64,000 nucleotides of DNA, from positions 3,410,001 through 3,474,000 of the forward strand of contig NZ_CP095491.1 in NCBI RefSeq assembly GCF_023028105.1, given 5' to 3'. Source of the stretch: Halosolutus gelatinilyticus. GTDB taxonomy: Archaea > Halobacteriota > Halobacteria > Halobacteriales > Natrialbaceae. This document shows, in pieces, positions 1 to 64,000 of the stretch; the stretch's first letter is position 1; each line of letters begins with the position of its first letter. Made by a program: the position numbers and the translations under genes. The notes under the pieces are model-generated. The model made no database searches. It was not told the origin of the DNA and saw nothing but the letters and a program-made list of their open reading frames with translations.

Positions 1-1
1 C

Positions 2-238
2 AACCAGTACAAGGGATCGATCCCGACGCGGATGGATACGCCCACCGACGACTTCAACGCCTACCTCACGGACACGATCGACGACTTCAACAACGCCTCC
101 GAGAAGCCGCCGACGCTCGCCCACGGCCTCGCCGTCGACCAGAAAACTCAGCCCGATCTCGAAGGAGTGCTCAGCAACAACTTCGCGGATCCGTACAACG
201 TCGACGACGCGACGAACGGGTTCATGAACGTCTTCTAA
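2..238 (+). CDS. ABC sugar-binding protein, C-terminal end only
   Basis: The frame is open at the left edge and ends in TAA, leaving the last 78 residues of a protein. The tail has motifs usual at the C-terminus of CUT1 extracellular solute-binding proteins (GSIPTRMD near the start, an aromatic helix DDFNAY, and an acidic finish). The stop lies 15 nt before the first permease gene, and binding protein, two permeases and ATPase is the standard order for carbohydrate importers, so position supports the call more than the short sequence does. The signal peptide and ligand lobes lie outside the window, and the sugar cannot be inferred. Confidence 0.75.
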   Translation, partial: NQYKGSIPTRMDTPTDDFNAYLTDTIDDFNNASEKPPTLAHGLAVDQKTQPDLEGVLSNNFADPYNVDDATNGFMNVF

Positions 239-253
239 CCCTCAGTCCATTTT

Positions 254-1267
254 ATGAAAGACGTCCTAGAACTACTGCGTAGCGTCCGGCGCGGCCGGGG
301 TACGGGGCGAGGCCGTCCCGAGGGCAGTTCCGACGAGCGCCCGGTCAGAACCGACGGCGGGGCCGTCGACGAGCGATCGACGCTCCGCCGCTGGATCGAC
401 AGCGATCTGGTGCAGTCGGCGCCGTTCTGGCTCCCGCCGTTCCTCCTGATGGGCTTTTTCGTCTACGCCGCGATCGGGTGGAACTTCCTGCTCTCGCTGA
501 CGGATCACTCTGGGTTTAGCGACCCGGACTACACGAACCTCGGCTTCCACAACTACTGGGCGATGCTGGACGACCCCGAGATGTGGTCGGCAACGCGGAA
601 CACGTTCGTCCTACTCGTGGGCTTCACCGTGGCCTGTCTGGTCGTCGGACTCGTGTTGGCGCTGTTGCTCGACCGAGAAATCCGGTTCGGCAGGTCGTTT
701 CGAACGATCTACCTCCTCCCGTTCGCCCTGTCGTTCATCGTCACGGCCCAGTTCTGGCGGTGGATGTACAACTTCGACAACGGCATCATCAACCAGTTCA
801 TCGGACTCTTCGGCCTCGGTCCGTACAGCTGGTTGGGGAGTCCGCGGCTCGTGCTGGGATCGGTGATCTTCGCGCTCGTCTGGCAGTTCAGCGGGTACAC
901 GATGATCATCTACCTCGCCGCGCTCCGGGCGATCCCGAACGACCAGTACGAAGCCGCGCGGGTCGACGGTGCGAGCGCACTCCGGATGTACTGGCGCGTG
1001 ATCATCCCGCAGTTGCGGCCCGCGATGGTCAGCGCCTCCGTGGTGCTGATGCTGTTCGCGCTGAAGGCGTTCGACTTCCTGTACGCGATTTCGGGCGGCT
1101 ACCGACCCCGTCGCGGGGCCGACATCCTGGCGACGAAGATGGTTCGCGAGTCGTTCAGCCGCTCCGAGTGGGCGTACGGCTCGTCGATCGCAATCCTGCT
1201 GTTCGTGCTGTCGCTGGCCGTCATCGCGCCGTACCTGTACAACCAATACAAGCGAGGGAACCTATGA
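254..1267 (+). CDS. sugar ABC transporter permease, MalF/UgpA type
   Basis: Membrane subunit of a CUT1 carbohydrate importer, 337 residues. A charged, Arg-rich N-terminal stretch of about 40 residues precedes six predicted helices beginning near residue 45 (APFWLPPFLLMGFF). The EAA cytoplasmic loop that contacts the ATPase is clear at about residues 232-251 (EAARVDGAS...IIPQLRP). The gene starts 15 nt after the binding-protein stop and its TGA overlaps the next ATG by 4 nt (ATGA), so the two permeases are very probably translationally coupled. A long antisense ORF covers the same DNA but lacks any motif. Confidence 0.93.
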   Translation: MKDVLELLRSVRRGRGTGRGRPEGSSDERPVRTDGGAVDERSTLRRWIDSDLVQSAPFWLPPFLLMGFFVYAAIGWNFLLSLTDHSGFSDPDYTNLGFHNYWAMLDDPEMWSATRNTFVLLVGFTVACLVVGLVLALLLDREIRFGRSFRTIYLLPFALSFIVTAQFWRWMYNFDNGIINQFIGLFGLGPYSWLGSPRLVLGSVIFALVWQFSGYTMIIYLAALRAIPNDQYEAARVDGASALRMYWRVIIPQLRPAMVSASVVLMLFALKAFDFLYAISGGYRPRRGADILATKMVRESFSRSEWAYGSSIAILLFVLSLAVIAPYLYNQYKRGNL

Positions 1268-2190
1268 GCGAGAAGTCAGTTACGACCGAGACGCCGACGG
1301 CGGCGGACGGAACGATCGAGGGGATCGGACTCCGAACGATAGGGTTGTACGCCACGCTGCTCGGCCTGATCGCGTTCTACCTCATCCCGATCGAGTCGGG
1401 GCTCGTGACGTCGATCAAGACCTCGGAAGCGCTGCGCGAGACCTGGCCCTTCCTACCGCCGGGACTCAGCGGGATCACGTTCGAGAAGTGGCAGGTAGCC
1501 TACGAGTTCCTCGCGCCGGGGATGGTCAACAGCCTCCTGTTTACGATCCCGTCGACGATCCTCTGTGCGATCTTCGGCAGCATGGCCGCCTACGGCCTGA
1601 CGCTGGTCAAGTGGCGCGGCCAGATCGCCGTCCTCGCGCTGTTCATCGCGGGCATCTTCGTTCCGTACCAGGCGGTGATCGTTCCCCTCTACGAGTTCTG
1701 GGCCCAGTGGGCCCAGCTGGACACGCGCCTCGCGTTCCTGTGGGGCCTGCCGCTGCTCGACGAGCACCACGCGACGATCCTCGAACTGATCATCACGCAC
1801 ACGGCGTACGGCATCCCGATCATCACGCTGCTGTTCCGCTCGCAGTACAAGACGATGTCCGAGGAGATGATCGAGGCCGCGAGACTCGACGGCGCGTCGG
1901 TCTGGCGGGTCTACCGCCGGATCGTTCTACCGCTGTCGGTCCCGATGTTCGCGGTGGTGTTCATCTTCCAGTTCACCCAGATATGGAACGAGTTCCTGTT
2001 CTCGCTGACGATCATCGGGAGCGTCAACAACCCCGCCGCGTCCGCCACCCTGATCCTGTCGGGACTGGGCGAGGCGCTCGAGGGAACCGACTACCCGCTT
2101 CGCATGGCGGGGGCGTTCATCACGGCGTTCCCGACGCTGCTCGTCTACGTGCTGTTCGCCGACAAGTTCGCGGAGGGCGTGCGAGTATGA
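1264..2190 (+). CDS. sugar ABC transporter permease, MalG/UgpE type
   Basis: Second CUT1 permease, 308 residues. The ATG at 1264 is chosen because it overlaps the upstream stop (ATGA) and gives the usual N-terminus MSEKSV followed by a first helix at about residues 27-45; the longer upstream extension is a frame shadow of the first permease. The EAA loop is at about residues 204-223 (EAARLDGASVWRVYRR). It should pair with the upstream permease to form the pore and with the downstream ATPase for energy. It ends 40 nt before the ATPase gene. Confidence 0.93.
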   Translation: MSEKSVTTETPTAADGTIEGIGLRTIGLYATLLGLIAFYLIPIESGLVTSIKTSEALRETWPFLPPGLSGITFEKWQVAYEFLAPGMVNSLLFTIPSTILCAIFGSMAAYGLTLVKWRGQIAVLALFIAGIFVPYQAVIVPLYEFWAQWAQLDTRLAFLWGLPLLDEHHATILELIITHTAYGIPIITLLFRSQYKTMSEEMIEAARLDGASVWRVYRRIVLPLSVPMFAVVFIFQFTQIWNEFLFSLTIIGSVNNPAASATLILSGLGEALEGTDYPLRMAGAFITAFPTLLVYVLFADKFAEGVRV

Positions 2191-2230
2191 CCGATCGACG
2201 ACCGACTTCACCAAACCGGAGGCTCTGACG

Positions 2231-3403
2231 ATGGCAGAAACGCAACTCCACGACGTAACGAAAGTGTTCACGGACGACGACGGCAGCGATATCGTTGCCG
2301 TCGACGAGGTATCGATCGACATCGAGGACGGGGAGTTCCTCGTTCTCGTCGGCCCGTCCGGCTGCGGCAAGTCGACGACGCTGCGGATGATCGCCGGACT
2401 CGAGACGATCTCGGGCGGCGAGATTCGCCTCGACGGCCGGGTGATCAACGACGTCCCCCCGAAGAGCCGGGACATCGCGATGGTGTTCCAGTCGTACGCG
2501 CTGTACCCGCACATGACCGTCCAGGAGAACATGTCGTTCGGACTCGAGGAATCCACCGTTCTCTCGGACGACGAGATCGCCTCTCGAGTCGAAGAAACCG
2601 CCGAGATGATGGGGATCGGCGACCTCCTGGACCGCAAGCCGGGCGAGCTCTCGGGCGGCCAGCAACAGCGGGTCGCGCTCGGTCGGGCGATCGTCCGCGA
2701 ACCCGCAGTGTTCCTCATGGACGAGCCGCTGTCGAACCTGGACGCGAAACTCCGCGCGCAGATGCGCACCGAACTCCAGCGCCTCCAGGAGGAACTCGGA
2801 ACGACGACGGTCTACGTCACGCACGACCAGACGGAAGCGATGACCATGGGCGACCGCATCGCAATCCTCAACGACGGCCGGCTCCAGCAAGTCGGGACGC
2901 CCCTCGAGTGCTATCACGAGCCGGCGAACACGTTCGTCGCGGACTTCATCGGCGAACCCGCGATGAACTTCTTCGACGTCACGCGTCGCGACGCGGACGA
3001 GGGCGCCATCCTCGGCGGCGACCACCTCGAGTACGCCGTCTCGGCCGACGTCGCGGCGGCGCTCGACGGCCGGACCGACTTCGTGCTGGGGGTGCGCCCG
3101 GAGGACATCGGCATCGAGGTCGCCGAAGAGGAATCGCGACGAACGGACGGGCGCGTCGTCTCCGCGACGGTCACGGTCGTCGAACCGATGGGCGACGAGA
3201 ACGTCGTCTACCTCGCGCTCGGCGACGGTGAGAGCGACGCGACGGCCATCGCCACGATCGACGGCATGAGCCGGGTCGAAGCCGGCCAGCGCGTCGTCGC
3301 TCACATCCCCGAGGATGCGATCCACGTGTTCGACGCGGAGAGCGGCGAGGCGCTCCACAACCGCCGCGTCGAGAGCACCGAACCGCGAGTACCGAACCTC
3401 TGA
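2231..3403 (+). CDS. sugar ABC transporter ATP-binding protein, MalK/UgpC type
   Basis: ATPase of the importer, 390 residues. Walker A GPSGCGKS is at residues 41-48, the signature LSGGQQ at 140-145, Walker B VFLMDEP at 160-166 and the switch histidine in YVTHDQ near 200. A C-terminal TOBE/regulatory region of about 140 residues follows, as in MalK-type proteins shared among sugar systems. A good Shine-Dalgarno-like GGAGG lies about 10 nt upstream of the ATG, fitting an internal operon gene. This is the last gene of the cluster; the next gene converges on it. Confidence 0.95.
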   Translation: MAETQLHDVTKVFTDDDGSDIVAVDEVSIDIEDGEFLVLVGPSGCGKSTTLRMIAGLETISGGEIRLDGRVINDVPPKSRDIAMVFQSYALYPHMTVQENMSFGLEESTVLSDDEIASRVEETAEMMGIGDLLDRKPGELSGGQQQRVALGRAIVREPAVFLMDEPLSNLDAKLRAQMRTELQRLQEELGTTTVYVTHDQTEAMTMGDRIAILNDGRLQQVGTPLECYHEPANTFVADFIGEPAMNFFDVTRRDADEGAILGGDHLEYAVSADVAAALDGRTDFVLGVRPEDIGIEVAEEESRRTDGRVVSATVTVVEPMGDENVVYLALGDGESDATAIATIDGMSRVEAGQRVVAHIPEDAIHVFDAESGEALHNRRVESTEPRVPNL

Positions 3404-3575
3404 GCGTCGGTTTCGACGCCGACGGAGATCGCCGGATTCGAGCGACTCGTTTTTCGACGGTCGATCGTCAGGCCGACGGTCACCGCCGTCACGCCGTGTT
3501 CGAACAGGACGGTCTCGCGTCGGTGCTCGCGGTCTGAACCGCCGTTATAACCGTCAGCGGACGGACCGGCGGCAG

Positions 3576-4292
3576 CTACGACGGCGGCCCGGCGGCGGTA
3601 CGGGCGTAGCCCACGCCGACCGCGCGGGCGCCCGCCACGAGGAGATAGGCGGCGACCGCGGCGGCGACCACGCCGAGGACGTCGCCGCGATCGATCGTCG
3701 CGATCGTCAACCACGTCGCGAGGACGGCGAGCGAAAATCCGACCGTCCAGCGAAGGAAGTACCCCGGGTCGGTTACCGCGGGAAGCAGGGCGTCGGCGTC
3801 GGCGGCCGCCCGCACCCGTCCGGCCGCGGCGCTCGTGGCGACCGCGGTGGGATAGACGTACGCGCACGCGAGAAAGAAGAACACCGCCGCGGTCGACGAG
3901 ACGAGCGAGAAGAGGGCCGCGTCGTCTCCGGCCAAGAGCCCCTCGAGTGCCGCCGTCAGCGACCACGCCAGCAGGACGATCGAGGGGGCGAGCACCGCGA
4001 TCGACAGCGCGAGCGCGCCGAGACCGGGACGGAGCAGCGTCCGAGCGGACGGGCGCGAGTGGCGGTCGGCCGGGACGAGAACGAGCGCCGTCGTTCCGAG
4101 GAGGAAAACGAGGCCGACCAGCGCGACGGCCGCGGGGACGAGCGCGACCGACGACGGTGATAGCGCGGCCGCGTACCGAACCCCGACCGCAACCGCGACG
4201 ACGGTGACGACGCTCCTGAGCAGCGCCGTCCGCCCGAACTCGTCGGCGATCGGGTACCGAAGCGCGTCGACGATCACGTTCGCCCCCGACAC
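3576..4292 (-). CDS. multi-pass membrane protein, DUF4013-like
   Basis: A 238-residue hydrophobic protein read from a GTG start. The N-terminus (VDALRYPIADEFGR) followed by repeated pairs of Ala/Val/Leu-rich helices separated by short Arg/Asp loops resembles haloarchaeal DUF4013 membrane proteins, though this is a resemblance from memory rather than a search result. I count five or six helices. It lies 118 nt downstream of the PH-domain pair on the same strand and may be the last gene of that transcript. No catalytic motif is visible; function unknown. Confidence 0.7.
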   Translation of the reverse strand: MSGANVIVDALRYPIADEFGRTALLRSVVTVVAVAVGVRYAAALSPSSVALVPAAVALVGLVFLLGTTALVLVPADRHSRPSARTLLRPGLGALALSIAVLAPSIVLLAWSLTAALEGLLAGDDAALFSLVSSTAAVFFFLACAYVYPTAVATSAAAGRVRAAADADALLPAVTDPGYFLRWTVGFSLAVLATWLTIATIDRGDVLGVVAAAVAAYLLVAGARAVGVGYARTAAGPPS

Positions 4293-4410
4293 GTTCCCGG
4301 CAATGGATTGCCCCGTTCCGAGTTCATGTGCGGCGAGAGGGACACTCGAGGCAAAAACGTCGCGGTCTCGGCCGTCACGCCCTGATCGGTCGCGGGCGGG
4401 GCGGAATCGG

Positions 4411-6087
4411 TCACGTGAACTCCACCGAGAGATCCGGGCCGTCGGAGCGAGCGCGCTTTCGAAGCGCCGTTTGAAGCTTCTTCCGTCCCGTCTCGTGGAC
4501 GTCGCGGGCGTCGTCGAGTTCGATATCGTAGATCGTCGACGCGTCCCAGAAGAACGATCGGGAACTGGCGGTGTCGACGACGACCGACGCCAGCCCGAGG
4601 CGGCGCTGGAAGATCGATCGACGGGTGCTCACGGTCTGGATCCGGTAGTACGGGATCACGGTCGTCCGCCGCCGCCAGAAGCCCCGCCGGATCACGAGGT
4701 GGTCCTCGCCGACGTAGTAACCCAGGTGGACGTACCGGAGGTGGGCCGCCGGCGGCACCGCCGCGAAGACGATCGCGGCCAGATACCAGCGATTGATCGG
4801 CGTCACCTGCGCGACGCCGTAGGCGATCGCGACGATCGTTGCCGCGACCAGCGAGAATCGAACGAGGTACCGTCGTCGTGCGAGCGTCGGCGGGCTGCGA
4901 AACGACGGGGCGTCGACGCCGGTGAGGTTTTCGGCGAACCGGTGGATTCGGGACCCTTCGGCCAGCGGCACCGCCGACTGGCTACCGCCGTCGCTGTCGG
5001 GACCGTAGCCGGCGGTTTCGACCCACAGGCCGGCGTAGCCGATCAGCCGCTGGAGGGGATTGTCGGTGATCGTGACCGACTGGACCTTCTCGGCGGGGAT
5101 CGAACCGCTGTAACGCTGGAGCAGCCCGCGCTCGTAGACGAAGTCGTCTCCGACTCGTCCCAATCGGAAGTCGTAGTAGGTGGCGAACGTGTACGCGACG
5201 CTGACCGCGTACGTGATCGCGATCCCGTTGACGAACGAGACGAGGGTGAAGACCCCGTAACTTCCGGCGTCGCCGCTCGCGAGATCCGACGGTCCGCCGA
5301 ACGGTTGTGCGGTGGCCACCAGCAGCTCGACGACCCGATCGGTCGCGAGGAAGAAGAGGAACATGACTGCCGCGACGGCGGCCGGACGGAACGAGGTAAA
5401 CGAGTACAGGAGGAGTTCGCGCGGCTCGAGCGCGAACAATCGCTGTCGGCGTTCCCGCTCACGATCGAACGATCGCTCCCGCCGGTCCGGCTCCGCGGGG
5501 CTCGCCGCGTCGTCCGGTTCGGCGATCGATCGATCGCGAGCCGCGTCTGCCCCGGCCGTCGCCTCGTCGGTGGTCGGCTCCGACTCGATCGCGTCGGCTT
5601 CCTCGGGATCCGAGTCCGTCGTTCGGCTCCGGCGGCGATCTTTCACCTCGGCGGTGCGTCGGCGAATCTCGCGCTGGAGACGCGAGGCTTCCTCCTCGCT
5701 GACGAAGTTCAGGGTCGCCTCGGTGTCGCCGCCGCCCGCCGTCTCGATCGAGACGACGGCGAGGCCGAGCAGCCGCTGGACGACGCCCTGCGTGACGTCG
5801 ACGTTCTGGATGCGGCGGTAGGGAATCTCGCGGGAGCGACGCGAGAGCACGCCGGAAGCGACGTCGACCGTAGTCGACGTGACCTCGTACTCGAACCGGT
5901 AGTAGTGCGCGATCCCGTAGGCGACGCCGACGATCAGCCCGATCGGGGCCAGCCAGAACACCCAGCCGATGTCGATGAAGTCGAACACGCTCGACAGCAT
6001 CATCACGACGAAAAACGGAACGGAAAAGCCGGTAACGCCGCGCTGGAGGGCCATCATCGCCGCGCTGAGTGGATGGAGTCGGTTCAT
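4411..6087 (-). CDS. membrane protein with repeated bacterial PH (bPH2) domains, YdbT-like
   Basis: A 558-residue protein with hydrophobic helix pairs at about residues 15-50, 230-310 and 400-425, each followed by a bPH2 (DUF304) core. The core is recognisable three times as an 'IPY-RIQ-V' segment: IPYRRIQNVDVTQ (about 97-109), SIPAEKVQSVTI (about 335) and VIPYYRIQTVSTR (about 475). A charged linker of about 70 residues (about 165-235), rich in Arg, Asp and Glu, separates the first repeat from the second. It starts one base after the stop of the smaller partner, the classic YdbS-YdbT arrangement. Role in bacteria is envelope-related and poorly defined; here it is inference only. Confidence 0.88.
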   Translation of the reverse strand: MNRLHPLSAAMMALQRGVTGFSVPFFVVMMLSSVFDFIDIGWVFWLAPIGLIVGVAYGIAHYYRFEYEVTSTTVDVASGVLSRRSREIPYRRIQNVDVTQGVVQRLLGLAVVSIETAGGGDTEATLNFVSEEEASRLQREIRRRTAEVKDRRRSRTTDSDPEEADAIESEPTTDEATAGADAARDRSIAEPDDAASPAEPDRRERSFDRERERRQRLFALEPRELLLYSFTSFRPAAVAAVMFLFFLATDRVVELLVATAQPFGGPSDLASGDAGSYGVFTLVSFVNGIAITYAVSVAYTFATYYDFRLGRVGDDFVYERGLLQRYSGSIPAEKVQSVTITDNPLQRLIGYAGLWVETAGYGPDSDGGSQSAVPLAEGSRIHRFAENLTGVDAPSFRSPPTLARRRYLVRFSLVAATIVAIAYGVAQVTPINRWYLAAIVFAAVPPAAHLRYVHLGYYVGEDHLVIRRGFWRRRTTVIPYYRIQTVSTRRSIFQRRLGLASVVVDTASSRSFFWDASTIYDIELDDARDVHETGRKKLQTALRKRARSDGPDLSVEFT

Positions 6088-6088
6088 G

Positions 6089-6550
6089 TTAGACGGCGTC
6101 GTCGGCCTCGCTTTCGACGGCGAGTTCGCGGAGGGTATCCTGCAGGTCCCGCGCTCGACCGGGTCGCAGTCCGGGGATGCGAACGTCGGCGTTTCGCGAG
6201 CCGGCGGTGTAGACGACGACGCTCGAGAGCCCGAGCGCGCGTTCGACGGGGCCGAACTGGGTGTCGACGTGCTGGACGCGGACGAACGGCACTGCCGTCT
6301 CGACGAACGTGATCACGCCGCGCTCCAGGTACAGTGCGTCCGGTTGGAGTTCGAACTTCCAGACCCGGTAGAGCCGGAGGGCGTAGGCGATGCCGAGGCC
6401 GACGCCGATCGCGATCACGCCCAGCAGGATCGCGGTCGGGACGTCGGTGAACCACCGATCGATCGCGACGAGGGCGGCACCGACGACGAGCGCGGCGATC
6501 GCGGCCTGCGCGATCCAGAGCACTCTGATGCGGGGATGTAGCGACTCCAT
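6089..6550 (-). CDS. small bPH2-domain membrane protein, YdbS-like
   Basis: A 153-residue protein with two N-terminal helices (about residues 10-29 and 37-58) and one bPH2 domain. The conserved core (AVPFVRVQHVDTQFGP, then LGLSSVVVYTAG) is the YdbS/DUF304 pattern. Its TAA is separated by one base from the ATG of the large PH protein, so the pair is co-transcribed and probably forms a complex. The upstream DNA is AT-rich and non-coding, giving room for a promoter. Confidence 0.88.
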   Translation of the reverse strand: MESLHPRIRVLWIAQAAIAALVVGAALVAIDRWFTDVPTAILLGVIAIGVGLGIAYALRLYRVWKFELQPDALYLERGVITFVETAVPFVRVQHVDTQFGPVERALGLSSVVVYTAGSRNADVRIPGLRPGRARDLQDTLRELAVESEADDAV

Positions 6551-7560
6551 ACTCGAATCGTATCAACAGCGTACGATAAAACTCCCGTTCCTGGCGACGT
6601 CCGAGTCGGGATCGGATCTGTCCCTCGACGGCGCGACGGGCGCTACCGAGATTTGCTTTTTACTGGTGATCTTCGGGAACGGCCACGGAGCGGCAGTACT
6701 CCTTCGCTGTGGTCGGCGGATCGCGTTCGGGAAGGAGCCTTCGCGAACGGAAGCGGTTTTAAATAGAATGAACGTTTATTTACAGGCGTCAATGGAGTAG
6801 TCTGTAAGAAGTACAATACCATTTCCTAATATTTTTGTTATATATTTTATAGCGTCAATTTCTCGCCGTTCGTAGAAGCAAGGTTCTCTCAGCTACGGGC
6901 GTGGTTCAGCGGCCGATAGCTGCCGGAGATCACGGCGGCGCTGGTGCCGTGCTTCTCCAGGATCTCTCGAACAGACAACCCGCAACCCTCTTGTTCTCAA
7001 TCAGCACTCCATCGTTTCGGGCGATTCAATCGTGGTAGATCGCCAGCGGGTACAGCCGGTACCGTCCGTCAACGAGCACGGTTTGCGGTTTCGCCGATTG
7101 TGGCGCGCTTCGCGTCCGGTACTGATCCGTAGATCAGCTCTGTGGCACCGATTCGTAACCGTGACCGTGTCCGACCGACGATACATATCTGATATTTTTA
7201 TAGCATTCTAAAATTAGATATGAGAAGATTAGATAGGATACTGAAGATGTAAACACCAATCTCGTTTTCAAACCGGATCCCAACTCGAGCTGGCCGGTGC
7301 GAGGACAGTCCCGAACCGATCGAACTGGATCGCCGCGCCTGATCGGTTCGTTTTTCCATTTCATATTGAAATTCGATTAATACAGATATTTTCCTCCACT
7401 GTGAAATGTTGTTCTCCATGTCGGAGTCCCACCTACGCGCAGCGCGTCCCTCCACCCGGACGAGCATCGGATCCGTGACGGCCCATTCGCAGTGAAGGCC
7501 CGTGCGGCCGGTTCCGATCGCCGAAACTCGACGATTGGAGTTCGTCGCGGCGAAATGGGA
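6551..7560. other. about 1 kb intergenic, AT-rich, with a degraded frame
   Basis: No convincing gene. Two blocks (about 6765-6860 and 7180-7400) are much richer in A/T than the surroundings. On the minus strand at 6889-6996 a 36-codon fragment reads LSVREILEKHGTSAAVISGS before a stop; this helix-rich stretch looks like the end of a decayed protein but I do not recognise the family. The other short ORFs here are Arg/Ser-rich and look like chance frames. The left part must contain the promoter of the PH-domain pair. Confidence 0.4.
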
Positions 7561-8331
7561 TCAGAAGGCGCTGTCGGCGAACCCGCCGTCGACGGTGAGT
7601 ACCTCGCCGGTGACGAACGACGACGCGTCGCTCGAGAGGTAGATCGCCGCCCCGATGAGTTCCTCGCGTTCGCCGACGCGTCCCAGCGGCGTTCGATCGT
7701 CGATCCGGTTTCGTTTCTCGGTTCCGTCCGCGTAGGTGTCTGCGTTCTGCGGCGTGATGAAAAAGCCGGGCGCGATCGCGTTCACTCGGATCTCGGGCGC
7801 GAGTTCCTTCGCCGAGGCGCGAGTGAACGCTTCGACGCCGCCTTTGGCCGCCGAGTACGCGGGCAGGTTCGCCATCGCCAGCCGAGCCGAGAGCGAGGAG
7901 ATGTTGATGATGCTCCCGCCGTCGTCCACCGCCGGGGCGAACGCCTGGGTCACGCGCCGAACGCCGTCGAGGGCGACGTCGGTGACGAACTCCCAGTCGT
8001 CGTCGATTCCGAGGACGGTCTCGCGAGAGATCGCCCCCTGTGAGGCGACGACGACGTCGATTCCTCCGAGCGTCTCCTCGGCGACCTCCCGAGCCGCCTC
8101 GAGCGACGCCCGGTCCGTGACGTCGCAGGTGACCCGGGCCGTCGCCGCGCCGTGGTCCTCGAGGAGGGCGGCGGTCTCGTCGACGTTCTCCTCGCCTCTG
8201 CTCGTCGCGATAACGTCCGCGCCGTCGGCCGCGAAACCGACCGCGATCGCCTGGCCGAGTCCGCTGGTTCCGCCGACGACGACGGCGCGTTTGTCTGCGA
8301 CAGTCACTGGCGCGTGCGTATACTCGTCCAT
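7561..8331 (-). CDS. SDR-family NAD(P)-dependent oxidoreductase
   Basis: Classical short-chain dehydrogenase of 256 residues. The cofactor motif GGTSGLG is at residues 20-26, an NISS segment carries the catalytic serine, the YxxxK pair is in PAYSAAK near residue 155, and the C-terminus has the usual FVTGEVLTVDGGF. The start MDEY at 8331 is preferred over a 13-residue upstream extension because it places the Rossmann motif at a normal distance. It resembles gluconate/3-oxoacyl-type SDRs acting on sugars or polyols, but the substrate is not determined. It sits next to an IclR regulator and near a zinc polyol dehydrogenase, suggesting sugar-acid or polyol catabolism. Confidence 0.9.
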   Translation of the reverse strand: MDEYTHAPVTVADKRAVVVGGTSGLGQAIAVGFAADGADVIATSRGEENVDETAALLEDHGAATARVTCDVTDRASLEAAREVAEETLGGIDVVVASQGAISRETVLGIDDDWEFVTDVALDGVRRVTQAFAPAVDDGGSIINISSLSARLAMANLPAYSAAKGGVEAFTRASAKELAPEIRVNAIAPGFFITPQNADTYADGTEKRNRIDDRTPLGRVGEREELIGAAIYLSSDASSFVTGEVLTVDGGFADSAF

Positions 8332-8412
8332 ACGCCAGTCACGCTCTCGCGACCCCAAGAACGTTTTCATCGGCGCCGGAGCGTCGGCCGACGGGCGACT
8401 CGGCGGTCCGAA

Positions 8413-9174
8413 TCAGGAGTAGTTGTGTTCGAGTTCGATCACGTTCGCCGCGCCAAGCACGGATTCGGGGAGCTCCTCGTAGAACCGTTCGTCATCGACG
8501 CGATGGACGGGGCAGGCGACGCTGATCGCGGCGATGCTTCGATCCGAGTCGTCAGTGATCGGTGCCGCGATACACCGCAATCCGTGGAGTCGTTCCTCGC
8601 GATCGATCGCGTACCGCTGCTCGCGAACCGTCTCGAGTTCCGCGTGCAACGCCTCGTGATCGGTGATCGTGTGGGGCGTGAGTTTCGCCAGTCCGTGTTC
8701 GTCGAGGATCTCGTCGATTTCGGCTCGGGATCGAAACGCGAGTATCGCCTTGCCGAGCCCCGTACAGTGCAGCCTGACGCGCTTTCCCTCGTGGGTGTCT
8801 AACTCCACGGCATTCTGCCCTTTCGCCTGATACAGGTAGATCCCCATCCCGTTCTTTTCGACGAGGAGGTTCACCAGTTCGCCCGTTTCGTCGGCGAGTT
8901 TATCGGCCTGCATCTGACCGGTATCGTATATCGACGTCCGATCCCGCGCGTACGCGCCGAGCCCCAGAAACGAGAGCCCGATGTGATACTCGTCGCCGTC
9001 TTTGGTGACGTACTCGTCGTTCGCGAGCGTCGTCAAGTGGTTGTGCACCGCACTCTTTCCGATATCGACGCGCTCCGCGATCTCCGAGACGCCAGCGCCG
9101 TCGAGTTCTTGGATGGTCTCGAGGATCTCGAACGTCCTGCTGACGGTTTGGACCTGTGGTTTCGGTGCAGCCAT
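8413..9174 (-). CDS. IclR-family transcriptional regulator
   Basis: A 253-residue regulator. An N-terminal winged helix (about residues 8-70, with VSEIAERVDIGKSAVHNHL as the recognition region) is followed by an IclR effector domain with the typical GLSFLGLGAYAR linker and LHCTGLGKAILA. Haloarchaeal IclR proteins (for example XacR of Haloferax) control sugar oxidation genes, and this one is flanked by two dehydrogenases. A strong TATA box (ACATATATAG, 9195-9204) lies about 26 nt upstream of the ATG, so the mRNA is probably leaderless. It is 81 nt upstream of the SDR gene on the same strand. Confidence 0.92.
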   Translation of the reverse strand: MAAPKPQVQTVSRTFEILETIQELDGAGVSEIAERVDIGKSAVHNHLTTLANDEYVTKDGDEYHIGLSFLGLGAYARDRTSIYDTGQMQADKLADETGELVNLLVEKNGMGIYLYQAKGQNAVELDTHEGKRVRLHCTGLGKAILAFRSRAEIDEILDEHGLAKLTPHTITDHEALHAELETVREQRYAIDREERLHGLRCIAAPITDDSDRSIAAISVACPVHRVDDERFYEELPESVLGAANVIELEHNYS

Positions 9175-9194
9175 GCGCCCAGATCACACCGGTC

Positions 9195-9204
9195 ACATAT
9201 ATAG
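9195..9204 (-). promoter_or_regulatory. TATA box of the iclR-type gene
   Basis: A/T-only octamer centred about 26 nt upstream of the regulator ATG, the spacing expected for a leaderless haloarchaeal transcript. Confidence 0.65.
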
Positions 9205-9482
9205 GTTGGTCCGCGGTTACGGATCGAGTCGTCTCCTGTTCGGCAGTCCGCGTGCGATGGAGATCTTCGAACGGTGCACAACTGGATTCTTCATCACAGA
9301 ACGCGATCTACCTCCACGGAACGCGACGCGTACAATAATCCGCGTGACTCCGTGGCGCGCCCGGCTCGCGCCGGACACCTCGCCGAGTGGGCGGCTGACG
9401 GACTACGAATCGGTTTCTCTCGTCGTCCGATCGGGCCCGGTCGAAATACGCGAGCAATCCGAAACGCGCTCGCGGAAGAGTT

Positions 9483-9506
9483 GTTTACAACCATATGATC
9501 GTAAAC
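9483..9506. promoter_or_regulatory. inverted repeat GTTTAC-N12-GTAAAC, candidate operator
   Basis: Perfect 6-bp arms separated by 12 bp, located between the divergent IclR-type regulator and the dehydrogenase. The assignment as an operator is inference from position and symmetry. Confidence 0.3.
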
Positions 9507-9665
9507 TATCGAGCCGCTTCGAACGGGCCGCAATTACGACTACGCATCGAGAAGTCGTTTTCGCGGGTCCGTCGCGGATTCACCGAGCCGAGAGCTCGCT
9601 ATCGCGGGTGCTGATTCCGTATCACGCTCCCCACTGAGAACAATCGTGTCGAGATTCTGTTCGAG

Positions 9666-9684
9666 TGTTCTGTAAAATAGAACA
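9666..9684. promoter_or_regulatory. inverted repeat TGTTCT-N7-AGAACA, candidate operator
   Basis: Perfect 6-bp arms around an A/T-rich centre, 157 nt upstream of the dehydrogenase start. Could bind a dimeric regulator such as the adjacent IclR protein; not demonstrated. Confidence 0.3.
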
Positions 9685-9810
9685 GGATTCTCGAAAGTCG
9701 TCCGGCCTCGGAAGCCACGGTACAGACCCCGGTCGACGAGAACGAGCGATCGGCCCGTACAGGGCCGCATCGAACGCGTATCATCGGGGTCAAACCGCCT
9801 CCTTCAATAG

Positions 9811-9820
9811 AATTATAATC
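9811..9820 (+). promoter_or_regulatory. TATA box of the zinc dehydrogenase
   Basis: AATTATAATC centred about 26 nt before the ATG at 9841, the leaderless spacing seen repeatedly in this window. Confidence 0.6.
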
Positions 9821-9840
9821 GTCGGTTAAAGAGTCGGTGT

Positions 9841-10884
9841 ATGCGCGCGCTTGCGAAAACGAGCCGAGAGTACGGCGCGATGGAACTCGTCGATCGAGAC
9901 CGACCGAAACCGGCCGCCGGAGCGGTGCTGATCGAAGTCGAGTACGCCGGACTCTGTGGCAGCGACGCGGGAATCTACAAGTTCAAATCGGCGTTCGAGC
10001 GAATGTCGCTTCCCACCGTGATCGGCCACGAATACACCGGTCGCGTCGTCGACGTCGGCGAGGACGTCACCGAGTTCGAGCGAGGCGACCGCGTCGTCGA
10101 ACGACCGATTCGCGCTTGCGGCACCTGTCACCAGTGTCGGATAGGCGACGAAAACGTCTGCCGGGACGCCGTCATCACCGGCGTCGATCACGACGGCGCG
10201 TACGCGGGCTACATCTCCGTGCCGGAGACCGCGCTCCAGCACGTTCCCAACGACGTCGATCCGCGACACGCCGCGCTCGTGGAACCGACGAGCATCGGCG
10301 CTCGGGCCGTCATCCGGAACTCGCGCGTGGACGCCGGGTCGCGCGTCATGGTCGCCGGACCCGGCCCGATCGGCCTGCTGACGGCCCAGATAGCCGACGC
10401 GCAGGGCGGCGACGTGGTCGTCGCCGGCGTCGGCAACGATACGAGCTATCGACTGCCGCTCGCCGAGGACCTCGGCTTTCGGACGCTCAACGTGGAGGAA
10501 CACGACCTCGAGGCGGCCCGCGATGAGATGACCGGTGGCGTCGGATACGACGTCGTTTTCGACACGACGGGCCATCCGTCCGGCCTGACGATGGCCGTCG
10601 ACGAGGTTCGAAAGGGCGGCCAGATCGTCGTGGTCGGACAGACCGGCGAAACGACGATGGAGTACTCGCCGCTCGTCCGCGCGGAGATCGACCTCCAGTG
10701 TTCGTACGCCTCGACCTGGAAGGACTTCGAGCGATCGTTCCGGCTGGTCGAATCCGACGATGTCGATCTCGAGACGCTTCTCGACGACCGATACTCGCTG
10801 CTCGATACCGACGAGGCGTTCGAGGCGTTTCTGGCCGGCGATACCTGCAAGCCGGTATTCGACGTTAGCGAACTCAGAGCGTAA
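9841..10884 (+). CDS. zinc-dependent alcohol/polyol dehydrogenase (MDR family)
   Basis: A 347-residue medium-chain dehydrogenase of the sorbitol/threonine dehydrogenase group. Catalytic zinc ligands are visible as C39 (GLCGSD), H63-E64 (GHEYTG) and a later Glu; the structural zinc site has C93, C96, C99 and C107 (CGTCHQC...C). The NAD-binding GPGPIG turn lies near residue 178. It would oxidise a secondary alcohol of a sugar or polyol; substrate unknown. Placement across a shared regulatory region from an IclR protein supports a catabolic role. A strong TATA sits 26 nt upstream. Confidence 0.92.
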   Translation: MRALAKTSREYGAMELVDRDRPKPAAGAVLIEVEYAGLCGSDAGIYKFKSAFERMSLPTVIGHEYTGRVVDVGEDVTEFERGDRVVERPIRACGTCHQCRIGDENVCRDAVITGVDHDGAYAGYISVPETALQHVPNDVDPRHAALVEPTSIGARAVIRNSRVDAGSRVMVAGPGPIGLLTAQIADAQGGDVVVAGVGNDTSYRLPLAEDLGFRTLNVEEHDLEAARDEMTGGVGYDVVFDTTGHPSGLTMAVDEVRKGGQIVVVGQTGETTMEYSPLVRAEIDLQCSYASTWKDFERSFRLVESDDVDLETLLDDRYSLLDTDEAFEAFLAGDTCKPVFDVSELRA

Positions 10885-11177
10885 CGCGATCACCGGACGT
10901 TCGCTATTTGCCGGCGTAGGCGGCGCGGGTTTACGCTGAATCCAACCGTGACGCGTGGCCAGTACGGCCAGCGACGCGTCCATCACCGACTTCTTCAGCG
11001 CCGGTTCGGCTGCACGCTACTCGGCGTCGACTCGCACGTAGCACGCCGACGTCGCACGGATTCACGCGCCGTGGAAGCGCGCAGTTTTCGTCGCGGCCGG
11101 AACGGTTCTGGTTACTCGTCGTTAGTTCGACGATCGTCGTAGTAATGTTTTAGTGATTAGCGATGCTCGTCCGCGGT

Positions 11178-11279
11178 ATGGAGTACGAGTGTGCTCGTTG
11201 CTCTCGAACGCTGTCCGTCCGAGAGTTTCCCCCGACCTGTCCGCACTGTAGACACGTCCCTAAACAGGGTGCCGACTAA
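11178..11279 (+). CDS. 33-residue CPxCG-type zinc-finger protein
   Basis: A short ORF, ATG to TAA, begins MEYECARC and has a second cysteine pair in TCPHC, giving a C-x2-C ... C-x2-C zinc knuckle. Haloarchaea encode many such very small zinc-finger proteins, some with phenotypes on deletion, so a gene of this size is credible. A TATA-like ATGTTTTAG lies about 30 nt upstream (around 11142-11152). No neighbour within 290 nt gives a functional clue. It is separate from the much longer ORFs that overlap it on other frames. Confidence 0.7.
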   Translation: MEYECARCSRTLSVREFPPTCPHCRHVPKQGAD

Positions 11280-12398
11280 TCGATCCACGCGTCTCAATGC
11301 TGACTCGGCCGACAGACCGGCCGCAGCGCCAGCCGACGGGCGAAATCGACGCCGTCAGAACGAGGGGACCGGAACCGAATCACCGTCTCGAAACGGGCGA
11401 AGCGAGAGGTCGCCTCTCGTCCCTCGCGCGTCGACGCCTCCCGCGAGTTTGGATCGAATCCCGGTACTCGTATCCGAACCTCCGCGTAACGGGAGTCCGC
11501 AGTATCGATCGATCGTTTCCTCTCCCCCGCCCTAGCGGAAGAGCACGAAGGTGACGCCGGATCGGCGGACCGAGCTCGAAGAAGCAGGTTCCGCGCAAAC
11601 GGAGACGGTTCGAGAAATCGTGAGGAGAACTTTCGTTGCGCCCGCATATATCAACATAACCTCGTAAAACGAATAACATCAGTTAATTTATTAATTCTAC
11701 CGAACAGCGTTCACACCGGTTGGCTGTGAAATCGAAGTCGTGTCGGTCACCGGGCAAACCAGTGGACGACCGACATCGACGGGATACGCGATGGCGACGA
11801 TATCGCGTTTCTCCCGGATTTTCGGTCGATCGTACTTGCGACGACCACCGTTCGAGACGAATTTCGTTCGGATCGAATCAGTCGACGCGAAACCGTCTCA
11901 AGTGTACGGGCAGCGCTTCTCGTTGTCGAATCCGAACTCGGACGCGTTAACTGAGGTGCGATCCGGCACACGATCGTCGATCAGCGTCGTGAACGCAGGT
12001 ATCGGCAGTCATCCGCTTCCAGCTACGACATCGTATCGAAAATAGATACAGCATTCAAAAACGATATTTCTGTAGAGAACGGAATCCGAGATTATGAAGG
12101 CTCGTGGGTGTTCTCGCCTCGCAATAGACCGCTCGAGCCGGTCGACATCGAAACCGGTTCGTGCAGTTCGGGTGCCGAGCGCGCAGGGAGCGATACGGCT
12201 CGCTCCTCGATCCGTAGCCAACCGCCGCCGACCGTCAAAATCCTGCGGAATGTCGTGCTCGTGACGAGCGGTGCGTACGGGACCGGACCTGCGAGCGGCA
12301 GAACTCTCGTCCTCGCCGGCAGCGCGGAGCTCGATCGCCGTAGCGCCACGGACGGTCTGACCCGATCCCGGGATCGGGAACGGGTCACGCCTCGTAAA
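11280..12398. other. 1.1-kb intergenic region without recognised genes
   Basis: Only Arg/Ser-rich frames without codon bias are present. An A/T-rich block at about 11645-11700 and another at about 12040-12085 look promoter-like but are not followed by a convincing gene. The right end is downstream of the BolA gene. Confidence 0.4.
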
Positions 12399-12653
12399 CT
12401 ATTCGCGCGTCGCGTCGTACTCCTCGGGCGTGTACGTCGAGAGCTCGAGTGCGTGGATATCGGTCGTCATGTGATCGTCGAGGGCGTCGTAAACCCGCTG
12501 GTGTTGCTGGACCAGCGGGAGCCCCTCAAACGAGGGTGAGACCACCGTTGCCGCGAGGTGATCGTCGTCGTGCTCGTCGCGCGCGTGCGTGACCGTCGCC
12601 TCGGCGTCCTCGAGTTCCGATTCGATGAGTTCCGCGACGTCTTCCGGCTTCAT
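12399..12653 (-). CDS. BolA-family protein
   Basis: An 84-residue protein beginning MKPEDVAELI. The order of a short N-terminal helix, an acidic HARDEHDDDHLAATVVS strand region, then FEGLPLVQQHQRVYDAL and DIHALELSTYTPEEY, is the BolA fold: the invariant His in the 'IHALELST' strand and the 'LPLVQQHQRVY' helix are present. BolA proteins work with monothiol glutaredoxins or Fe-S carriers. The longer upstream extension of this frame runs across the divergent promoter and is not used. It shares that roughly 90-bp divergent region with the next gene. Confidence 0.88.
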   Translation of the reverse strand: MKPEDVAELIESELEDAEATVTHARDEHDDDHLAATVVSPSFEGLPLVQQHQRVYDALDDHMTTDIHALELSTYTPEEYDATRE

Positions 12654-12744
12654 ACGGAAGAGGTTGCGCGCTCGCGCCAAAAACGCCGCGGTCCCGAGAG
12701 CGTCGATCGCGGCGTTTATACCGCAGCCATCCGGTGTCGACGGT

Positions 12745-13248
12745 ATGTCACTCGCGAGCGAGACGCGCCGGGCCGTCGACGAACACCCCTTTCTCGTAAC
12801 CGCGCTGCGCGCCGGCGTCGTCAATTATACGGCCGCCGCGCGGTTTCTCGACGTCGACGGCGAGACCGAGGCGGTCGCGACGGCGATCCGTCGCTACGCC
12901 GAGGAGTTACCGGTGTACGACCCCACTACGCGCGAGGTTCGCGTCAGGATGGAAAGCGGGATCGGTCCCGTCGAAGAGACTGCGGCTGCGCCCTCGGCCG
13001 ACGGGCTACTCACGGTCGGGGGCGTCACGCTCGCTCCCGGCGACGGCGATCGGACCGCGATCGTCGCGACCGGTGACGTCGAGCCGACCGCGCTCGCCGA
13101 AACGCTCCGGGCGCTCGCGATCGCGGACGTCTCGACGACGGCGGCCGCGGTCGCCGATGGGACGATGATCGTCGTGGTCGACCGGCTCGACGGAGCGATG
13201 GCCCTTCGGACGGTCGAGTCGGCGCTCGAGCGGATTCCGAGAGCCTAA
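12745..13248 (+). CDS. conserved haloarchaeal protein, DUF7523-like
   Basis: A 167-residue acidic protein starting MSLASETRRAVDEHPF. The N-terminal half (ALRAGVVNYTAAARFLDV) looks like a helix-turn-helix segment, and the C-terminal half alternates strands and helices like an ACT-type ligand-binding fold (TAIVATGDVEPTALAETL). I associate it with haloarchaeal DUF7523 from memory. The ATG at 12745 is 27 nt after GTTTATAC, a TATA-like box, so the transcript is likely leaderless; the upstream in-frame extension overlaps the BolA gene and is rejected. Confidence 0.75.
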   Translation: MSLASETRRAVDEHPFLVTALRAGVVNYTAAARFLDVDGETEAVATAIRRYAEELPVYDPTTREVRVRMESGIGPVEETAAAPSADGLLTVGGVTLAPGDGDRTAIVATGDVEPTALAETLRALAIADVSTTAAAVADGTMIVVVDRLDGAMALRTVESALERIPRA

Positions 13249-13294
13249 CTGCGCGGCTCGCCGTCCGACGCGACGACTGGCGTTTCTCGCCCGG

Positions 13295-13597
13295 TCACGA
13301 CCGGCCGCGCTGGTTCTCGAGGAGGATCACGGCCCCTCCGGCGTGTTCGTACACGATCTTGTCCGCGTCTTCGAGCCACGGGAGATCGACGTGATGGAGG
13401 TGTATCCGCAACCGATACCGCTCGTCGGACCCGTCGGCGGTCGACAGCGCGGCGACGAGCTCGTCAAGCGTTGCGACGCCGGACCGGGATTCGAGGTGCT
13501 CGAGTACGCGATTACGGCGTGTTATCGGATCGCTCCGGTCGGGCGACGAGGACTCGCTGCGCAGTACGATCGACGGGAGGTGGTCGTCCTGGATCAT
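13295..13597 (-). CDS. DUF7344-domain protein (winged-helix-like)
   Basis: A 100-residue protein starting MIQDDHLPSIV. The core NRVLEHLESRSGVATLDELVAAL followed by RIHLHHVDLPWLEDADKIVYE matches the haloarchaeal DUF7344 pattern, a winged-helix-like domain found in many putative regulators. The start is supported by a T-rich box (TTTTTACG, around 13622-13630) about 28 nt upstream. It converges with the preceding gene and lies 70 nt downstream of the broken wHTH gene. Its target is unknown. Confidence 0.75.
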   Translation of the reverse strand: MIQDDHLPSIVLRSESSSPDRSDPITRRNRVLEHLESRSGVATLDELVAALSTADGSDERYRLRIHLHHVDLPWLEDADKIVYEHAGGAVILLENQRGRS

Positions 13598-13667
13598 CGT
13601 CGGCCGACTAGACCGACACGGCGTAAAAAGGGGTTCTGACCAACGCGTCCAAGGGTGCGATCGAATC

Positions 13668-16600
13668 TCAGTCGGCCGGGTTCGTCGCGGGATGCGACGC
13701 TTCGGCCTCAGCGACGCGACGAGCGAGCATCGCACGCGTCTCCCCGGAGAGTCGATTGACGACCGCGCGTCCGTCGCGTTCGCGTTCGACGAGTTCCTCC
13801 TCCGCGAGTCGCGAGAGGTGGTGGGTGATCGTGCTCGGATCGCGGTCGAGCGCGTCCGCCAGTTCCGAACCGGTGGCCGGTTCGCGCTCGGCCAAGGCCT
13901 CGAGCACCGTCGCCGTCGACTCGTCTCTGAGCGCCGCTGCGAGTATTCGTTCGTCCTCGTCGGTCACGACGGGGTACAATCGCCGTTTCCCGCGAACCTT
14001 CGACGAGGCGACCAGCCGTTCGTATTCGAGGACCCGCAGGTGATACCGGGCGGTCGATCGCGAGACGTCCGCGTCCCGGCTCAACTCCGCGAGGTTGACG
14101 CCGGGCATCGATCGAATCGAATCGTGGAGGGTGGCGCGAGTTTCGTTCTCGAGCGGGTCCGTGTCGTCGTATCGGCTGTATCCGATTCCGAGGGCCGACC
14201 ACGGAAGGGTCTGGAAGCAGCGACGTGCGGCCGCGACCGTCGTCTGGATCTGGAACCAGAGCGACTGCAGGAGGAGCCAGACCGACGACGACGGCGTCGC
14301 GACGACCACGGGCGAGGTGCTGGTCAGCGATCGACCGACGGCCACCCCGCTCAGAGTCACCAGGGCGACGATGCCGGCGGTTTTCCCGTCCGGCGTCGGC
14401 AGGCCGCTTCCGAACGAGCCGTCGAACGCGGAGGGTGGCTCCCCGCCGGATCCGACAGGGCGGGTTCCATCCGGTTCTGACGGCGGCCCGCCGACGCGGT
14501 CGATCGCCCCTTCGGGCGGCGTGAACGCCGGTTCGACGGCGTCGGTGCCACGGCCGTTGAAAGCGGCCGATTCGTCGTCCGAAAATCGGGCGGAATCGCT
14601 CAAGACGACGTCGGACGACTGGACGGCGTTCGGTCGTTCCGAGCCAGCGTTCGAGGTCGGCGTTTCCGCCGTGAGCGCGGTCTCGCCAGGGGTGCTCGAA
14701 CTCGTACCGGAGTCGCTCGAACTCCCGAGAGTGCCCGACATGACTCCCGGTTCGGGTGCCGGCGCGGTGGTCGTGATCGACGCGTCGGAACCGCCGGTAT
14801 CGCTCGCCGCGATCGGACTCGAGGAGCGGCGATCGAGCCCCGGGGATCCGGCCGTCGCGGCTCCGAGTCCGGCGTCCGAGTCAGTCGCTGCCGCCGTGAC
14901 CGACTCGGGTTCGGCGACGGAACCCTCGATCGAGCGATCGGCGCCGGAGGCGGCGGTCGTCACGGGGTCTGATCCGTCCGGTGACGGCCGTAATACGGGT
15001 GCCGTCGTGGTCGTGCTGGTTCCGGACGTGCTGGGCGTGTCGACCGTCGGGTCGAGCCCGCGATCGATCGGTCCGGCGGTTCTGTCGTTCGGCCCAGTGG
15101 TTCCGTCGATCGGCCCCGTGGTCTCGTCGACCGGCCGATCGGTAGTCGACTCGATCGAAGGAGTTCGGACTGCCGTCCCGTCGAGGACACCCGATCCGTC
15201 GTGAGCTTCCGATCCGTCGCGAACGCCCGCGCTGGGAGCGGCGGTCGATGGTGACGCCGACGGTGCGCCGCCGATAACGGGTTCGGTGATCGGCTCCGAC
15301 TCGAGCCCTCGCGCCGAATTCGGGGGCGTCGGAGCCGATTCGACGTGCGTAGCGCTCCCGTCGATCGCGGAGGGAGCGTCGCGAACGGCGGGATCGTCGA
15401 GCGCAGAGGATTCGCCGCGAGCAGTCCCGTCGATCGACCGGATCGATGGCGAAATCCCGACGAACGAATCGTCGTCTTCCGCGGGATTCTGCGGGGGCGT
15501 CTCCGTTCGGGTTGACGGCGAGGGATCGTCCGTCAGATCTCGAACGTCAGTCGCGTCACCGAGCGACTCGCCGGCGACCGCTCCAATCGGTTCCCCGGAT
15601 TCGCCGACGGACTCGGGTGCGCGCAGCGAGCCGCGATCGGTCTCGGGCGCGTTCGTGGCTCCGCGGGCGGCGCTTTCGAGCGGCTCGGTCGCCGGTACAT
15701 CGTTGCTCGGACCGCGCGGGTTCTCGACGTGGGCGGCTTCGTCGAGACCGGCGGACGGAGCGGCGACGGCGGCTCGCTCTCCGGGGAGCCCGCCGTTCTT
15801 CGGAAGCGAACTCGCCTCGGCCGGTCGTTCGCGATCGATCGGACCGGCGCGTCGGTCGATCGACTCGCCGCCCGCGCGGTCCGGCTTCCCTTTCGCGCGG
15901 CCCGCAGCCCCTTCTGCCCGGTCCGACTTGCCGCTGACGTCCGCCGGTTTGCTTTCCACGCGGTCCGGCAGTTCGACGTGGTCCGGTTTTTCGTCCCTCT
16001 CTTCGAGCGCGCTTCCGACGTTCGCCGGCTTCCCACCCGCGTGGTCCGGCTTGTCCCCGGCGCGATCCGGTTTCGGTCCCGCCTCGATCGGCCCCATTCT
16101 GGCGTTTTTCGTGTCAGCGCCGAGATCGCCGGGCTCGCCGTTCGTATCAACCGGGGCGGTTCCGTCGGCGGGGTCCGCGCGATCCCTTGGGGGGTGCCCG
16201 GCGCGTCAGTTCCCGGCTCGTCCGCGACACCGGCTCGTCCCGGTGCGTTCCCGGCGCTCGAGCCTTGTGACGGCACCTTCGGTTCGAAATCCGCCTCGAC
16301 GGGCGTCGACTCGCGGGGTTCCGATACCTGGCTCGACGGCGTCCCGTCGTCCGAGTCGGTCGGCGGTCCAGTGCTGACCGGTCCGTCGGCTCGCTGCTGA
16401 CCGATCCGATCGGGACGATCGTCGGGTGCGGGCGACGATTCGGACGATCCGCCGTCGGTCGCGCCGGACTCGGGGGCGGTACCGACGGGGTCCGGTCCTC
16501 TCGGCGATGCGTCACCGTTCCCGTCTCCGGCGGGCTGTCCACCGCCGTTTGCTCCGCCTGTAGAATCGTCCTCGTTCGCTCCGTCAGCGGACTCGTCGTT

Positions 16601-17011
16601 GCCGTTCACTTCGCCACCGCTTTGACTGGCCGGGTTTCCGGTATCGGCGGCGTTCCCGCCGGTAGCCGTAGCATCGTCGCTACCGCCCTCGCCTCCGTTA
16701 GCGGCGGGCCTTTGCCCCGGCGAGGGATCGGCTTCGGCATCGGGTGGCCGGCTCTCCCCGCTTTCGGCGGACCCTGCGTCGTTCGCGGGGCTCCGATCGC
16801 CGGGAGCCGGGGTATCACCGCCATCGGGAGCAACCGGAGAGTCGGCTGGAGCGGCAGCCGCCACCGACGTGGTCAGCAGACATACCATCGCGAGCGCGAC
16901 CGCGACCAACACGAACCGACGCGGAAGTCGAGACCGCGTGCGCGTAACCCGGGCGCTTCTCTGCGGTGTGGTGCTGTCAGCGTCAGCGGAAGATGGGAGT
17001 GTCCGAATCAT
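13668..17011 (-). pseudogene. secreted-loop, membrane-anchored tandem winged-helix protein, frameshifted
   Basis: Two overlapping minus-strand frames together make one protein of about 1114 residues. The upstream frame has a signal or anchor segment (RFVLVAVALAMVCLLTTSVA) and an acidic Asp/Gly/Ser/Pro-rich region. The downstream frame carries Lys-Pro-Asp repeats, a long Ser/Thr/Pro-rich stalk, hydrophobic segments near GIVALVTLSGVAV and SSVWLLLQSLWF, then two winged helices (MPGVNLAELSRDADVSRSTA and TGSELADALDRDPSTITHHL). The frames join only if one base is added between about 16150 and 16205; the sole homopolymer there is G6 at 16189-16194 (C6 in the mRNA). Topology suggests an extracellular stalk coupled to a cytoplasmic DNA-binding domain. 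It may be a pseudogene, a sequencing error or a phase-variable gene. A GTG at 17098 is an alternative start. Confidence 0.75.
16189..16194. repeat. G6/C6 homopolymer at the frame junction
   Basis: A run of six G on the plus strand. Reading seven instead of six would join TDAPGTP in the upstream frame to RDRADPADGTAPVDTNG in the downstream frame without a stop; the downstream frame is blocked by TGA at 16206-16208, so the shift must occur to the 3' side of that stop. Confidence 0.7.
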
Positions 17012-17413
17012 AGGCGACGGGATCGTGGATCGGATTGAACGGGCCAGCCGAGCGCCGGCGTAGCGGACGCGGAGAGTGTAGCGGAATTGTCGATCCACGC
17101 AGGTCGCCAGCCCGTACCGACCCGCCTCGAATAAATGTAGCCGCTCATTTCTCAGACTTAGCCCGGGTTTTCGATCCGTAGCGCCGCGTTACCGCGAGAA
17201 CAGCAGCGTAAATCGTCATTACCGCCGTCGGGCGTTTATCCTCCGCTTCCTCCGTCCGGTGCAATTGATCATTACCGATCGGAGTATCCTCGCAGTCCGT
17301 GTTGGCGCCCGTTTACGACCTCTCGGTGCGGACTCGATACTCGGGGCGCCGTCGGTTTGAGCCCCGGAAACCCCATCACACCGTTTAACTTCCGTCCGCG
17401 AGAAATTAGCGCC
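17012..17413. other. divergent intergenic region between wHTH surface gene and cysS
   Basis: Contains a minus-strand TATA-like CATTTATT at about 17132-17140 for the surface protein and, at the right, GTTTAAC (about 17383-17389) about 28 nt before the cysS ATG. No gene is seen. Confidence 0.45.
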
Positions 17414-18925
<1,512 letters not shown>

Positions 18926-19053
18926 CGGCCGAGTACGACCCACGGGTTCTACTCGATCGACTCGCACCTGACCGTAGAACGTTCCTACACTGACTCGTCG
19001 GTCGAACGGACCCCGCGAAACTTATGCGTGGAGGGAGGGTCTCCACGCGTAGC

Positions 19054-19749
19054 ATGAATCGACGACCGTTCGTCGCCGCGCTCGCCACGGGGTCGATCGG
19101 CGCGACCGCCGGCTGTTTCGGGCTGTTCGACGACGCCACCTCGTTCGTCGCGTCGCCGGCGATCGTCGATCCCGATCGGGCGGCCGACGCCGGCTACGAG
19201 TACCAGGGGACCGTAGAGCGGGTCGAAACTAGGGAGGTGCCCAGAACCGACGAGACCGTCGAAGCCACGAACTACATCAGCGAGTACACGCGGACGATCG
19301 AGGTGGGCCTCGACGTGCTCGACGAGAACAGCCCCGAGGCGGGGGCGTTCGCCGTCATCACCACGCCGCAAGTCCAAATCGCGGGCCGGGATTTCAATCC
19401 CGTCGGCGACATGTCGAACGCGGAGATCACAGAGCGCATCCAGAGCCAGTACGAGGATCTAACGATCAACGGCTCGGTCGGGACTCGAACCGTCGACGGC
19501 CTCGGGCAGTCGATCGACGTCGAAACGTTCGCGGGCGAGGCGAAGTTTCTGGGACAGCAAGACGTCGACGTCTTCGTCGACGTCGCGCAACCGGACGACG
19601 GCGACGACCACCTCGTGATCGTCGGCGCGTACCCGGACGACTCCGGCCTGCTCGCGGGCGACGAGGAGGGCCGGATCGACACGATGATCGGCGGGTTAGA
19701 ACACGGCGACGACGTGCCGGTCGAGATCGTCGACGCGGACGAACGGTAA
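19054..19749 (+). CDS. DUF6517 lipoprotein
   Basis: A 231-residue exported protein. The N-terminus MNRRPFVAALATGSIGATAGC has two arginines and a lipobox ending at C21, consistent with a Tat or Sec lipoprotein. The mature part (YEYQGTVERVETREVPRTDE, then ...FAVITTPQVQIAGRDFNPVGDM) matches my memory of the haloarchaeal DUF6517 family. The ATG at 19054 follows an ACTTATGC box by about 30 nt. No function is known. Confidence 0.82.
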   Translation: MNRRPFVAALATGSIGATAGCFGLFDDATSFVASPAIVDPDRAADAGYEYQGTVERVETREVPRTDETVEATNYISEYTRTIEVGLDVLDENSPEAGAFAVITTPQVQIAGRDFNPVGDMSNAEITERIQSQYEDLTINGSVGTRTVDGLGQSIDVETFAGEAKFLGQQDVDVFVDVAQPDDGDDHLVIVGAYPDDSGLLAGDEEGRIDTMIGGLEHGDDVPVEIVDADER

Positions 19750-19807
19750 GGCGGGCCGTCGATCGGAGCCGGACTGCCAACCGGAGCGGACGCGAGGAGT
19801 CCGATTC

Positions 19808-20827
19808 TTAGAGTCCGAGCGCCGTGACGAGCGAGACCCCGCTCGCGACGGCGCCGAGGAGATAGCCCCCGATGGCGCCGCCGTTGAGCAGCGGGAGTCC
19901 CGCGTGGGGTCGGCCCTTGAGAACCATGTACATGAGGACGAGCAGACCGGCGATCGTGCCGAGGAGGGCGCCGAGCGCGGGCGCGTTCAGCACGATTCCG
20001 GGAACCGCGATCGTCCCGGCGTCGAGGAAGAAGGCCGCGCTCGCGACGAGGATCGTCGGGATGACGGCGTCGCCGAGGCCGATGAACAGCGCGTCGCGAC
20101 CGAGTTCATCATCGTCCGCCGGCTCGGCGTCGTTTCGATCGTCGTTTTCGGCGCCGGCTGCGCCGTCGCCGTCGTCGGCTGCCTTCCTGCCGCCGTCTTC
20201 GAGGACGTCGTCGGTGCTGCCCGCAGCGAGATAGGAGTACGAGAGGGTCGTCGGGACGACGAGCACGACGGGGATCTTGAGGTCCATGACGCCCTCGGCC
20301 AGGTCGAGCATGTGCTCGGTGCCGTAGACGCTGATCGCGTCGTAAACGGCGAGTACGGTCAACAACAGCAGTGCAGGAAGCAATCCGAAACTGATCCCGA
20401 ACAGCGCGGCCGCACCGGCGCCCATCAGGACGCCGGTGGTGTCGATGACGTACCACTCCGGATACCACAGCAGGGCCGCGCCGACGCCGATCGCGGCGAC
20501 GGCAGCGGGGACGTTGACGCCGGCGATCTCGGCGACCGGCGGGAGGAACTCGGTGAAAACGAACCAGGCGAGCATCACGCTGACGCCGATGATCAGGAGC
20601 CTGATGAGCCACTGGAGGTCGAACTTGAACGCCGCGAGCATGATCCCGGTCGCGACGAGGATGATCGCGAAGTAGACGATGCTGTTCGTCGGATTCTCGG
20701 GGTCGTCGACGGCCTGGCGCTCCGAGGCGTCGAACGGCTCGACCAGCGCCAGCGCGCCGAGTTGAACGCCGAGAAACAGCAGGACCGTCAAGCCGACCGC
20801 AGCGAGTACCCGTGTCCGATCGTTCAT
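19808..20827 (-). CDS. presenilin/signal-peptide-peptidase-family intramembrane aspartyl protease
   Basis: A 339-residue protein with about nine helices. The two catalytic aspartates are in VYDAISVYG (about residue 163) and GLGDAVIP (about 255), the YD and GxGD pair that defines the A22 family. The C-terminal PAL motif of the family appears altered to PLL in LPLLNGG. A hydrophilic Asp-rich loop of about 35 residues lies between the two halves. The family cleaves transmembrane substrates such as signal peptide remnants; haloarchaeal substrates are unknown. Start at 20827; the longer frame upstream is a shadow of neighbouring genes. Confidence 0.88.
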   Translation of the reverse strand: MNDRTRVLAAVGLTVLLFLGVQLGALALVEPFDASERQAVDDPENPTNSIVYFAIILVATGIMLAAFKFDLQWLIRLLIIGVSVMLAWFVFTEFLPPVAEIAGVNVPAAVAAIGVGAALLWYPEWYVIDTTGVLMGAGAAALFGISFGLLPALLLLTVLAVYDAISVYGTEHMLDLAEGVMDLKIPVVLVVPTTLSYSYLAAGSTDDVLEDGGRKAADDGDGAAGAENDDRNDAEPADDDELGRDALFIGLGDAVIPTILVASAAFFLDAGTIAVPGIVLNAPALGALLGTIAGLLVLMYMVLKGRPHAGLPLLNGGAIGGYLLGAVASGVSLVTALGL

Positions 20828-20937
20828 AGCCCGGCGTTCGAACCCCGATCCTATGGGTGTTTTCGTTGGCGTCCGATCGGCCGGGCGAATCGCGACCGTC
20901 CGCCGACGATCGATCGCCGCGTCGGCCGTCGTCCGAG

Positions 20938-21171
20938 CTACCGCGCGTACAGCGTCGACGTGACCAACGACGGGAGGTGGACGCCGTCGTCCGGCGTCAC
21001 CGCCAGATAGGGACGATCGACGGGCCCGAACACGTCGACGACGCGGCCGACCCCGTCGAGCGACTCGTCGAGGACCATCGTGCCGATTTCGTCGCTCGCG
21101 TCCTCGCCGTCGTCCGCCCGCAGGATCGCCAACCCCTGTGCGGTGCGGACGACCTGTCCGACCCGGCGCAT
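20938..21171 (-). CDS. gar1: H/ACA RNA-protein complex component Gar1
   Basis: A 77-residue beta-barrel protein. The pattern [20 protein letters not shown] ... IGTMVLDESLDGVGRVVDVFGPVDRPYLAV is the archaeal Gar1/Naf1 core, which binds Cbf5 in pseudouridylation complexes. Its ATG overlaps the stop of srp19 by one base (TGATG), so the two are translationally coupled. The combination srp19-gar1 is common in Euryarchaeota. Confidence 0.92.
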   Translation of the reverse strand: MRRVGQVVRTAQGLAILRADDGEDASDEIGTMVLDESLDGVGRVVDVFGPVDRPYLAVTPDDGVHLPSLVTSTLYAR

Positions 21172-21452
21172 CAGTCTCGCATCGCGACGACGTACGCCGC
21201 GACGGCTTGCACGAGGTCGTTCTTCGTCGAGTCGTCGGCCCCGCGAACGACGACCCGGCCCCGATCGGCCCAGTGCTCGCGCGAGTAGGCCTTGTCTCGC
21301 TCGATCGTGGCGTCGTACCCGATCTGCTGGACGGCCTTCGCGATCTCGTCGACCGTCGGCTCTTCGACCGCGAGGTCCTGCGATACCCGTCGCCCCTCGG
21401 CCCGCGAGAGGGCCGCATCGAGGTAGGCGGGCCAGATGACGTTCTCGACCAT
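21171..21452 (-). CDS. srp19: signal recognition particle 19 kDa protein
   Basis: A 93-residue SRP19 that binds helices 6 and 8 of 7S RNA and prepares it for SRP54. The N-terminus [20 protein letters not shown] and [20 protein letters not shown] are conserved family signatures. The start at 21452 is chosen for this N-terminus; the 13-residue upstream extension is not conserved-looking. It is followed without gap by gar1. Confidence 0.95.
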
Positions 21453-21559
21453 GCGGTCACCTCGGTGGGCCTGCGGGTAAACACTTTTCAAAACTGTCGC
21501 GTCACCCCGTGGGCGGCGACTCGCTCACGAGGCGATAGATCCGCCCGAACGACGGGCCG

Positions 21560-22696
21560 TTACGGTCGTCGCGAGACCGCGCCGACGACCGCGAGCAGCG
21601 CGGCGACGGCCGCGGGAGCGCCGAGTCCGGGGATCGAATCGTTCGCCTCGGCGCCCGCGTCGGTCTCGTCGTCTGCGTCGGACGCGCCGGATTCGTTGCC
21701 GTCGTCGGATGTCCCGGATCCGTCGGCGTCCTCGATCGCAGCCTCGGCCTCCTCGTACGCGTCGGGGTGTACCTGCTGAACGATCTCCTCGATGGCCTGG
21801 ACCACGAGGGGCCCGGGCTGATTCATGAAGTTGGCGTCGACGGCGACGAACTGCTCGTTCTCGTACGCGGTCGTCCCCATCGCCGCCTCGCCGACCGGCG
21901 GCTCCTCGAAGGAGTCCCCGTAGATGATCCACTCGGGATCTTCCTCGACGACGACCTCGTCGCTGATCTCGGCCCAGCCCTGGATTCCGGCTTCCGCACC
22001 GAGGTTCTCGACGCCGGCGGTCGTCAGGATCTCGTGCTGGAACGTCGCTTCGCCGGCGGTGTAGCCGCCGCCCATCGCGTAGAGCGCGAGCGGACGCTCC
22101 ACGTTCGCGGTCGCCTCCTCGATGATCCCGAGGCGCTCGTCCATCCAGTCGAGCGTCTCCTGGGCACCCTCGCACTCGCCGACGATCTCGCCGGTCAGCC
22201 TGACGTTCTCGGCGACGCCGTCGAGCGACTCCTCGGTGGGGAAGACGTAGACGGTCAACCCGGCGTCGCGGAGTTGATCGATCACGTCGTCGTCCGCGAC
22301 GTGGCTCGCGGCGAGGACGACGTCGGGATTGCGATCGACGACGTCCTCAGCGACGGGAACGCCGTTGCCGTCCAGCTGGAGGGCGAGGTCCTCGTCGGGG
22401 TTGAGGTACGCGGTGTACTCGTTGACCGGCATGCCGGCGAGCTTCCCCTCGGCGCCGATCTCGAACATGATCTGGGCGTCGCTCGGCTGTAGTACGACGA
22501 CGGACTCGGGTTCCTCCTCGATCGTCACCTGTTGTCCGGTCGCGTCTTCGCCTTCGAACGGGTACTCGCAGGTCGGTCCCTTCTGTGCGATGGTCGTCCG
22601 CTCCGCTGCGTTCGCCTGTCCCGCCGCGACTGCGGTCGGCGCGAACGCGGCTGCCGCAACCAGCACCGCCACGAACGCGATCAGTGATTTTCGCAT
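21560..22696 (-). CDS. btuF: cobalamin ABC transporter binding protein, PGF-CTERM anchored
   Basis: A 378-residue exported binding protein. A Sec signal peptide (about 1-24) precedes a TroA/BtuF fold with VVVLQPSDAQIMFEIGAEGKL and WIIYGDSFEEPPVG. The last 60 residues form an Asp/Glu/Ser stalk and end with an IPGLGAPAAVAALLAVVGAV helix plus Arg, a PGF-CTERM signal for archaeosortase processing and lipid anchoring. It is divergent from btuCD with only 60 nt between starts. Known haloarchaeal btuFCD genes import vitamin B12; other corrinoids are possible. Confidence 0.9.
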   Translation of the reverse strand: MRKSLIAFVAVLVAAAAFAPTAVAAGQANAAERTTIAQKGPTCEYPFEGEDATGQQVTIEEEPESVVVLQPSDAQIMFEIGAEGKLAGMPVNEYTAYLNPDEDLALQLDGNGVPVAEDVVDRNPDVVLAASHVADDDVIDQLRDAGLTVYVFPTEESLDGVAENVRLTGEIVGECEGAQETLDWMDERLGIIEEATANVERPLALYAMGGGYTAGEATFQHEILTTAGVENLGAEAGIQGWAEISDEVVVEEDPEWIIYGDSFEEPPVGEAAMGTTAYENEQFVAVDANFMNQPGPLVVQAIEEIVQQVHPDAYEEAEAAIEDADGSGTSDDGNESGASDADDETDAGAEANDSIPGLGAPAAVAALLAVVGAVSRRP

Positions 22697-22722
22697 CGCT
22701 GGAACACTCGAACGCTCTCCAA

Positions 22723-22732
22723 CAAATATTTG
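22723..22732. promoter_or_regulatory. palindromic TATA element serving both btuF and btuC
   Basis: CAAATATTTG is its own reverse complement. Its centre is 31 nt from the btuF ATG and 30 nt from the btuC GTG, matching leaderless TATA spacing in both directions. No second TATA candidate is present in the 60-nt gap. Confidence 0.6.
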
Positions 22733-22756
22733 CCTACTGCAAGCGAGATTTCAGTC

Positions 22757-23770
22757 GTGTCAGACCGAGGTCGCATCGTCTCGTGGTCGCTCGCGCTGAC
22801 GGGAGTGCTCGTCTGCGTCGTCGTCGCGAGTGCCGCGCTCGGCCCGGTCAGAATCGATCCGGTGACGGTCTCGAAGGCGATCCTGAACCTGGCCAGGATC
22901 GGCACCTACGACGTGTCGACGCCCCACCAGACGATCGTCGCGGACATTCGCCTCCCGCGGATCGCGCTCGCGGCGACGGTCGGCTTCGCCCTCGCGACCG
23001 CCGGCACCGTCATGCAGGGGTTCTTCCGGAATCCGCTCGCCGATCCGTCGATCATCGGCGTCTCGTCGGGCGCCGCGGCTGGCGCCGTCGCGGCGATCGC
23101 GTTCCCCGCGATCGTCCCGTTCGGAAGTCTCCACCTCGCCGCGTTCGTCGGCGCGATCGTGACGGCGTTTCTCGTCTACGGGATCGCGACCGACGGCGGG
23201 CGCACGCCGGTGGCGACGCTGTTGCTCGCCGGTGTCGCCATGCAGGCATTCCTGGGCGCGCTCATCTCGTACATGCTCGTCCACAGCGGCGACAGCCTCC
23301 GACGAGCCGTCGTCTGGATGATGGGCCACCTCAGCAATACCACCTGGAGCGACGTCGGCTTCGCGCTTCCGGTCACGATCGTCGGCACGGTCGTCCTCGG
23401 GGCGTACGCGCGCGACCTGAACGTCCTCCTGCTCGGCGAGGAGGACGCCTACCACCTCGGGGCGGAGGTCGAACGCACCAAGTTCGTCCTGCTCGCGCTC
23501 GCGACCCTCGTCACCGCCGCGGGCGTCGCCGTCGCGGGCGTCATCGGCTTCGTCGGACTCGTCGTCCCGCACGTCATGCGGCTGCTCGTCGGCCCCGATC
23601 ACCGGATCCTCCTGCCGACCAGCGCCCTCGCCGGGGCCTCGTTTCTCGTCCTCGCCGACACGATCGCCCGGGCCGGTCCCGCCGAGGTCCCGGTCGGCAT
23701 CGTCACCGCGTTCGTCGGCGCGCCGTTCTTCCTCTTCCTGCTCGTCCGCCGGGAGGTGCATTCGGTGTGA
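22757..23770 (+). CDS. btuC: cobalamin ABC transporter permease
   Basis: FecCD/BtuC-type permease of 337 residues with about ten helices. Family signatures include FALATAGTVMQGFFRNPLADP and GVSSGAAAGAVAAI, and VGLVVPHVMRLLVGPDHR near the C-terminus (the coupling region for the ATPase). The GTG at 22757 is chosen over a TTG 27 nt upstream because it lies 30 nt from the shared TATA element. The stop overlaps the btuD GTG start (GTGTGA). Confidence 0.92.
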   Translation: MSDRGRIVSWSLALTGVLVCVVVASAALGPVRIDPVTVSKAILNLARIGTYDVSTPHQTIVADIRLPRIALAATVGFALATAGTVMQGFFRNPLADPSIIGVSSGAAAGAVAAIAFPAIVPFGSLHLAAFVGAIVTAFLVYGIATDGGRTPVATLLLAGVAMQAFLGALISYMLVHSGDSLRRAVVWMMGHLSNTTWSDVGFALPVTIVGTVVLGAYARDLNVLLLGEEDAYHLGAEVERTKFVLLALATLVTAAGVAVAGVIGFVGLVVPHVMRLLVGPDHRILLPTSALAGASFLVLADTIARAGPAEVPVGIVTAFVGAPFFLFLLVRREVHSV

Positions 23771-25167
23771 GACCGTTCGATCGATCCGGCCACGACGATC
23801 GCCGCGATCGGCACAATCACAGCGGAGATCGTGACGGCGACGGCCGCCGTGGCGCCGATCACCATCGCAACACCGATCGAGGCGATCCCATCGATCCGGC
23901 GTCGGTTACCGTCGAAAACTGTTCGCTGTCCTTCGACGACCTCCGGGTGCTGGAGGAGCTCTCGCTGACCGTCGAACCCGGCGAGTTCGTCGGCGTTGTC
24001 GGTCCCAACGGGGCGGGAAAGACGACGCTCCTGCGCACGATCAGCGGGGCGATCGAGCCCGACGCGGGGGCGGTGACGATCGGCGGCGTCGACGTCCACG
24101 AGGTCTCCTCGAAGGCTTCGAGCCGGCTGGTGGCGGTCGTCCCGCAGGACACGACGCTCTCGTTTTCGTTTCCCGTCCGCGACGTCGTCGAGATGGGGCG
24201 CCACCCGCACCGATCGCGGTTCTCGTCGCCCGCGCCCGCGGATCGCGCCGCGGTCGAGCGCGCGCTGGAGCGGACGCGCACGACGACCCTCGCGGATCGA
24301 CCGATCGACGAGATCAGCGGCGGGCAGCGCCAGCGGGTCGTCCTGGCCCGCGCCATCGCACAGGAGACGCCGGTGCTGGTGCTCGACGAGCCGACGGCCA
24401 GCCTCGACGTCAACCACCAGATCGAGACCCTCGAGTTGATCCGAGAGCTGGTCGCCGACGGCCGAACCGCGATCGCGGCGATCCACGACCTGGATCTGGC
24501 CGCCCGCTACTGCGATCGGCTGGCGCTGCTCTCGGACAGCACGATCAGTCGGGTCGGGCGGCCGTCGTCGGTGCTCACGCGGGACGCTCTCGCCGACTCG
24601 TTCGACGCGAACGCCGTGGTGACGCCGAACCCGATCACCGGCGCTGAGACCGTGACCGCGCTCGCGACCGGCCGCGTCGCGTCGTCGCTGCCGGATCGAG
24701 CGCACGTGCTGGGATCGGGTGCCGTAGCGGCCGCGGTTCTCGCCCGCCTCGAAGCCGCGGGCGTCGAGACGTCCCTCGGCCCGGTGTCGCGCGGGGACGC
24801 GGCCGCCGAGACGGCCCGATCGCTCGGCGCCACCGCGCTCACGGTCGATCCGTTCGCGCCGCTCTCGGCCGCGGATCGGACCGACGCCGAACGGCTGATC
24901 GAAATCGCCGACGTGACGATCTGTACGGCCCTCGAAGATCAGACCGGGAACGTCCTCGATCGCGTCGACGGATCGGTCCCTCTCGTCGTGGTGAAGACGG
25001 GGCCGTTCTCCGAACGCAACGACGCGCGCGATGGGAGTCGCGCGAAGCGTCCGAGGGACGCGCTCCGCGAGCGGGCGACCGAGACGACGCCGGAGGCGGT
25101 ACTCGACGCCGTCGCGGACGCGGCGGCGAACGGGTCGCAGTCGTCGATCGAGGCGGACGACGACTGA
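23767..25167 (+). CDS. btuD: cobalamin ABC transporter ATP-binding protein with N- and C-terminal extensions
   Basis: A 466-residue ATPase. Walker A GPNGAGKT is at 79-86, signature ISGGQ at 183-187 and Walker B LVLDEP at about 204-209. Two parts are outside the normal BtuD length of about 250 residues: an N-terminal stretch of about 45 residues rich in His, Asp and Arg (HNHSGDRD, ADHHRN), and about 170 C-terminal residues with Rossmann-like strands (HVLGSGAVAAAVLARLEAAG, ...VTICTALEDQTGNVLDRV). The C-terminal extension is known in some haloarchaeal BtuD proteins; the His-rich head may bind metal or simply be a read-through of a weak start. GTG start overlaps btuC by 4 nt. Confidence 0.88.
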   Translation: MRPFDRSGHDDRRDRHNHSGDRDGDGRRGADHHRNTDRGDPIDPASVTVENCSLSFDDLRVLEELSLTVEPGEFVGVVGPNGAGKTTLLRTISGAIEPDAGAVTIGGVDVHEVSSKASSRLVAVVPQDTTLSFSFPVRDVVEMGRHPHRSRFSSPAPADRAAVERALERTRTTTLADRPIDEISGGQRQRVVLARAIAQETPVLVLDEPTASLDVNHQIETLELIRELVADGRTAIAAIHDLDLAARYCDRLALLSDSTISRVGRPSSVLTRDALADSFDANAVVTPNPITGAETVTALATGRVASSLPDRAHVLGSGAVAAAVLARLEAAGVETSLGPVSRGDAAAETARSLGATALTVDPFAPLSAADRTDAERLIEIADVTICTALEDQTGNVLDRVDGSVPLVVVKTGPFSERNDARDGSRAKRPRDALRERATETTPEAVLDAVADAAANGSQSSIEADDD

Positions 25168-25501
25168 TAACGGTCGCATCCCAGCCGACTCCGCACCGAA
25201 CTGCCGGCCGAATCCGCTCGGCCTCGCGTAATCCACTTGTTATCGCCTGAATCCGCTCGTCCCGCTCCCGTACGTCGCTGTGACGTCGTGCTGGACCGAT
25301 CTGCTGCGCTCGTCCGCGGTTCTCCGCCAACGCGTACACCTGCCGACGCGAACGAACGTAATCGTCCGCTACCGAAACGGGAGCGGCGCTAGCGCGCCGT
25401 AGCCGCAGCAGTTCCCCGTCGGATTCGGGCGGCAAACCTCGCTCTGCTGGGCGAAACGAGCGGTCGGGTTTTTCCCCGATCTGTGCATCGATCGAAGCGA
25501 T
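25168..25501. other. 334-bp intergenic region after btuD
   Basis: High-GC, no gene or repeat recognised; it must hold the promoter of the cupredoxin gene. Confidence 0.4.
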
Positions 25502-26029
25502 ATGCCCGGAAATCGATACACCAGACGAACGGCGCTGGAACTCGTCGGAACGGCGGCAGTGATCGACCTCGCGGGCGTGGCGACGGCGCAGAGCGACGAG
25601 AACGGCGAGAGCGGCGAGCAGCTGCCGATCGTCCTCGCCGGTCGAACCGAGTACTGGTACGGCGTCGCTCCGGAGGAGATCGAAGGCGAGGAGAACCCCG
25701 CGTTGAACTTCGAAGAAGGACGGGAGTACGAACTCGTCTGGATCAACGTCGACGGTGCAGAGCACGAATTGATCGTCGAGGACGAGGACGGCGGGGAACT
25801 GGAGGCGTCCGACTCGTCGGAGACGGCGGGAGAGGCCGTGTCGATGTCGTTCGAAGCGAGCGAGAACGCCGCCGAGTACTACTGCGAGTACCATCCCGAA
25901 ACGATGCGCGGCGGCGTCGAGTTCGACGGCGGCTTCGACCTGTCGTCCCACGATCACGCGGAACACGAGCACGAACACGACGGAGCGGGGAACGAAACCG
26001 ACGAGGACGATGGCGACGCCGGGTACTGA
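25502..26029 (+). CDS. exported cupredoxin-domain (blue copper-like) protein
   Basis: A 175-residue protein with a twin-arginine N-terminus (YTRRTALELVG) and an AxA-type cleavage region near residue 29. The mature domain has the type 1 copper ligand order His (AEHELIV), Cys (YYCEYH), His and Met (HPETMRGG), as in halocyanin or plastocyanin. The C-terminus is His/Glu-rich (HDHAEHEHEHD), a plausible metal-binding tail. It probably carries electrons or stores copper outside the membrane; no lipobox is visible. It is monocistronic. Confidence 0.82.
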   Translation: MPGNRYTRRTALELVGTAAVIDLAGVATAQSDENGESGEQLPIVLAGRTEYWYGVAPEEIEGEENPALNFEEGREYELVWINVDGAEHELIVEDEDGGELEASDSSETAGEAVSMSFEASENAAEYYCEYHPETMRGGVEFDGGFDLSSHDHAEHEHEHDGAGNETDEDDGDAGY

Positions 26030-26445
26030 GGAGAACGCGAACCACGGAGCCACGAAAGCGGTCCCGTCGTTGCCTGGGGTCCGGAACGTCGGACTGCGGC
26101 GATCGGTGCCCTCGACGACCGAGCGACGGCGTTCGCGATCGGTCCGTCGCCCGCCGGCCTGTGTCTGAACGGTCAAAGTTGTAATAATTGTGTCAGTCGA
26201 TGCGCCGTCGTGTTTCGGGCAGATATACCATGGAGTGCTATACAGAATCAGGAGCGAACCAGTAGTTGAGACTGGCCTTCTCAATGCACATGGGACGAGC
26301 TACCCGGAGTTCTGTTCAAGACGGTTAGTACTGAAACAGATAGTAGGATGCTGTGTGAGTGTCTCAGTTCGTGAACAGTATCTTGCACCGGCGGCACGTA
26401 GTTTCAGGTACGGTGTGCAAGACGCTCATACTTGACGTCGGGTAG
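26030..26445. other. intergenic entry into a lower-GC island
   Basis: Composition changes at about 26170 from high-GC to about half GC. Short frames occur (for example GTG at 26190 to 26435) but codon use is unlike neighbouring genes and I recognise nothing. Confidence 0.35.
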
Positions 26446-26697
26446 GATACTGCTCGACAGACCATTGCTGAGCGCGTCCCAGATGTGGAGTTCCGGACAA
26501 TTGAGGTGCGGACGAGAAGTGGTGTTCTCCTTGCTGTGCTTTCAGACGTGACTCTCCCATCAGGTGAGCAAAGGGTGAAGTTCCGCTACCGTACAACATT
26601 AATTAGCCCTGCGTTCAGCCATGCTCGGGCGCAAGCGCAGGTGATCTACCGTGCCCTCGAACAATACCAGTTCAATGCTTCCTCCATCGATACGTAG
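26446..26697 (+). pseudogene. 3' remnant of an unrecognised gene
   Basis: An open frame of 83 codons after a TAG at 26443 reads naturally (TIAERVPDVEFRTIEVRTRS, SDVTLPSGEQRVKFRYRTT, ARAQAQVIYRALEQYQF), with codon use lower in G/C than nearby genes. The only start codons lie inside (GTG at 26485), and the protein-like sequence continues upstream of it, so this looks like the end of a decayed or truncated gene. Family not recognised. Confidence 0.4.
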
Positions 26698-26913
26698 AGA
26701 GCGTGTATTCAACACGTGAACTTGGGGTCAATTCGCTGGTGTTCTGGATTGCAGAGAGACGACTCTCGCGGGATCGCGTTCGGCGTAGCAGTCGATTCTC
26801 TTATGATCCGGCATGGAATCCCGAAGGGGAGAACTCAACAGATCGCGGACTGGGGCAGTAATTGATATAGTCCCGCGGAAACCCTTTTTATCTATGGATG
26901 CCATTTCGGTACG

Positions 26914-27129
26914 ATGAACCAGAACCAATCCGTGTGGAAGGGAGTGTTATCTGACCCACAGGTCCAGAACGCTATCATCTGGGCAGTGCTGATTATCGCC
27001 GTTTCGATTGTATCGAACGGATCAGAACACTTCGCACTTGTATTTTTTATCCTCATCGTTGCTGCCGGAATGAGCAGTACCGTCGTGACACAGGCTGTTC
27101 GACGACCAGAAAACAAGGAGAACAAGTAA
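26914..27129 (+). CDS. small two-helix membrane protein
   Basis: A 71-residue protein beginning MNQNQSVWKGVLSDPQVQNA. Two hydrophobic segments are clear (AIIWAVLIIAVSIVS, about 20-34, and FALVFFILIVAAGMSS, about 40-55), followed by a charged tail ENKENK. A TATA-like CTTTTTATC (about 26881-26889) lies about 28 nt upstream. Codon use is lower in GC than neighbours, consistent with acquisition. Function unknown. Confidence 0.6.
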   Translation: MNQNQSVWKGVLSDPQVQNAIIWAVLIIAVSIVSNGSEHFALVFFILIVAAGMSSTVVTQAVRRPENKENK

Positions 27130-27338
27130 TCACTGAGCTGGATTCTGAGAGGTTCCACAGCTATCCACGTGCTATATTTCCGTTGGTAACATCGATAACT
27201 TGGGCATCAACAGCGCTAAATTTCGAAGACTAGACTGAAGATTTCTCGATGCGCGTCGGCGGACCGTCGATCGCAAGGGACGCCGCGGACGGGCGGAACT
27301 GAACGGTTTTTTACCCCTCGGCCACCGAGTGGCCGGCA

Positions 27339-29213
27339 ATGAGTGCCACCGAGTACGACTACGACGAGCTCGGACTCGTCGCCGGGCTGGAGATCCACCA
27401 GCAACTGGACACGGTGACGAAGCTGTTCTGTAACTGTCCGACCGAACTGCGAGAGCCCGAGGCGTCGACGCGCCGGTTCGCGCGCTACCTCCACCCGACC
27501 CGAAGCGAGCTCGGCGAGATCGATCAAGCCGCCCTCGAGGAGAGCAAGGTCGATCGGGAGTTCGAGTACCTCGCGTACGATACCACCTGCCTCGTCGAGG
27601 AGGACGACGAGCCGCCGCATCGACTGGACGACGACGCCCTCGAGACGGCCCTCGAGATCGCCCAGTTGATGAACATGTCCCCCGTCGACCAGGCGCACGT
27701 CATGCGGAAGATCGTCGTCGACGGGTCGAACACCTCGGGCTTCCAGCGATCGACGCTGATCGCCACCGGCGGCGAGATCGAGACGAGCGACGGTGCGGTG
27801 GGCATCGAGGACCTCATGCTGGAAGAGGAGAGCGCGCAGCGCGTCGCCGAGACCGAGGACGGCGTCCGGTACAGCCTCGATCGCCTCGGGATTCCGCTGG
27901 TCGAGATCGGAACGAGTCCGGACATCTCCACGCCCGAACAGGCCCTCGAAGCCGCCGAACGGATCGGCATGCTGCTGCGCTCGACGGGCAAGGTCAAGCG
28001 CGGCCTCGGGACGATCCGACAGGACGTCAACGTCTCGATCGCCGACGGTGCCCGCGTCGAGATCAAGGGCGTCCAGAGCCTCGACGACATCGACGACATC
28101 GTCCGCAACGAGGTCGCCCGTCAGGTCGAACTGGTCGACATCGCCGAGGAGTTGGCCGATCGCGACGCGTCGATCGGCGAGACGCGGGACGTGACCGCGG
28201 TGTTCGACGAGACGGACAGTGGCGTTATCCGGGGTGCGCTCGATTCCGGCGGAGCGGTGGTGGCCGTCCCGCTCTACGGCTTCGACGGCCTCGTCGGCCG
28301 GGAGATCGCCCCCGATCGCCGCCTCGGCACCGAGTTCTCCGATCACGCGAAGCGCCACGGCGCGGGCGGCATCTTCCACACGGACGAACTCCCGGCCTAC
28401 GGCGTAACGGAAGACGAGGTGGCGGGCCTTCGGGATGCAGTGGGGGCCGGTCCCGAGGACGCGGTTGCGATCGTCGCCGACGACGCGACCACGGCGGAAA
28501 CGGCGATCGAAGCCGTCGCCGACCGGGCGACGACCGCGATCGAAGGCGTCCCCGAGGAGACCCGCGGCGCGAACGACGACGGGACGACCCGCTACCTCCG
28601 GCCGCTGCCCGGCGCAGCGCGGATGTACCCCGAGACGGACGTGCCGCCGGTCGAACCGGACCCGAGCGACGTCCCCGAACCCGAACTCCTGACCGAGAAG
28701 GTCGAGCGCTATCAGGACGAGTACGATCTCGACGCGGGACTCGCGGAGCAGGTCGCCTACGGCAAGCGGATGCCGCTGTTCGAGCGCCTCGTCGCCGACG
28801 GCGTCGATCCCACGCTGGCCGCGACTACGCTCGAATCCACGCTGACCGAACTCAGCCGGGACGACGTCCCCGTCGAAAACCTGACCGACGACCGCCTCGT
28901 GGACGTCTTCGCCATGGCCGAGGGCGGCGATCTCGCCAGAGAGGGGATTCCGGACCTGTTGACCGCGCTGGCGACCGATCCCGATCGATCGGCGGAAGCG
29001 GCCGCGGAGGACGCGGGCCTCGGATCCGCCGGCGAGGACGAGGTGCGCGAGACGGTCGTCGAAGTCGTCGAACGGAACGAGGCGCAGGTCGAAGAAGAGG
29101 GGATGCAGGCGTTCTCGGGGCTCATGGGCGAGTGCATGGGTGCTCTCCGCGGGAAAGCGGACGGCGACCTCGTGAGTCGACTCCTTCGCGAAGAGATTCA
29201 GAAGCGCGCCTGA
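27339..29213 (+). CDS. gatE: glutamyl-tRNA(Gln) amidotransferase subunit E
   Basis: The 624-residue GatE, partner of GatD in archaeal transamidation of Glu-tRNA-Gln. The N-terminus (YDELGLVAGLEIHQQLDT, KLFCNCPTELREPE) is the amidotransferase cradle, with cysteines in a zinc-type CNCP segment. A GAD/AspRS-like insertion is at about residues 280-420, and a C-terminal YqeY-like helical domain ends LRGKADGDLVSRLLREEIQK. A T-rich box (TTTTTTACC, about 27305-27313) lies about 28 nt before the ATG, giving a leaderless mRNA. gatD is not in the window. Confidence 0.96.
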   Translation: MSATEYDYDELGLVAGLEIHQQLDTVTKLFCNCPTELREPEASTRRFARYLHPTRSELGEIDQAALEESKVDREFEYLAYDTTCLVEEDDEPPHRLDDDALETALEIAQLMNMSPVDQAHVMRKIVVDGSNTSGFQRSTLIATGGEIETSDGAVGIEDLMLEEESAQRVAETEDGVRYSLDRLGIPLVEIGTSPDISTPEQALEAAERIGMLLRSTGKVKRGLGTIRQDVNVSIADGARVEIKGVQSLDDIDDIVRNEVARQVELVDIAEELADRDASIGETRDVTAVFDETDSGVIRGALDSGGAVVAVPLYGFDGLVGREIAPDRRLGTEFSDHAKRHGAGGIFHTDELPAYGVTEDEVAGLRDAVGAGPEDAVAIVADDATTAETAIEAVADRATTAIEGVPEETRGANDDGTTRYLRPLPGAARMYPETDVPPVEPDPSDVPEPELLTEKVERYQDEYDLDAGLAEQVAYGKRMPLFERLVADGVDPTLAATTLESTLTELSRDDVPVENLTDDRLVDVFAMAEGGDLAREGIPDLLTALATDPDRSAEAAAEDAGLGSAGEDEVRETVVEVVERNEAQVEEEGMQAFSGLMGECMGALRGKADGDLVSRLLREEIQKRA

Positions 29214-29375
29214 CGGCGGTCGATTTTCCGGACGCGATCGACGATTTCGGTGGCAGCGAGAACGCGAACCGAAGCTTCGGTTCGTCGGCGGACCGCGAGG
29301 GGTGTGACACGTCTTGTCGAAAACATTTATCAGTGGAAACGTTGCTCGCTCACCTACCCAGATGGTGATCCCCCA

Positions 29376-30029
29376 ATGAGCCCGCAATCGTCCGACGTGA
29401 CCGTGGTCTGCCACGTGCGCGCGCCCTTGCTCTTCGAACCGATCGACAGCCAGGTCGAAACGCTTCGAGCGTGCGAGATGGAGGGGGCGGTCGACGATCT
29501 CCTGCTTCGCAGTTGGCCCAAGGAGGTTGCGCTCGATGGAACCCCGCACCAGGAGGTGCTCGAAACCTACGAGCGGTTCGCCGAGTGGGCCGATCGGCGG
29601 GGCGTGCGCATCGAACCGCCGTTCCGGAAGCGGACGACCACCTCGCAGGTTACCGGGGAGACGACCGAACTGCTCGTGACGCCGCTGCTGTGTCTGGAAC
29701 TGTACGCAGACGACGAGCTGGTCGGCGTGTTTCCCCACTCGTTGGGCGAGGAGACCTACACGACCGACGACGCGATCGCGAAGCTTCGGACGGGGGAACT
29801 CCCCCGGCCGCTCGCGCCGGAGCGGCCGATCGAAGCGACGGATTCGGACGGCTGTCCGGATTGTGGCGGCTCGCTGGTCGACGGACAGGGCCTGTTCGCC
29901 TGCGGCGACTGCGGATGGGTCGGAACGCTCACCGAGGCGGGAACGTACGCGCCGCACCCACAGGGATCGAAACGGGACGAGGTGCGCCGGCGACTACCCG
30001 TCGAGGGCGAACGCGCCGGACCGCGGTAG
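29376..30029 (+). CDS. conserved haloarchaeal protein with C-terminal zinc ribbon
   Basis: A 217-residue protein starting MSPQSSDVTVVCHVRAP. The N-terminal 140 residues form an alpha/beta region (ETLRACEMEGAVDDLLLRSWPKEV, then ELLVTPLLCLELYADDELVG). A zinc ribbon near residues 160-185 has cysteine pairs CPDC and CGDC (DGCPDCGGSL ... LFACGDCGW). A TATA-like CATTTATC lies about 53 nt upstream, so a short leader is likely. I have seen this arrangement annotated as an HTH-domain protein in haloarchaea, but I cannot confirm a DNA-binding motif. Confidence 0.7.
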   Translation: MSPQSSDVTVVCHVRAPLLFEPIDSQVETLRACEMEGAVDDLLLRSWPKEVALDGTPHQEVLETYERFAEWADRRGVRIEPPFRKRTTTSQVTGETTELLVTPLLCLELYADDELVGVFPHSLGEETYTTDDAIAKLRTGELPRPLAPERPIEATDSDGCPDCGGSLVDGQGLFACGDCGWVGTLTEAGTYAPHPQGSKRDEVRRRLPVEGERAGPR

Positions 30030-30098
30030 CGGCTCCGGAGAGCCGGTCGGAGGTACCCGCTCCGAAGCGACGGCTCGCGAAGAATCGGTCGACCGGAC

Positions 30099-30393
30099 TC
30101 AGTTGTCGACGGTACCCTCGTACTCGGCTTCGACCAGCACCGCCGCTCCCCGCCGATCGAACGCGATCGCATCGGCGTCCGTCCCCAGGTTCGATTCCAG
30201 CCGATCGTCGTCGATCCGATCGGCGTTCTCGTGTGCCACGACCGCCGAATTCGTCGAACGCTCCGGATTCGGCGTCACCGTCGTCAGAATTGTCGTTCGG
30301 TTCGTCGCTTGACGACGAACAGCCCGCGAGCAGCGCTAGTCCCGCGCCAGCCCCCAGGAGGTGGAGGGCAATCCGTCGGTCTACGTCGGTCAT
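30099..30393 (-). pseudogene. small lipoprotein gene with a frameshift
   Basis: The frame from ATG at 30393 encodes a signal peptide with lipobox LLAGC (ALHLLGAGAGLALLAGC) followed by SSSSDEP and an acidic run, then loses coding character at about 30250. In a different frame the DNA continues as AVVAHENADRIDDDRLE and ends with VLVEAEYEGTVDN at a TGA (30099-30101). Joining the two requires a shift (one base too many or two too few) between about 30230 and 30260 and gives a lipoprotein of about 97 residues. It lies between a zinc-ribbon gene and trmJ. Family unknown. Confidence 0.55.
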
Positions 30394-30451
30394 CGAGTAG
30401 ACGTGGCCACTACCCGGCTAGTACTGTGATAGGCGAAATCAGTTCGAGTCG

Positions 30452-30511
30452 CTGCCATCGGGCAGCTGAGACCCCGTCGTCACCGGTACAGAAGTTACTG
30501 CCATCGGTCAG
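30452..30511. repeat. two small hairpins CTGCC-ATCG-GGCAG and a degenerate copy
   Basis: CTGCCATCGGGCAG (30452-30465) is a perfect 5-bp stem with a 4-nt loop; CTGCCATCGGTCAG (30498-30511) is the same with a weakened stem. They lie downstream of trmJ and upstream of the lipoprotein start, so may be transcription-termination or regulatory structures. Confidence 0.3.
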
Positions 30512-30559
30512 TCCGAAACGTACTGGTACAGCTGATCCGAAACGTCGTCACCGGGCGGC

Positions 30560-31324
30560 TTACCGCTTGTCCGGCCGCTCCGTCGCTCGCCGCAAGATTC
30601 CGAGCAGCGTGTTCACTTCGCGTTCGGTGAGGTCAGCGCGACCGAAGACCCGCCGGAGCATCCGCATCGTCTTCTCGCGTTTTTCCGCTGGATGGTTGAG
30701 TTCCGCGAGCAGCGCACCCCACTGGTCATAGAGCCGATCGATCGCCGGTTCGGGCGCCCGGACCCGCTCCAGGTCCGGAAGCTGGGTATCGTCGGCGTCC
30801 AGCGCGAGCGATCGCAGTTCGTACAGCGTCACCGTCGCCGCCTGACCGAGGTTGAGGACGGGGTACTCGGCGGCGGCCGGAATCGAACAGATCTCGTCGA
30901 TGCGGGCGAGTTCCTCGTTGGTCAACCCGACGCGTTCGCGTCCGAAGACGAGCGCCGTCGGCGCCTCGACCGTCGGTAACCGCACCGCGAGATCGGCGGG
31001 CGTGGAGTACGGAAACCGGACGTGATTGCGATCGTCTTCGTTCGTTACCGCCGTACAACCGATCGTGTGGTACTCCTCGGCGAGTCGATCGAACGTCAGT
31101 TCCGTCGCGTTCGGAAGGACGTCCTCGCGCGCGTGACCCGCGAAGCCGTACGCCTCACCGTCGGGGTCCAGTTCCGGCGGGTCCACGAGCAGGAGCTCCT
31201 CGAATCCGAAGTTCTTCATCGCCCTCGCGATCGTTCCCACGTTTCCCGGCGTCTGCGCGTCGACGACGGCGACTGCCGGCGGCGTGCGATCGGGACCGTT
31301 CGAGTCGACGGATTCGCTGCTCAT
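30560..31324 (-). CDS. trmJ: tRNA 2'-O-methyltransferase TrmJ-type (SPOUT)
   Basis: A 254-residue SPOUT methyltransferase. The N-terminal motif PGNVGTIARAMKNFGFEEL, the middle FGRERVGLTNEEL and the SAM-knot region SIPAAAEYPVLNLGQAATVTLYEL are the TrmJ/TrmH signatures. A helical C-terminal extension of about 80 residues (EKTMRMLRRVFGRADLTEREVN) is typical of TrmJ, which methylates position 32 of tRNA. It is read leftward away from the origin region. Confidence 0.9.
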   Translation of the reverse strand: MSSESVDSNGPDRTPPAVAVVDAQTPGNVGTIARAMKNFGFEELLLVDPPELDPDGEAYGFAGHAREDVLPNATELTFDRLAEEYHTIGCTAVTNEDDRNHVRFPYSTPADLAVRLPTVEAPTALVFGRERVGLTNEELARIDEICSIPAAAEYPVLNLGQAATVTLYELRSLALDADDTQLPDLERVRAPEPAIDRLYDQWGALLAELNHPAEKREKTMRMLRRVFGRADLTEREVNTLLGILRRATERPDKR

Positions 31325-31592
31325 GATCGTTGAGGGACCTTCGTCCGGTTCGTTCGGCCTTCTGGTGTCCGTTCGTCGATCCCGCTCGGACTGCTCATAT
31401 ACTGGAGTTCGACCCGGAGGGCAAAAGTGACGTGTTCGCCCCGAGCCGAGATGCGTGATTGGGAAGTCAATTCGAGGAGCGATCGAGGGCCAGTTCGGAG
31501 AGCGATCGTGCGTATCCGATCATGAAAACGCTTTCCGATCGACGAACGGGGTGGAGGGCTGCGTAGATCTTCTCGTCCCTTCGGTGTCGTGT

Positions 31593-31673
31593 TACACTAC
31601 TCTTCTCTCGTACACCAGTCTCCTACACTACTCCTACACTAGTAGTGTGACTAGACTAGCACTACTAGTCTAG
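31593..31673. repeat. CTAG-rich tandem repeat and double hairpin
   Basis: A perfect 11-bp tandem repeat CTCCTACACTA (31620-31630 and 31631-31641) runs into the inverted repeat ACACTA-G-TAGTGT (31636-31648) and then a 9-bp perfect hairpin CTAGACTAG-CACTA-CTAGTCTAG (31651-31673, arms 9 nt). TACACTACTC also occurs at 31593-31602. Five CTAG tetramers fall within 35 bp, although CTAG is rare in haloarchaeal DNA. Confidence 0.75.
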
Positions 31674-31924
31674 GGAGGTGGACTCGATAGATCGGGGTTT
31701 CCCTCGTCTTTTCCGGTAGCCATGCTAAACAAATGGTCCCGAACAGGCGGATCGTCGAACGGGTTCGGTGCTGATTGATAGGTCTGAGAACAGATAGGGT
31801 GAAAAACAGGTAGTGATCGCTAGATACCGATCGAACCGCGTTCTGCGCCGAAATGGGCCGTTATATGCGGTAACCCGTCTGACTCACGTCTGATGTGAAC
31901 GTCGAGTGAGTAGTGAGACGGGGG

Positions 31925-31946
31925 CACACCCCCGTCGCGTTTGTAA
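31925..31946 (-). repeat. ORB-like element A
   Basis: Reverse complement begins TTACAAACGCGACGGGGGTG; it matches the other three copies at TTACA, the CGCGA core and the G-rich GGTGTG end, with two or three changes. Confidence 0.65.
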
Positions 31947-31978
31947 GACCAATTGTGTGCGGAAGTACTGGACGGATA

Positions 31979-32000
31979 CACACCTCCGCCGCGGATGTAA
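31979..32000 (-). repeat. ORB-like element B
   Basis: Reverse complement begins TTACATCCGCGGCGGAGGTG, one base different from element C over the whole 22 bp. Confidence 0.75.
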
Positions 32001-32071
32001 AATTCCGCGATCGACGGCCGTTCGAGCCCGAATTTCGCCGATCGGTCGAACACCACCCCGCCTCTTTTCCG

Positions 32072-32093
32072 TTACATCCGCGACGGAGGTGTG
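32072..32093 (+). repeat. ORB-like element C
   Basis: TTACATCCGCGACGGAGGTG followed by TG. Opposite orientation to A and B; the B-C pair forms a large inverted repeat with a 71-bp spacer that would be the likely unwinding site. Confidence 0.75.
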
Positions 32094-32357
32094 TGCGCCG
32101 TACTCGCGGCGGTTGGCCCGTCGTCATAACGCGGCGGACGATCGATGGCATGATCCACATTCGATCCGCGCGGACCGATGTGCTCTCGTTTCGAATCGTG
32201 CGGATCGGCGTTGCCGATCCTGTTCAACTGGTTCTCTCGGCCGTTTCGGCGGCTGTATAGTGGTTTTCGGATCGACGGCGGCATCGTTCGTCGCGTCTTC
32301 TCTCGTCGGTATCGAACCCGGACCCGTGACTCCACACTGAAATGCGTATCGGTTCCG

Positions 32358-32379
32358 TTACATCCGCGAGGGGGGTGTC
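32358..32379 (+). repeat. ORB-like element D
   Basis: TTACATCCGCGAGGGGGGTG followed by TC, same strand as C, with a longer G-string. It lies about 190 nt upstream of the orc1 ATG. Confidence 0.7.
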
Positions 32380-32566
32380 CGTCCCCCGCTCCTCGAGCGG
32401 ATGGTTCCGGAGATCCGTCAGTTAGAAACGCGATGCCGGCGGGTCGTTCGAATACTTACCAATACGGGTCCTCAGGGGCTGTTACGGCGCTCGAATACCG
32501 TATTTACACCCGCGATCGATCTCCATAGCTTTATTTCAATCGAGTTGGAAGGGACGGGGTACTGCA

Positions 32567-33796
32567 ATGTCCGTGAACGACGATCGTGATCCACTCTTTC
32601 GGTACGACGATCCGGTGTTTGCCGACGAGCGGTTGCTCGAGATCACGCACCTCCCCGGCCCGGACCGGATCGTCGGACGCGACGAGCAGATGCAGCGGGT
32701 AGCGGACGCCCTGAACCCGGCTATCTTCGGGAGCGAGCCCAACCACCTGTTCATCTTCGGGAAAACCGGCACCGGAAAGTCGCTCATCTCGCGGTCGGTC
32801 ACCAAGCGCGTGATCTCCGAGGCCGAGCGCGACGACATCCGGGTGAAGTACGCGTTCATCGACTGCGGCGAACAGAACACCGAGGCGTCGATCGTCAAGA
32901 CGATCGCCCAGCTCGTCAACGAACCCGACAGGAGCGGGATCACCGTCCCCGATCGGGGGCTGGGTACCGGCGACTACTACAAACGGCTCTGGGAGGCCGT
33001 CGACAACTGCACCGACGTGACCATCGTCATCCTGGACGAGATCGACATGCTCGAGGACGACGAGGTGCTCCGAAAGCTCTCCCGGGCGGGCGAGAACCGC
33101 CGGATCTCGAACTCGAGCATCGGAATCATCGGCATCTCGAACAAGATCGACTTTCCGGATCACCTCTCCGAACGGGTCAAGTCCAGCCTCTCGCGGGATG
33201 AACTCGTCTTCTCCCCCTACGACGCGAACCAGCTCGTCGAGATCCTCGAAAAACGCCGCGACGCGTTCCACGACGGGGTGCTGTCGGAGGACGTGATCCC
33301 GCTCACGGCCGCCCTCGCCGCCCAGGAACACGGTGACGCACGGAAGGCGATCGACATTCTCCGGAACGCCGGCCGGATCGCCAAGAAACGAAACGAGACG
33401 CGCGTCACCGCGGAGCACGTCCGCGACGCGAAGGAGAAGACGGAGGCCGATCGATTCAACGAGTTGATCGAGGGCTCGCCGCAGCAGGCTAAGGCCATCC
33501 TGTACTCGCTGACCCTGCTGACGGAGAACAGCTCCGAGAAGGAGTTCCCGACGAAGATCATCTACAACCAGTACAAGGAGATCGCCCGCCGGCTCGATTT
33601 TGACGTGCTCTCGGAGCGGCGCGTCCAGGAGATCCTCCAGGAGCAGAACTTCCTCAACGTGATTCAGTCCGAGCGCGAGGGACGCGGGCGCGGGCGCGGC
33701 GCTCACGCGAAACACCGACTGCTCGAGAACCCGTCGATCGTCAAGAAAGTGCTCCTGCGAGACTCGCGGCTGGCGGTGCTCGAAGACGACGGCTGA
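32567..33796 (+). CDS. orc1: Orc1/Cdc6 replication initiator
   Basis: A 409-residue AAA+ initiator. Walker A GKTGTGKS is at 65-72, Walker B VILDEID at 154-160, sensor I near GIIGISNKIDF and the arginine-finger region around LSERVKSSL. The AAA+ lid (YDANQLVEILEKRRDAF) follows and the C-terminal winged helix spans about 310-409 (EILQEQNFLNVIQ). It would bind the ORB-like repeats immediately upstream and load MCM. A TATA-like CTTTATTTC (about 32528-32536) lies about 33 nt upstream of the ATG. Confidence 0.96.
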   Translation: MSVNDDRDPLFRYDDPVFADERLLEITHLPGPDRIVGRDEQMQRVADALNPAIFGSEPNHLFIFGKTGTGKSLISRSVTKRVISEAERDDIRVKYAFIDCGEQNTEASIVKTIAQLVNEPDRSGITVPDRGLGTGDYYKRLWEAVDNCTDVTIVILDEIDMLEDDEVLRKLSRAGENRRISNSSIGIIGISNKIDFPDHLSERVKSSLSRDELVFSPYDANQLVEILEKRRDAFHDGVLSEDVIPLTAALAAQEHGDARKAIDILRNAGRIAKKRNETRVTAEHVRDAKEKTEADRFNELIEGSPQQAKAILYSLTLLTENSSEKEFPTKIIYNQYKEIARRLDFDVLSERRVQEILQEQNFLNVIQSEREGRGRGRGAHAKHRLLENPSIVKKVLLRDSRLAVLEDDG

Positions 33797-33874
33797 TTCG
33801 ATCGACCGGAAGCAACCCTCGCGACGGTTCGCCGGAACCGCGGCGCCTTTTTGTCTCCCTTTCCCAGCACCAGT

Positions 33875-35068
33875 ATGAACAGCGTCGACGCCGCCGGACT
33901 GGGGATCGGCGACGAGTACCCGCCCCGGATCATGGGCGTGTTGAACGTCAGCGAGGAGTCCCCGTACGATCCGAGCGTCTACGACGATCCCGGGGAGGCG
34001 GCGCAGTACGTCGACGAGGAACTGATCGGCGAGGGCGCCGACATCGTCGACGTCGGGCTCGAATCCGCGAACAAGCGCTTCGACGTGCTCTCGGCCGAGG
34101 AAGAACTCGACCGGCTCCACGTCGCGCTCGAGACGATCGAGAGCGTCTCCGGCGATGCGGTCTTCTCGATCGAGACGCGCTACGCCGAGGTCGCTGAAGC
34201 GGCTCTGGACGGGGGATTCGACATGGTCAACGATATCTGCGGCTTCGCCGATCCCGAGATGCCCCGCGTCTGCGAGGAGTACGACGTCGCCGTCACGAAG
34301 ATGGCCAGTCCGCCGGATCTCGAACGACCCGGTGCGGTCGAGGAGACGCCCTGGGCCGAACGGAAGTCCGAGGAGTGGGCTGTGCGGGCCGACTACGTCG
34401 ATCGGGTGTACGAGGCGTTGAAACAGAACGGCATCACCGACAAAACGATCGTCGACCCGGCGTTCGGCGGCTGGAGCGAGGCCCAGACGCTCGCCGATGA
34501 CCGCGAGACTTTCCGCCGATTACGGGAGTTCCGCGCGCTCGGCCAGCCGATGCTCGTCTCGATCAACCGGAAGAACTTCCTCGGCGCGATCGCCGGCCGC
34601 GAAACCGAGGAGCGACTGCCGGTCAGCCTGGCCGCCACGTCGATGGCCGTCGAGCGCGGCGCGCACGTGATCCGAACCCACGACGTGGCCGAAACGCGGG
34701 ACGCGGCGCTGATCGGCGAGGCGTTTACCGACCGGCGGTCCGTCAGAACCGACTCGCTCTCCGTCGCCGACGTGAACGTCCGATCGAATCGGGAACTTCG
34801 GCGGTACCTCGCCGAGCGGGGGATCGACCCGGCGACGGCTGACGACTGGCGGTCCCGCGTGCTCGAGATCGAGGGACTCGACCCGGTGGCCGGCCGCCGT
34901 CTGGCGTCGATCGCGACCGAGTCAGGGGTCGACGAGCGCCGCGTGGACGCCGATCGCGTCGTCCTGTCGGGGTCGACGACGACGCTATCGGACGTCTCGA
35001 CGCGTCTGGACGGCGAAGACGACGGTCTCGATCGGATACGCGTCATACTCGCTGAAATACTACAGTAA
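33875..35068 (+). CDS. folP: dihydropteroate synthase-like protein
   Basis: A 397-residue protein. The N-terminal 270 residues are a DHPS TIM barrel with PRIMGVLNVSEESPYDPS, EGADIVDVGLES, DMVNDICGF, IVDPAFGGW and ERGAHVIRTHDVAETRDA, all recognisable DHPS segments. About 120 residues extend past the barrel (RSNRELRRYLAERGIDPATA ...), beyond bacterial FolP length. It may act in folate or tetrahydromethanopterin-type pterin synthesis; the downstream mptE supports a pterin pathway. The ATG at 33875 is about 28 nt after a CTTTTTGTC box. Confidence 0.88.
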   Translation: MNSVDAAGLGIGDEYPPRIMGVLNVSEESPYDPSVYDDPGEAAQYVDEELIGEGADIVDVGLESANKRFDVLSAEEELDRLHVALETIESVSGDAVFSIETRYAEVAEAALDGGFDMVNDICGFADPEMPRVCEEYDVAVTKMASPPDLERPGAVEETPWAERKSEEWAVRADYVDRVYEALKQNGITDKTIVDPAFGGWSEAQTLADDRETFRRLREFRALGQPMLVSINRKNFLGAIAGRETEERLPVSLAATSMAVERGAHVIRTHDVAETRDAALIGEAFTDRRSVRTDSLSVADVNVRSNRELRRYLAERGIDPATADDWRSRVLEIEGLDPVAGRRLASIATESGVDERRVDADRVVLSGSTTTLSDVSTRLDGEDDGLDRIRVILAEILQ

Positions 35069-35103
35069 GAGAAAGCTTATGGCGAAGGCATCGAAATGAG
35101 AGA

Positions 35104-35159
35104 GTGGACGCCGGGCGGCCTCCCGGGTAGGGGTACTTTGGAGGCGACCCCCGGCCCAC
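35104..35159 (+). ncRNA. candidate structured small RNA / strong hairpin
   Basis: Between folP and mptE, 104-159 of this kilobase folds as one long hairpin: GTGG (35104-35107) with CCAC (35156-35159), GCCGGG (35110-35115) with CCCGGC (35150-35155), and GCCTCC (35118-35123) with GGAGGC (35140-35145), leaving a 16-nt apical loop and small internal loops. A promoter-like AAGCTTATGG (35074-35083) is about 25 nt upstream of the hairpin base, so an independent transcript from about 35101 is possible. An alternative is a terminator for folP or a leader for mptE. A 53-codon frame from 35096 also crosses it. Confidence 0.5.
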
Positions 35160-35319
35160 AACTCGGAATTATTGCGGTACTACGTTGCCCAGCGGCGGCG
35201 CCATCGATCGAACCGGCGGACGGATGCCGACGCGGAGAGGCGGTACCGATCGGGTGAGCCGCGCGAACTCACACGGGAACCGACGGGACTCTTGTAGCTT
35301 CGCATCGGTGTCTTGGACG

Positions 35320-36018
35320 ATGGAGTTCGACGAGTGGGAACCCGTGTACGAGGCGATCCGTCGCGACTTCGGCTACGACCGGACGGGCGACGAGCGCGCG
35401 CGGGACGTCCTCGCGTCCGTGACCGGCCCCTTCGACCTCGATCGGCTGTCGGCGATCGAGGACGCGACCGTCGCGATCGCGGGCGCGGGACCGTCGCTCG
35501 ACTCCGAGCGCGATCTCGACCGCGCGGCCGGCGCGGACGTCGTCGTCGCAGCGTCGACGGCGGCGGACGTCCTCGAGGATCGCGGACTCGGGGTCGACTG
35601 TCTGGTGACGGACCTCGACAAGAACCCGGAGACGGTGGTGCGATTCACCGATCGCGGGACGCCGGTCGCGGTCCACGCCCACGGCGACAACGTCCCGGCC
35701 GTTCAGGCGGTCGTTCCCGACTGCGACGACGCATACGTCTTGCCGACGACGCAGGTCGCTCCCGCGGGGCCGGTTCGGAACTTCGGCGGGTTCACCGACG
35801 GGGATCGGGCCGCGTTCCTCGCGGATCACCTCGGAGCCGATCGGCTCGTCTTCGTCGGCTGGGACCTCGACGATCCGTCGGTCGACCCGGTCAAAGCCCA
35901 AAAACTGGGGTGGGCGGAGCGGCTCCTCTACTGGCTCGAGACGCGCCGCGGCGATCGGTTCGACCTGCTGGACGGGTGCCGCGACGGGATCGACGCGAGC
36001 GCGCTGCCGATCGAGTGA
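35320..36018 (+). CDS. mptE: 6-hydroxymethyl-7,8-dihydropterin pyrophosphokinase, MptE type (DUF115)
   Basis: A 232-residue member of DUF115. The core DATVAIAGAGPSLDSERDLD, VVVAASTAADVL, LVTDLDKNPE and RLVFVGWDLDDPS matches archaeal MptE proteins that pyrophosphorylate 6-hydroxymethyl-dihydropterin ahead of dihydropteroate synthesis. The start MEFDEWEPVY at 35320 is chosen over a 45-codon upstream extension. It follows folP by 251 nt on the same strand, consistent with consecutive steps of one pathway. Confidence 0.88.
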   Translation: MEFDEWEPVYEAIRRDFGYDRTGDERARDVLASVTGPFDLDRLSAIEDATVAIAGAGPSLDSERDLDRAAGADVVVAASTAADVLEDRGLGVDCLVTDLDKNPETVVRFTDRGTPVAVHAHGDNVPAVQAVVPDCDDAYVLPTTQVAPAGPVRNFGGFTDGDRAAFLADHLGADRLVFVGWDLDDPSVDPVKAQKLGWAERLLYWLETRRGDRFDLLDGCRDGIDASALPIE

Positions 36019-36165
36019 GATCCGGGTATCGATCGAGAATACGCGACAGGCGATCGGTGTCCACCCGACCACGGATGAACGACTCGTCAGTATGGGTGCT
36101 CTCCGCTCGATCTCGACCTTCCCGAGCCGGTGCCCGACGGCCGAGGATCGCGCGGACGCTCGGTC

Positions 36166-37170
36166 TCAGGTCTCGGGTGCGAACGCTTCGATCGTCGACT
36201 CGATCTCTTCCCGCGTCGCGCCGCGCGGAAACCCGATCGCGACGTCGTCGACGCCGTCGACGGACTCGAACGCGCGCAGTTCCTCGCGGGCGCGTTCGGG
36301 GGCCCCGGCGGCGCCGAGATCGTCGAGCAGGTCGTCCGAAATAGCGGCCAGCGCGGCCTCTCGGTCGCCGCTGGCCCACCTCGCGGCGATCTCGTTGGCT
36401 TCTTCCTCGTAGCCCTGCCGGGAGAGCGATTCGCGGTAGTAGGTGCCCATCGCCCCGACGTAGAAGGCGAGGTGCTGTCGGGCGAGTTCCCGGGCCCGAT
36501 CGCCGTCTTCCAGGGCGCAACCGGTCAGCGAGAGCGTTACCCGGACATCATCGGGGTCGCGATCGCCGAGTTCCATCCCGCGGCGCAGGTCGTCGAGTCG
36601 GTCCTCGAGCCCCTCGGGCGTGAAGACGGTGGCGTGCCAGCCGTCTGCGAACCGACCGGCGAGTTCGACCGACTTCGGACCCATGCCCGCAGCGTCGATC
36701 GGAACGGGCTCATCGGGCGGATCGCAGCGCAGGCGGAAGCCGGCCAGCGAGAAGATGTCGCCGTCGTAGTTCACCGTCTCGCCGCTCATGACGGTCCGCA
36801 TGATCTCCACGTACTCGCGGGTCCGCCGGAGCGGCCGATCGAAGTCGACGCCGTGCCAGCCCTCGATAACGGCGGGACCGCTGGGCGCGATGCCCATCCG
36901 CAGGCGTCCGTCGGCGACCTCCTGGAGGGTGGTCGCGGTCTGGGCGAGCAGCGCCGGCGATCGCGAGTAGACGTTGACGATGCTCGGCCCGAGGCCGATT
37001 TCGTCGGTCTCGCGGGCGATATCGGTGAGGACGGTCACGGCGTCGCGACCCCACGTTTCGGGGAGCCAGGCGTACTCGTAACCGCACGTTTCGCCGAGTT
37101 GGGCGAGCGCGGTGAGCGAATCGACGCTCGGCTGTGCAGCGACCGGCAGGTGTAGGCTTCGGGCTGTCAT
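36166..37170 (-). CDS. F420-dependent LLM-class oxidoreductase (Mer-like)
   Basis: A 334-residue bacterial luciferase-like TIM barrel. GYEYAWLPETWGRDAVTVLT, RSPALLAQTATTLQEVADGR and PIDAAGMGPKSVELAGRFADG are segments of the F420-dependent branch related to methylene-H4MPT reductase. It resembles the haloarchaeal NP1902A family (from memory). Neighbouring folP and mptE make a pterin or F420 link plausible but not shown. Read leftward, facing mptE tail to tail. Confidence 0.88.
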   Translation of the reverse strand: MTARSLHLPVAAQPSVDSLTALAQLGETCGYEYAWLPETWGRDAVTVLTDIARETDEIGLGPSIVNVYSRSPALLAQTATTLQEVADGRLRMGIAPSGPAVIEGWHGVDFDRPLRRTREYVEIMRTVMSGETVNYDGDIFSLAGFRLRCDPPDEPVPIDAAGMGPKSVELAGRFADGWHATVFTPEGLEDRLDDLRRGMELGDRDPDDVRVTLSLTGCALEDGDRARELARQHLAFYVGAMGTYYRESLSRQGYEEEANEIAARWASGDREAALAAISDDLLDDLGAAGAPERAREELRAFESVDGVDDVAIGFPRGATREEIESTIEAFAPET

Positions 37171-37511
37171 TGACGATCACGCCGCGTCGACGGCAGCGGT
37201 CGGTCTCGCACGGTCGACGAGTTCGGGTGGTGCTGACGTCCTCGACGGGTTCCGATCGGGACGCGCCGATCGTGCGAGACAGTTCCACTCGTAGACACTC
37301 ACCCAACGCTATTAAAGTTGTCTGATAGTATTGCGCCCGTCGGCGCCGACTCCGTCGACGGACGGTTCGCACCCGATACCGCGATCAGGAAACGGAGATC
37401 TGCGAGTGCAGATCGGGCGGACGGGGATCGCGAGACGCGGTTTCCGAGGACGAGGTGTGCAGACACAGATCGGGCGAACGAGGCCGTTATCCGACGATTC
37501 TCGATCGGCGG
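37171..37511. other. 341-bp intergenic region
   Basis: Promoter of the F420-type gene at the left (TATTAAAG-like box near 37311) and 3' flank of cetZ at the right. Two imperfect copies of CAGATCGGGCGRACG occur at about 37409 and 37469. No gene seen. Confidence 0.4.
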
Positions 37512-38669
37512 CTAGAAGAGCGCGTCGAGTTCGCCGCTGGTATCCATCAGCGAGTCGAAGTCTCGGTGCGCGGTCGTGCGGATCTGTTCGGTTCTGTCCT
37601 GCGCTTCGATCGCGACCTGCTGGAGTTGCTTGATTCGCGGAACCGCCGTGACGCCCGAGAGGAGGACGATCGCGCCGACGTCGTCCGTCGGGGGGTTCGG
37701 GAAGTCGCCGCCGCGGATCTCCATGCTTCCCGTCTCCTCTTCGAGCCACTGACGGCCCCGTTCGACGCCTTTCCGATTGAGGTGGTCGGCAGGACCGGTG
37801 GCGACGACCAAGCCTCGGTCGGCACTCGAGACGTCACACGGGAGGGTGAGACGACCGAGGGTCGCCTTCCGGACGAGACTCGTCATGCGGTTGACCGACT
37901 GGCTCTCGTCGAAGTCGTCGCCGTCGATGAACGACGAGAGCAGACCGCCGCCGGTGTCGACGGTCTCGCTGGCGTAGCCGATCGTCGAGACGCCCCCGGA
38001 GAGCGTGTTGATGATCTCCGAGGAGTCGACGACGCTCTCGGCGACGTGATCGCCCTCGTCGACCTCGCCGGCGGCGAACAGTAGCCCGAACCGTTCGACG
38101 ATCTCGCGGTTGATCCGATCGTAACCGCTCTTGACCGATTCGCCGGTGCTCCGCCAGACGTCGTTGTCGAAGACCAGCAGGTTGTCCACCTCACGGACGA
38201 ACGTCTGGAACGATCGAGCCGCGTTCAGCGTGTAGATCCCCCCTTCGTCCGTTCCGGGGAGGATTCCGAGGCCGTAGACGGGGACGGTGTAAATTCGCTT
38301 GAGGTGTTTCGCGAGGACGGGGGCGCCGCCCGAGCCCGTCCCGCCGCCCATGCCGGCGGCGATGAGAAACGCGTCGATCTCGTGGACCGGGATTCGATCG
38401 ATCGCGCCCTGGATCTCGTCGACGTCCTCCTCGGTGATCTGCGCACCGAGTTCGTTGTCGGCGCCGACGCCGTGTCCCTTGACGCGCGCCTGTCCGATGA
38501 GTACGCGGTTCCGTTCCGGAACGTTCTCGAGCCCCCGGAGATCGACCGTCGCGGAGTTGACCGCGATCGCCGATTCGACGAAGCCGCCGTCCGTCCGCTC
38601 GTCGAACGCCAGGAACTCGTCGACGACCTTCCCGCCTGCCTGACCGAAGCCGATGAGTGCGAGTTTCAT
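37512..38669 (-). CDS. cetZ: tubulin-like cytoskeletal GTPase CetZ
   Basis: A 385-residue FtsZ/tubulin-superfamily protein. The N-terminus MKLALIGFGQAGGKVVDEF is the CetZ form of the nucleotide-binding strand, and the tubulin signature GGGTGSGG is at residues 108-115. VYGLGILPGTDEGGIYTLNA and LSGGVSTIGYASETV are further CetZ landmarks. CetZ proteins control cell shape and motility in haloarchaea rather than division itself. Monocistronic, read away from the peptide-binding protein gene; no clear TATA at 25-30 nt. Confidence 0.92.
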   Translation of the reverse strand: MKLALIGFGQAGGKVVDEFLAFDERTDGGFVESAIAVNSATVDLRGLENVPERNRVLIGQARVKGHGVGADNELGAQITEEDVDEIQGAIDRIPVHEIDAFLIAAGMGGGTGSGGAPVLAKHLKRIYTVPVYGLGILPGTDEGGIYTLNAARSFQTFVREVDNLLVFDNDVWRSTGESVKSGYDRINREIVERFGLLFAAGEVDEGDHVAESVVDSSEIINTLSGGVSTIGYASETVDTGGGLLSSFIDGDDFDESQSVNRMTSLVRKATLGRLTLPCDVSSADRGLVVATGPADHLNRKGVERGRQWLEEETGSMEIRGGDFPNPPTDDVGAIVLLSGVTAVPRIKQLQQVAIEAQDRTEQIRTTAHRDFDSLMDTSGELDALF

Positions 38670-38997
38670 AACTGTCTCACGTGGCCGTTCTCTCGGCCGA
38701 CCGGCAGTCAGCGAGGACTCGCCCGTTCGGCCGTGACGTGAACGGATTCCACATGAGGACCGTTACCGAACTCGGGTATTGTTATGGGCCTCGTATACGC
38801 GGATGAAAAACTGTCGTTGGCGAAAGACATTCGGTAAAACCTGACGTTTATCGGCCGACGACGGTACCGAAATCGAGACTGTTTTAGTTCGATGATATTC
38901 ACGGATGATTATCGATGGGCCCGGGTGGAACGACCGGTATATCGAGATGTCGTCTCAAAAGTAAGTCCTATACCCGATGGAGGCATACCCCGGGCAC
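38670..38997. other. 328-bp divergent intergenic region
   Basis: Between cetZ and the peptide-binding protein. A CCTATACCC box at about 38967-38975 lies about 28 nt before the ATG at 38998. Several A/T-rich stretches (38800-38900) but no gene. Confidence 0.45.
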
Positions 38998-40740
38998 ATG
39001 GACGAGGGCGAGTCGTTGAGGCCGCGACGCGAGGTGCTCGCAGGTGCAGGTGTCGTCGGCGCCAGCGCCCTCGCCGGCTGTTCGGAGTGGTTCTGGTCGC
39101 AGGCGGAAAACGCCGGCCCGGAGCAGGTGTCGCTCACGATCAAGACGGTTCCCGCGGACGACGACGTCATCGCCTCGACGATCCAGAGTCAGCTCCGGGA
39201 GAACTTTCTAGCCGCCGGGATCGACGTCACGCACGAACCCGTCTCGGAGGCGGAACTTTATCGGGACGTGCTCCTCGAGGGCGATTACGACGTGTTCGTG
39301 CTGAAACACATGGGGTTCGACGAGGTGGACGCTATCCGCGGGCTGCTCCACTCGCAGTTCGTCAGCGAACGCGGCTGGCAGAACCCGTTTCACTTCTCCG
39401 ACGTAACGGCCGACGAACTCCTCGAAACGCAGCAAACGACCGACGGCGAGTCCCGCGGCACGGCGCTCCGGGAGCTGTTCGAATATCTCGAGGATACGAG
39501 CCCCTACACGACCGTCGCATTTCCCCACCGGTTCGGCGGCGCACGAGCGTCGCTCGAGGTCGATCGGCCGCCCTGTCGGACGGTCGATTACCTCGACGTG
39601 CTCTCGAATCGGGAACACGGCCCGGAGGATCGCCCGCTCAAGGTCGGCGTCTTCGGCGAGGGACTGGGACAGCGGCTGAACCCGATCGTCGTCGATCGAG
39701 TGCGGAGCGACGGCTTGCTGGACCTGTTGTACGATCCGCTCGTGCGCCGCTGGAACGGCGACGACGTTCCCTGGCTGGCCGACTCGATCGAGTGGGACGA
39801 GGAGAGTTGGCTCGGTGCGCGAGTCGAACTCCGCGACGGGCTCTCGTGGCACGACGGGACCGACCTCGACGCGGAGGACGTGGCGTTCACGTACCGGTTC
39901 CTGAAGGACACGTCCTCGGGCAAGATCGACGGCGGCCTTCCGGCACCGCGGTACCGAAGTCGCCAGACGCTCGTCGAGTCGGTGACCGTCGTAGACGGGC
40001 TAACGGTCCAGTTCTCGTTCGACACCACCGCCCGTCCCGTCGCGAAGCGCGTCTTTTCGATTCCGCTGCTCCCGGAACACGTCTGGGCGGACCGATCGGA
40101 GGTCATCGCCGAACGGCAGACGGCAGCGCTCGTGGACGACAACAAACAGCCCGTCGGTTCGGGACTGTTCCGGCTCGAGGAGCAACCGACCAACCACGAA
40201 ATCCTCCTCGAACCGTTCGACGACCACCCGTTCAGAACGGGTACGGGCGATCGGCCGGCGGCTATGGACGGCTTCTCTCGGTTCGACGGAATCCGGTTTC
40301 AGATCGCCCCGAGCCCCGGCCCGCTCGTCGAGTTACTCGTCGACGGCGAACTCGACGTCACGGCGTCGCCCATCCCGCCCGATCGAGCCGACGAGATCCA
40401 CGGCTCGTCGGACGTCCTGCCGATCGTCGGCTCGAGCGACGCGTTCTACATGATCGGGTACAACATCCACCACCCCGAACTCTCGAACCCGCACTTCAGA
40501 CGGATCCTCTCCCGACTGATCGACCGCGAGTACGTCGTCGAACAGTTTCTCGACGGCCGCGGCGATCCGGCGTCCTCTCACAGCCAGTTACTCGGCGTTC
40601 GCGACAGTCGCTGGGAGTCGCCCACCGAGCCGAGCGTTACCGACTTCCCCGGCGCCGACGGCGAGATTTCCGCCCCGCGGGTGCGGACGATGTTCGAATC
40701 CGAAGGCTACCGGTACGAGAACGATGCGCTTCTCAAGTGA
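38998..40740 (+). CDS. Tat lipoprotein, family 5 peptide-type ABC substrate-binding protein
   Basis: A 580-residue exported binding protein. RPRREVL and a lipobox ending at C28 (ASALAGC) mark a Tat lipoprotein. The SBP_bac_5 core includes VELRDGLSWHDGTDLDAEDVAFTYRFL and AFYMIGYNIHHPELSNPHFRRILSRLID, as in DppA/OppA. The first 180 residues carry an extra repeated-looking segment before the main domain. No permease or ATPase gene is adjacent, so it is an orphan; it may feed a transporter encoded elsewhere or act in sensing. The start at 38998 is preferred over one 21 nt upstream for TATA spacing. Confidence 0.85.
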   Translation: MDEGESLRPRREVLAGAGVVGASALAGCSEWFWSQAENAGPEQVSLTIKTVPADDDVIASTIQSQLRENFLAAGIDVTHEPVSEAELYRDVLLEGDYDVFVLKHMGFDEVDAIRGLLHSQFVSERGWQNPFHFSDVTADELLETQQTTDGESRGTALRELFEYLEDTSPYTTVAFPHRFGGARASLEVDRPPCRTVDYLDVLSNREHGPEDRPLKVGVFGEGLGQRLNPIVVDRVRSDGLLDLLYDPLVRRWNGDDVPWLADSIEWDEESWLGARVELRDGLSWHDGTDLDAEDVAFTYRFLKDTSSGKIDGGLPAPRYRSRQTLVESVTVVDGLTVQFSFDTTARPVAKRVFSIPLLPEHVWADRSEVIAERQTAALVDDNKQPVGSGLFRLEEQPTNHEILLEPFDDHPFRTGTGDRPAAMDGFSRFDGIRFQIAPSPGPLVELLVDGELDVTASPIPPDRADEIHGSSDVLPIVGSSDAFYMIGYNIHHPELSNPHFRRILSRLIDREYVVEQFLDGRGDPASSHSQLLGVRDSRWESPTEPSVTDFPGADGEISAPRVRTMFESEGYRYENDALLK

Positions 40741-40844
40741 GCGTCGATCGCTCGACTCCCGACCGAGTGGCGATCGATCGACGTGCGGCGGATCCCAACC
40801 GGTCGCTATTAATGTCTCCCGCCGAGTAGTGTAATCAGCATCCC

Positions 40845-41720
40845 ATGACGCTGGCCGGAGTCGTTCTCGAACTGTCACTCGTCGTCGCCGCGATGTTGCT
40901 CACCGCGACGTTCGCGATCGTCGGCCCTCGACGACTAGGTGTCGCAATACGCGGATTTCGCTGGCGGCTCCGGGACTGCGCGCTCCCGATCGGCGCGCTG
41001 ATCGTGGTGTTGGCCCTCCGGTGGTCGACCCAGGACGTGTTCCGGCGCCTCGAACGCCGCGTGTTCGGGAACAACATCACGCAGTACCTGTTCGAACTCG
41101 ACGAATCGTTGTTCTTCGGTGAACATCCGGTGACGCTCATCCAGTCGCTGCAGTCCGAGACGCTGACGACGTTTTTCGTGTTCATCTACATTTACGGCTA
41201 CGCGTTCTTGCTCCTCTTTCCGTTGGTCGCCTACTTCTCCTTGCCGGAGATGGACGACCTCTCTAATCTGCTGCTCGCCTACGCGACGAACTACGCCATC
41301 GGGCTGGTGTGTTACGTGCTGTTCGTCTCTTTCGGCCCCCGAAACTACGATCCGCTGTTGTTCGAGGGATTACTCTACGACAACTTCCCTGCGTCGAGTT
41401 TTCTCACGAACACGGTGAATCAGTACACGAACGTGTTCCCGTCGCTGCACACCTCGCTCTCGATGACGGTGTTCTTTCTCGCCTGGACGACGCGCGATCG
41501 CTATCCGCCCTGGACGCCGATCGCCGGCTTCCTCGCGATCGCCATCTCCGTGTCGACGATGTACCTCGGGATCCACTGGTTCGCCGACGTCGTCGCCGGA
41601 ATCGCACTCGCACTCGTCAGCGTCTACGTCGGCCAAAACTACACGGTCGAAGGGGGCATAGCCGCCGTCCGGCGACTCGTCCCGACCGCTCGCGATACCG
41701 GGGGTGAACCGGACGGCTGA
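40845..41720 (+). CDS. PAP2-superfamily membrane phosphatase/transferase, AUR1-like
   Basis: A 291-residue protein with about six helices. PAP2 motifs are FPSLHTS (His near residue 202) and YLGIHWFADVVAG (His near 244, Asp near 248); the first KxxxxxxRP motif is not obvious, as in the inositolphosphorylceramide-synthase (AUR1) branch. Such enzymes move or remove phosphate head groups of lipids. A CTATTAATG box lies about 32 nt upstream of the ATG. The substrate is unknown. Confidence 0.82.
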   Translation: MTLAGVVLELSLVVAAMLLTATFAIVGPRRLGVAIRGFRWRLRDCALPIGALIVVLALRWSTQDVFRRLERRVFGNNITQYLFELDESLFFGEHPVTLIQSLQSETLTTFFVFIYIYGYAFLLLFPLVAYFSLPEMDDLSNLLLAYATNYAIGLVCYVLFVSFGPRNYDPLLFEGLLYDNFPASSFLTNTVNQYTNVFPSLHTSLSMTVFFLAWTTRDRYPPWTPIAGFLAIAISVSTMYLGIHWFADVVAGIALALVSVYVGQNYTVEGGIAAVRRLVPTARDTGGEPDG

Positions 41721-41810
41721 AGGGGGACGGCCGCCTCGAGCGTGCCCGTGAGGCTCCTCGCCAGATCGCCGCCCGGCGAACGCGTGCCGGTCGCCCCCTT
41801 GATGGCCCGA

Positions 41811-41999
41811 CTAGATCGTGTACCGGACGATCTCGTCCGAGCCGCAGGTCGGACACGTATGCTCCGGCGAGGAAACCGACGTCCCGCAGTGTCGGCACTC
41901 GTCGACGATCGTTCGGTTCCTGCGCTTGAGCACGCCCTCGATTGCGGTCCGTAGCAGTCGGTTCGACGACCGGTCGTTCAGTCGACGTCGATCGGTCAT
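41811..41999 (-). CDS. small zinc-ribbon protein
   Basis: A 62-residue protein starting MTDRRRLNDRSSNRLL, basic at the N-terminus and ending in a zinc ribbon with ECRHC and TCPTC (C-x2-C twice). The upstream 14-residue extension is possible but a TATA-like GATATGC sits about 20-28 nt before 41999. Proteins of this layout are common in haloarchaea; function unknown. Confidence 0.7.
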   Translation of the reverse strand: MTDRRRLNDRSSNRLLRTAIEGVLKRRNRTIVDECRHCGTSVSSPEHTCPTCGSDEIVRYTI

Positions 42000-42112
42000 A
42001 TCGCACCGATCCAGCATATCACAATTTGTTACGGTGTTCATACCGCGACTCTCACGGCGGCTGACCGATAGACGACCCGTCGAGCGGGTGCGACGGTACG
42101 GTTACGGGACCG

Positions 42113-43180
42113 CTACCGCTCGATCGAGATCGTCTGTCCGGCCTCGCTTGACCGGTAGATCGCGTCGATGATCCGCTGGACCTGTAGCGCACGATTGATG
42201 CTCTCTTCGAGCTCCGTTCCCTCGACGATCGCGTCGAAGAACGCGCGCTGCTCGGCCGTGTGAGTGTCGTTTTGCCGGGTTTCGATGGACGTGTCCTCGA
42301 GGTGGTCGGGACCGATCGTGCTCGCGGAGTGGACCGACAGGTCGCCCTCGAGCAGGTCGAACCGGGCGGCCGACTCCGTTCCCCGAACGACGAACTCGTG
42401 GTTGGCCGGCCGGTTGGTCGCCCACGCGACCTCCAGCGAGATCGTACAGTCTTCCGCACAGCGGATGAACGCGCTCGCGGAGTCGTCCACGTCGAAGCCG
42501 GCGGGTCCCGCGTCGTTGCCCCACATATCGAGGTAAGCGTACTCCTTCCGAGAGCCGAATTCGCCGCGGGCGACGCCGGTTACTTCCGCCACCGGCGGAT
42601 AGCCGAGCAGGTAGAGAGCGAGATCGATCGCGTGGACGCCGAGATCGATGAGCGCACCGCCGCCGGCGATCTGCTGTCGCGTGAACCACGATCCGCGGCC
42701 GGGGATCCCCCGACGACGGACGTAGTTGGCCTCGATGTGCGAGACGGCACCCAGTTCGCCCTGGACGATTCGATTTTTGACGATTTGGACCGTGTTGGCG
42801 AAGCGGTTGTTGAATCCCACCATACAGACGCCGTCGCTGTCGCCCGCAGCGTCGGCGATTCGCCTGGCGCTCTCGATCGAGTGCGCGAGCGGTTTCTCGA
42901 GGAGCACGTGGAGATCGCGCTCGAACGCATCGACGGCGTACTCTTCGTGGAACTTGTTGGGCGTCGTGATGATGATTGCGTCGACGGTGTCGTACAATTC
43001 GGTGTGATCCTCGTAGACGTCGACGTCGTATCGGCGGGCGAATCGCGTCCGTGCTTCGGCGGCGACGTCCATCCCACCGACCAACGACACGTCGAGGTCG
43101 AGGAGGCGTTCGGCGTGGTACTGGCCGATGTTTCCGAGGCCAACGATACCGGCTCTGATGTCGGATCGATCGAGTGTCAT
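42113..43180 (-). CDS. Gfo/Idh/MocA-family oxidoreductase
   Basis: A 355-residue NAD(P)-dependent sugar or polyol dehydrogenase. The Rossmann motif GLGNIG is at residues 14-19, EKPLAH at 95-100, and a GALIDLGVHAIDLALYLLG segment supplies the usual catalytic His. It lies 130 nt downstream of the sugar ABC ATPase on the same strand, so it probably oxidises the imported sugar or inositol-like substrate. Substrate not determined. Confidence 0.92.
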   Translation of the reverse strand: MTLDRSDIRAGIVGLGNIGQYHAERLLDLDVSLVGGMDVAAEARTRFARRYDVDVYEDHTELYDTVDAIIITTPNKFHEEYAVDAFERDLHVLLEKPLAHSIESARRIADAAGDSDGVCMVGFNNRFANTVQIVKNRIVQGELGAVSHIEANYVRRRGIPGRGSWFTRQQIAGGGALIDLGVHAIDLALYLLGYPPVAEVTGVARGEFGSRKEYAYLDMWGNDAGPAGFDVDDSASAFIRCAEDCTISLEVAWATNRPANHEFVVRGTESAARFDLLEGDLSVHSASTIGPDHLEDTSIETRQNDTHTAEQRAFFDAIVEGTELEESINRALQVQRIIDAIYRSSEAGQTISIER

Positions 43181-43310
43181 CGGAGGTCTGTCGGGCGGGG
43201 GTAACTCATTTCAGATCTGTACACCTGATTCAGCTATACAAAACTTTGTGCTCGAACGTCTTTGCTCCGTTGCCAACGAAAAGCCGATCGGCGCCACCGC
43301 GTCCGTCCTC

Positions 43311-44495
43311 TCAATCCGCCTCCGTCGGGGCGGTTCCCGGTTCTCCCTCGGGAAGATCGGTGATGCCGTGGATCAGCGCCTCGCCGGTAGCCGTATCGAA
43401 GATGTGGATCTTCGATCGATCCAGCACGACGTCGATATCCTGGTTTGCCTCGATGTCCGTGTCGGGCGTGACACTCATCAGCAACTGGTCGGGCGACGTC
43501 GCGGGGTCTTCTTCCATCGATCCGGCGGCGGCTTCGGAGAGCATCAGGTAGACGAATATCTCGTTGCCCATCGGCTCCAGGACGTCGGTCCGAGCGTAAA
43601 TCGGCTCCGTCGACGATTCGAGCGAGTCCGCGTACTGCGAGAGGTGGACGTCTTCGGGCCTGATCCCGAGGGTGACGTCGTCGCCGACCGTCACTCCCGG
43701 GATATTGGTCGGATCGAGATCGACGGTGAAGTTTCTCGTTTCGAGGCCCTCTTCGACGAGTTGGCCCTCAGCGAAGTTCATCGATGGCGAGCCGATGAAG
43801 CCGGCGACGAACAGGTTCGCGGGTTCGTTGTAACAGATAAGCGGCGGGTCGATCTGCTGGAGTCTCCCCTCGTTCAGGACGGCGATCCGGTTGGACATCG
43901 TCATCGCCTCTGCCTGATCGTGCGTGACGTAGATGATCGTCGTCCCGAGTTCGCGGTGGAGTCGCTGGAGTTCCGTCCGCATGTGGACGCGCAGCTTCGC
44001 GTCGAGGTTGGCCAGCGGTTCGTCCATCAGGAAGACGTCCGGATTGCGAACGATCGCGCGGGCGATCGCGACGCGCTGGCGCTGGCCGCCGGACATCTCG
44101 TCGGGCATCCGTTCGAGCATGCCCTCCAGTTGAACGATGTCGGCGGCCTGCTCGACGCGGCGTCTGATCTCCTCGTCCTCGTACGTCCGGAGCCGGAGTC
44201 CGAACGAGATGTTGTCGAAGACGTTCATATGCGGGAACAGTGCGATGTTCTGGAAGACCATCGCCACGCCCCGGTCTTTGGGTGCGAGGTTCGTCACGTC
44301 GTCATCGCCGATGTAGACTCGGCCCTCGGTCGGCTGGGTCAACCCCGCGACCGTTTCCATCGTCGTCGACTTGCCACAGCCCGACGGGCCGACGAAGGTG
44401 ACGAACTCGCCGTCTTCGATTTCCATGCTCACGTCGTCGACCGCGCTGACGTCTTCGTAGCGTTTCGTGATGTTCTCGAGTTTGACTCGTGCCAT
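43311..44495 (-). CDS. sugar ABC transporter ATP-binding protein, MalK/UgpC type
   Basis: A 394-residue ATPase. Walker A GPSGCGKS is at 36-43, signature MSGGQ near 134-138 and Walker B VFLMDEP near 155-160; the TOBE-containing C-terminus is about 150 residues. The start MARVKLENI at 44495 is the first in-frame ATG with a normal N-terminus; the longer frame to 45392 is a shadow of the permease. It closes the ABC operon and precedes the oxidoreductase. Confidence 0.94.
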   Translation of the reverse strand: MARVKLENITKRYEDVSAVDDVSMEIEDGEFVTFVGPSGCGKSTTMETVAGLTQPTEGRVYIGDDDVTNLAPKDRGVAMVFQNIALFPHMNVFDNISFGLRLRTYEDEEIRRRVEQAADIVQLEGMLERMPDEMSGGQRQRVAIARAIVRNPDVFLMDEPLANLDAKLRVHMRTELQRLHRELGTTIIYVTHDQAEAMTMSNRIAVLNEGRLQQIDPPLICYNEPANLFVAGFIGSPSMNFAEGQLVEEGLETRNFTVDLDPTNIPGVTVGDDVTLGIRPEDVHLSQYADSLESSTEPIYARTDVLEPMGNEIFVYLMLSEAAAGSMEEDPATSPDQLLMSVTPDTDIEANQDIDVVLDRSKIHIFDTATGEALIHGITDLPEGEPGTAPTEAD

Positions 44496-44509
44496 GATTG
44501 TGATCTCCT

Positions 44510-45598
44510 TTATTCTTTGAGCGCGCCCGCGGTGAGTCCGCTGACGATCTTTTCCTGTGCGACGATGACGAGGATCGCGACGGGGATCACCCCGATGATG
44601 CTCGCGGCGGCCATGAGGTGGTAGAGCACTTCGTACTGACCCTGGTAGGCCAGGATGCCTTCGAGGATCGGCGCCCAGTTCTGCGGCTGGCCGTCGGTCA
44701 TCAGGAACGAGAAGAAGAACTCGTTGTAGACGGCGATGAACGTCAACACGCCGGCGGTCGCGACGCCGGGCGCCGACAGCGGGATGATGACCCGGAACAG
44801 CGCGCCGAGTCGGGTCGTCCCTTCGACGCGAGCCGCGTCCTCGAGCCCGTCGGGGATCTGCGAGTAGAAGGTGGTGAGGATGAAGATCGCCAGCGGCATG
44901 AAGATCGCCGACAGCGGCGTCACCATCGCGAAGGGTGTGTTGTAGAGGGTGCCGTCGCCGGTGATCGGTTCGAGGAAGAAGAACTGGGTGTTGAACAGGT
45001 CGTTCAGCGGAATGAAAAACGCCGCTGGTGGGAAGAACGAGATGATCAACACGAGCAGCATGAGCGGCGTCCGTCCGCGAAACCGCAGTCGACCGAACGC
45101 GTACCCCGCGAGGCTGCCAACGACGAGGACGACGATCGTCGACCCCAGCGCGATCACGAAGCTGTTGAACATGTATCGGTGGAACGGGATGACCTGGAAC
45201 ACTTCGACGAACGCGCCGGGATTGAACCCGTTGGGCGTAAAGAGGATGTCCTGGAGTTGGCCTTCCGGCGTCAGCGCGACCATGAGCAGCCAGTAGAACG
45301 GGAACAGCGTCGTGAACAGGAAGAAGATCGCCGCGACGTAGAACATCGCCCGGTACACTCGCTCCGGGCTGGAGATGGAGTCCGCGACCCATTGCTGGAA
45401 CGGGCCGCGATCGAGCTCGGCGTCGTCTCCGTCTATCAAGGCGCCGCTTCGCTCCGTTCCGGTCGTCTGTCCCCCGTCGGTCATCCGGCGCGCGTGCTTC
45501 CAGTGGTCCGGCACGGACCCGGCGGCCTCGCTCGCGTCGCGCTCGGAGGAGCGATCGTTCGCCATCCGGTCGTTCGGTGGATCGTTTTCGTGCGTCAT
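44510..45598 (-). CDS. sugar ABC transporter permease, MalG type, with long N-terminus
   Basis: A 362-residue permease. About 80 charged N-terminal residues (MTHENDPPNDRMANDRSSER) precede the first helix near RVYRAMFYVAAIFFL, which is longer than usual. The EAA-type loop is LEDAARVEGTTRLGALFRVI, about residues 258-277. Its ATG overlaps the stop of the preceding permease by one base (TGATG), indicating translational coupling. Ends 14 nt before the ATPase start. Confidence 0.92.
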   Translation of the reverse strand: MTHENDPPNDRMANDRSSERDASEAAGSVPDHWKHARRMTDGGQTTGTERSGALIDGDDAELDRGPFQQWVADSISSPERVYRAMFYVAAIFFLFTTLFPFYWLLMVALTPEGQLQDILFTPNGFNPGAFVEVFQVIPFHRYMFNSFVIALGSTIVVLVVGSLAGYAFGRLRFRGRTPLMLLVLIISFFPPAAFFIPLNDLFNTQFFFLEPITGDGTLYNTPFAMVTPLSAIFMPLAIFILTTFYSQIPDGLEDAARVEGTTRLGALFRVIIPLSAPGVATAGVLTFIAVYNEFFFSFLMTDGQPQNWAPILEGILAYQGQYEVLYHLMAAASIIGVIPVAILVIVAQEKIVSGLTAGALKE

Positions 45599-46629
45599 CA
45601 GTAGGGCCCTCCTTCGGTGTCGCGGAAGAGCAACACGTACACGCCGATTATCAGGCCGATCACGAGTGCGGTCGCGAACGCGACGGCGGCGGCCGTCGCG
45701 AAGATGCGGGTGCCGCCGAACATCGCCTCGACGACGAGACACGTCAGCGACGGCACGGTCGTACAGCCCGCGGTCGACTCGATCAGTCCGAACACGCGCA
45801 TCGCGTCCATCGTGCGGAACAGCATCGCCACCAGCAGCGCCGGCAACACGAGCGGTAACGTGATCATCTTGAATCGCTGCCACGGCGATGCCCCGGCGAC
45901 GCGTGCGACGTCGTACAGGCTCCGATCGACGCTCTGGAGGCCGGCGAGGATGAGCAGGGCCATGAACGCCGAGGACTTCCAGATGTCGGCGACGAGGATG
46001 ATGATGAACGCGTCGCGGCTGTTCGCCAGCGGCGCGGCGCTGAAGATGCCGAGTTGCTGCATGATGTTGGTCCCGAACCCGACTTCCGGCTGGAAGATCA
46101 GGAAGAAGATCATCCCCTGGATCACGATCGGCACCGCCCACGGGAGGATGATGGCGACGCGAACCCAGCGCCGTCCGCGGAAGTCCTGGTCAAGGACGTA
46201 GGCCTGACCGAAGCCGATGATCGTCTCGAAGAAGACGCTGATGATCGCGAACGCCAGCGTGACGAACAGCGCCTGCTGGAAGAACGGGACCCCGAGTTCG
46301 ACGAACGGGAACGACCCCGACAGCGAGACGTCGAGGAACTGCCTGGCGAGTCGCGCGTTCCCCGTCAGGATGTCGACGTAGTTCTCGACGCCGACGAAGC
46401 CCCCGAGCGGATCGAGTCCGCGGGTCTGGTCCGCGCGCAACGACATGATGAACGTGCTGATCAGCGGATAGAACGCGATCAGCGTCAACAGGGCGAACGC
46501 CGGAAGCAGGAGGAGATACGCGTACGCCTCCTCGCTCAGGTTCTCCATCCAGTTGACGACCGCGTTCCCCGTCCGATCGTGTTCAGTTTCGGTTTCGCCG
46601 CCGATCAGGGTGTCCGTATCAGCCGCCAT
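45598..46629 (-). CDS. sugar ABC transporter permease, MalF type
   Basis: A 343-residue permease with helices starting near residue 35 (YAYLLLLPAFALLTLIAFYP) and an EAA-type loop YDVARVAGASPWQRFKMITL at about 253-272. The start overlaps the binding-protein gene by 11 nt. It pairs with the MalG-type permease downstream. Confidence 0.92.
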   Translation of the reverse strand: MAADTDTLIGGETETEHDRTGNAVVNWMENLSEEAYAYLLLLPAFALLTLIAFYPLISTFIMSLRADQTRGLDPLGGFVGVENYVDILTGNARLARQFLDVSLSGSFPFVELGVPFFQQALFVTLAFAIISVFFETIIGFGQAYVLDQDFRGRRWVRVAIILPWAVPIVIQGMIFFLIFQPEVGFGTNIMQQLGIFSAAPLANSRDAFIIILVADIWKSSAFMALLILAGLQSVDRSLYDVARVAGASPWQRFKMITLPLVLPALLVAMLFRTMDAMRVFGLIESTAGCTTVPSLTCLVVEAMFGGTRIFATAAAVAFATALVIGLIIGVYVLLFRDTEGGPY

Positions 46630-48088
46630 TCTGTTGTGCCACCTCCGTTTCGCTTCGTTCCAGCCGATTCGCCAGGTCGCTCATCGCCGCCTCGGGCGAT
46701 TTCGCGCCGCGGTAGGCCGCGTTGACCTCCTGGTAGATCAGCGCCGACTGCTCCGGCCAGACGTCAGTCACCGGTCGCGGGATCGCGTTCTCGCTGGCCT
46801 GCTGGATCTGGTTGGAGTACCGGGCGAGCGGGCCGACGTCCTCCTCGCTGGCCTCCGTCACGAGTTCGATTTTCGGCGGCAGGAACCCCTGCAGTTCGAA
46901 GATCGTGAGCATGACCTCCTCGGTCGCGAACGCATCGAGCACCTGGAAGGCCTCCTCCTTCCGTTCGGTGTACGGGCTCACGACGAGGTTCCAGCCGCCG
47001 AGTGCTGACGCCGTGCCGCCGACACCCGGATACTCGGCTTCGTCCTGCGGAACCCCGATCGGCGTCGTCGTAACGCCGAGATCCTTGCCGAATGCGTCTT
47101 CCCCGCCGGTTTCGGCCATCGCGAACGACCAGTTCCGGTGTGCAACCGCGTTCCCGTCGGCGAACGGACCGAGCGACTCCTGTTCGGTCCACTGGACGAT
47201 CGACGTCGGGCAGATCCCGTTGTACTCGTCGAGCGCGTTCGGGGCGTTCTCGTCAACGAACGTCCGCATCATCCGAACCGCGTCCACGGCGTTCTTCTCG
47301 TCGACCGTGATCGGTCGATCGCCAGCGGTGAACAGGTTGTCGACGCCGCCGAAGTACGCCCCACCCCAGCTCGTCATCGTTTCGTTGAACGTACAACACG
47401 ACAGTCCCTCGTAGGTGGCCGCCTGAGTGGTGTATCCGTAATCGAGGCCGGCCTTTGCCTTCGCGTCGCTCACGGCAGTCGAGAACTCCTCCCACGACGG
47501 CGGTTCCTGGCCCCAATTTTCGGCGTTGTGACCGGCGTCCTTGATGAGATCCTGCCGATAGAGCGTGAACCCGAGGTCCGTGAACAGCGGCACCCCGTGC
47601 AGGTCGCCCGTTTCCGGATGTTGCGCCGTCCGTACCAGCATCTCGAGATACTGGTTTTCGACGCGGTTGGCGACGTCCGGAAGTTCGTCGGACAGGTTCG
47701 TCGTTTGTTCCCGCAGGATGAACGGAACCGTCCATCCGGTATCCATCATGTGGATGTCCGGCGGTGATCGGCCCGCCTGCAGCGTCGATTGGGCCTCCTG
47801 CATCCGCTGGACTGAATCGCTGACGACAGTCTGTACTTCGACCGTGATGTTTTCGTCGAGCCCGGCGTCCCACAGCGCCTGTTGCACCGATGGTTTGTCC
47901 CCTTCAGTGTGGAGAATCCCCTCGAAGTCCGTCGCACCGGTCATCACAACGGTGTTCGGCTCTCGCCCCTGCCCCACGCAGCCGGCGACAGCGATCGTCC
48001 CGCCCACCGTCGATGCTGATGCGGCCTTTACGAACGTCCGACGGGACACCCCGGCACGGGCGCCGGGATTTGTATGATCTTGTCCCAT
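46619..48088 (-). CDS. Tat lipoprotein sugar-binding protein of ABC transporter
   Basis: A 489-residue extracellular binding protein (SBP_bac_1). SRRTFVK at 15-21 and a lipobox ending at C37 (IAVAGC) mark Tat export and lipid anchoring. The mature fold shows RSPPDIHMMDTGWTVPF, YGYTTQAATYEGLSCC and ALGGWNLVVSPYTERKEEA, typical of CUT1 binding proteins. The ATG at 48088 is preferred over a 30-codon extension that lacks an export signal. A TATA-like ATTAAGG (about 48114-48120) lies about 29 nt upstream. It is the first gene of the operon. Confidence 0.93.
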   Translation of the reverse strand: MGQDHTNPGARAGVSRRTFVKAASASTVGGTIAVAGCVGQGREPNTVVMTGATDFEGILHTEGDKPSVQQALWDAGLDENITVEVQTVVSDSVQRMQEAQSTLQAGRSPPDIHMMDTGWTVPFILREQTTNLSDELPDVANRVENQYLEMLVRTAQHPETGDLHGVPLFTDLGFTLYRQDLIKDAGHNAENWGQEPPSWEEFSTAVSDAKAKAGLDYGYTTQAATYEGLSCCTFNETMTSWGGAYFGGVDNLFTAGDRPITVDEKNAVDAVRMMRTFVDENAPNALDEYNGICPTSIVQWTEQESLGPFADGNAVAHRNWSFAMAETGGEDAFGKDLGVTTTPIGVPQDEAEYPGVGGTASALGGWNLVVSPYTERKEEAFQVLDAFATEEVMLTIFELQGFLPPKIELVTEASEEDVGPLARYSNQIQQASENAIPRPVTDVWPEQSALIYQEVNAAYRGAKSPEAAMSDLANRLERSETEVAQQNGG

Positions 48089-48434
48089 CCGACGTAACTC
48101 AATGCTGCTCGCGCCCTTAATTGGTCGGCTTGCACGAATGTAACTAACGCGAACAGTCGTACTGCCGTGGGTGTACAATGGATGCTTACTTCGTTCACGA
48201 GACGCAACCGATCAAAGATCGGTCGAACCCTCGATCTCTCGCGGTTCTACCGGAGAAAGGGAGACGAACGTGCGGAATCGCACCGTTAGGGGCAGTCGTC
48301 GGAACGATACCCGAGATCGGAAATCGGTCGTTGGCCGATCGTCGCCCGGGCCGGTATACGGACGATACTCGCTCCTCGAATTCCGATCGAGAGACGGTCC
48401 GCGTTCGGTTCGAGGGATCGTCCGTCGATCGGCG
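48089..48434. other. 346-bp region between trmB-type gene and ABC operon
   Basis: Holds the operon promoter (TATA-like ATTAAGG at about 48114-48120). No exact TACT-N7/8-GAGTA TrmB box is seen. Frames here lack codon bias. Confidence 0.45.
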
Positions 48435-49499
48435 TTACTCGTCGATCGTCGGCGGTTCGTGGCGGCCGATGTGGATCTCGTGGGCCTCGACGTCTTCGAG
48501 CGCGGCGACGCGGCCGCCGACCGTGACCACCTCGCCGTCGCTGGTTTCCAGAGTGAGCGCGGCGACCTCCTCGGTGACTTCGAAGGACACGTCGGTGATG
48601 CGGCCCTTGACGATACGCGGGCCGCCGGCCGTCACGTCGCGTCCCTCGATGGTCGCGTAGAACTCGCCGCCGCCGTCGATGACGTCCTTTACGCACCGAC
48701 GGATCGAGGCGTACTTGCGGGGATAGGGGCGGGCGCTGCCGTCTTCGGCGAGCGTTCGCTCTGCGGTCGTCCAGAGGACGGTCCCGAAGAAGCCGGATAC
48801 CAGAAAGCCGAGCGCCGATCGGTTGAAGATGACGCCGTACCGGTCTCGATCGTCGCGGAGCGCGTCCTGGGTCGCATACACCGAGTAGTTCCCGTCGGCG
48901 ACGGCGACGACGGGCGTGGTGATCCCGCGGCGGGCCCGGGCCGTCGTCGCGACGTCGAAGTACTCGAACTCGCCCGGGTCCGGCGCCTCCTCTCCCGGCG
49001 TCACGATGAGATCGACGCTCACGCCGTCGTCGATGGCGCTGCCGAGCTCGTCTCGGAACCGGGTCAGGAGTTCCGGCGTCAGCGACAGCGAGAGCTCGTA
49101 CTCGGCGGCCTCGATGACCTCTTCGAGATATCGTAGGATCGTCGATCGGGATTTGACGAGGGAGACGGCCTCCGTCTCGCGGGCCGGCGCCGTGTACCGG
49201 GCCTCGAGTTCGTCGATCATCTGTTCCAGGGAGCTCTGGACCTCGTCGAAGGCTTCGGCGGGGTCGATCGCGACGACCTTCATCGGGCGGGATTCTCGCA
49301 GTTCGACGAGGCCGCGATCGCTCAGGCTCCGTACGGTGTCGTAGACGCGAGGTTGGGGAATATCAGTGCGATCGGCGATCTCGCTCGCCGTCAACTGTCC
49401 CTGTTCCAGGACGGTGAGGTAGGCGTCGATCTCGTATTCGCCGAGGCTGAATCGATCCCCGACGTGTTCGACGGTCGAGCGAAGCTCGTCTGGTGCCAT
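48435..49499 (-). CDS. TrmB-family sugar-responsive transcriptional regulator
   Basis: A 354-residue TrmB protein. A winged helix at about residues 20-75 ([34 protein letters not shown]) is followed by a coiled segment ([17 protein letters not shown]) and a PLD-like sugar-binding domain, then a C-terminal beta domain ([20 protein letters not shown]). It lies directly upstream of the ABC operon on the same strand, the usual relation of TrmB to its sugar transporter target. The start at 49499 is chosen over 49511 because of an upstream ATTTATCC box about 27 nt away. Confidence 0.92.
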
Positions 49500-49630
49500 A
49501 GCCCGAGACACGTTCCCGATGGATAAATGATTTATTATACACCGAGTAATACGGATTTCCGAAATTGCGTATTCTACGGCGAATTCGACGGGTCAGAACG
49601 CTTATCCACGGCCGGCCTGAGTGTGTTTCC

Positions 49631-50680
49631 ATGCGCGGAGTCGTACAGGGAAACGAGACGAACGAGACGGGCAACGAGACGAACCAGACGGAGATCGGTG
49701 AGGCTGCCGAGGGCGTGTCCGACTCCTGGCTCATCCCGGATATCGTCCAGGAGTACGTTCCAGAGACTGTCATAGACGTCGCACTCGCGGTGCTCGTCCT
49801 CCTTATCGGCTGGTACCTCTCGAAGCTCGTCGTCCGGATCGCCGGCCGGACGGTCGCCCGCCGGATCGAGCGGCCGAGCGTCACCCGAACCGTGCTTCGA
49901 GGGGTCAGAGCTTCCGTGCTGTTGCTCTCGTTCGTCTTCGCTCTCGCGATTCTCGGCGTCAGCGGCTTCGAGATCCTCCTTTCAGTGACCGTCATTTCGG
50001 CCGTCGTTGCCATCGTGCTCGCGCCGCTGGTCGGCAGTTTCATCAACGGATTGTTCGTCCTCGCGGACCGACCGTACGAGATCGGCGACATGATCGAGAT
50101 CGTCGATCAGGGTCACGTCGGCTTCGTCGAGGACATCACGATCCGCTACACCAAGATCTTCACCCTCCAAAACACGTTCCTCGTCGTCCCGAACTCCGCG
50201 ATTCAACAGCGGGACGTCATCAACTACTCCGCCGAAGACGAGCGAACCCGAATCTCGGTCGAGTTCGAGGTCACCTACGAAAGCGACGTCGAGACCGCGA
50301 AACGACAGGCCGAACGGGCCGCGCGATCGGTCGACGCGGTCATCTCCGGCGGGCCGGACATCCGGATCGGAAGCGCCCGCTACGCCGCGGCTCCTATCTG
50401 TACTATCAAGAAATACGCCGACAGCGGCATCCTCCTCGAACTGTTCTTCTGGATCAACCAGCCGTACAAGCAGCCCATCTCCCGATCGGCCGTCCAGACG
50501 GCGATCCGAGAGCGATTCGCCGATCGCGACGTCGAGTTCGCCTACCCGCACCGGCACCTCGTCTTCGACGGCACGAGCGGCGTCGCACGGATGGCCGTCG
50601 AGGAGCGACGGACCGACGGGATCCGCGCCGACGGCTCCCCCGATTCGAGGGAGGGTGACGCCGAGTCGACCGATCGGTGA
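49631..50680 (+). CDS. mechanosensitive ion channel, MscS family
   Basis: A 349-residue channel. An Asn/Thr-rich N-terminus (NETNETGNETNQTE) precedes three or four helices, with the pore helix near LLSVTVISAVVAIVLAPLVG. The beta domain includes VLADRPYEIGDMIEIVDQGH and FLVVPNSAIQQRDVINYS, both MscS landmarks. It releases solutes at hypo-osmotic shock. An ATG at 49631 lies about 28 nt after ACGCTTATCC. Confidence 0.92.
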   Translation: MRGVVQGNETNETGNETNQTEIGEAAEGVSDSWLIPDIVQEYVPETVIDVALAVLVLLIGWYLSKLVVRIAGRTVARRIERPSVTRTVLRGVRASVLLLSFVFALAILGVSGFEILLSVTVISAVVAIVLAPLVGSFINGLFVLADRPYEIGDMIEIVDQGHVGFVEDITIRYTKIFTLQNTFLVVPNSAIQQRDVINYSAEDERTRISVEFEVTYESDVETAKRQAERAARSVDAVISGGPDIRIGSARYAAAPICTIKKYADSGILLELFFWINQPYKQPISRSAVQTAIRERFADRDVEFAYPHRHLVFDGTSGVARMAVEERRTDGIRADGSPDSREGDAESTDR

Positions 50681-50756
50681 TCGTCGGCTGGCGAGCCGGC
50701 GATTCGGAACCGACCGGAGCCGATCTTCATACGCCTCCGGCGCGTATCCGAACCGC

Positions 50757-51197
50757 ATGTACGACGCGATTCTCGTACCGACGGACGGCAGCCGGACCGT
50801 CTCCAGAACGCTCGATCACGCGTTGCCGATCGCCGAGACCCACGACGCGACGGTCCACGCGCTGTACGTCGTCGACAACCGCATCCTCGCCGCGGCCGCC
50901 GAGGAGTCCAGACCGGACCTCGAACGATCGCTGGCGACGGCGGGCGACGACGCGGTCGCCGCCGTCAGGGATCGCGCGGACGCGGACGGCCTCGAGACGG
51001 TCGGCGAGGTTCGCCGCGGAACGCCGCCGAAGACCATCCTCGAGTACGCCGACGAGCGGGGGATCGATCTGATCGTCATCGGGACGCGCGGAAAGAGCCC
51101 GCGGGAGAAAGTGGCGTCGCTCGGGAGCGTTTCCGAGCGCGTCGTGGACAATGCGTCGATCCCGGTGCTCGTCGTACGCGGCGTGGGGGAGAACTAG
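50757..51197 (+). CDS. universal stress protein, ATP-binding type
   Basis: A 146-residue UspA domain. MYDAILVPTDGS opens the Rossmann-like fold and GTRGKSPREKVASLGSVS carries the G-x2-G...G(S/T) ATP-binding pattern. A TTCATACG box lies about 28 nt upstream of the ATG. The longer upstream frame overlaps the MscS gene and is not used. Confidence 0.9.
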   Translation: MYDAILVPTDGSRTVSRTLDHALPIAETHDATVHALYVVDNRILAAAAEESRPDLERSLATAGDDAVAAVRDRADADGLETVGEVRRGTPPKTILEYADERGIDLIVIGTRGKSPREKVASLGSVSERVVDNASIPVLVVRGVGEN

Positions 51198-51267
51198 CCT
51201 TCGGCGGCCGACACTCCCGATCGTCGGCCGCCGCTCGCGAAACGGTGGTCCGCCGGAGACGCGTTGA

Positions 51268-51681
51268 TCACGCCGCTGCGCTTTCGACCGTGATCACGTC
51301 GCAGTCGAGGTGGGTCCGCAGGTACCGATCGATGTCTGGGTTGTCGGTGAAGCGCCGAAAGATCCGTCGCAGTCGACTCGCCTGCTGGGTGCCGATGACG
51401 ACGACGTCGGCTTTCTCGGCGGCGACTTCGTCGAGGATGCTCTCTTCGACCAGAAAGCCCGTTCGAACGACGTATCGGGCGTTCTCGATCGGTCCGAACG
51501 TCTCCTCGACGGCGGTTTTCAGGTCCGTTCGGCGCACCTTTCGCCCGTTCTGGTAGAGGTCGACGTGCAGGATAGTCAGGGCTGCGTCCCGCTCTCGTGC
51601 GACCTGGATTGCCCGTTCGAGCGTTCGTCGTGAGTGCTTCGTCAAGGGGTACCGAACGGGGACCACGACCAGCGTCATCAC
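51268..51681 (-). CDS. universal stress protein, divergent (ATP motif altered)
   Basis: A 137-residue UspA-like protein. MMTLVVVPVRYPLTKHSRRT starts the fold and ADVVVIGTQQASRLRRIFRR is the nucleotide-loop position, but the glycine pattern of ATP-binding Usp proteins is lost. It converges with the first Usp gene. A second in-frame ATG one codon downstream is equally possible as start. Confidence 0.82.
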   Translation of the reverse strand: MMTLVVVPVRYPLTKHSRRTLERAIQVARERDAALTILHVDLYQNGRKVRRTDLKTAVEETFGPIENARYVVRTGFLVEESILDEVAAEKADVVVIGTQQASRLRRIFRRFTDNPDIDRYLRTHLDCDVITVESAAA

Positions 51682-51861
51682 GGCATCGAACGAGACCCTG
51701 CCGGGTAAACTTTTCAGTTACGGTGCGCCGGCATGTGCGACCCTCGCGCACGAGGGCGAACCCGTCCGGACGGCGGGCTCAGCGGCGGAACGGTGTTCGT
51801 CCGATTCGCAGATTCGCCCCGGAAAGACAGTCCTTTACCACCCGCCGCGGTAGGCACGCGC

Positions 51862-52101
51862 ATGGAAACACGGACGACCGAAGACGGAACGACCGTCTAC
51901 GTGGCAGCGACCGACGGCGATCGCGGCTCCGAAGGCCCCTTTCTCGTCGCTTACGAGTCCCGCGACGCCGATCGCCGATACGGCTGGTTCTGTACGAATT
52001 GCGAGAGTTTCGACAACGCGATGGACTCGATGGGGCGGATCAAGTGCAACCGCTGTGGGAACTTTCGCAAGCCGACCGAGTGGGACGCCGCACACGAGTG
52101 A
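51862..52101 (+). CDS. DUF5816 zinc-ribbon protein
   Basis: A 79-residue protein starting METRTTEDGTTVY. The second half has two cysteine pairs, FCTNCESF and KCNRCGNF, that would bind zinc. I associate it with haloarchaeal DUF5816 from memory. The ATG follows a TCCTTTACC box by about 30 nt. Confidence 0.72.
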   Translation: METRTTEDGTTVYVAATDGDRGSEGPFLVAYESRDADRRYGWFCTNCESFDNAMDSMGRIKCNRCGNFRKPTEWDAAHE

Positions 52102-52347
52102 GGACCGCCGCGTTCGCAAGTCGACGTCCGAGCGGACACCACCCGCTACAACCGGTCAGCGCCGCGCGTCGTGTTGGTTGCCGAACAGAAGTTATTTCCA
52201 GTCTCTCTCGAAGTACGTCCAGTAATCGGGTCCGGTAGCGGACAAAATACGATCGGTTTCCCGAACGGGTTGTCGAGTGTTTTGGATTGCGGAGAAACCT
52301 TGTCACATACTAACGTTTATGCCTGATGCCGACGTACGTACTCACGA

Positions 52348-52668
52348 ATGGGTCCTGTTAACATGCGACTCGTCGAGCAGGCCAGGTCGATTTTCGCTGA
52401 ACTGGGCTACACCGTCGAAGGCGACGGTCCGGAGTTCCGCGCAGAACGGGAGTGGAAAGTCGTTCACGTGAATACGGTACTCGAGGCCGGCGAGCTTCCA
52501 TCCGGAACGGGGAAGTTCCATTGTTTCGTCGCCCGACCCGAGGACGCGGACGAACTCGAACGGCGACTCACCAGTCAGAATCCGGACTACGAGTGGGCGA
52601 TTATCGTCGCCGACGGCGAGGAGTATCAGGTCGAGCGCGCTCCGCCAGGACCGCGAGCCTCAGTCTAG
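52348..52668 (+). CDS. conserved haloarchaeal protein, DUF7116-like
   Basis: A 106-residue acidic protein starting MGPVNMRLVEQARSIFAELG. The alternation FRAEREWKVVHVNTV, KFHCFVARPEDADELERRL and EWAIIVADGEEYQV suggests a compact alpha/beta fold. The family assignment is from memory. A GTTTATGC box (about 52315-52322) lies about 28 nt upstream, which decides the first ATG as start. Confidence 0.72.
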   Translation: MGPVNMRLVEQARSIFAELGYTVEGDGPEFRAEREWKVVHVNTVLEAGELPSGTGKFHCFVARPEDADELERRLTSQNPDYEWAIIVADGEEYQVERAPPGPRASV

Positions 52669-52700
52669 GATCGCACCGCCGTCGCGGCGCGGTTCCGTCG

Positions 52701-53906
52701 TCACTCTTTTAGCGCCCGTCGCGTCGCCGTCGCGCCGGCGCCCGGATCGACGTCGGCACCCATCTCCTCCAGTACGTCGCCGAGCGCAGTGACCACGTAG
52801 ACGACGTTCTCCGGCCGCGCGGAGTGGCCCATACAACCGATCCGGAAGATCTCCCCGTCGAGGTCGCCGAGACCGCTCGCCACCTCGAGGTCGTACCGAT
52901 CGAGCAATTCCGAACAGACCGCGCCGTCGTCGATCCCTTCGGGGACGCGGACGGCGTTGAGGCTGGGGAGCCAGTACTCGTCGGGGGCGTTCATCCCCAG
53001 GCCCATCGCCTCGACGCCGGCTTTCAGCGCGCCGGCCAGGCGTTCGTGACGGGCCCACCGCCGTTCGATGCCCTCCTCGGCGACCAGCCGTAGCGCCTCT
53101 CGGATCGCGTAGACGTTCGTGATCGGCGCGGTGTGGTGGTACGATCGATCGTCGCCCCAGTAGCCCTCCAGCAGGGAGAGGTCGAGGTACCACGATCGGG
53201 GGTCCGACTCGCGCGAGAGGACCTTCTCCATCGCCGTATCCGAGAGCGTGAGCGGACTCGCGCCCGGCGGACAGGAGAGACACTTCTGGGGGCCCGCGTA
53301 GGCGACGTCGATATCCCACTCGTCGACGCGCAGTTCGACGCCGCCGATCGAGGTCACGGTGTCGGCGATCACCAGGGCGTCGTGATCGTGGGCCGCGGCG
53401 GTCAGTTCCGGGACGTCGGGCTGGAGCACGCCCGTGCTCGTCTCGGCGTGGATGAATCCGAACACGTCCGGATCGTGTTCCGCGAGCGCGTCGGAGACGT
53501 CGGCGGGATCGAGCGGCTCGCCCCACGGGGCGTCGACCTCGACGACCTCGCCGCCCGCACGACGGGCCATCGACGCCATCCGGCCGCCGAAGTAGCCGTT
53601 CGTCGGCACGAGCATCGTATCGTCCGGTTCGACGACGTTGCCGATCGCAGCCTCCATCGCGGCGGAGCCGGTTCCCGAAACCGGAATCGTCCACCGGTTG
53701 TCCGTCCGGAAGGTGTACCGCAGCAGCTCCTGGACCTCGTTCATGATCTCGATGAACGACGGATCGAGGTGACCCACGAGCGGCGTGCTCATCGCCTGCA
53801 GGACCCGCGGGTGGACGTCGCTCGGCCCCGGCCCCATCAGCGTTCGATCCGGCGGGGTCAGTTCGTCGATCTCCGACACGTCGATCGAGCCGTCAGCGTC
53901 TGGCAT
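52701..53906 (-). CDS. alanine-glyoxylate / serine-pyruvate-type aminotransferase
   Basis: A 401-residue fold-type I PLP enzyme (class V). GPGPSDVHPRVLQAM opens the active region, SGTGSAAMEA (about 77-86) binds the cofactor phosphate and the Schiff-base lysine is K208 in AGPQKCLSC. HTAPITNVYAIREALRLV is also typical. It transfers amino groups between alanine or serine and glyoxylate or pyruvate. The start at 53906 (MPDADGS) is preferred to one nine codons upstream. Confidence 0.9.
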   Translation of the reverse strand: MPDADGSIDVSEIDELTPPDRTLMGPGPSDVHPRVLQAMSTPLVGHLDPSFIEIMNEVQELLRYTFRTDNRWTIPVSGTGSAAMEAAIGNVVEPDDTMLVPTNGYFGGRMASMARRAGGEVVEVDAPWGEPLDPADVSDALAEHDPDVFGFIHAETSTGVLQPDVPELTAAAHDHDALVIADTVTSIGGVELRVDEWDIDVAYAGPQKCLSCPPGASPLTLSDTAMEKVLSRESDPRSWYLDLSLLEGYWGDDRSYHHTAPITNVYAIREALRLVAEEGIERRWARHERLAGALKAGVEAMGLGMNAPDEYWLPSLNAVRVPEGIDDGAVCSELLDRYDLEVASGLGDLDGEIFRIGCMGHSARPENVVYVVTALGDVLEEMGADVDPGAGATATRRALKE

Positions 53907-54095
53907 GGTGATACGTGGTATGGGAACCCCCAAAAACGTTCACGCCGCGGCGAAATCGAGACCGACGACCGACGCGGGTCCGGTCGGGCGCGGCCAGTCA
54001 GCGTCGTCCAACGCGGGCGAGCGGAAACCCGTCGCCACCGTCGATATTCGTGGGTGCGAGTCGCTTAAGAATCCCCCGCGCCTACCCGATACGTC

Positions 54096-55079
54096 GTGTT
54101 CATCGGCCACGCACTGCTCGCGTTCGCCGTCGCGGCACTCGTCGCCGATCGGCGAGGCTGGGACCGTCGTCGGGCTGCCGCCATCGGCGTCGTCGCGGGC
54201 GCGTTCGCCACCGTTCCGGACGTCGACGTCGCCTATGCGCTCGTCGGGCTCGCCGAGTGGCAACTCGAGGACGGCGCGCTCGCGGCCTCGACGGCCTTCT
54301 GGGACGCGAGCCGGACCGTCCACCGTTCGGTCACACACTCGCTTCTCGTCGGCGCAATTGCGGCGCCGGCGTTCGGGTTGTTCGCGGTCCGCGACCCGGA
54401 CCGCGTTCGGCTCGCTCGGACCGTCGCCGTCGGACTCCTCGCATCGCTCGCGGCGCTCTCGTTCGTCGCCGACGGTCCCCTGATCGCGCTCGTAGCGGGG
54501 CTGTTCGCGGTGAGCGGCGCGCTCGTCGCCGCGGTTGCCGCCCGGTCGCTCCCCTTCTCGGCGAGTTCGATCGCCCTGGCGGCGCTCTGGGGGCTGTGGT
54601 CTCACCCCTGGGGGGACTTCGTGACCGGGGCGCCCCCGGACTGGCTCTATCCGCTCGAAGCGCCGGCGCTCACCGCCCGGATTACCCTCCACCCGGATCC
54701 GACGCTACACCTTCTCGGCGCCTTCGCGATCGAACTCGCCGTCGTCTGGTTCGCGATCGCGGTGGTCTGTCGGCTCACCGATCGATCGGTCGTCGCGTCC
54801 GTCGACCGCAGGGCCGCGATCGGCGCAACCTACGGGCTCGTGGCGCTCGCCGCGACGCCGCCGACCCTCGCGGTCTCGTACCACTTCGTCTTCTCCGTCC
54901 TCGGCGTCGGCCTCCTTTGCGGCGCCGTTCGCGCTCCGACGCCGCTCGATCGTTCGACCGCCGCCGCGCTCCCGTCTCCCGACGCGGTTCTCGAGGTCGC
55001 ACACACGGCCGTCGCTGCCGTGGCGGCGGCGATAGCCGCCTACGGCGCGGTCTATCTATTCGTCGTCGTGCCCACGTGA
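54096..55079 (+). CDS. YdjM/DUF457-like membrane metal-dependent hydrolase
   Basis: A 327-residue protein with about eight helices read from GTG. Conserved metal-type residues are spread as in YdjM: FIGHALLAF at the N-terminus, TVPDVDV (about 40), HRSVTHSLL (about 78) and LWSHPWGDF (about 172). A GCTTAAG box lies about 30 nt before the GTG, supporting a leaderless start. Activity has not been shown for the family in archaea. Confidence 0.8.
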   Translation: MFIGHALLAFAVAALVADRRGWDRRRAAAIGVVAGAFATVPDVDVAYALVGLAEWQLEDGALAASTAFWDASRTVHRSVTHSLLVGAIAAPAFGLFAVRDPDRVRLARTVAVGLLASLAALSFVADGPLIALVAGLFAVSGALVAAVAARSLPFSASSIALAALWGLWSHPWGDFVTGAPPDWLYPLEAPALTARITLHPDPTLHLLGAFAIELAVVWFAIAVVCRLTDRSVVASVDRRAAIGATYGLVALAATPPTLAVSYHFVFSVLGVGLLCGAVRAPTPLDRSTAAALPSPDAVLEVAHTAVAAVAAAIAAYGAVYLFVVVPT

Positions 55080-55158
55080 CCCGTCGCCTCGCCTCGTTCC
55101 GGCGTTCGTTCATCGGCGAGCGCATACGCTTTTGCGAGACCAGTCGGTAGGTGTCACT

Positions 55159-55770
55159 GTGTCCCGAATCGGACTCGAAGACGTGATCGCGGACGGCCGA
55201 CGCAACGCGGCCGCCTCGTGGCTGCTGGTTGCCGCGATCGCGGCCGTCGGCGGTAGCGAACTGGTGACGGGCGGCGTTCTGTGGGCGACGTTCGCAACCG
55301 CGTTGCTGGTCCTCGCGCTGATCTCGCCGATCGCGTTTCGGTCGCCGCTGATCATGCTCCCCTGGGAGGTGTTGCTGCTGGCGGCGCTTCCCGTGCTCGG
55401 GGTGGCGATCGGCGCCGACCGAGTGACCGGCCACTTCACGTCGTACCTCTCGGTCGCGGCGATCGCACTCGTCCTCGCCGTCGAGTTGCACTCCTTTACG
55501 TCCGTTCGGATGACTCCGACCTTCGCCGTCGTCTTCGTCGTCGTCGCGACGATGGCCGCGGCCGCGCTGTGGGCGCTGTTCCGGTGGGGCGTCGCCGGCG
55601 TCCTCGACGTTCCGTTCCCGGCCGACCACGACGCGGTACTGTGGGAATTCGTCTACTCCGCGACCGCCGGTCTCGGCGGCGGCGTCGTGTTCGAACTGTA
55701 CTTCAGACGCTTCGTCAGCGTTGGATCGCGGCTTCCCGAGGACCCGGCGGCGGGTGTCGACGATGCGTAA
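55159..55770 (+). CDS. multi-pass membrane protein, unknown
   Basis: A 203-residue protein with five or six helices from a GTG start 27 nt after a TTG alternative; the GTG lies about 30 nt after CGCTTTTGC. Its stop overlaps the next gene (ATGCGTAA), so the two form an operon. No motif recognised. Confidence 0.72.
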   Translation: MSRIGLEDVIADGRRNAAASWLLVAAIAAVGGSELVTGGVLWATFATALLVLALISPIAFRSPLIMLPWEVLLLAALPVLGVAIGADRVTGHFTSYLSVAAIALVLAVELHSFTSVRMTPTFAVVFVVVATMAAAALWALFRWGVAGVLDVPFPADHDAVLWEFVYSATAGLGGGVVFELYFRRFVSVGSRLPEDPAAGVDDA

Positions 55771-56422
55771 CCGGATCGACTGGTTCCCGTCCCGACGCCG
55801 CCAGCGGCAGCTAACCTACTGCATGGAACTCGCGCTGGTCGGGTTGTTCTTCGTCGGCGTCGATCGCGGGAACGTCGGAATCGTGGTCAATACCGCCGTC
55901 GCGCTGGCCGTGACTCAGCTCCCGCCGGTCCTCGAACGCGATTACGAGATCCCGATGGATCCGCGTCTCACGCTGTGGATTACCACCGCCGTCTTTCTCC
56001 ACGCGTTCGGAATCGTGGGTCTCCCCGGCTCCGCGACGAACTTCTACGGGGACGTCTGGTGGTGGGACCACATGACCCACGCGCTATCGTCGTCGTTAGT
56101 CGCCGCCGCGGGGTACGCGACCGTCCGCGCGCTCGACGAACACACGACCGAAATCTATCTCCCTCGGAAGTTCGTCGCGGTGTTCATCCTGCTTTTCGTC
56201 CTCGCGTTCGGCGTCCTCTGGGAGATCCTCGAGTTCGCGATCGCCCTGTCGGCCGAGGCGTTCGGCGTCGGGGCCGTGCTCACCCAGTACGGCCTCGACG
56301 ATACCATGCTCGACCTCGTGTTCGATCTGATCGGCGGCCTCGTCGTCGCGCTGTGGGGCTGGGTCTACCTCGCGGACGTCTCCGACGCGATCCGCGATCG
56401 ATTCGATTCGCGCGAGGACTGA
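55763..56422 (+). CDS. YjdF/DUF2238-like membrane protein
   Basis: A 219-residue protein with about six helices. The segment DVWWWDHMTHALSSSLVAA and the later LWEILEFAI match the YjdF (DUF2238) signature, in which Trp/His/Glu residues cluster in the membrane. It overlaps the preceding membrane gene by 8 nt. Function unknown. Confidence 0.8.
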   Translation: MRNRIDWFPSRRRQRQLTYCMELALVGLFFVGVDRGNVGIVVNTAVALAVTQLPPVLERDYEIPMDPRLTLWITTAVFLHAFGIVGLPGSATNFYGDVWWWDHMTHALSSSLVAAAGYATVRALDEHTTEIYLPRKFVAVFILLFVLAFGVLWEILEFAIALSAEAFGVGAVLTQYGLDDTMLDLVFDLIGGLVVALWGWVYLADVSDAIRDRFDSRED

Positions 56423-56512
56423 CTTGCGGCTCGCTGACGCCGCCGTGTGCCGATTCACGCTCCGAAATCGACGCGCGGTTTTACGTCCCTTCGGGGCATA
56501 GTTCTCCGACAT

Positions 56513-56713
56513 ATGGTCTTCAAGAAGATCACGCTGATCGGGACGAGCACGGAGAGCTTCGACGCCGCCGCGGACAACGCCATCGATCGGGCCGAGGAGA
56601 CGCTCCAGAACGTCTACTGGATCGAGGTCGACGAGCTCGGGGTCGAAATCGCGAGCGTCGAGGACCGGGAGTACCAGGCCGAGGTCACCGTCGCGTTCGA
56701 ACTCGAGGAGTGA
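56513..56713 (+). CDS. dodecin (flavin-storage protein)
   Basis: A 66-residue protein, [20 protein letters not shown], with the dodecin aromatic residue in [11 protein letters not shown] that stacks on flavins. Dodecins form 12-mers that bind riboflavin or FMN. A GGTTTTACG box lies about 30 nt upstream of the ATG. Length matches the family exactly. Confidence 0.93.
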
Positions 56714-56768
56714 TGATCGAACCGGATCGGGGCGAACCCGCGCGGCAGTCGACTCACCGATTTCGGAC

Positions 56769-57662
56769 TCAGGTCCGGTCGCGGTGCGAGAAGAAGTAGT
56801 CGTCGCGGAACGCGCTGGGATCGGGGTTCTTCTCGCGAAACGCCGACGCCGCCTCGTCCATCGTCGAGAAGGCGACGTCGGGCTTCGACGACACGTGGTC
56901 CAGTAGCGCATCGAGGCGCTGGAGCCGGTGGGCCTGTCCGATCACCTGCGGGTGGAGCGTCAGGACGAACACGCCGCCGTCGACGTGCTCGTACATCCAG
57001 TCGAACTGGTCGTACCAGCGCCTGAACAGCGAGTCCTCGCTCACGTACCCCATGCGGTGGGGCCGCGACCAGGTGTACGTGAGCGCGGGGAAGTCGTCGC
57101 GCTCCCACGAGGCGGGCAGTTCGACGATGTCCACCGGCTCGCCGCGATCGTACGCGCCGTCTTCCGGCGCTTCCCAGCCGCCGTAGACGTAGTGTGGTTT
57201 GAAGTCGGACGTCATGATGCTCGAGTCCCACTCGAAGCCGAGGTCGAGGAGGATTTCGAGGGTGTGTTCGGAGAAGTCCCACGCGGGGGAGGCGTAGCCG
57301 GTCGGCTTCTCGCCCGTGAGGTCGTAGATCGCGTCGATCCCCCGCTCGATGTCCGCCTGCTCGGCTTCGCGGCTCTCGTACGTGGACGGACCGCGGTGGG
57401 TCCAGCCGTGGTGCTGGATATCGTATCCGCGGTCCGCCACCTCGCCGCAGATCTCCGGAAAGCTCTCGATCGTGTGCCCGGGGATGCACCACGTCGCGTC
57501 GGCGTCGTACTCGTCGTGGAGGTCGAGAAGCCGGTGGGCGCCGATCTCGGCGCCGAAGACGCCGCGGGAGTGTCTCGTCGGCATGTCCCACGAGTCGTAC
57601 GACCAGAGCCAGGTCGAGACGGCGTCGAAGTGATACGAGATGCAGACGGTTGCACGTGACAT
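56769..57662 (-). CDS. polysaccharide deacetylase (CE4, PuuE/PgdA-like)
   Basis: A 297-residue NodB-type protein. The first motif is YHFDAVS (Asp 13) and the metal motif HHGWTH lies at 84-89. SPAWDFSEHTLEILLDLGF and FVLTLHPQVIGQ are further CE4 elements, close to the PuuE / HpPgdA subgroup that can act on small amides as well as glycans. A GCTTATGC box lies about 28 nt before the ATG. Substrate unknown. Confidence 0.88.
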   Translation of the reverse strand: MSRATVCISYHFDAVSTWLWSYDSWDMPTRHSRGVFGAEIGAHRLLDLHDEYDADATWCIPGHTIESFPEICGEVADRGYDIQHHGWTHRGPSTYESREAEQADIERGIDAIYDLTGEKPTGYASPAWDFSEHTLEILLDLGFEWDSSIMTSDFKPHYVYGGWEAPEDGAYDRGEPVDIVELPASWERDDFPALTYTWSRPHRMGYVSEDSLFRRWYDQFDWMYEHVDGGVFVLTLHPQVIGQAHRLQRLDALLDHVSSKPDVAFSTMDEAASAFREKNPDPSAFRDDYFFSHRDRT

Positions 57663-57760
57663 ACGTATTACACGACACCGATCCGCATAAGCGTACGCTA
57701 CGGCAATCGTGACGGTTCCGATCGAAAATCGAAGACTCGGGAACGATCGTGCCGATTCGC

Positions 57761-58135
57761 CTACGTCCGGAACGATTCGCCGCAGCCGCACTCGCTGACG
57801 ACGTTAGGATTCTCGACGTGGAACCCTTCGGCCTGCAGTCCGTGTTCGTAGTCGAGGATACTGCCTTCGATGTACTTCAGGCTCGCCGGGTCCACGAACA
57901 CGCGCAGGCCGTGGTGTTCGTAGATCGTGTCCTCGTCGTCCGGTTCGTCGTCGAAGCGCATCCCGTAGGAGAGGCCGGCGCACCCCCCTTGCTGGACGAA
58001 GAGACGAAGACCGGCGTCGCCGTCGTCGAGCCCTTCCCGCTCGAGCAGCGAGCGGGCCTGGTCGGCGGCATCCTCCGTGATCTCGATCTGGGGGCGCGTC
58101 TCCGCGTCCCCGCCGTCCACACTGTCCGTGCTCAT
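57761..58135 (-). CDS. A-type iron-sulfur carrier (IscA/ErpA/HesB)
   Basis: A 124-residue protein with the three cluster cysteines C52 (GGCAG), C116 and C118 (ECGCGESF). IEITEDAADQARSLLEREG is the usual N-terminal helix. It delivers Fe-S clusters to apoproteins. The ATG at 58135 lies about 28 nt from a GTTAAC box; an ATG two codons upstream is an alternative. Confidence 0.92.
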   Translation of the reverse strand: MSTDSVDGGDAETRPQIEITEDAADQARSLLEREGLDDGDAGLRLFVQQGGCAGLSYGMRFDDEPDDEDTIYEHHGLRVFVDPASLKYIEGSILDYEHGLQAEGFHVENPNVVSECGCGESFRT

Positions 58136-58376
58136 ATCCATCCCTACCGGCGCAACGATGTTAACTGTGACGCCGGGAGAACCCGTTCGATCGCGACCGA
58201 GTTGGCCGGCCGACACGATCGATCCGTTCGGTACGATCGATGCGATCGAGATACGCTCGGCTGCTCGATCTAGTTACGTACTCGACGCGATCGATACTGT
58301 CGGCACTCGTCGACCCGTTGGACGCGGCGACGGCGCCGATCCCGCCGATCGACGCCAGATATCGCTCGAACTCGCC

Positions 58377-58592
58377 CTATACGTGCGATCGCCGCCTCAC
58401 CGACCGGTAGTACGTCCCGAACATCCGCTCGTCGTTTGCCGACAGCGAAACGTCGTTCTCCGCGAGCAACTCGACCATCTGCTCGACCTCGCGATCGTAC
58501 CAAATCGCGAGGATGCGCACGTTCTTCTGTGCGTAGTCGTAGTTGCGTTCGAGGACGCGCTCGTCGGTCGGATCGACCTCGCGCGGTTCCAT
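58377..58592 (-). CDS. small conserved protein, unknown
   Basis: A 71-residue protein starting MEPREVDPTDERVLERNYDY. It has a regular helical pattern (KNVRILAIWYDREVEQMVEL) and good codon bias, which supports a real gene; the upstream part of the frame lacks it. Read toward the divergent region next to hisD. Function unknown. Confidence 0.6.
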   Translation of the reverse strand: MEPREVDPTDERVLERNYDYAQKNVRILAIWYDREVEQMVELLAENDVSLSANDERMFGTYYRSVRRRSHV

Positions 58593-58693
58593 CGCATGTG
58601 TACCTCCGGCCCGCAGACACGTAAAACCAGTTCGCCCCTTGGTGACCTGTTCTCGGACCTGACAGCGGCGGGTAAGCTCGGCTTCGCTCGGAT

Positions 58694-59986
58694 TCACTCG
58701 TCGATATCGTCCGCGAGACGCAGCCGAACGCTCTCGGCGTGTGCCCCGAGCCCCTCGGCATCGGCGAGGGTGGTGATCGTCTCCCCGAGATCAGCAACCC
58801 CCTCGGCCGAGAGCCGCTGGACGGTCGTCGATCGGACGAACGTCTCGACGGAGAGTCCGCCCGTGACCCGCGCGCCGCCGTTGGTCGGCAGCACGTGGTT
58901 GGTCCCGCTGGCGTAGTCGCCCGCCGCGACGGGGGTGTTCGGCCCGAGGAACACGCTCCCCGCGTTGTCGATGCGATCGAGGATCGATTCGTCGTCGTCG
59001 GCGACGATCGAGAGGTGTTCCGGCGCGTACTCCTCGGTGAAGAGGATCGCCTCGCTCATCGATCGGGCGAGCAAGACCCCGCTGGCGTCGTTGTCGAGCG
59101 CGGACCGAATGGTATCCTCGCGTGCGCGCGAGGCGGCCTGCTCGTCGACGGCGACCGCGACGGCATCGGCGGTGGCCTCGTCGTCCGTGACGGCGACGAC
59201 GGAGGCGTTCGAGTCGTGTTCGGCCTGGGCGACCAATTCGGCCGCGACGAGGTCCGGATCCGCGGTGTCGTCCGCGATCGCGACGACCTCGCTCGGGCCC
59301 GCGAGGAAGTCGATCTCGACGTCGCCCCGTACCTCGGCTTTGGCCGCCGTGACCCATTTGTTCCCGGGGCCGACGATCTTCCGGACGCGGGCGACCGTTT
59401 CGGTGCCGTACGCGAGGGCGGCCACCGCCTGCGCGCCGCCGACGCTGTAGACTGCGTCCGCCCCCGCGACGTGGATCGCCGCGAGCGTGGCCGGATTCGG
59501 ATCGTCGGCCGGCGGCGTAACGACCGCGACGTGGTCGACGCCCGCGACGACCGCGGGGACGACGCCCATGATCGCGCTCGACGGGTAGGCCGCCGAGCCG
59601 CCGGGGACGTAGACGCCGACCCGATCGATCGGGCGGAACCGGCGCCCGAGTTCCCGACCGGGGCCGAACTCCTCGCGCCAGTCGTCAGGCACCTGGGCCT
59701 CGTGGAACTCCCTGACGTTGTCCGCGGCGGTCTCGATCGCCTCCCGGAGCTCCGCGTCGATCTCCTCGTACGCGCGCTCGCAGGCGTCCGTGATCTCGAT
59801 GTTTCCGAGTTCGACGGCGTCGAACTCGCTCGAAAACTCCCGAACCGCGACGTCGCCCTCCTCGCGAACCCGGTCGACGATCTCCCGGACGTCGCCGCCG
59901 ATCGCCTCGATGCCGGCGTCGCGGTCGAAGAACGCGGCGCGGTCGCCCGGTCCGAGATCGGCGATCTCCTGCACGTCGACTGTCAT
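58694..59986 (-). CDS. hisD: histidinol dehydrogenase
   Basis: A 430-residue enzyme for the last two oxidations of histidine synthesis. GVYVPGGSAAYPSSAIMGVV, AELVAQAEHDSNASV (zinc Gln/His), EYAPEHLSIV (catalytic Glu-His) and the C-terminal GLGAHAESVRLR are all present in order. Monocistronic here; no other his gene in the window. Confidence 0.97.
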   Translation of the reverse strand: MTVDVQEIADLGPGDRAAFFDRDAGIEAIGGDVREIVDRVREEGDVAVREFSSEFDAVELGNIEITDACERAYEEIDAELREAIETAADNVREFHEAQVPDDWREEFGPGRELGRRFRPIDRVGVYVPGGSAAYPSSAIMGVVPAVVAGVDHVAVVTPPADDPNPATLAAIHVAGADAVYSVGGAQAVAALAYGTETVARVRKIVGPGNKWVTAAKAEVRGDVEIDFLAGPSEVVAIADDTADPDLVAAELVAQAEHDSNASVVAVTDDEATADAVAVAVDEQAASRAREDTIRSALDNDASGVLLARSMSEAILFTEEYAPEHLSIVADDDESILDRIDNAGSVFLGPNTPVAAGDYASGTNHVLPTNGGARVTGGLSVETFVRSTTVQRLSAEGVADLGETITTLADAEGLGAHAESVRLRLADDIDE

Positions 59987-60052
59987 GGCTCTCCGTTGGC
60001 GCGGCGCGCGAAAAACCGTTTCCTTACGCCGCTCCCCTCGGACGGGACGAAC

Positions 60053-60268
60053 TCACGCGTCCTCGACCTCCCAGACGCCGACGGCGTCGAGTGTCGCCCT
60101 GACGAACAGATACACGAGCAGGGCGAAGCCGACGATCGCGAACGGCGCCTGCAGCAGGTCCGCCGCGGGACGACCGACGATCAACTGACCGAATCCGCGA
60201 ACGAAGAAACTCGCGACGACGAGGCCGATCGCGATCACCGAGAGTTTGACGAACCCCGATCGGTCCAT
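60053..60268 (-). CDS. small two-helix membrane protein
   Basis: A 71-residue protein, MDRSGFVKLSVIAIGLVVAS, with two hydrophobic segments (about 9-25 and 41-56) and an acidic tail. It lies 66 nt upstream of hisD on the same strand. Unknown function; length and codon bias support a gene. Confidence 0.6.
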   Translation of the reverse strand: MDRSGFVKLSVIAIGLVVASFFVRGFGQLIVGRPAADLLQAPFAIVGFALLVYLFVRATLDAVGVWEVEDA

Positions 60269-60468
60269 ACGTGCGATTCCGACTCCGGTTGCTAAATCGT
60301 GTCGGTTAACCGCCGATCGATCCCGCTCGCCGGTCCGTAAGGTCTCGTTATCGCGACGTTCTCCCCATTCCCGGTCGCTTGCGACGGTCGGAGTCGCGCG
60401 ACTCGACTCCGATCGCCGGCGTGGGCAGGCGATCCATTACTATCCCACGGCCGCCGCACTTCTTCCGT

Positions 60469-61101
60469 ATGTGGCCGTGGGAACACGCGATCGTCGCCTA
60501 TCTCGTCTATTCGCTCTTCGTCCGGCTCGTCTACCGCGATTCGCCTGGCGGGCTCGAAGTCGTACTGGTGGTCTTCGCCTCCGTGTTACCGGATCTCATC
60601 GACAAACCCCTCGCTTGGGAGTTCGGAATCTTCGAAACCGGATACGCGCTCGGCCACTCCGTTTTTTTCGCGGTTCCCCTGGCGATCCTGATCGGGGCGG
60701 CCGCTCGGGTGGCCGGCCGGTCCCGGCTGGGTCTGGCCTTCGGGGCGGGTTACCTGTTGCACCTCCCGGCGGACGTGTTCGACAGCTACGTTCGCGGCGG
60801 CGTCGTCCAGTTCGAGATCCTGCTGTGGCCGATCGCACCGGTGCCGACCTACCAGGAACCGATCACCAGCTTCAAGACGAATTTCATTCAGCTGTTCGGG
60901 CGCTATCAGCAGGACCTCCTCAGCGGTGCTCCCTCGACGTACCTTCGACTCCAGCTCGCCCTCGCCGCGGTCGCCGTCCTGGTGTGGCTCGCCGACGGCG
61001 CACCCGTGCTGCGCGAGTGTTTTCGGGGCGCAAAGCGGATCGCCCTCGGTGCGATCGGGCTGGCGAGCGATTCGTCAGGGGAATCGCCGCGGCATCGGTG
61101 A
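60469..61101 (+). CDS. YdjM-like membrane metal-dependent hydrolase
   Basis: A 210-residue multi-helix protein starting MWPWEHAIVAYLVYSL. The His/Asp pattern WEHA, SVLPDLIDK, GHSVFF and HLPADVFDS matches the YdjM/DUF457 family. The start is the first ATG after the promoter-like region; the longer frame upstream is rejected. It precedes the metallophosphoesterase by 69 nt. Confidence 0.78.
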   Translation: MWPWEHAIVAYLVYSLFVRLVYRDSPGGLEVVLVVFASVLPDLIDKPLAWEFGIFETGYALGHSVFFAVPLAILIGAAARVAGRSRLGLAFGAGYLLHLPADVFDSYVRGGVVQFEILLWPIAPVPTYQEPITSFKTNFIQLFGRYQQDLLSGAPSTYLRLQLALAAVAVLVWLADGAPVLRECFRGAKRIALGAIGLASDSSGESPRHR

Positions 61102-61170
61102 TCGTCTTCGATCCGGGCGGCGATCGACTCGACGACAACCGTTTTCAGCAGGGCTCGCGATTATCACACA

Positions 61171-62529
61171 ATGGAGCCCGACCCCGACGGAGCGGGAGCG
61201 GACCCGGTTTACTACTTCATCAGCGATCTCCACATCGGCGGCGACGAGGCGCTCGAGGACGTCGATTTTCTCGACGAGCTGCTCTCGTTTCTCCGGACGC
61301 TCGAAGCGACCGACGAGAACGCGGAGCTGATAATCAACGGCGATGCCTTCGGCCTCTGGGAGTTCACCGACGTCGATGGCATCGAAAAGTTCGACGCGCT
61401 CCTCCAGCGGTATCCCGAGCTGTTTGAGCAACTCCGCACGACCGGCGAAACCGTGCCGATCACGATCATTCCGGGCAACCACGACTACGAACTCGCGGCC
61501 TACGACGCCTACGCCGAGCGGTTCGCAGCGTATAACGTCGATATCGTTCAGGAAGAGGTGATCACGCGCGAGGTCGGCGATCGATCGATCTGGATCGAAC
61601 ACGGGATGCAACGCGACCCGAACAACCGGATTCCCGATTTCGGGAACCCCTACGCCCACCCGCTGGGCTACTACGTGAACCGTCACGTCACGGCCGAGGC
61701 GGGTCAGCTCTCCGAACGCGGTCGCTACAACTGGCTCAAGGACATTCAAGCGGTCGTCCCGCTCGATCTGATCCCCGAGTGGATCACGTCCAAGTACTTC
61801 TACCGCGAGATGAATCCGCTGCTCCGGTACGCGTCCCTTCCCTTTCTCCTACTTTTCAACCTGTGTCTCTGGTTGCTCGTGCCGGTCGCTCTCGACTACG
61901 CGGGCATCTGGTCGGCACCGGTCGCCCTGCTAGAGTCCCTCCTCGGCCGGCTCGGAGTCGTTGGCTCGGCCGTGGAACTCATCGGCGCAGTCGCCCTCGC
62001 CGTCGTCGGACTCCTGGTCCTCGTTTCCATCCCACTGCTGTTCTTCGCTCTCGACGCCAAACGGACCCTGAACCGGTTCGGGATCGTCAAGGACGACGCG
62101 CCGACTGATCCGGACGAGCAGTACCTCGCGGCCGCGCGACGCGTGTTCGCTGACCGGCCGGAGACCGCGGTCTTCATCTACGGCCACACCCACCGCCCTT
62201 CGGTGACCGAACTGGGCGATCGGCTCGTCGTCAACACGGGGACCTGGCTCAAGCGCCTCCACCGCCAGCCGGCGCGGTTCGGTCTGCTTCCGCCCGTGTT
62301 CTACCCCTCCTTTCAGCTGTACTACGTACGGGTTACGGCCGCTTCCGACGGCGTCGCGGTCGAGTGCCACGGCATCGAGAAACCGGATCCGGCCGCGGAG
62401 GAGTTGACGCTAACCGAACGACTCGTTGCGCCCGCTCCACCGAGCAAGCCATCGCTTCCCGATCGGACCATCGTCCGCCCCACTCTCGATTCGGCGGCCG
62501 ACGGAGTGCCCGCCGACGGCGACGACTGA
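61171..62529 (+). CDS. membrane-inserted metallophosphoesterase
   Basis: A 452-residue calcineurin-like phosphoesterase. Metal motifs are SDLHIGG (Asp 19, His 21), INGDAFGLWE, PGNHDYE and, far downstream, YGHTHRP near residue 334. Two hydrophobic blocks (about 226-255 and 262-295) are inserted between the third and last motifs, anchoring the enzyme in the membrane. Resembles the LpxH/UDP-diacylglucosamine hydrolase group in motif spelling, but haloarchaea make no lipid A, so the substrate must differ. Confidence 0.88.
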   Translation: MEPDPDGAGADPVYYFISDLHIGGDEALEDVDFLDELLSFLRTLEATDENAELIINGDAFGLWEFTDVDGIEKFDALLQRYPELFEQLRTTGETVPITIIPGNHDYELAAYDAYAERFAAYNVDIVQEEVITREVGDRSIWIEHGMQRDPNNRIPDFGNPYAHPLGYYVNRHVTAEAGQLSERGRYNWLKDIQAVVPLDLIPEWITSKYFYREMNPLLRYASLPFLLLFNLCLWLLVPVALDYAGIWSAPVALLESLLGRLGVVGSAVELIGAVALAVVGLLVLVSIPLLFFALDAKRTLNRFGIVKDDAPTDPDEQYLAAARRVFADRPETAVFIYGHTHRPSVTELGDRLVVNTGTWLKRLHRQPARFGLLPPVFYPSFQLYYVRVTAASDGVAVECHGIEKPDPAAEELTLTERLVAPAPPSKPSLPDRTIVRPTLDSAADGVPADGDD

Positions 62530-62840
62530 CGCATACGATGTTCACTCCACGGCCGACGCTCACCGCTCGATCGCCGTCGGTGAACGCGTAGACGCTCGGA
62601 GCGCGTTCTCTGCGGTCACCGGAGAGTCGCGTCGAAACGGCAGCCGTCGTTCGACGTCCAGGTCCGACGTCGCACGTACGGACGATCGAACACGTCCGCT
62701 TTTGACCGACTCGGCGTAGTGTCGACGCACCACCCTCGTCTGTGGCGCCTCGATCGGCAGCCCGCGGACGATCTCCGTCGGTCGGAACCGCACTACCTCG
62801 AGAATGACCAACGTAGGACAGGCGACCACCGAGACGACGG

Positions 62841-62880
62841 CCTTATGTAGGGACCCGGGCTTCGGTGATAATGCGAACGA
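62841..62880 (+). promoter_or_regulatory. rRNA promoter P1
   Basis: CTTATGTA (62841-62848) precedes TGCGAACGAC by about 23 nt; the TGCGAACGACG start motif is known from rRNA promoters in Halobacterium. Confidence 0.7.
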
Positions 62881-63032
62881 CGTGGCGCAGGCCGCGTCCC
62901 CTCCGGCTGTGTCCCAGCACGGAGGCAGGCACCGTATCCACCCCTCGTTTCGCGGCCACGGCTTCCGCTGCCGCCGCCGCGCTCGCGAGGCGCCGGATCG
63001 AGCTGCGATCGACGCCGCTTCGACACGACGCC

Positions 63033-63065
63033 CTTATATACTCGGGGCGCGTACGAAATGATACG
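63033..63065 (+). promoter_or_regulatory. rRNA promoter P2
   Basis: CTTATATA (63033-63040) with a start-like GAAATGATACG about 18-23 nt downstream. Confidence 0.65.
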
Positions 63066-63112
63066 CACAAACCCATGCCGGATGCTGTTTTCGGCGCGGG
63101 ATCGATCCGTTG

Positions 63113-63150
63113 CCTTTAAGTGTACAAGGGCGCTCGGATACGATGTGACG
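63113..63150 (+). promoter_or_regulatory. rRNA promoter P3
   Basis: CTTTAAGTG (63114-63122) followed by CGATGTGACGG at about 63141. Confidence 0.55.
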
Positions 63151-63198
63151 GACGAGGCGCTCGACGCCTCGTCGATCGGACGAATCGGGTTCAAAGGG

Positions 63199-63230
63199 GT
63201 TATATACTCCGGTGGACTACAATTACGTCC
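63199..63230 (+). promoter_or_regulatory. rRNA promoter P4
   Basis: GTTATATAC (63199-63207), the strongest of the four boxes, spaced about 86 nt after P3. Confidence 0.65.
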
Positions 63231-63382
63231 GAAGGAAATGAGGATTCCACCCCTGCGGTCCGCCGTACAGATGGGATCTGATGTTAGCCTCGACAGTTCG
63301 GTGACGCCCGATCGGTCATCCGATCCGCGTTATCGAACGATTGGACCATTAGTGTGAGTGTGTACCAACATTCACCGCCAAC

Positions 63383-63400
63383 CCCCGAGTTCGCTCGGGG
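63383..63400 (+). other. pre-16S leader hairpin
   Basis: CCCCGAG-TTCG-CTCGGGG forms a perfect 7-bp stem with a four-base loop, ending 6 nt before the 16S 5' end; probably part of leader RNA folding or processing. Confidence 0.6.
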
Positions 63401-63406
63401 AATAGC

Positions 63407-64000
<594 letters not shown>

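Follow-up and report, generated by a model that had tools for sequence, protein, structure and literature searches.

The intergenic region upstream of an orc1/cdc6 gene in Halosolutus gelatinilyticus is very probably a chromosomal replication origin that is distinct from oriC1 and has its own initiator. The 64,000-nucleotide stretch that we analyzed (the window, C1:3410001-3474000) belongs to the 3.907-Mb contig C1, one of four contigs in a 4.76-Mb genome whose closest relatives are Natrialbaceae. Reading the site as a probable origin is supported by its anatomy, by the co-occurrence of this Orc family with its ORBs, by a plasmid on which the pair provides the sole annotated initiator and by a replicating clone of the orthologous segment from Natrinema J7. 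In fact, the replicator and its initiator form a real and well conserved pair, of a type already known, with an ORB spelling of its own.

The region lies between a trmJ-type RNA methyltransferase gene (30560-31324, minus strand) and an intact orc1/cdc6 initiator gene (32567-33796, plus strand; 409 aa, with Walker A/B, sensor and winged-helix regions preserved), which is followed on the right by folP, encoding dihydropteroate synthase (33851-35068, plus strand), and an mptE-like gene. From the trmJ end at 31324 to the orc1 start at 32567, 1,242 bp hold many spurious short ORFs and no credible gene, which bears out the gene-free region of 1.2 kb described by the initial annotation. About 4 kb downstream of orc1, window positions 37512-38669 (minus strand) encode an FtsZ/CetZ-like protein that scores below the TIGR00065 cut-off.

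Four 21-bp elements with the consensus TTACATCCGCGACGGGGGTGT occupy this space, two on each strand in an inverted array: ORB1 (31926-31946, minus strand; TTACAAACGCGACGGGGGTGT, kept as TTACAAACGCGAgGGgGGTGTGT in 44 aligned arrays), ORB2 (31980-32000, minus strand; TTACATCCGCGGCGGAGGTGT) 54 bp from ORB1, ORB3 (32072-32092, plus strand; TTACATCCGCGACGGAGGTGT) 92 bp from ORB2, and ORB4 (32358-32378, plus strand; TTACATCCGCGAGGGGGGTGT), whose distance from ORB3 differs among species. All four are located and oriented as first annotated, and that count holds for full ORBs; it fails as a total, because a degenerate fifth ORB and a half-ORB bring the elements to six. G-strings are present at the ORB ends (GGGGGTGT / GGAGGTGT), weakly so in ORB2 of many relatives. 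Thus, the fit to haloarchaeal origin architecture proposed at the outset stands: at least two ORB-like repeats with G-strings lie in inverted arrangement directly beside an orc gene whose product exceeds 300 aa and has AAA+ and wH domains, as is the case in haloarchaeal orc/cdc6-adjacent origins. Because their spelling differs, these elements are not canonical oriC1-type ORBs (GAAACnnnGGGG). None of 100 dinucleotide shuffles of the window produced a match, and the four ORBs were the sole matches in the whole genome at up to two mismatches, the repeats being absent from unrelated loci at this threshold; six further sites at three mismatches look like chance matches. No paper on haloarchaea turned up in a literature search for the motif.

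In profile searches, the window Orc1 reaches 413 bits against TIGR02928 and passes the cut-offs of Cdc6_C and Cdc6_lid; its closest solved relatives are Aeropyrum Orc1 and Sulfolobus Cdc6-1. It is one of nine Orc1/Cdc6 homologues in the genome (ten matches, two of which are parts of one gene). Most Natrialbaceae carrying this type of Orc share it at 93-96% identity, and it is missing from 7 of 24 Natrialbaceae (E 1e-150) and from 163 of the 243 genomes of the order (E 1e-140), which rules it out as the universally conserved Orc1. That role belongs to a 592-aa protein at C1 1.539 Mb, found in 35 of 35 genomes searched. The window site was accordingly rejected as the universal oriC1, which lies 1.9 Mb away with its own Orc1 and ordinary ORBs (C1 ~1.541 Mb; an inverted pair of GAAACGAAGGGG type, TTGAAACGAAGGGGTGGGGGTGT, ~310 bp apart). 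Of the label "probable oriC" given initially, the origin part is supported and the definite article is lost, the universal oriC1 being elsewhere on the same chromosome. Since the window-type Orc is absent from many genomes and is not the universal Orc1, the site represents a second, non-oriC1 origin family.

The other orc loci of the genome look different. The product of the universal Orc1 gene (C1:1538925-1540697) has a long acidic low-complexity insertion. An orc gene on the 562-kb contig (C2:95035-96249) is flanked by iteron-like direct repeats ~41 bp apart (CCCCGTGTGCGAGATGAATT and similar) and not by inverted ORBs, and the closest paralogue of the window Orc (C3:38832-40016, 50% identity) is flanked by direct repeats of yet another ORB spelling (CACACCGTATTTCCGGTGAA). 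The main chromosome has two divergent orc genes (C1:1285427-1286446 and C1:2379803-2380789) that lack convincing ORB-like repeats nearby and possibly encode non-initiator Orc proteins.

The ORB spelling and the Orc family go together. Across the 243 genomes of the order, at least two ORB matches were found in 78 of the 80 genomes with a window-type Orc (the other two had one match) and in none of the 163 without it, five of which had a single weak match. The suggestion that the spelling could be specific to this Orc1 lineage was therefore right. The pair also travels on plasmids: window-type orc genes occur on plasmids in Haloprofundus, Haladaptatus, Haloferax and three Natrialbaceae, no plasmid copy outside Natrialbaceae reaching 80% identity, the level required of an Orc in the oriCa and oriCb families of Wu et al., and Haloprofundus plasmids of 48-52 kb carry the Orc-ORB pair. 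Haloprofundus salinisoli has a 48-kb plasmid whose only annotated replication initiator, in a gene table that is incomplete, is the window-type Orc, with ORB matches adjoining; a related plasmid of Haloprofundus MHR1 has a second Orc. Four Natrialbaceae that lack the pair still have trmJ next to folP. A clean empty site was rejected there: the two trmJ-folP gaps that we read, ~0.65-0.7 kb long, hold a gene-like stretch in place of ORBs and orc1, apparently another conserved gene, which points to replacement or loss and not to precise insertion.

The layout of the array is conserved, and its elements recur across genera. Of the 57 related loci in which ORBs could be detected, 43 have the order minus-minus-plus-plus, and throughout the Natrialbaceae order and orientation are kept, with ~54 bp from ORB1 to ORB2 and ~92 bp from ORB2 to ORB3; the distance from ORB3 to ORB4 ranges from less than 80 to ~600 bp across loci. 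The G-strings face outward from the ORB2-ORB3 spacer, the same polarity as at oriC1 of this genome. One relative, genome G022, has three perfect full ORBs (C1 1569738-1569904) ~700 kb from their Orc gene (2266791-2268191), which retains one ORB and a half-element. In this genome, origin core and initiator are separated by nature, which shows that the core and the promoter part can come apart.

Closer to orc1, we aligned 48 related loci to obtain a footprint, which revealed the degenerate fifth ORB-like element (32422-32433, plus strand; TTAGAAACGCGA), of a pattern that 33 of the 48 relatives have within 200 bp of orc1, and a half-ORB lacking the G-string (32504-32515, plus strand; TTACACCCGCGA). 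Counted from the start codon of orc1, the half-ORB is at -63, a position kept to within one base in 46 of 48 loci; 1.2 Mb of sampled chromosome contain its pattern a single time. A TATA-box-like TTTATTT in the orc1 promoter (32530-32536, plus strand) begins 26 bp after the half-ORB start, the same distance being read from the sequences of Natrialbaceae and of Halorussus aquaticus. In fact, the half-ORB is spelled like the ORBs next to it: it is ATACATCCGCGA in Halorussus, matching the local ORBs, TTACAGCGGCGG in Halomarina (local ORBs TTACAGCGGCGA) and ATACATTCGCGA in Halogranum (local ORBs TTACATTCGCGA). This is the trace expected if the same protein bound both and restrained its own gene, and because the half-site covaries with each family's ORBs, autoregulation of orc1 is predicted.

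By analogy with Sulfolobus oriC1, the 71-bp spacer between the inverted ORBs (32001-32071) is presumed to be the helicase-loading site. With 38% AT (35% for the window, family mean ~50%), it is not supported as a strongly AT-rich melting element in this genome. The least stable DNA of the region is a CTAG-rich inverted-repeat stretch (31610-31677), a candidate unwinding and methylation element, and in this genome, as in 45 of 48 relatives, the least stable 60 bp are to the left of ORB1. Over the family, this flank has 13.7 CTAG per kb, against 0.33 per kb in sampled chromosome of this genome and 0.03 per kb in orc coding sequences. It cannot be aligned between species, so that composition and not sequence is what has been kept. 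Five CTAG also lie between the ORBs of oriC1 in this genome, a density of five in 400 bp being reached by one of 60 sampled 20-kb stretches; the Halorussus and Halomarina copies of the window locus have no such cluster. A gene at C1 3.7047 Mb, encoding an N6/N4-type methyltransferase with SPPY motif, is a candidate for the CTAG enzyme. Haloarchaea have a conserved orphan CTAG methyltransferase, whose general role has been doubted (PMC5867850).

On the chromosome, the site lies almost opposite oriC1. Of 21 chromosome-size contigs, 20 have their window-type orc 0.40 of the circle or more away from oriC1 (median 0.46; here 0.487), placements that are not independent, since most are at the same trmJ locus and position is partly inherited; a p-value computed as if they were independent is therefore not to be relied on. 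In a genome without the pair (G012), trmJ is ~0.41 of the circle from oriC1 by hand computation. This near-diametric placement would suit a chromosome with two origins and arms of balanced length, short of proving one. The inflection in GC skew expected by the initial annotation did not appear: GC skew, gene-strand bias and strand-corrected third-position skew, computed on 60 sampled 20-kb stretches and the window, show none at 3.44 Mb and equally none at oriC1. Given that oriC1 itself leaves no inflection, the skew test is powerless here.

Several observations weigh against an origin: the missing skew inflection, the low yield of the Natrinema J7 orthologue (below), the 38% AT of the spacer and the absence of the pair from 7 of 24 Natrialbaceae. 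Rarely used back-up origins have been described for some Haloferax and Haloarcula, and the window site could be one of these, dormant or weak, its machinery intact and its firing rare, with oriC1 carrying most of the load. The silent skew, the relatives without an Orc-ORB pair and the J7 result would all suit such an origin, which we nevertheless consider rather unlikely, given the strong purifying conservation of ORBs and spacing and the position opposite oriC1 in 20 of 21 chromosomes. The J7 result itself deserves a closer look. The segment known there as oriC9 (ARS-5, cloned in pFJ5) is orthologous to the window locus (PMC5350488), both ARS-5 primers matching the N. gari locus without mismatch, at the two ends of a segment that runs from trmJ to slightly beyond orc1. 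The yield of pFJ5 was below 10 cfu/ug, yet the construct was recovered as a plasmid and thus replicated weakly; pFJ2, which carries the oriC1 region and one primer of which matches the universal Orc1 locus, gave zero transformants in the same study (PMC5350488), so that the assay understates chromosomal origins. At oriC2 of Haloarcula, moreover, a homologous plasmid can be incompatible with the chromosome's own copy. Together, the barren oriC1 clone and a possible plasmid-chromosome incompatibility make low ARS counts weak evidence.

The array might also serve Orc regulation or titration alone, as a means of orc1 autoregulation with no replication start, for which the oriC2D region of Haloarcula offers a parallel. 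A half-ORB located at the promoter is in line with this, as is genome G022, where the full ORBs are ~700 kb from an Orc gene that retains its promoter-side elements. However, an inverted pair at fixed spacing goes beyond the needs of autoregulation, a 48-kb plasmid has no other annotated initiator system than this pair, and the J7 clone replicated outside the chromosome, all of which makes a purely regulatory role improbable. Chance repeats or a dispersed repeat family, to which the shortness of the elements might lend itself, are refuted by the shuffles, by the uniqueness of the elements in the genome, by their conservation across genera and by the Orc-ORB co-occurrence, and we give them practically no credence.

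If the site is an origin with its own initiator, as we favour, the Orc1/Cdc6 encoded at 32567-33796 would bind the four ORBs, with G-strings outward from the 71-bp spacer, and the rigid ORB1-ORB2-spacer-ORB3 core would position it for MCM loading. The nearby CTAG/AT-rich stretch would aid DNA opening, and two forks would depart. A further Orc molecule, bound to the half-ORB by the TATA box, would damp orc1 transcription and make the initiator self-limiting. More tentatively, we envision a self-limiting replicator, in which orc1 is repressed by its own product at a half-ORB without G-string that stands a fixed distance ahead of the TATA box and co-evolves with the ORBs, and in which, in Natrialbaceae, the separate CTAG block beside the ORBs, and not between them, acts as a methylation-sensitive melting element; we consider this combination somewhat less likely than not. 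If true, archaea would have an equivalent of dnaA autoregulation and Dam/GATC control, at a second origin opposite oriC1. Archaeal chromosomes with multiple origins are known; to our knowledge, hardly anything has been learned of how each origin's own initiator is restrained. As the half-site tracks the ORB spelling over several families, autoregulation becomes directly testable, and genomes with and without the pair, with origins ~180 degrees apart, provide a natural experiment on why archaea add origins. The ORB motif supplied here is also one that, if the J7 study is a guide, mostly escapes a standard origin finder: for J7 oriC9, Ori-Finder 2 listed a single ORB (PMC5350488), whereas four full elements and a half-element are present in the N. 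gari copy.

How does the site compare with other known origins? Wu et al. 2012 (PMC3528665) predicted origins beside 102 of 154 haloarchaeal orc genes, and these may include relatives of the window site. Like those orc/cdc6-adjacent, non-oriC1 families, found on chromosomes and plasmids, it has G-string ORBs in the intergenic region of its own orc/cdc6 gene and a spelling specific to its Orc family; it differs in being spelled TTACATCCGCG and not GAAACnnnGGGG and in its added promoter half-ORB. It shares inverted ORBs, outward G-strings and a CTAG cluster with oriC1 of the same genome, which has another Orc (43% identity in part), another ORB spelling and one ORB per side ~310 bp apart with the CTAG cluster between them, whereas the window cluster lies outside. 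Sulfolobus oriC1 (PMC12141716) likewise has an inverted ORB pair, its outer edges ~130 bp apart against 113 bp here, around a highly AT-rich spacer with a ucm motif, neither of which is seen in the window spacer. CTAG clusters upstream of haloarchaeal orc1/cdc6 genes were reported by Blow et al. 2016 (PMC4752239), an enrichment that the window shares and that can here be narrowed down to a block lying beyond the ORB core. This placement of the CTAG block, the co-varying promoter half-site and the two-origin geometry are the new parts of the finding.
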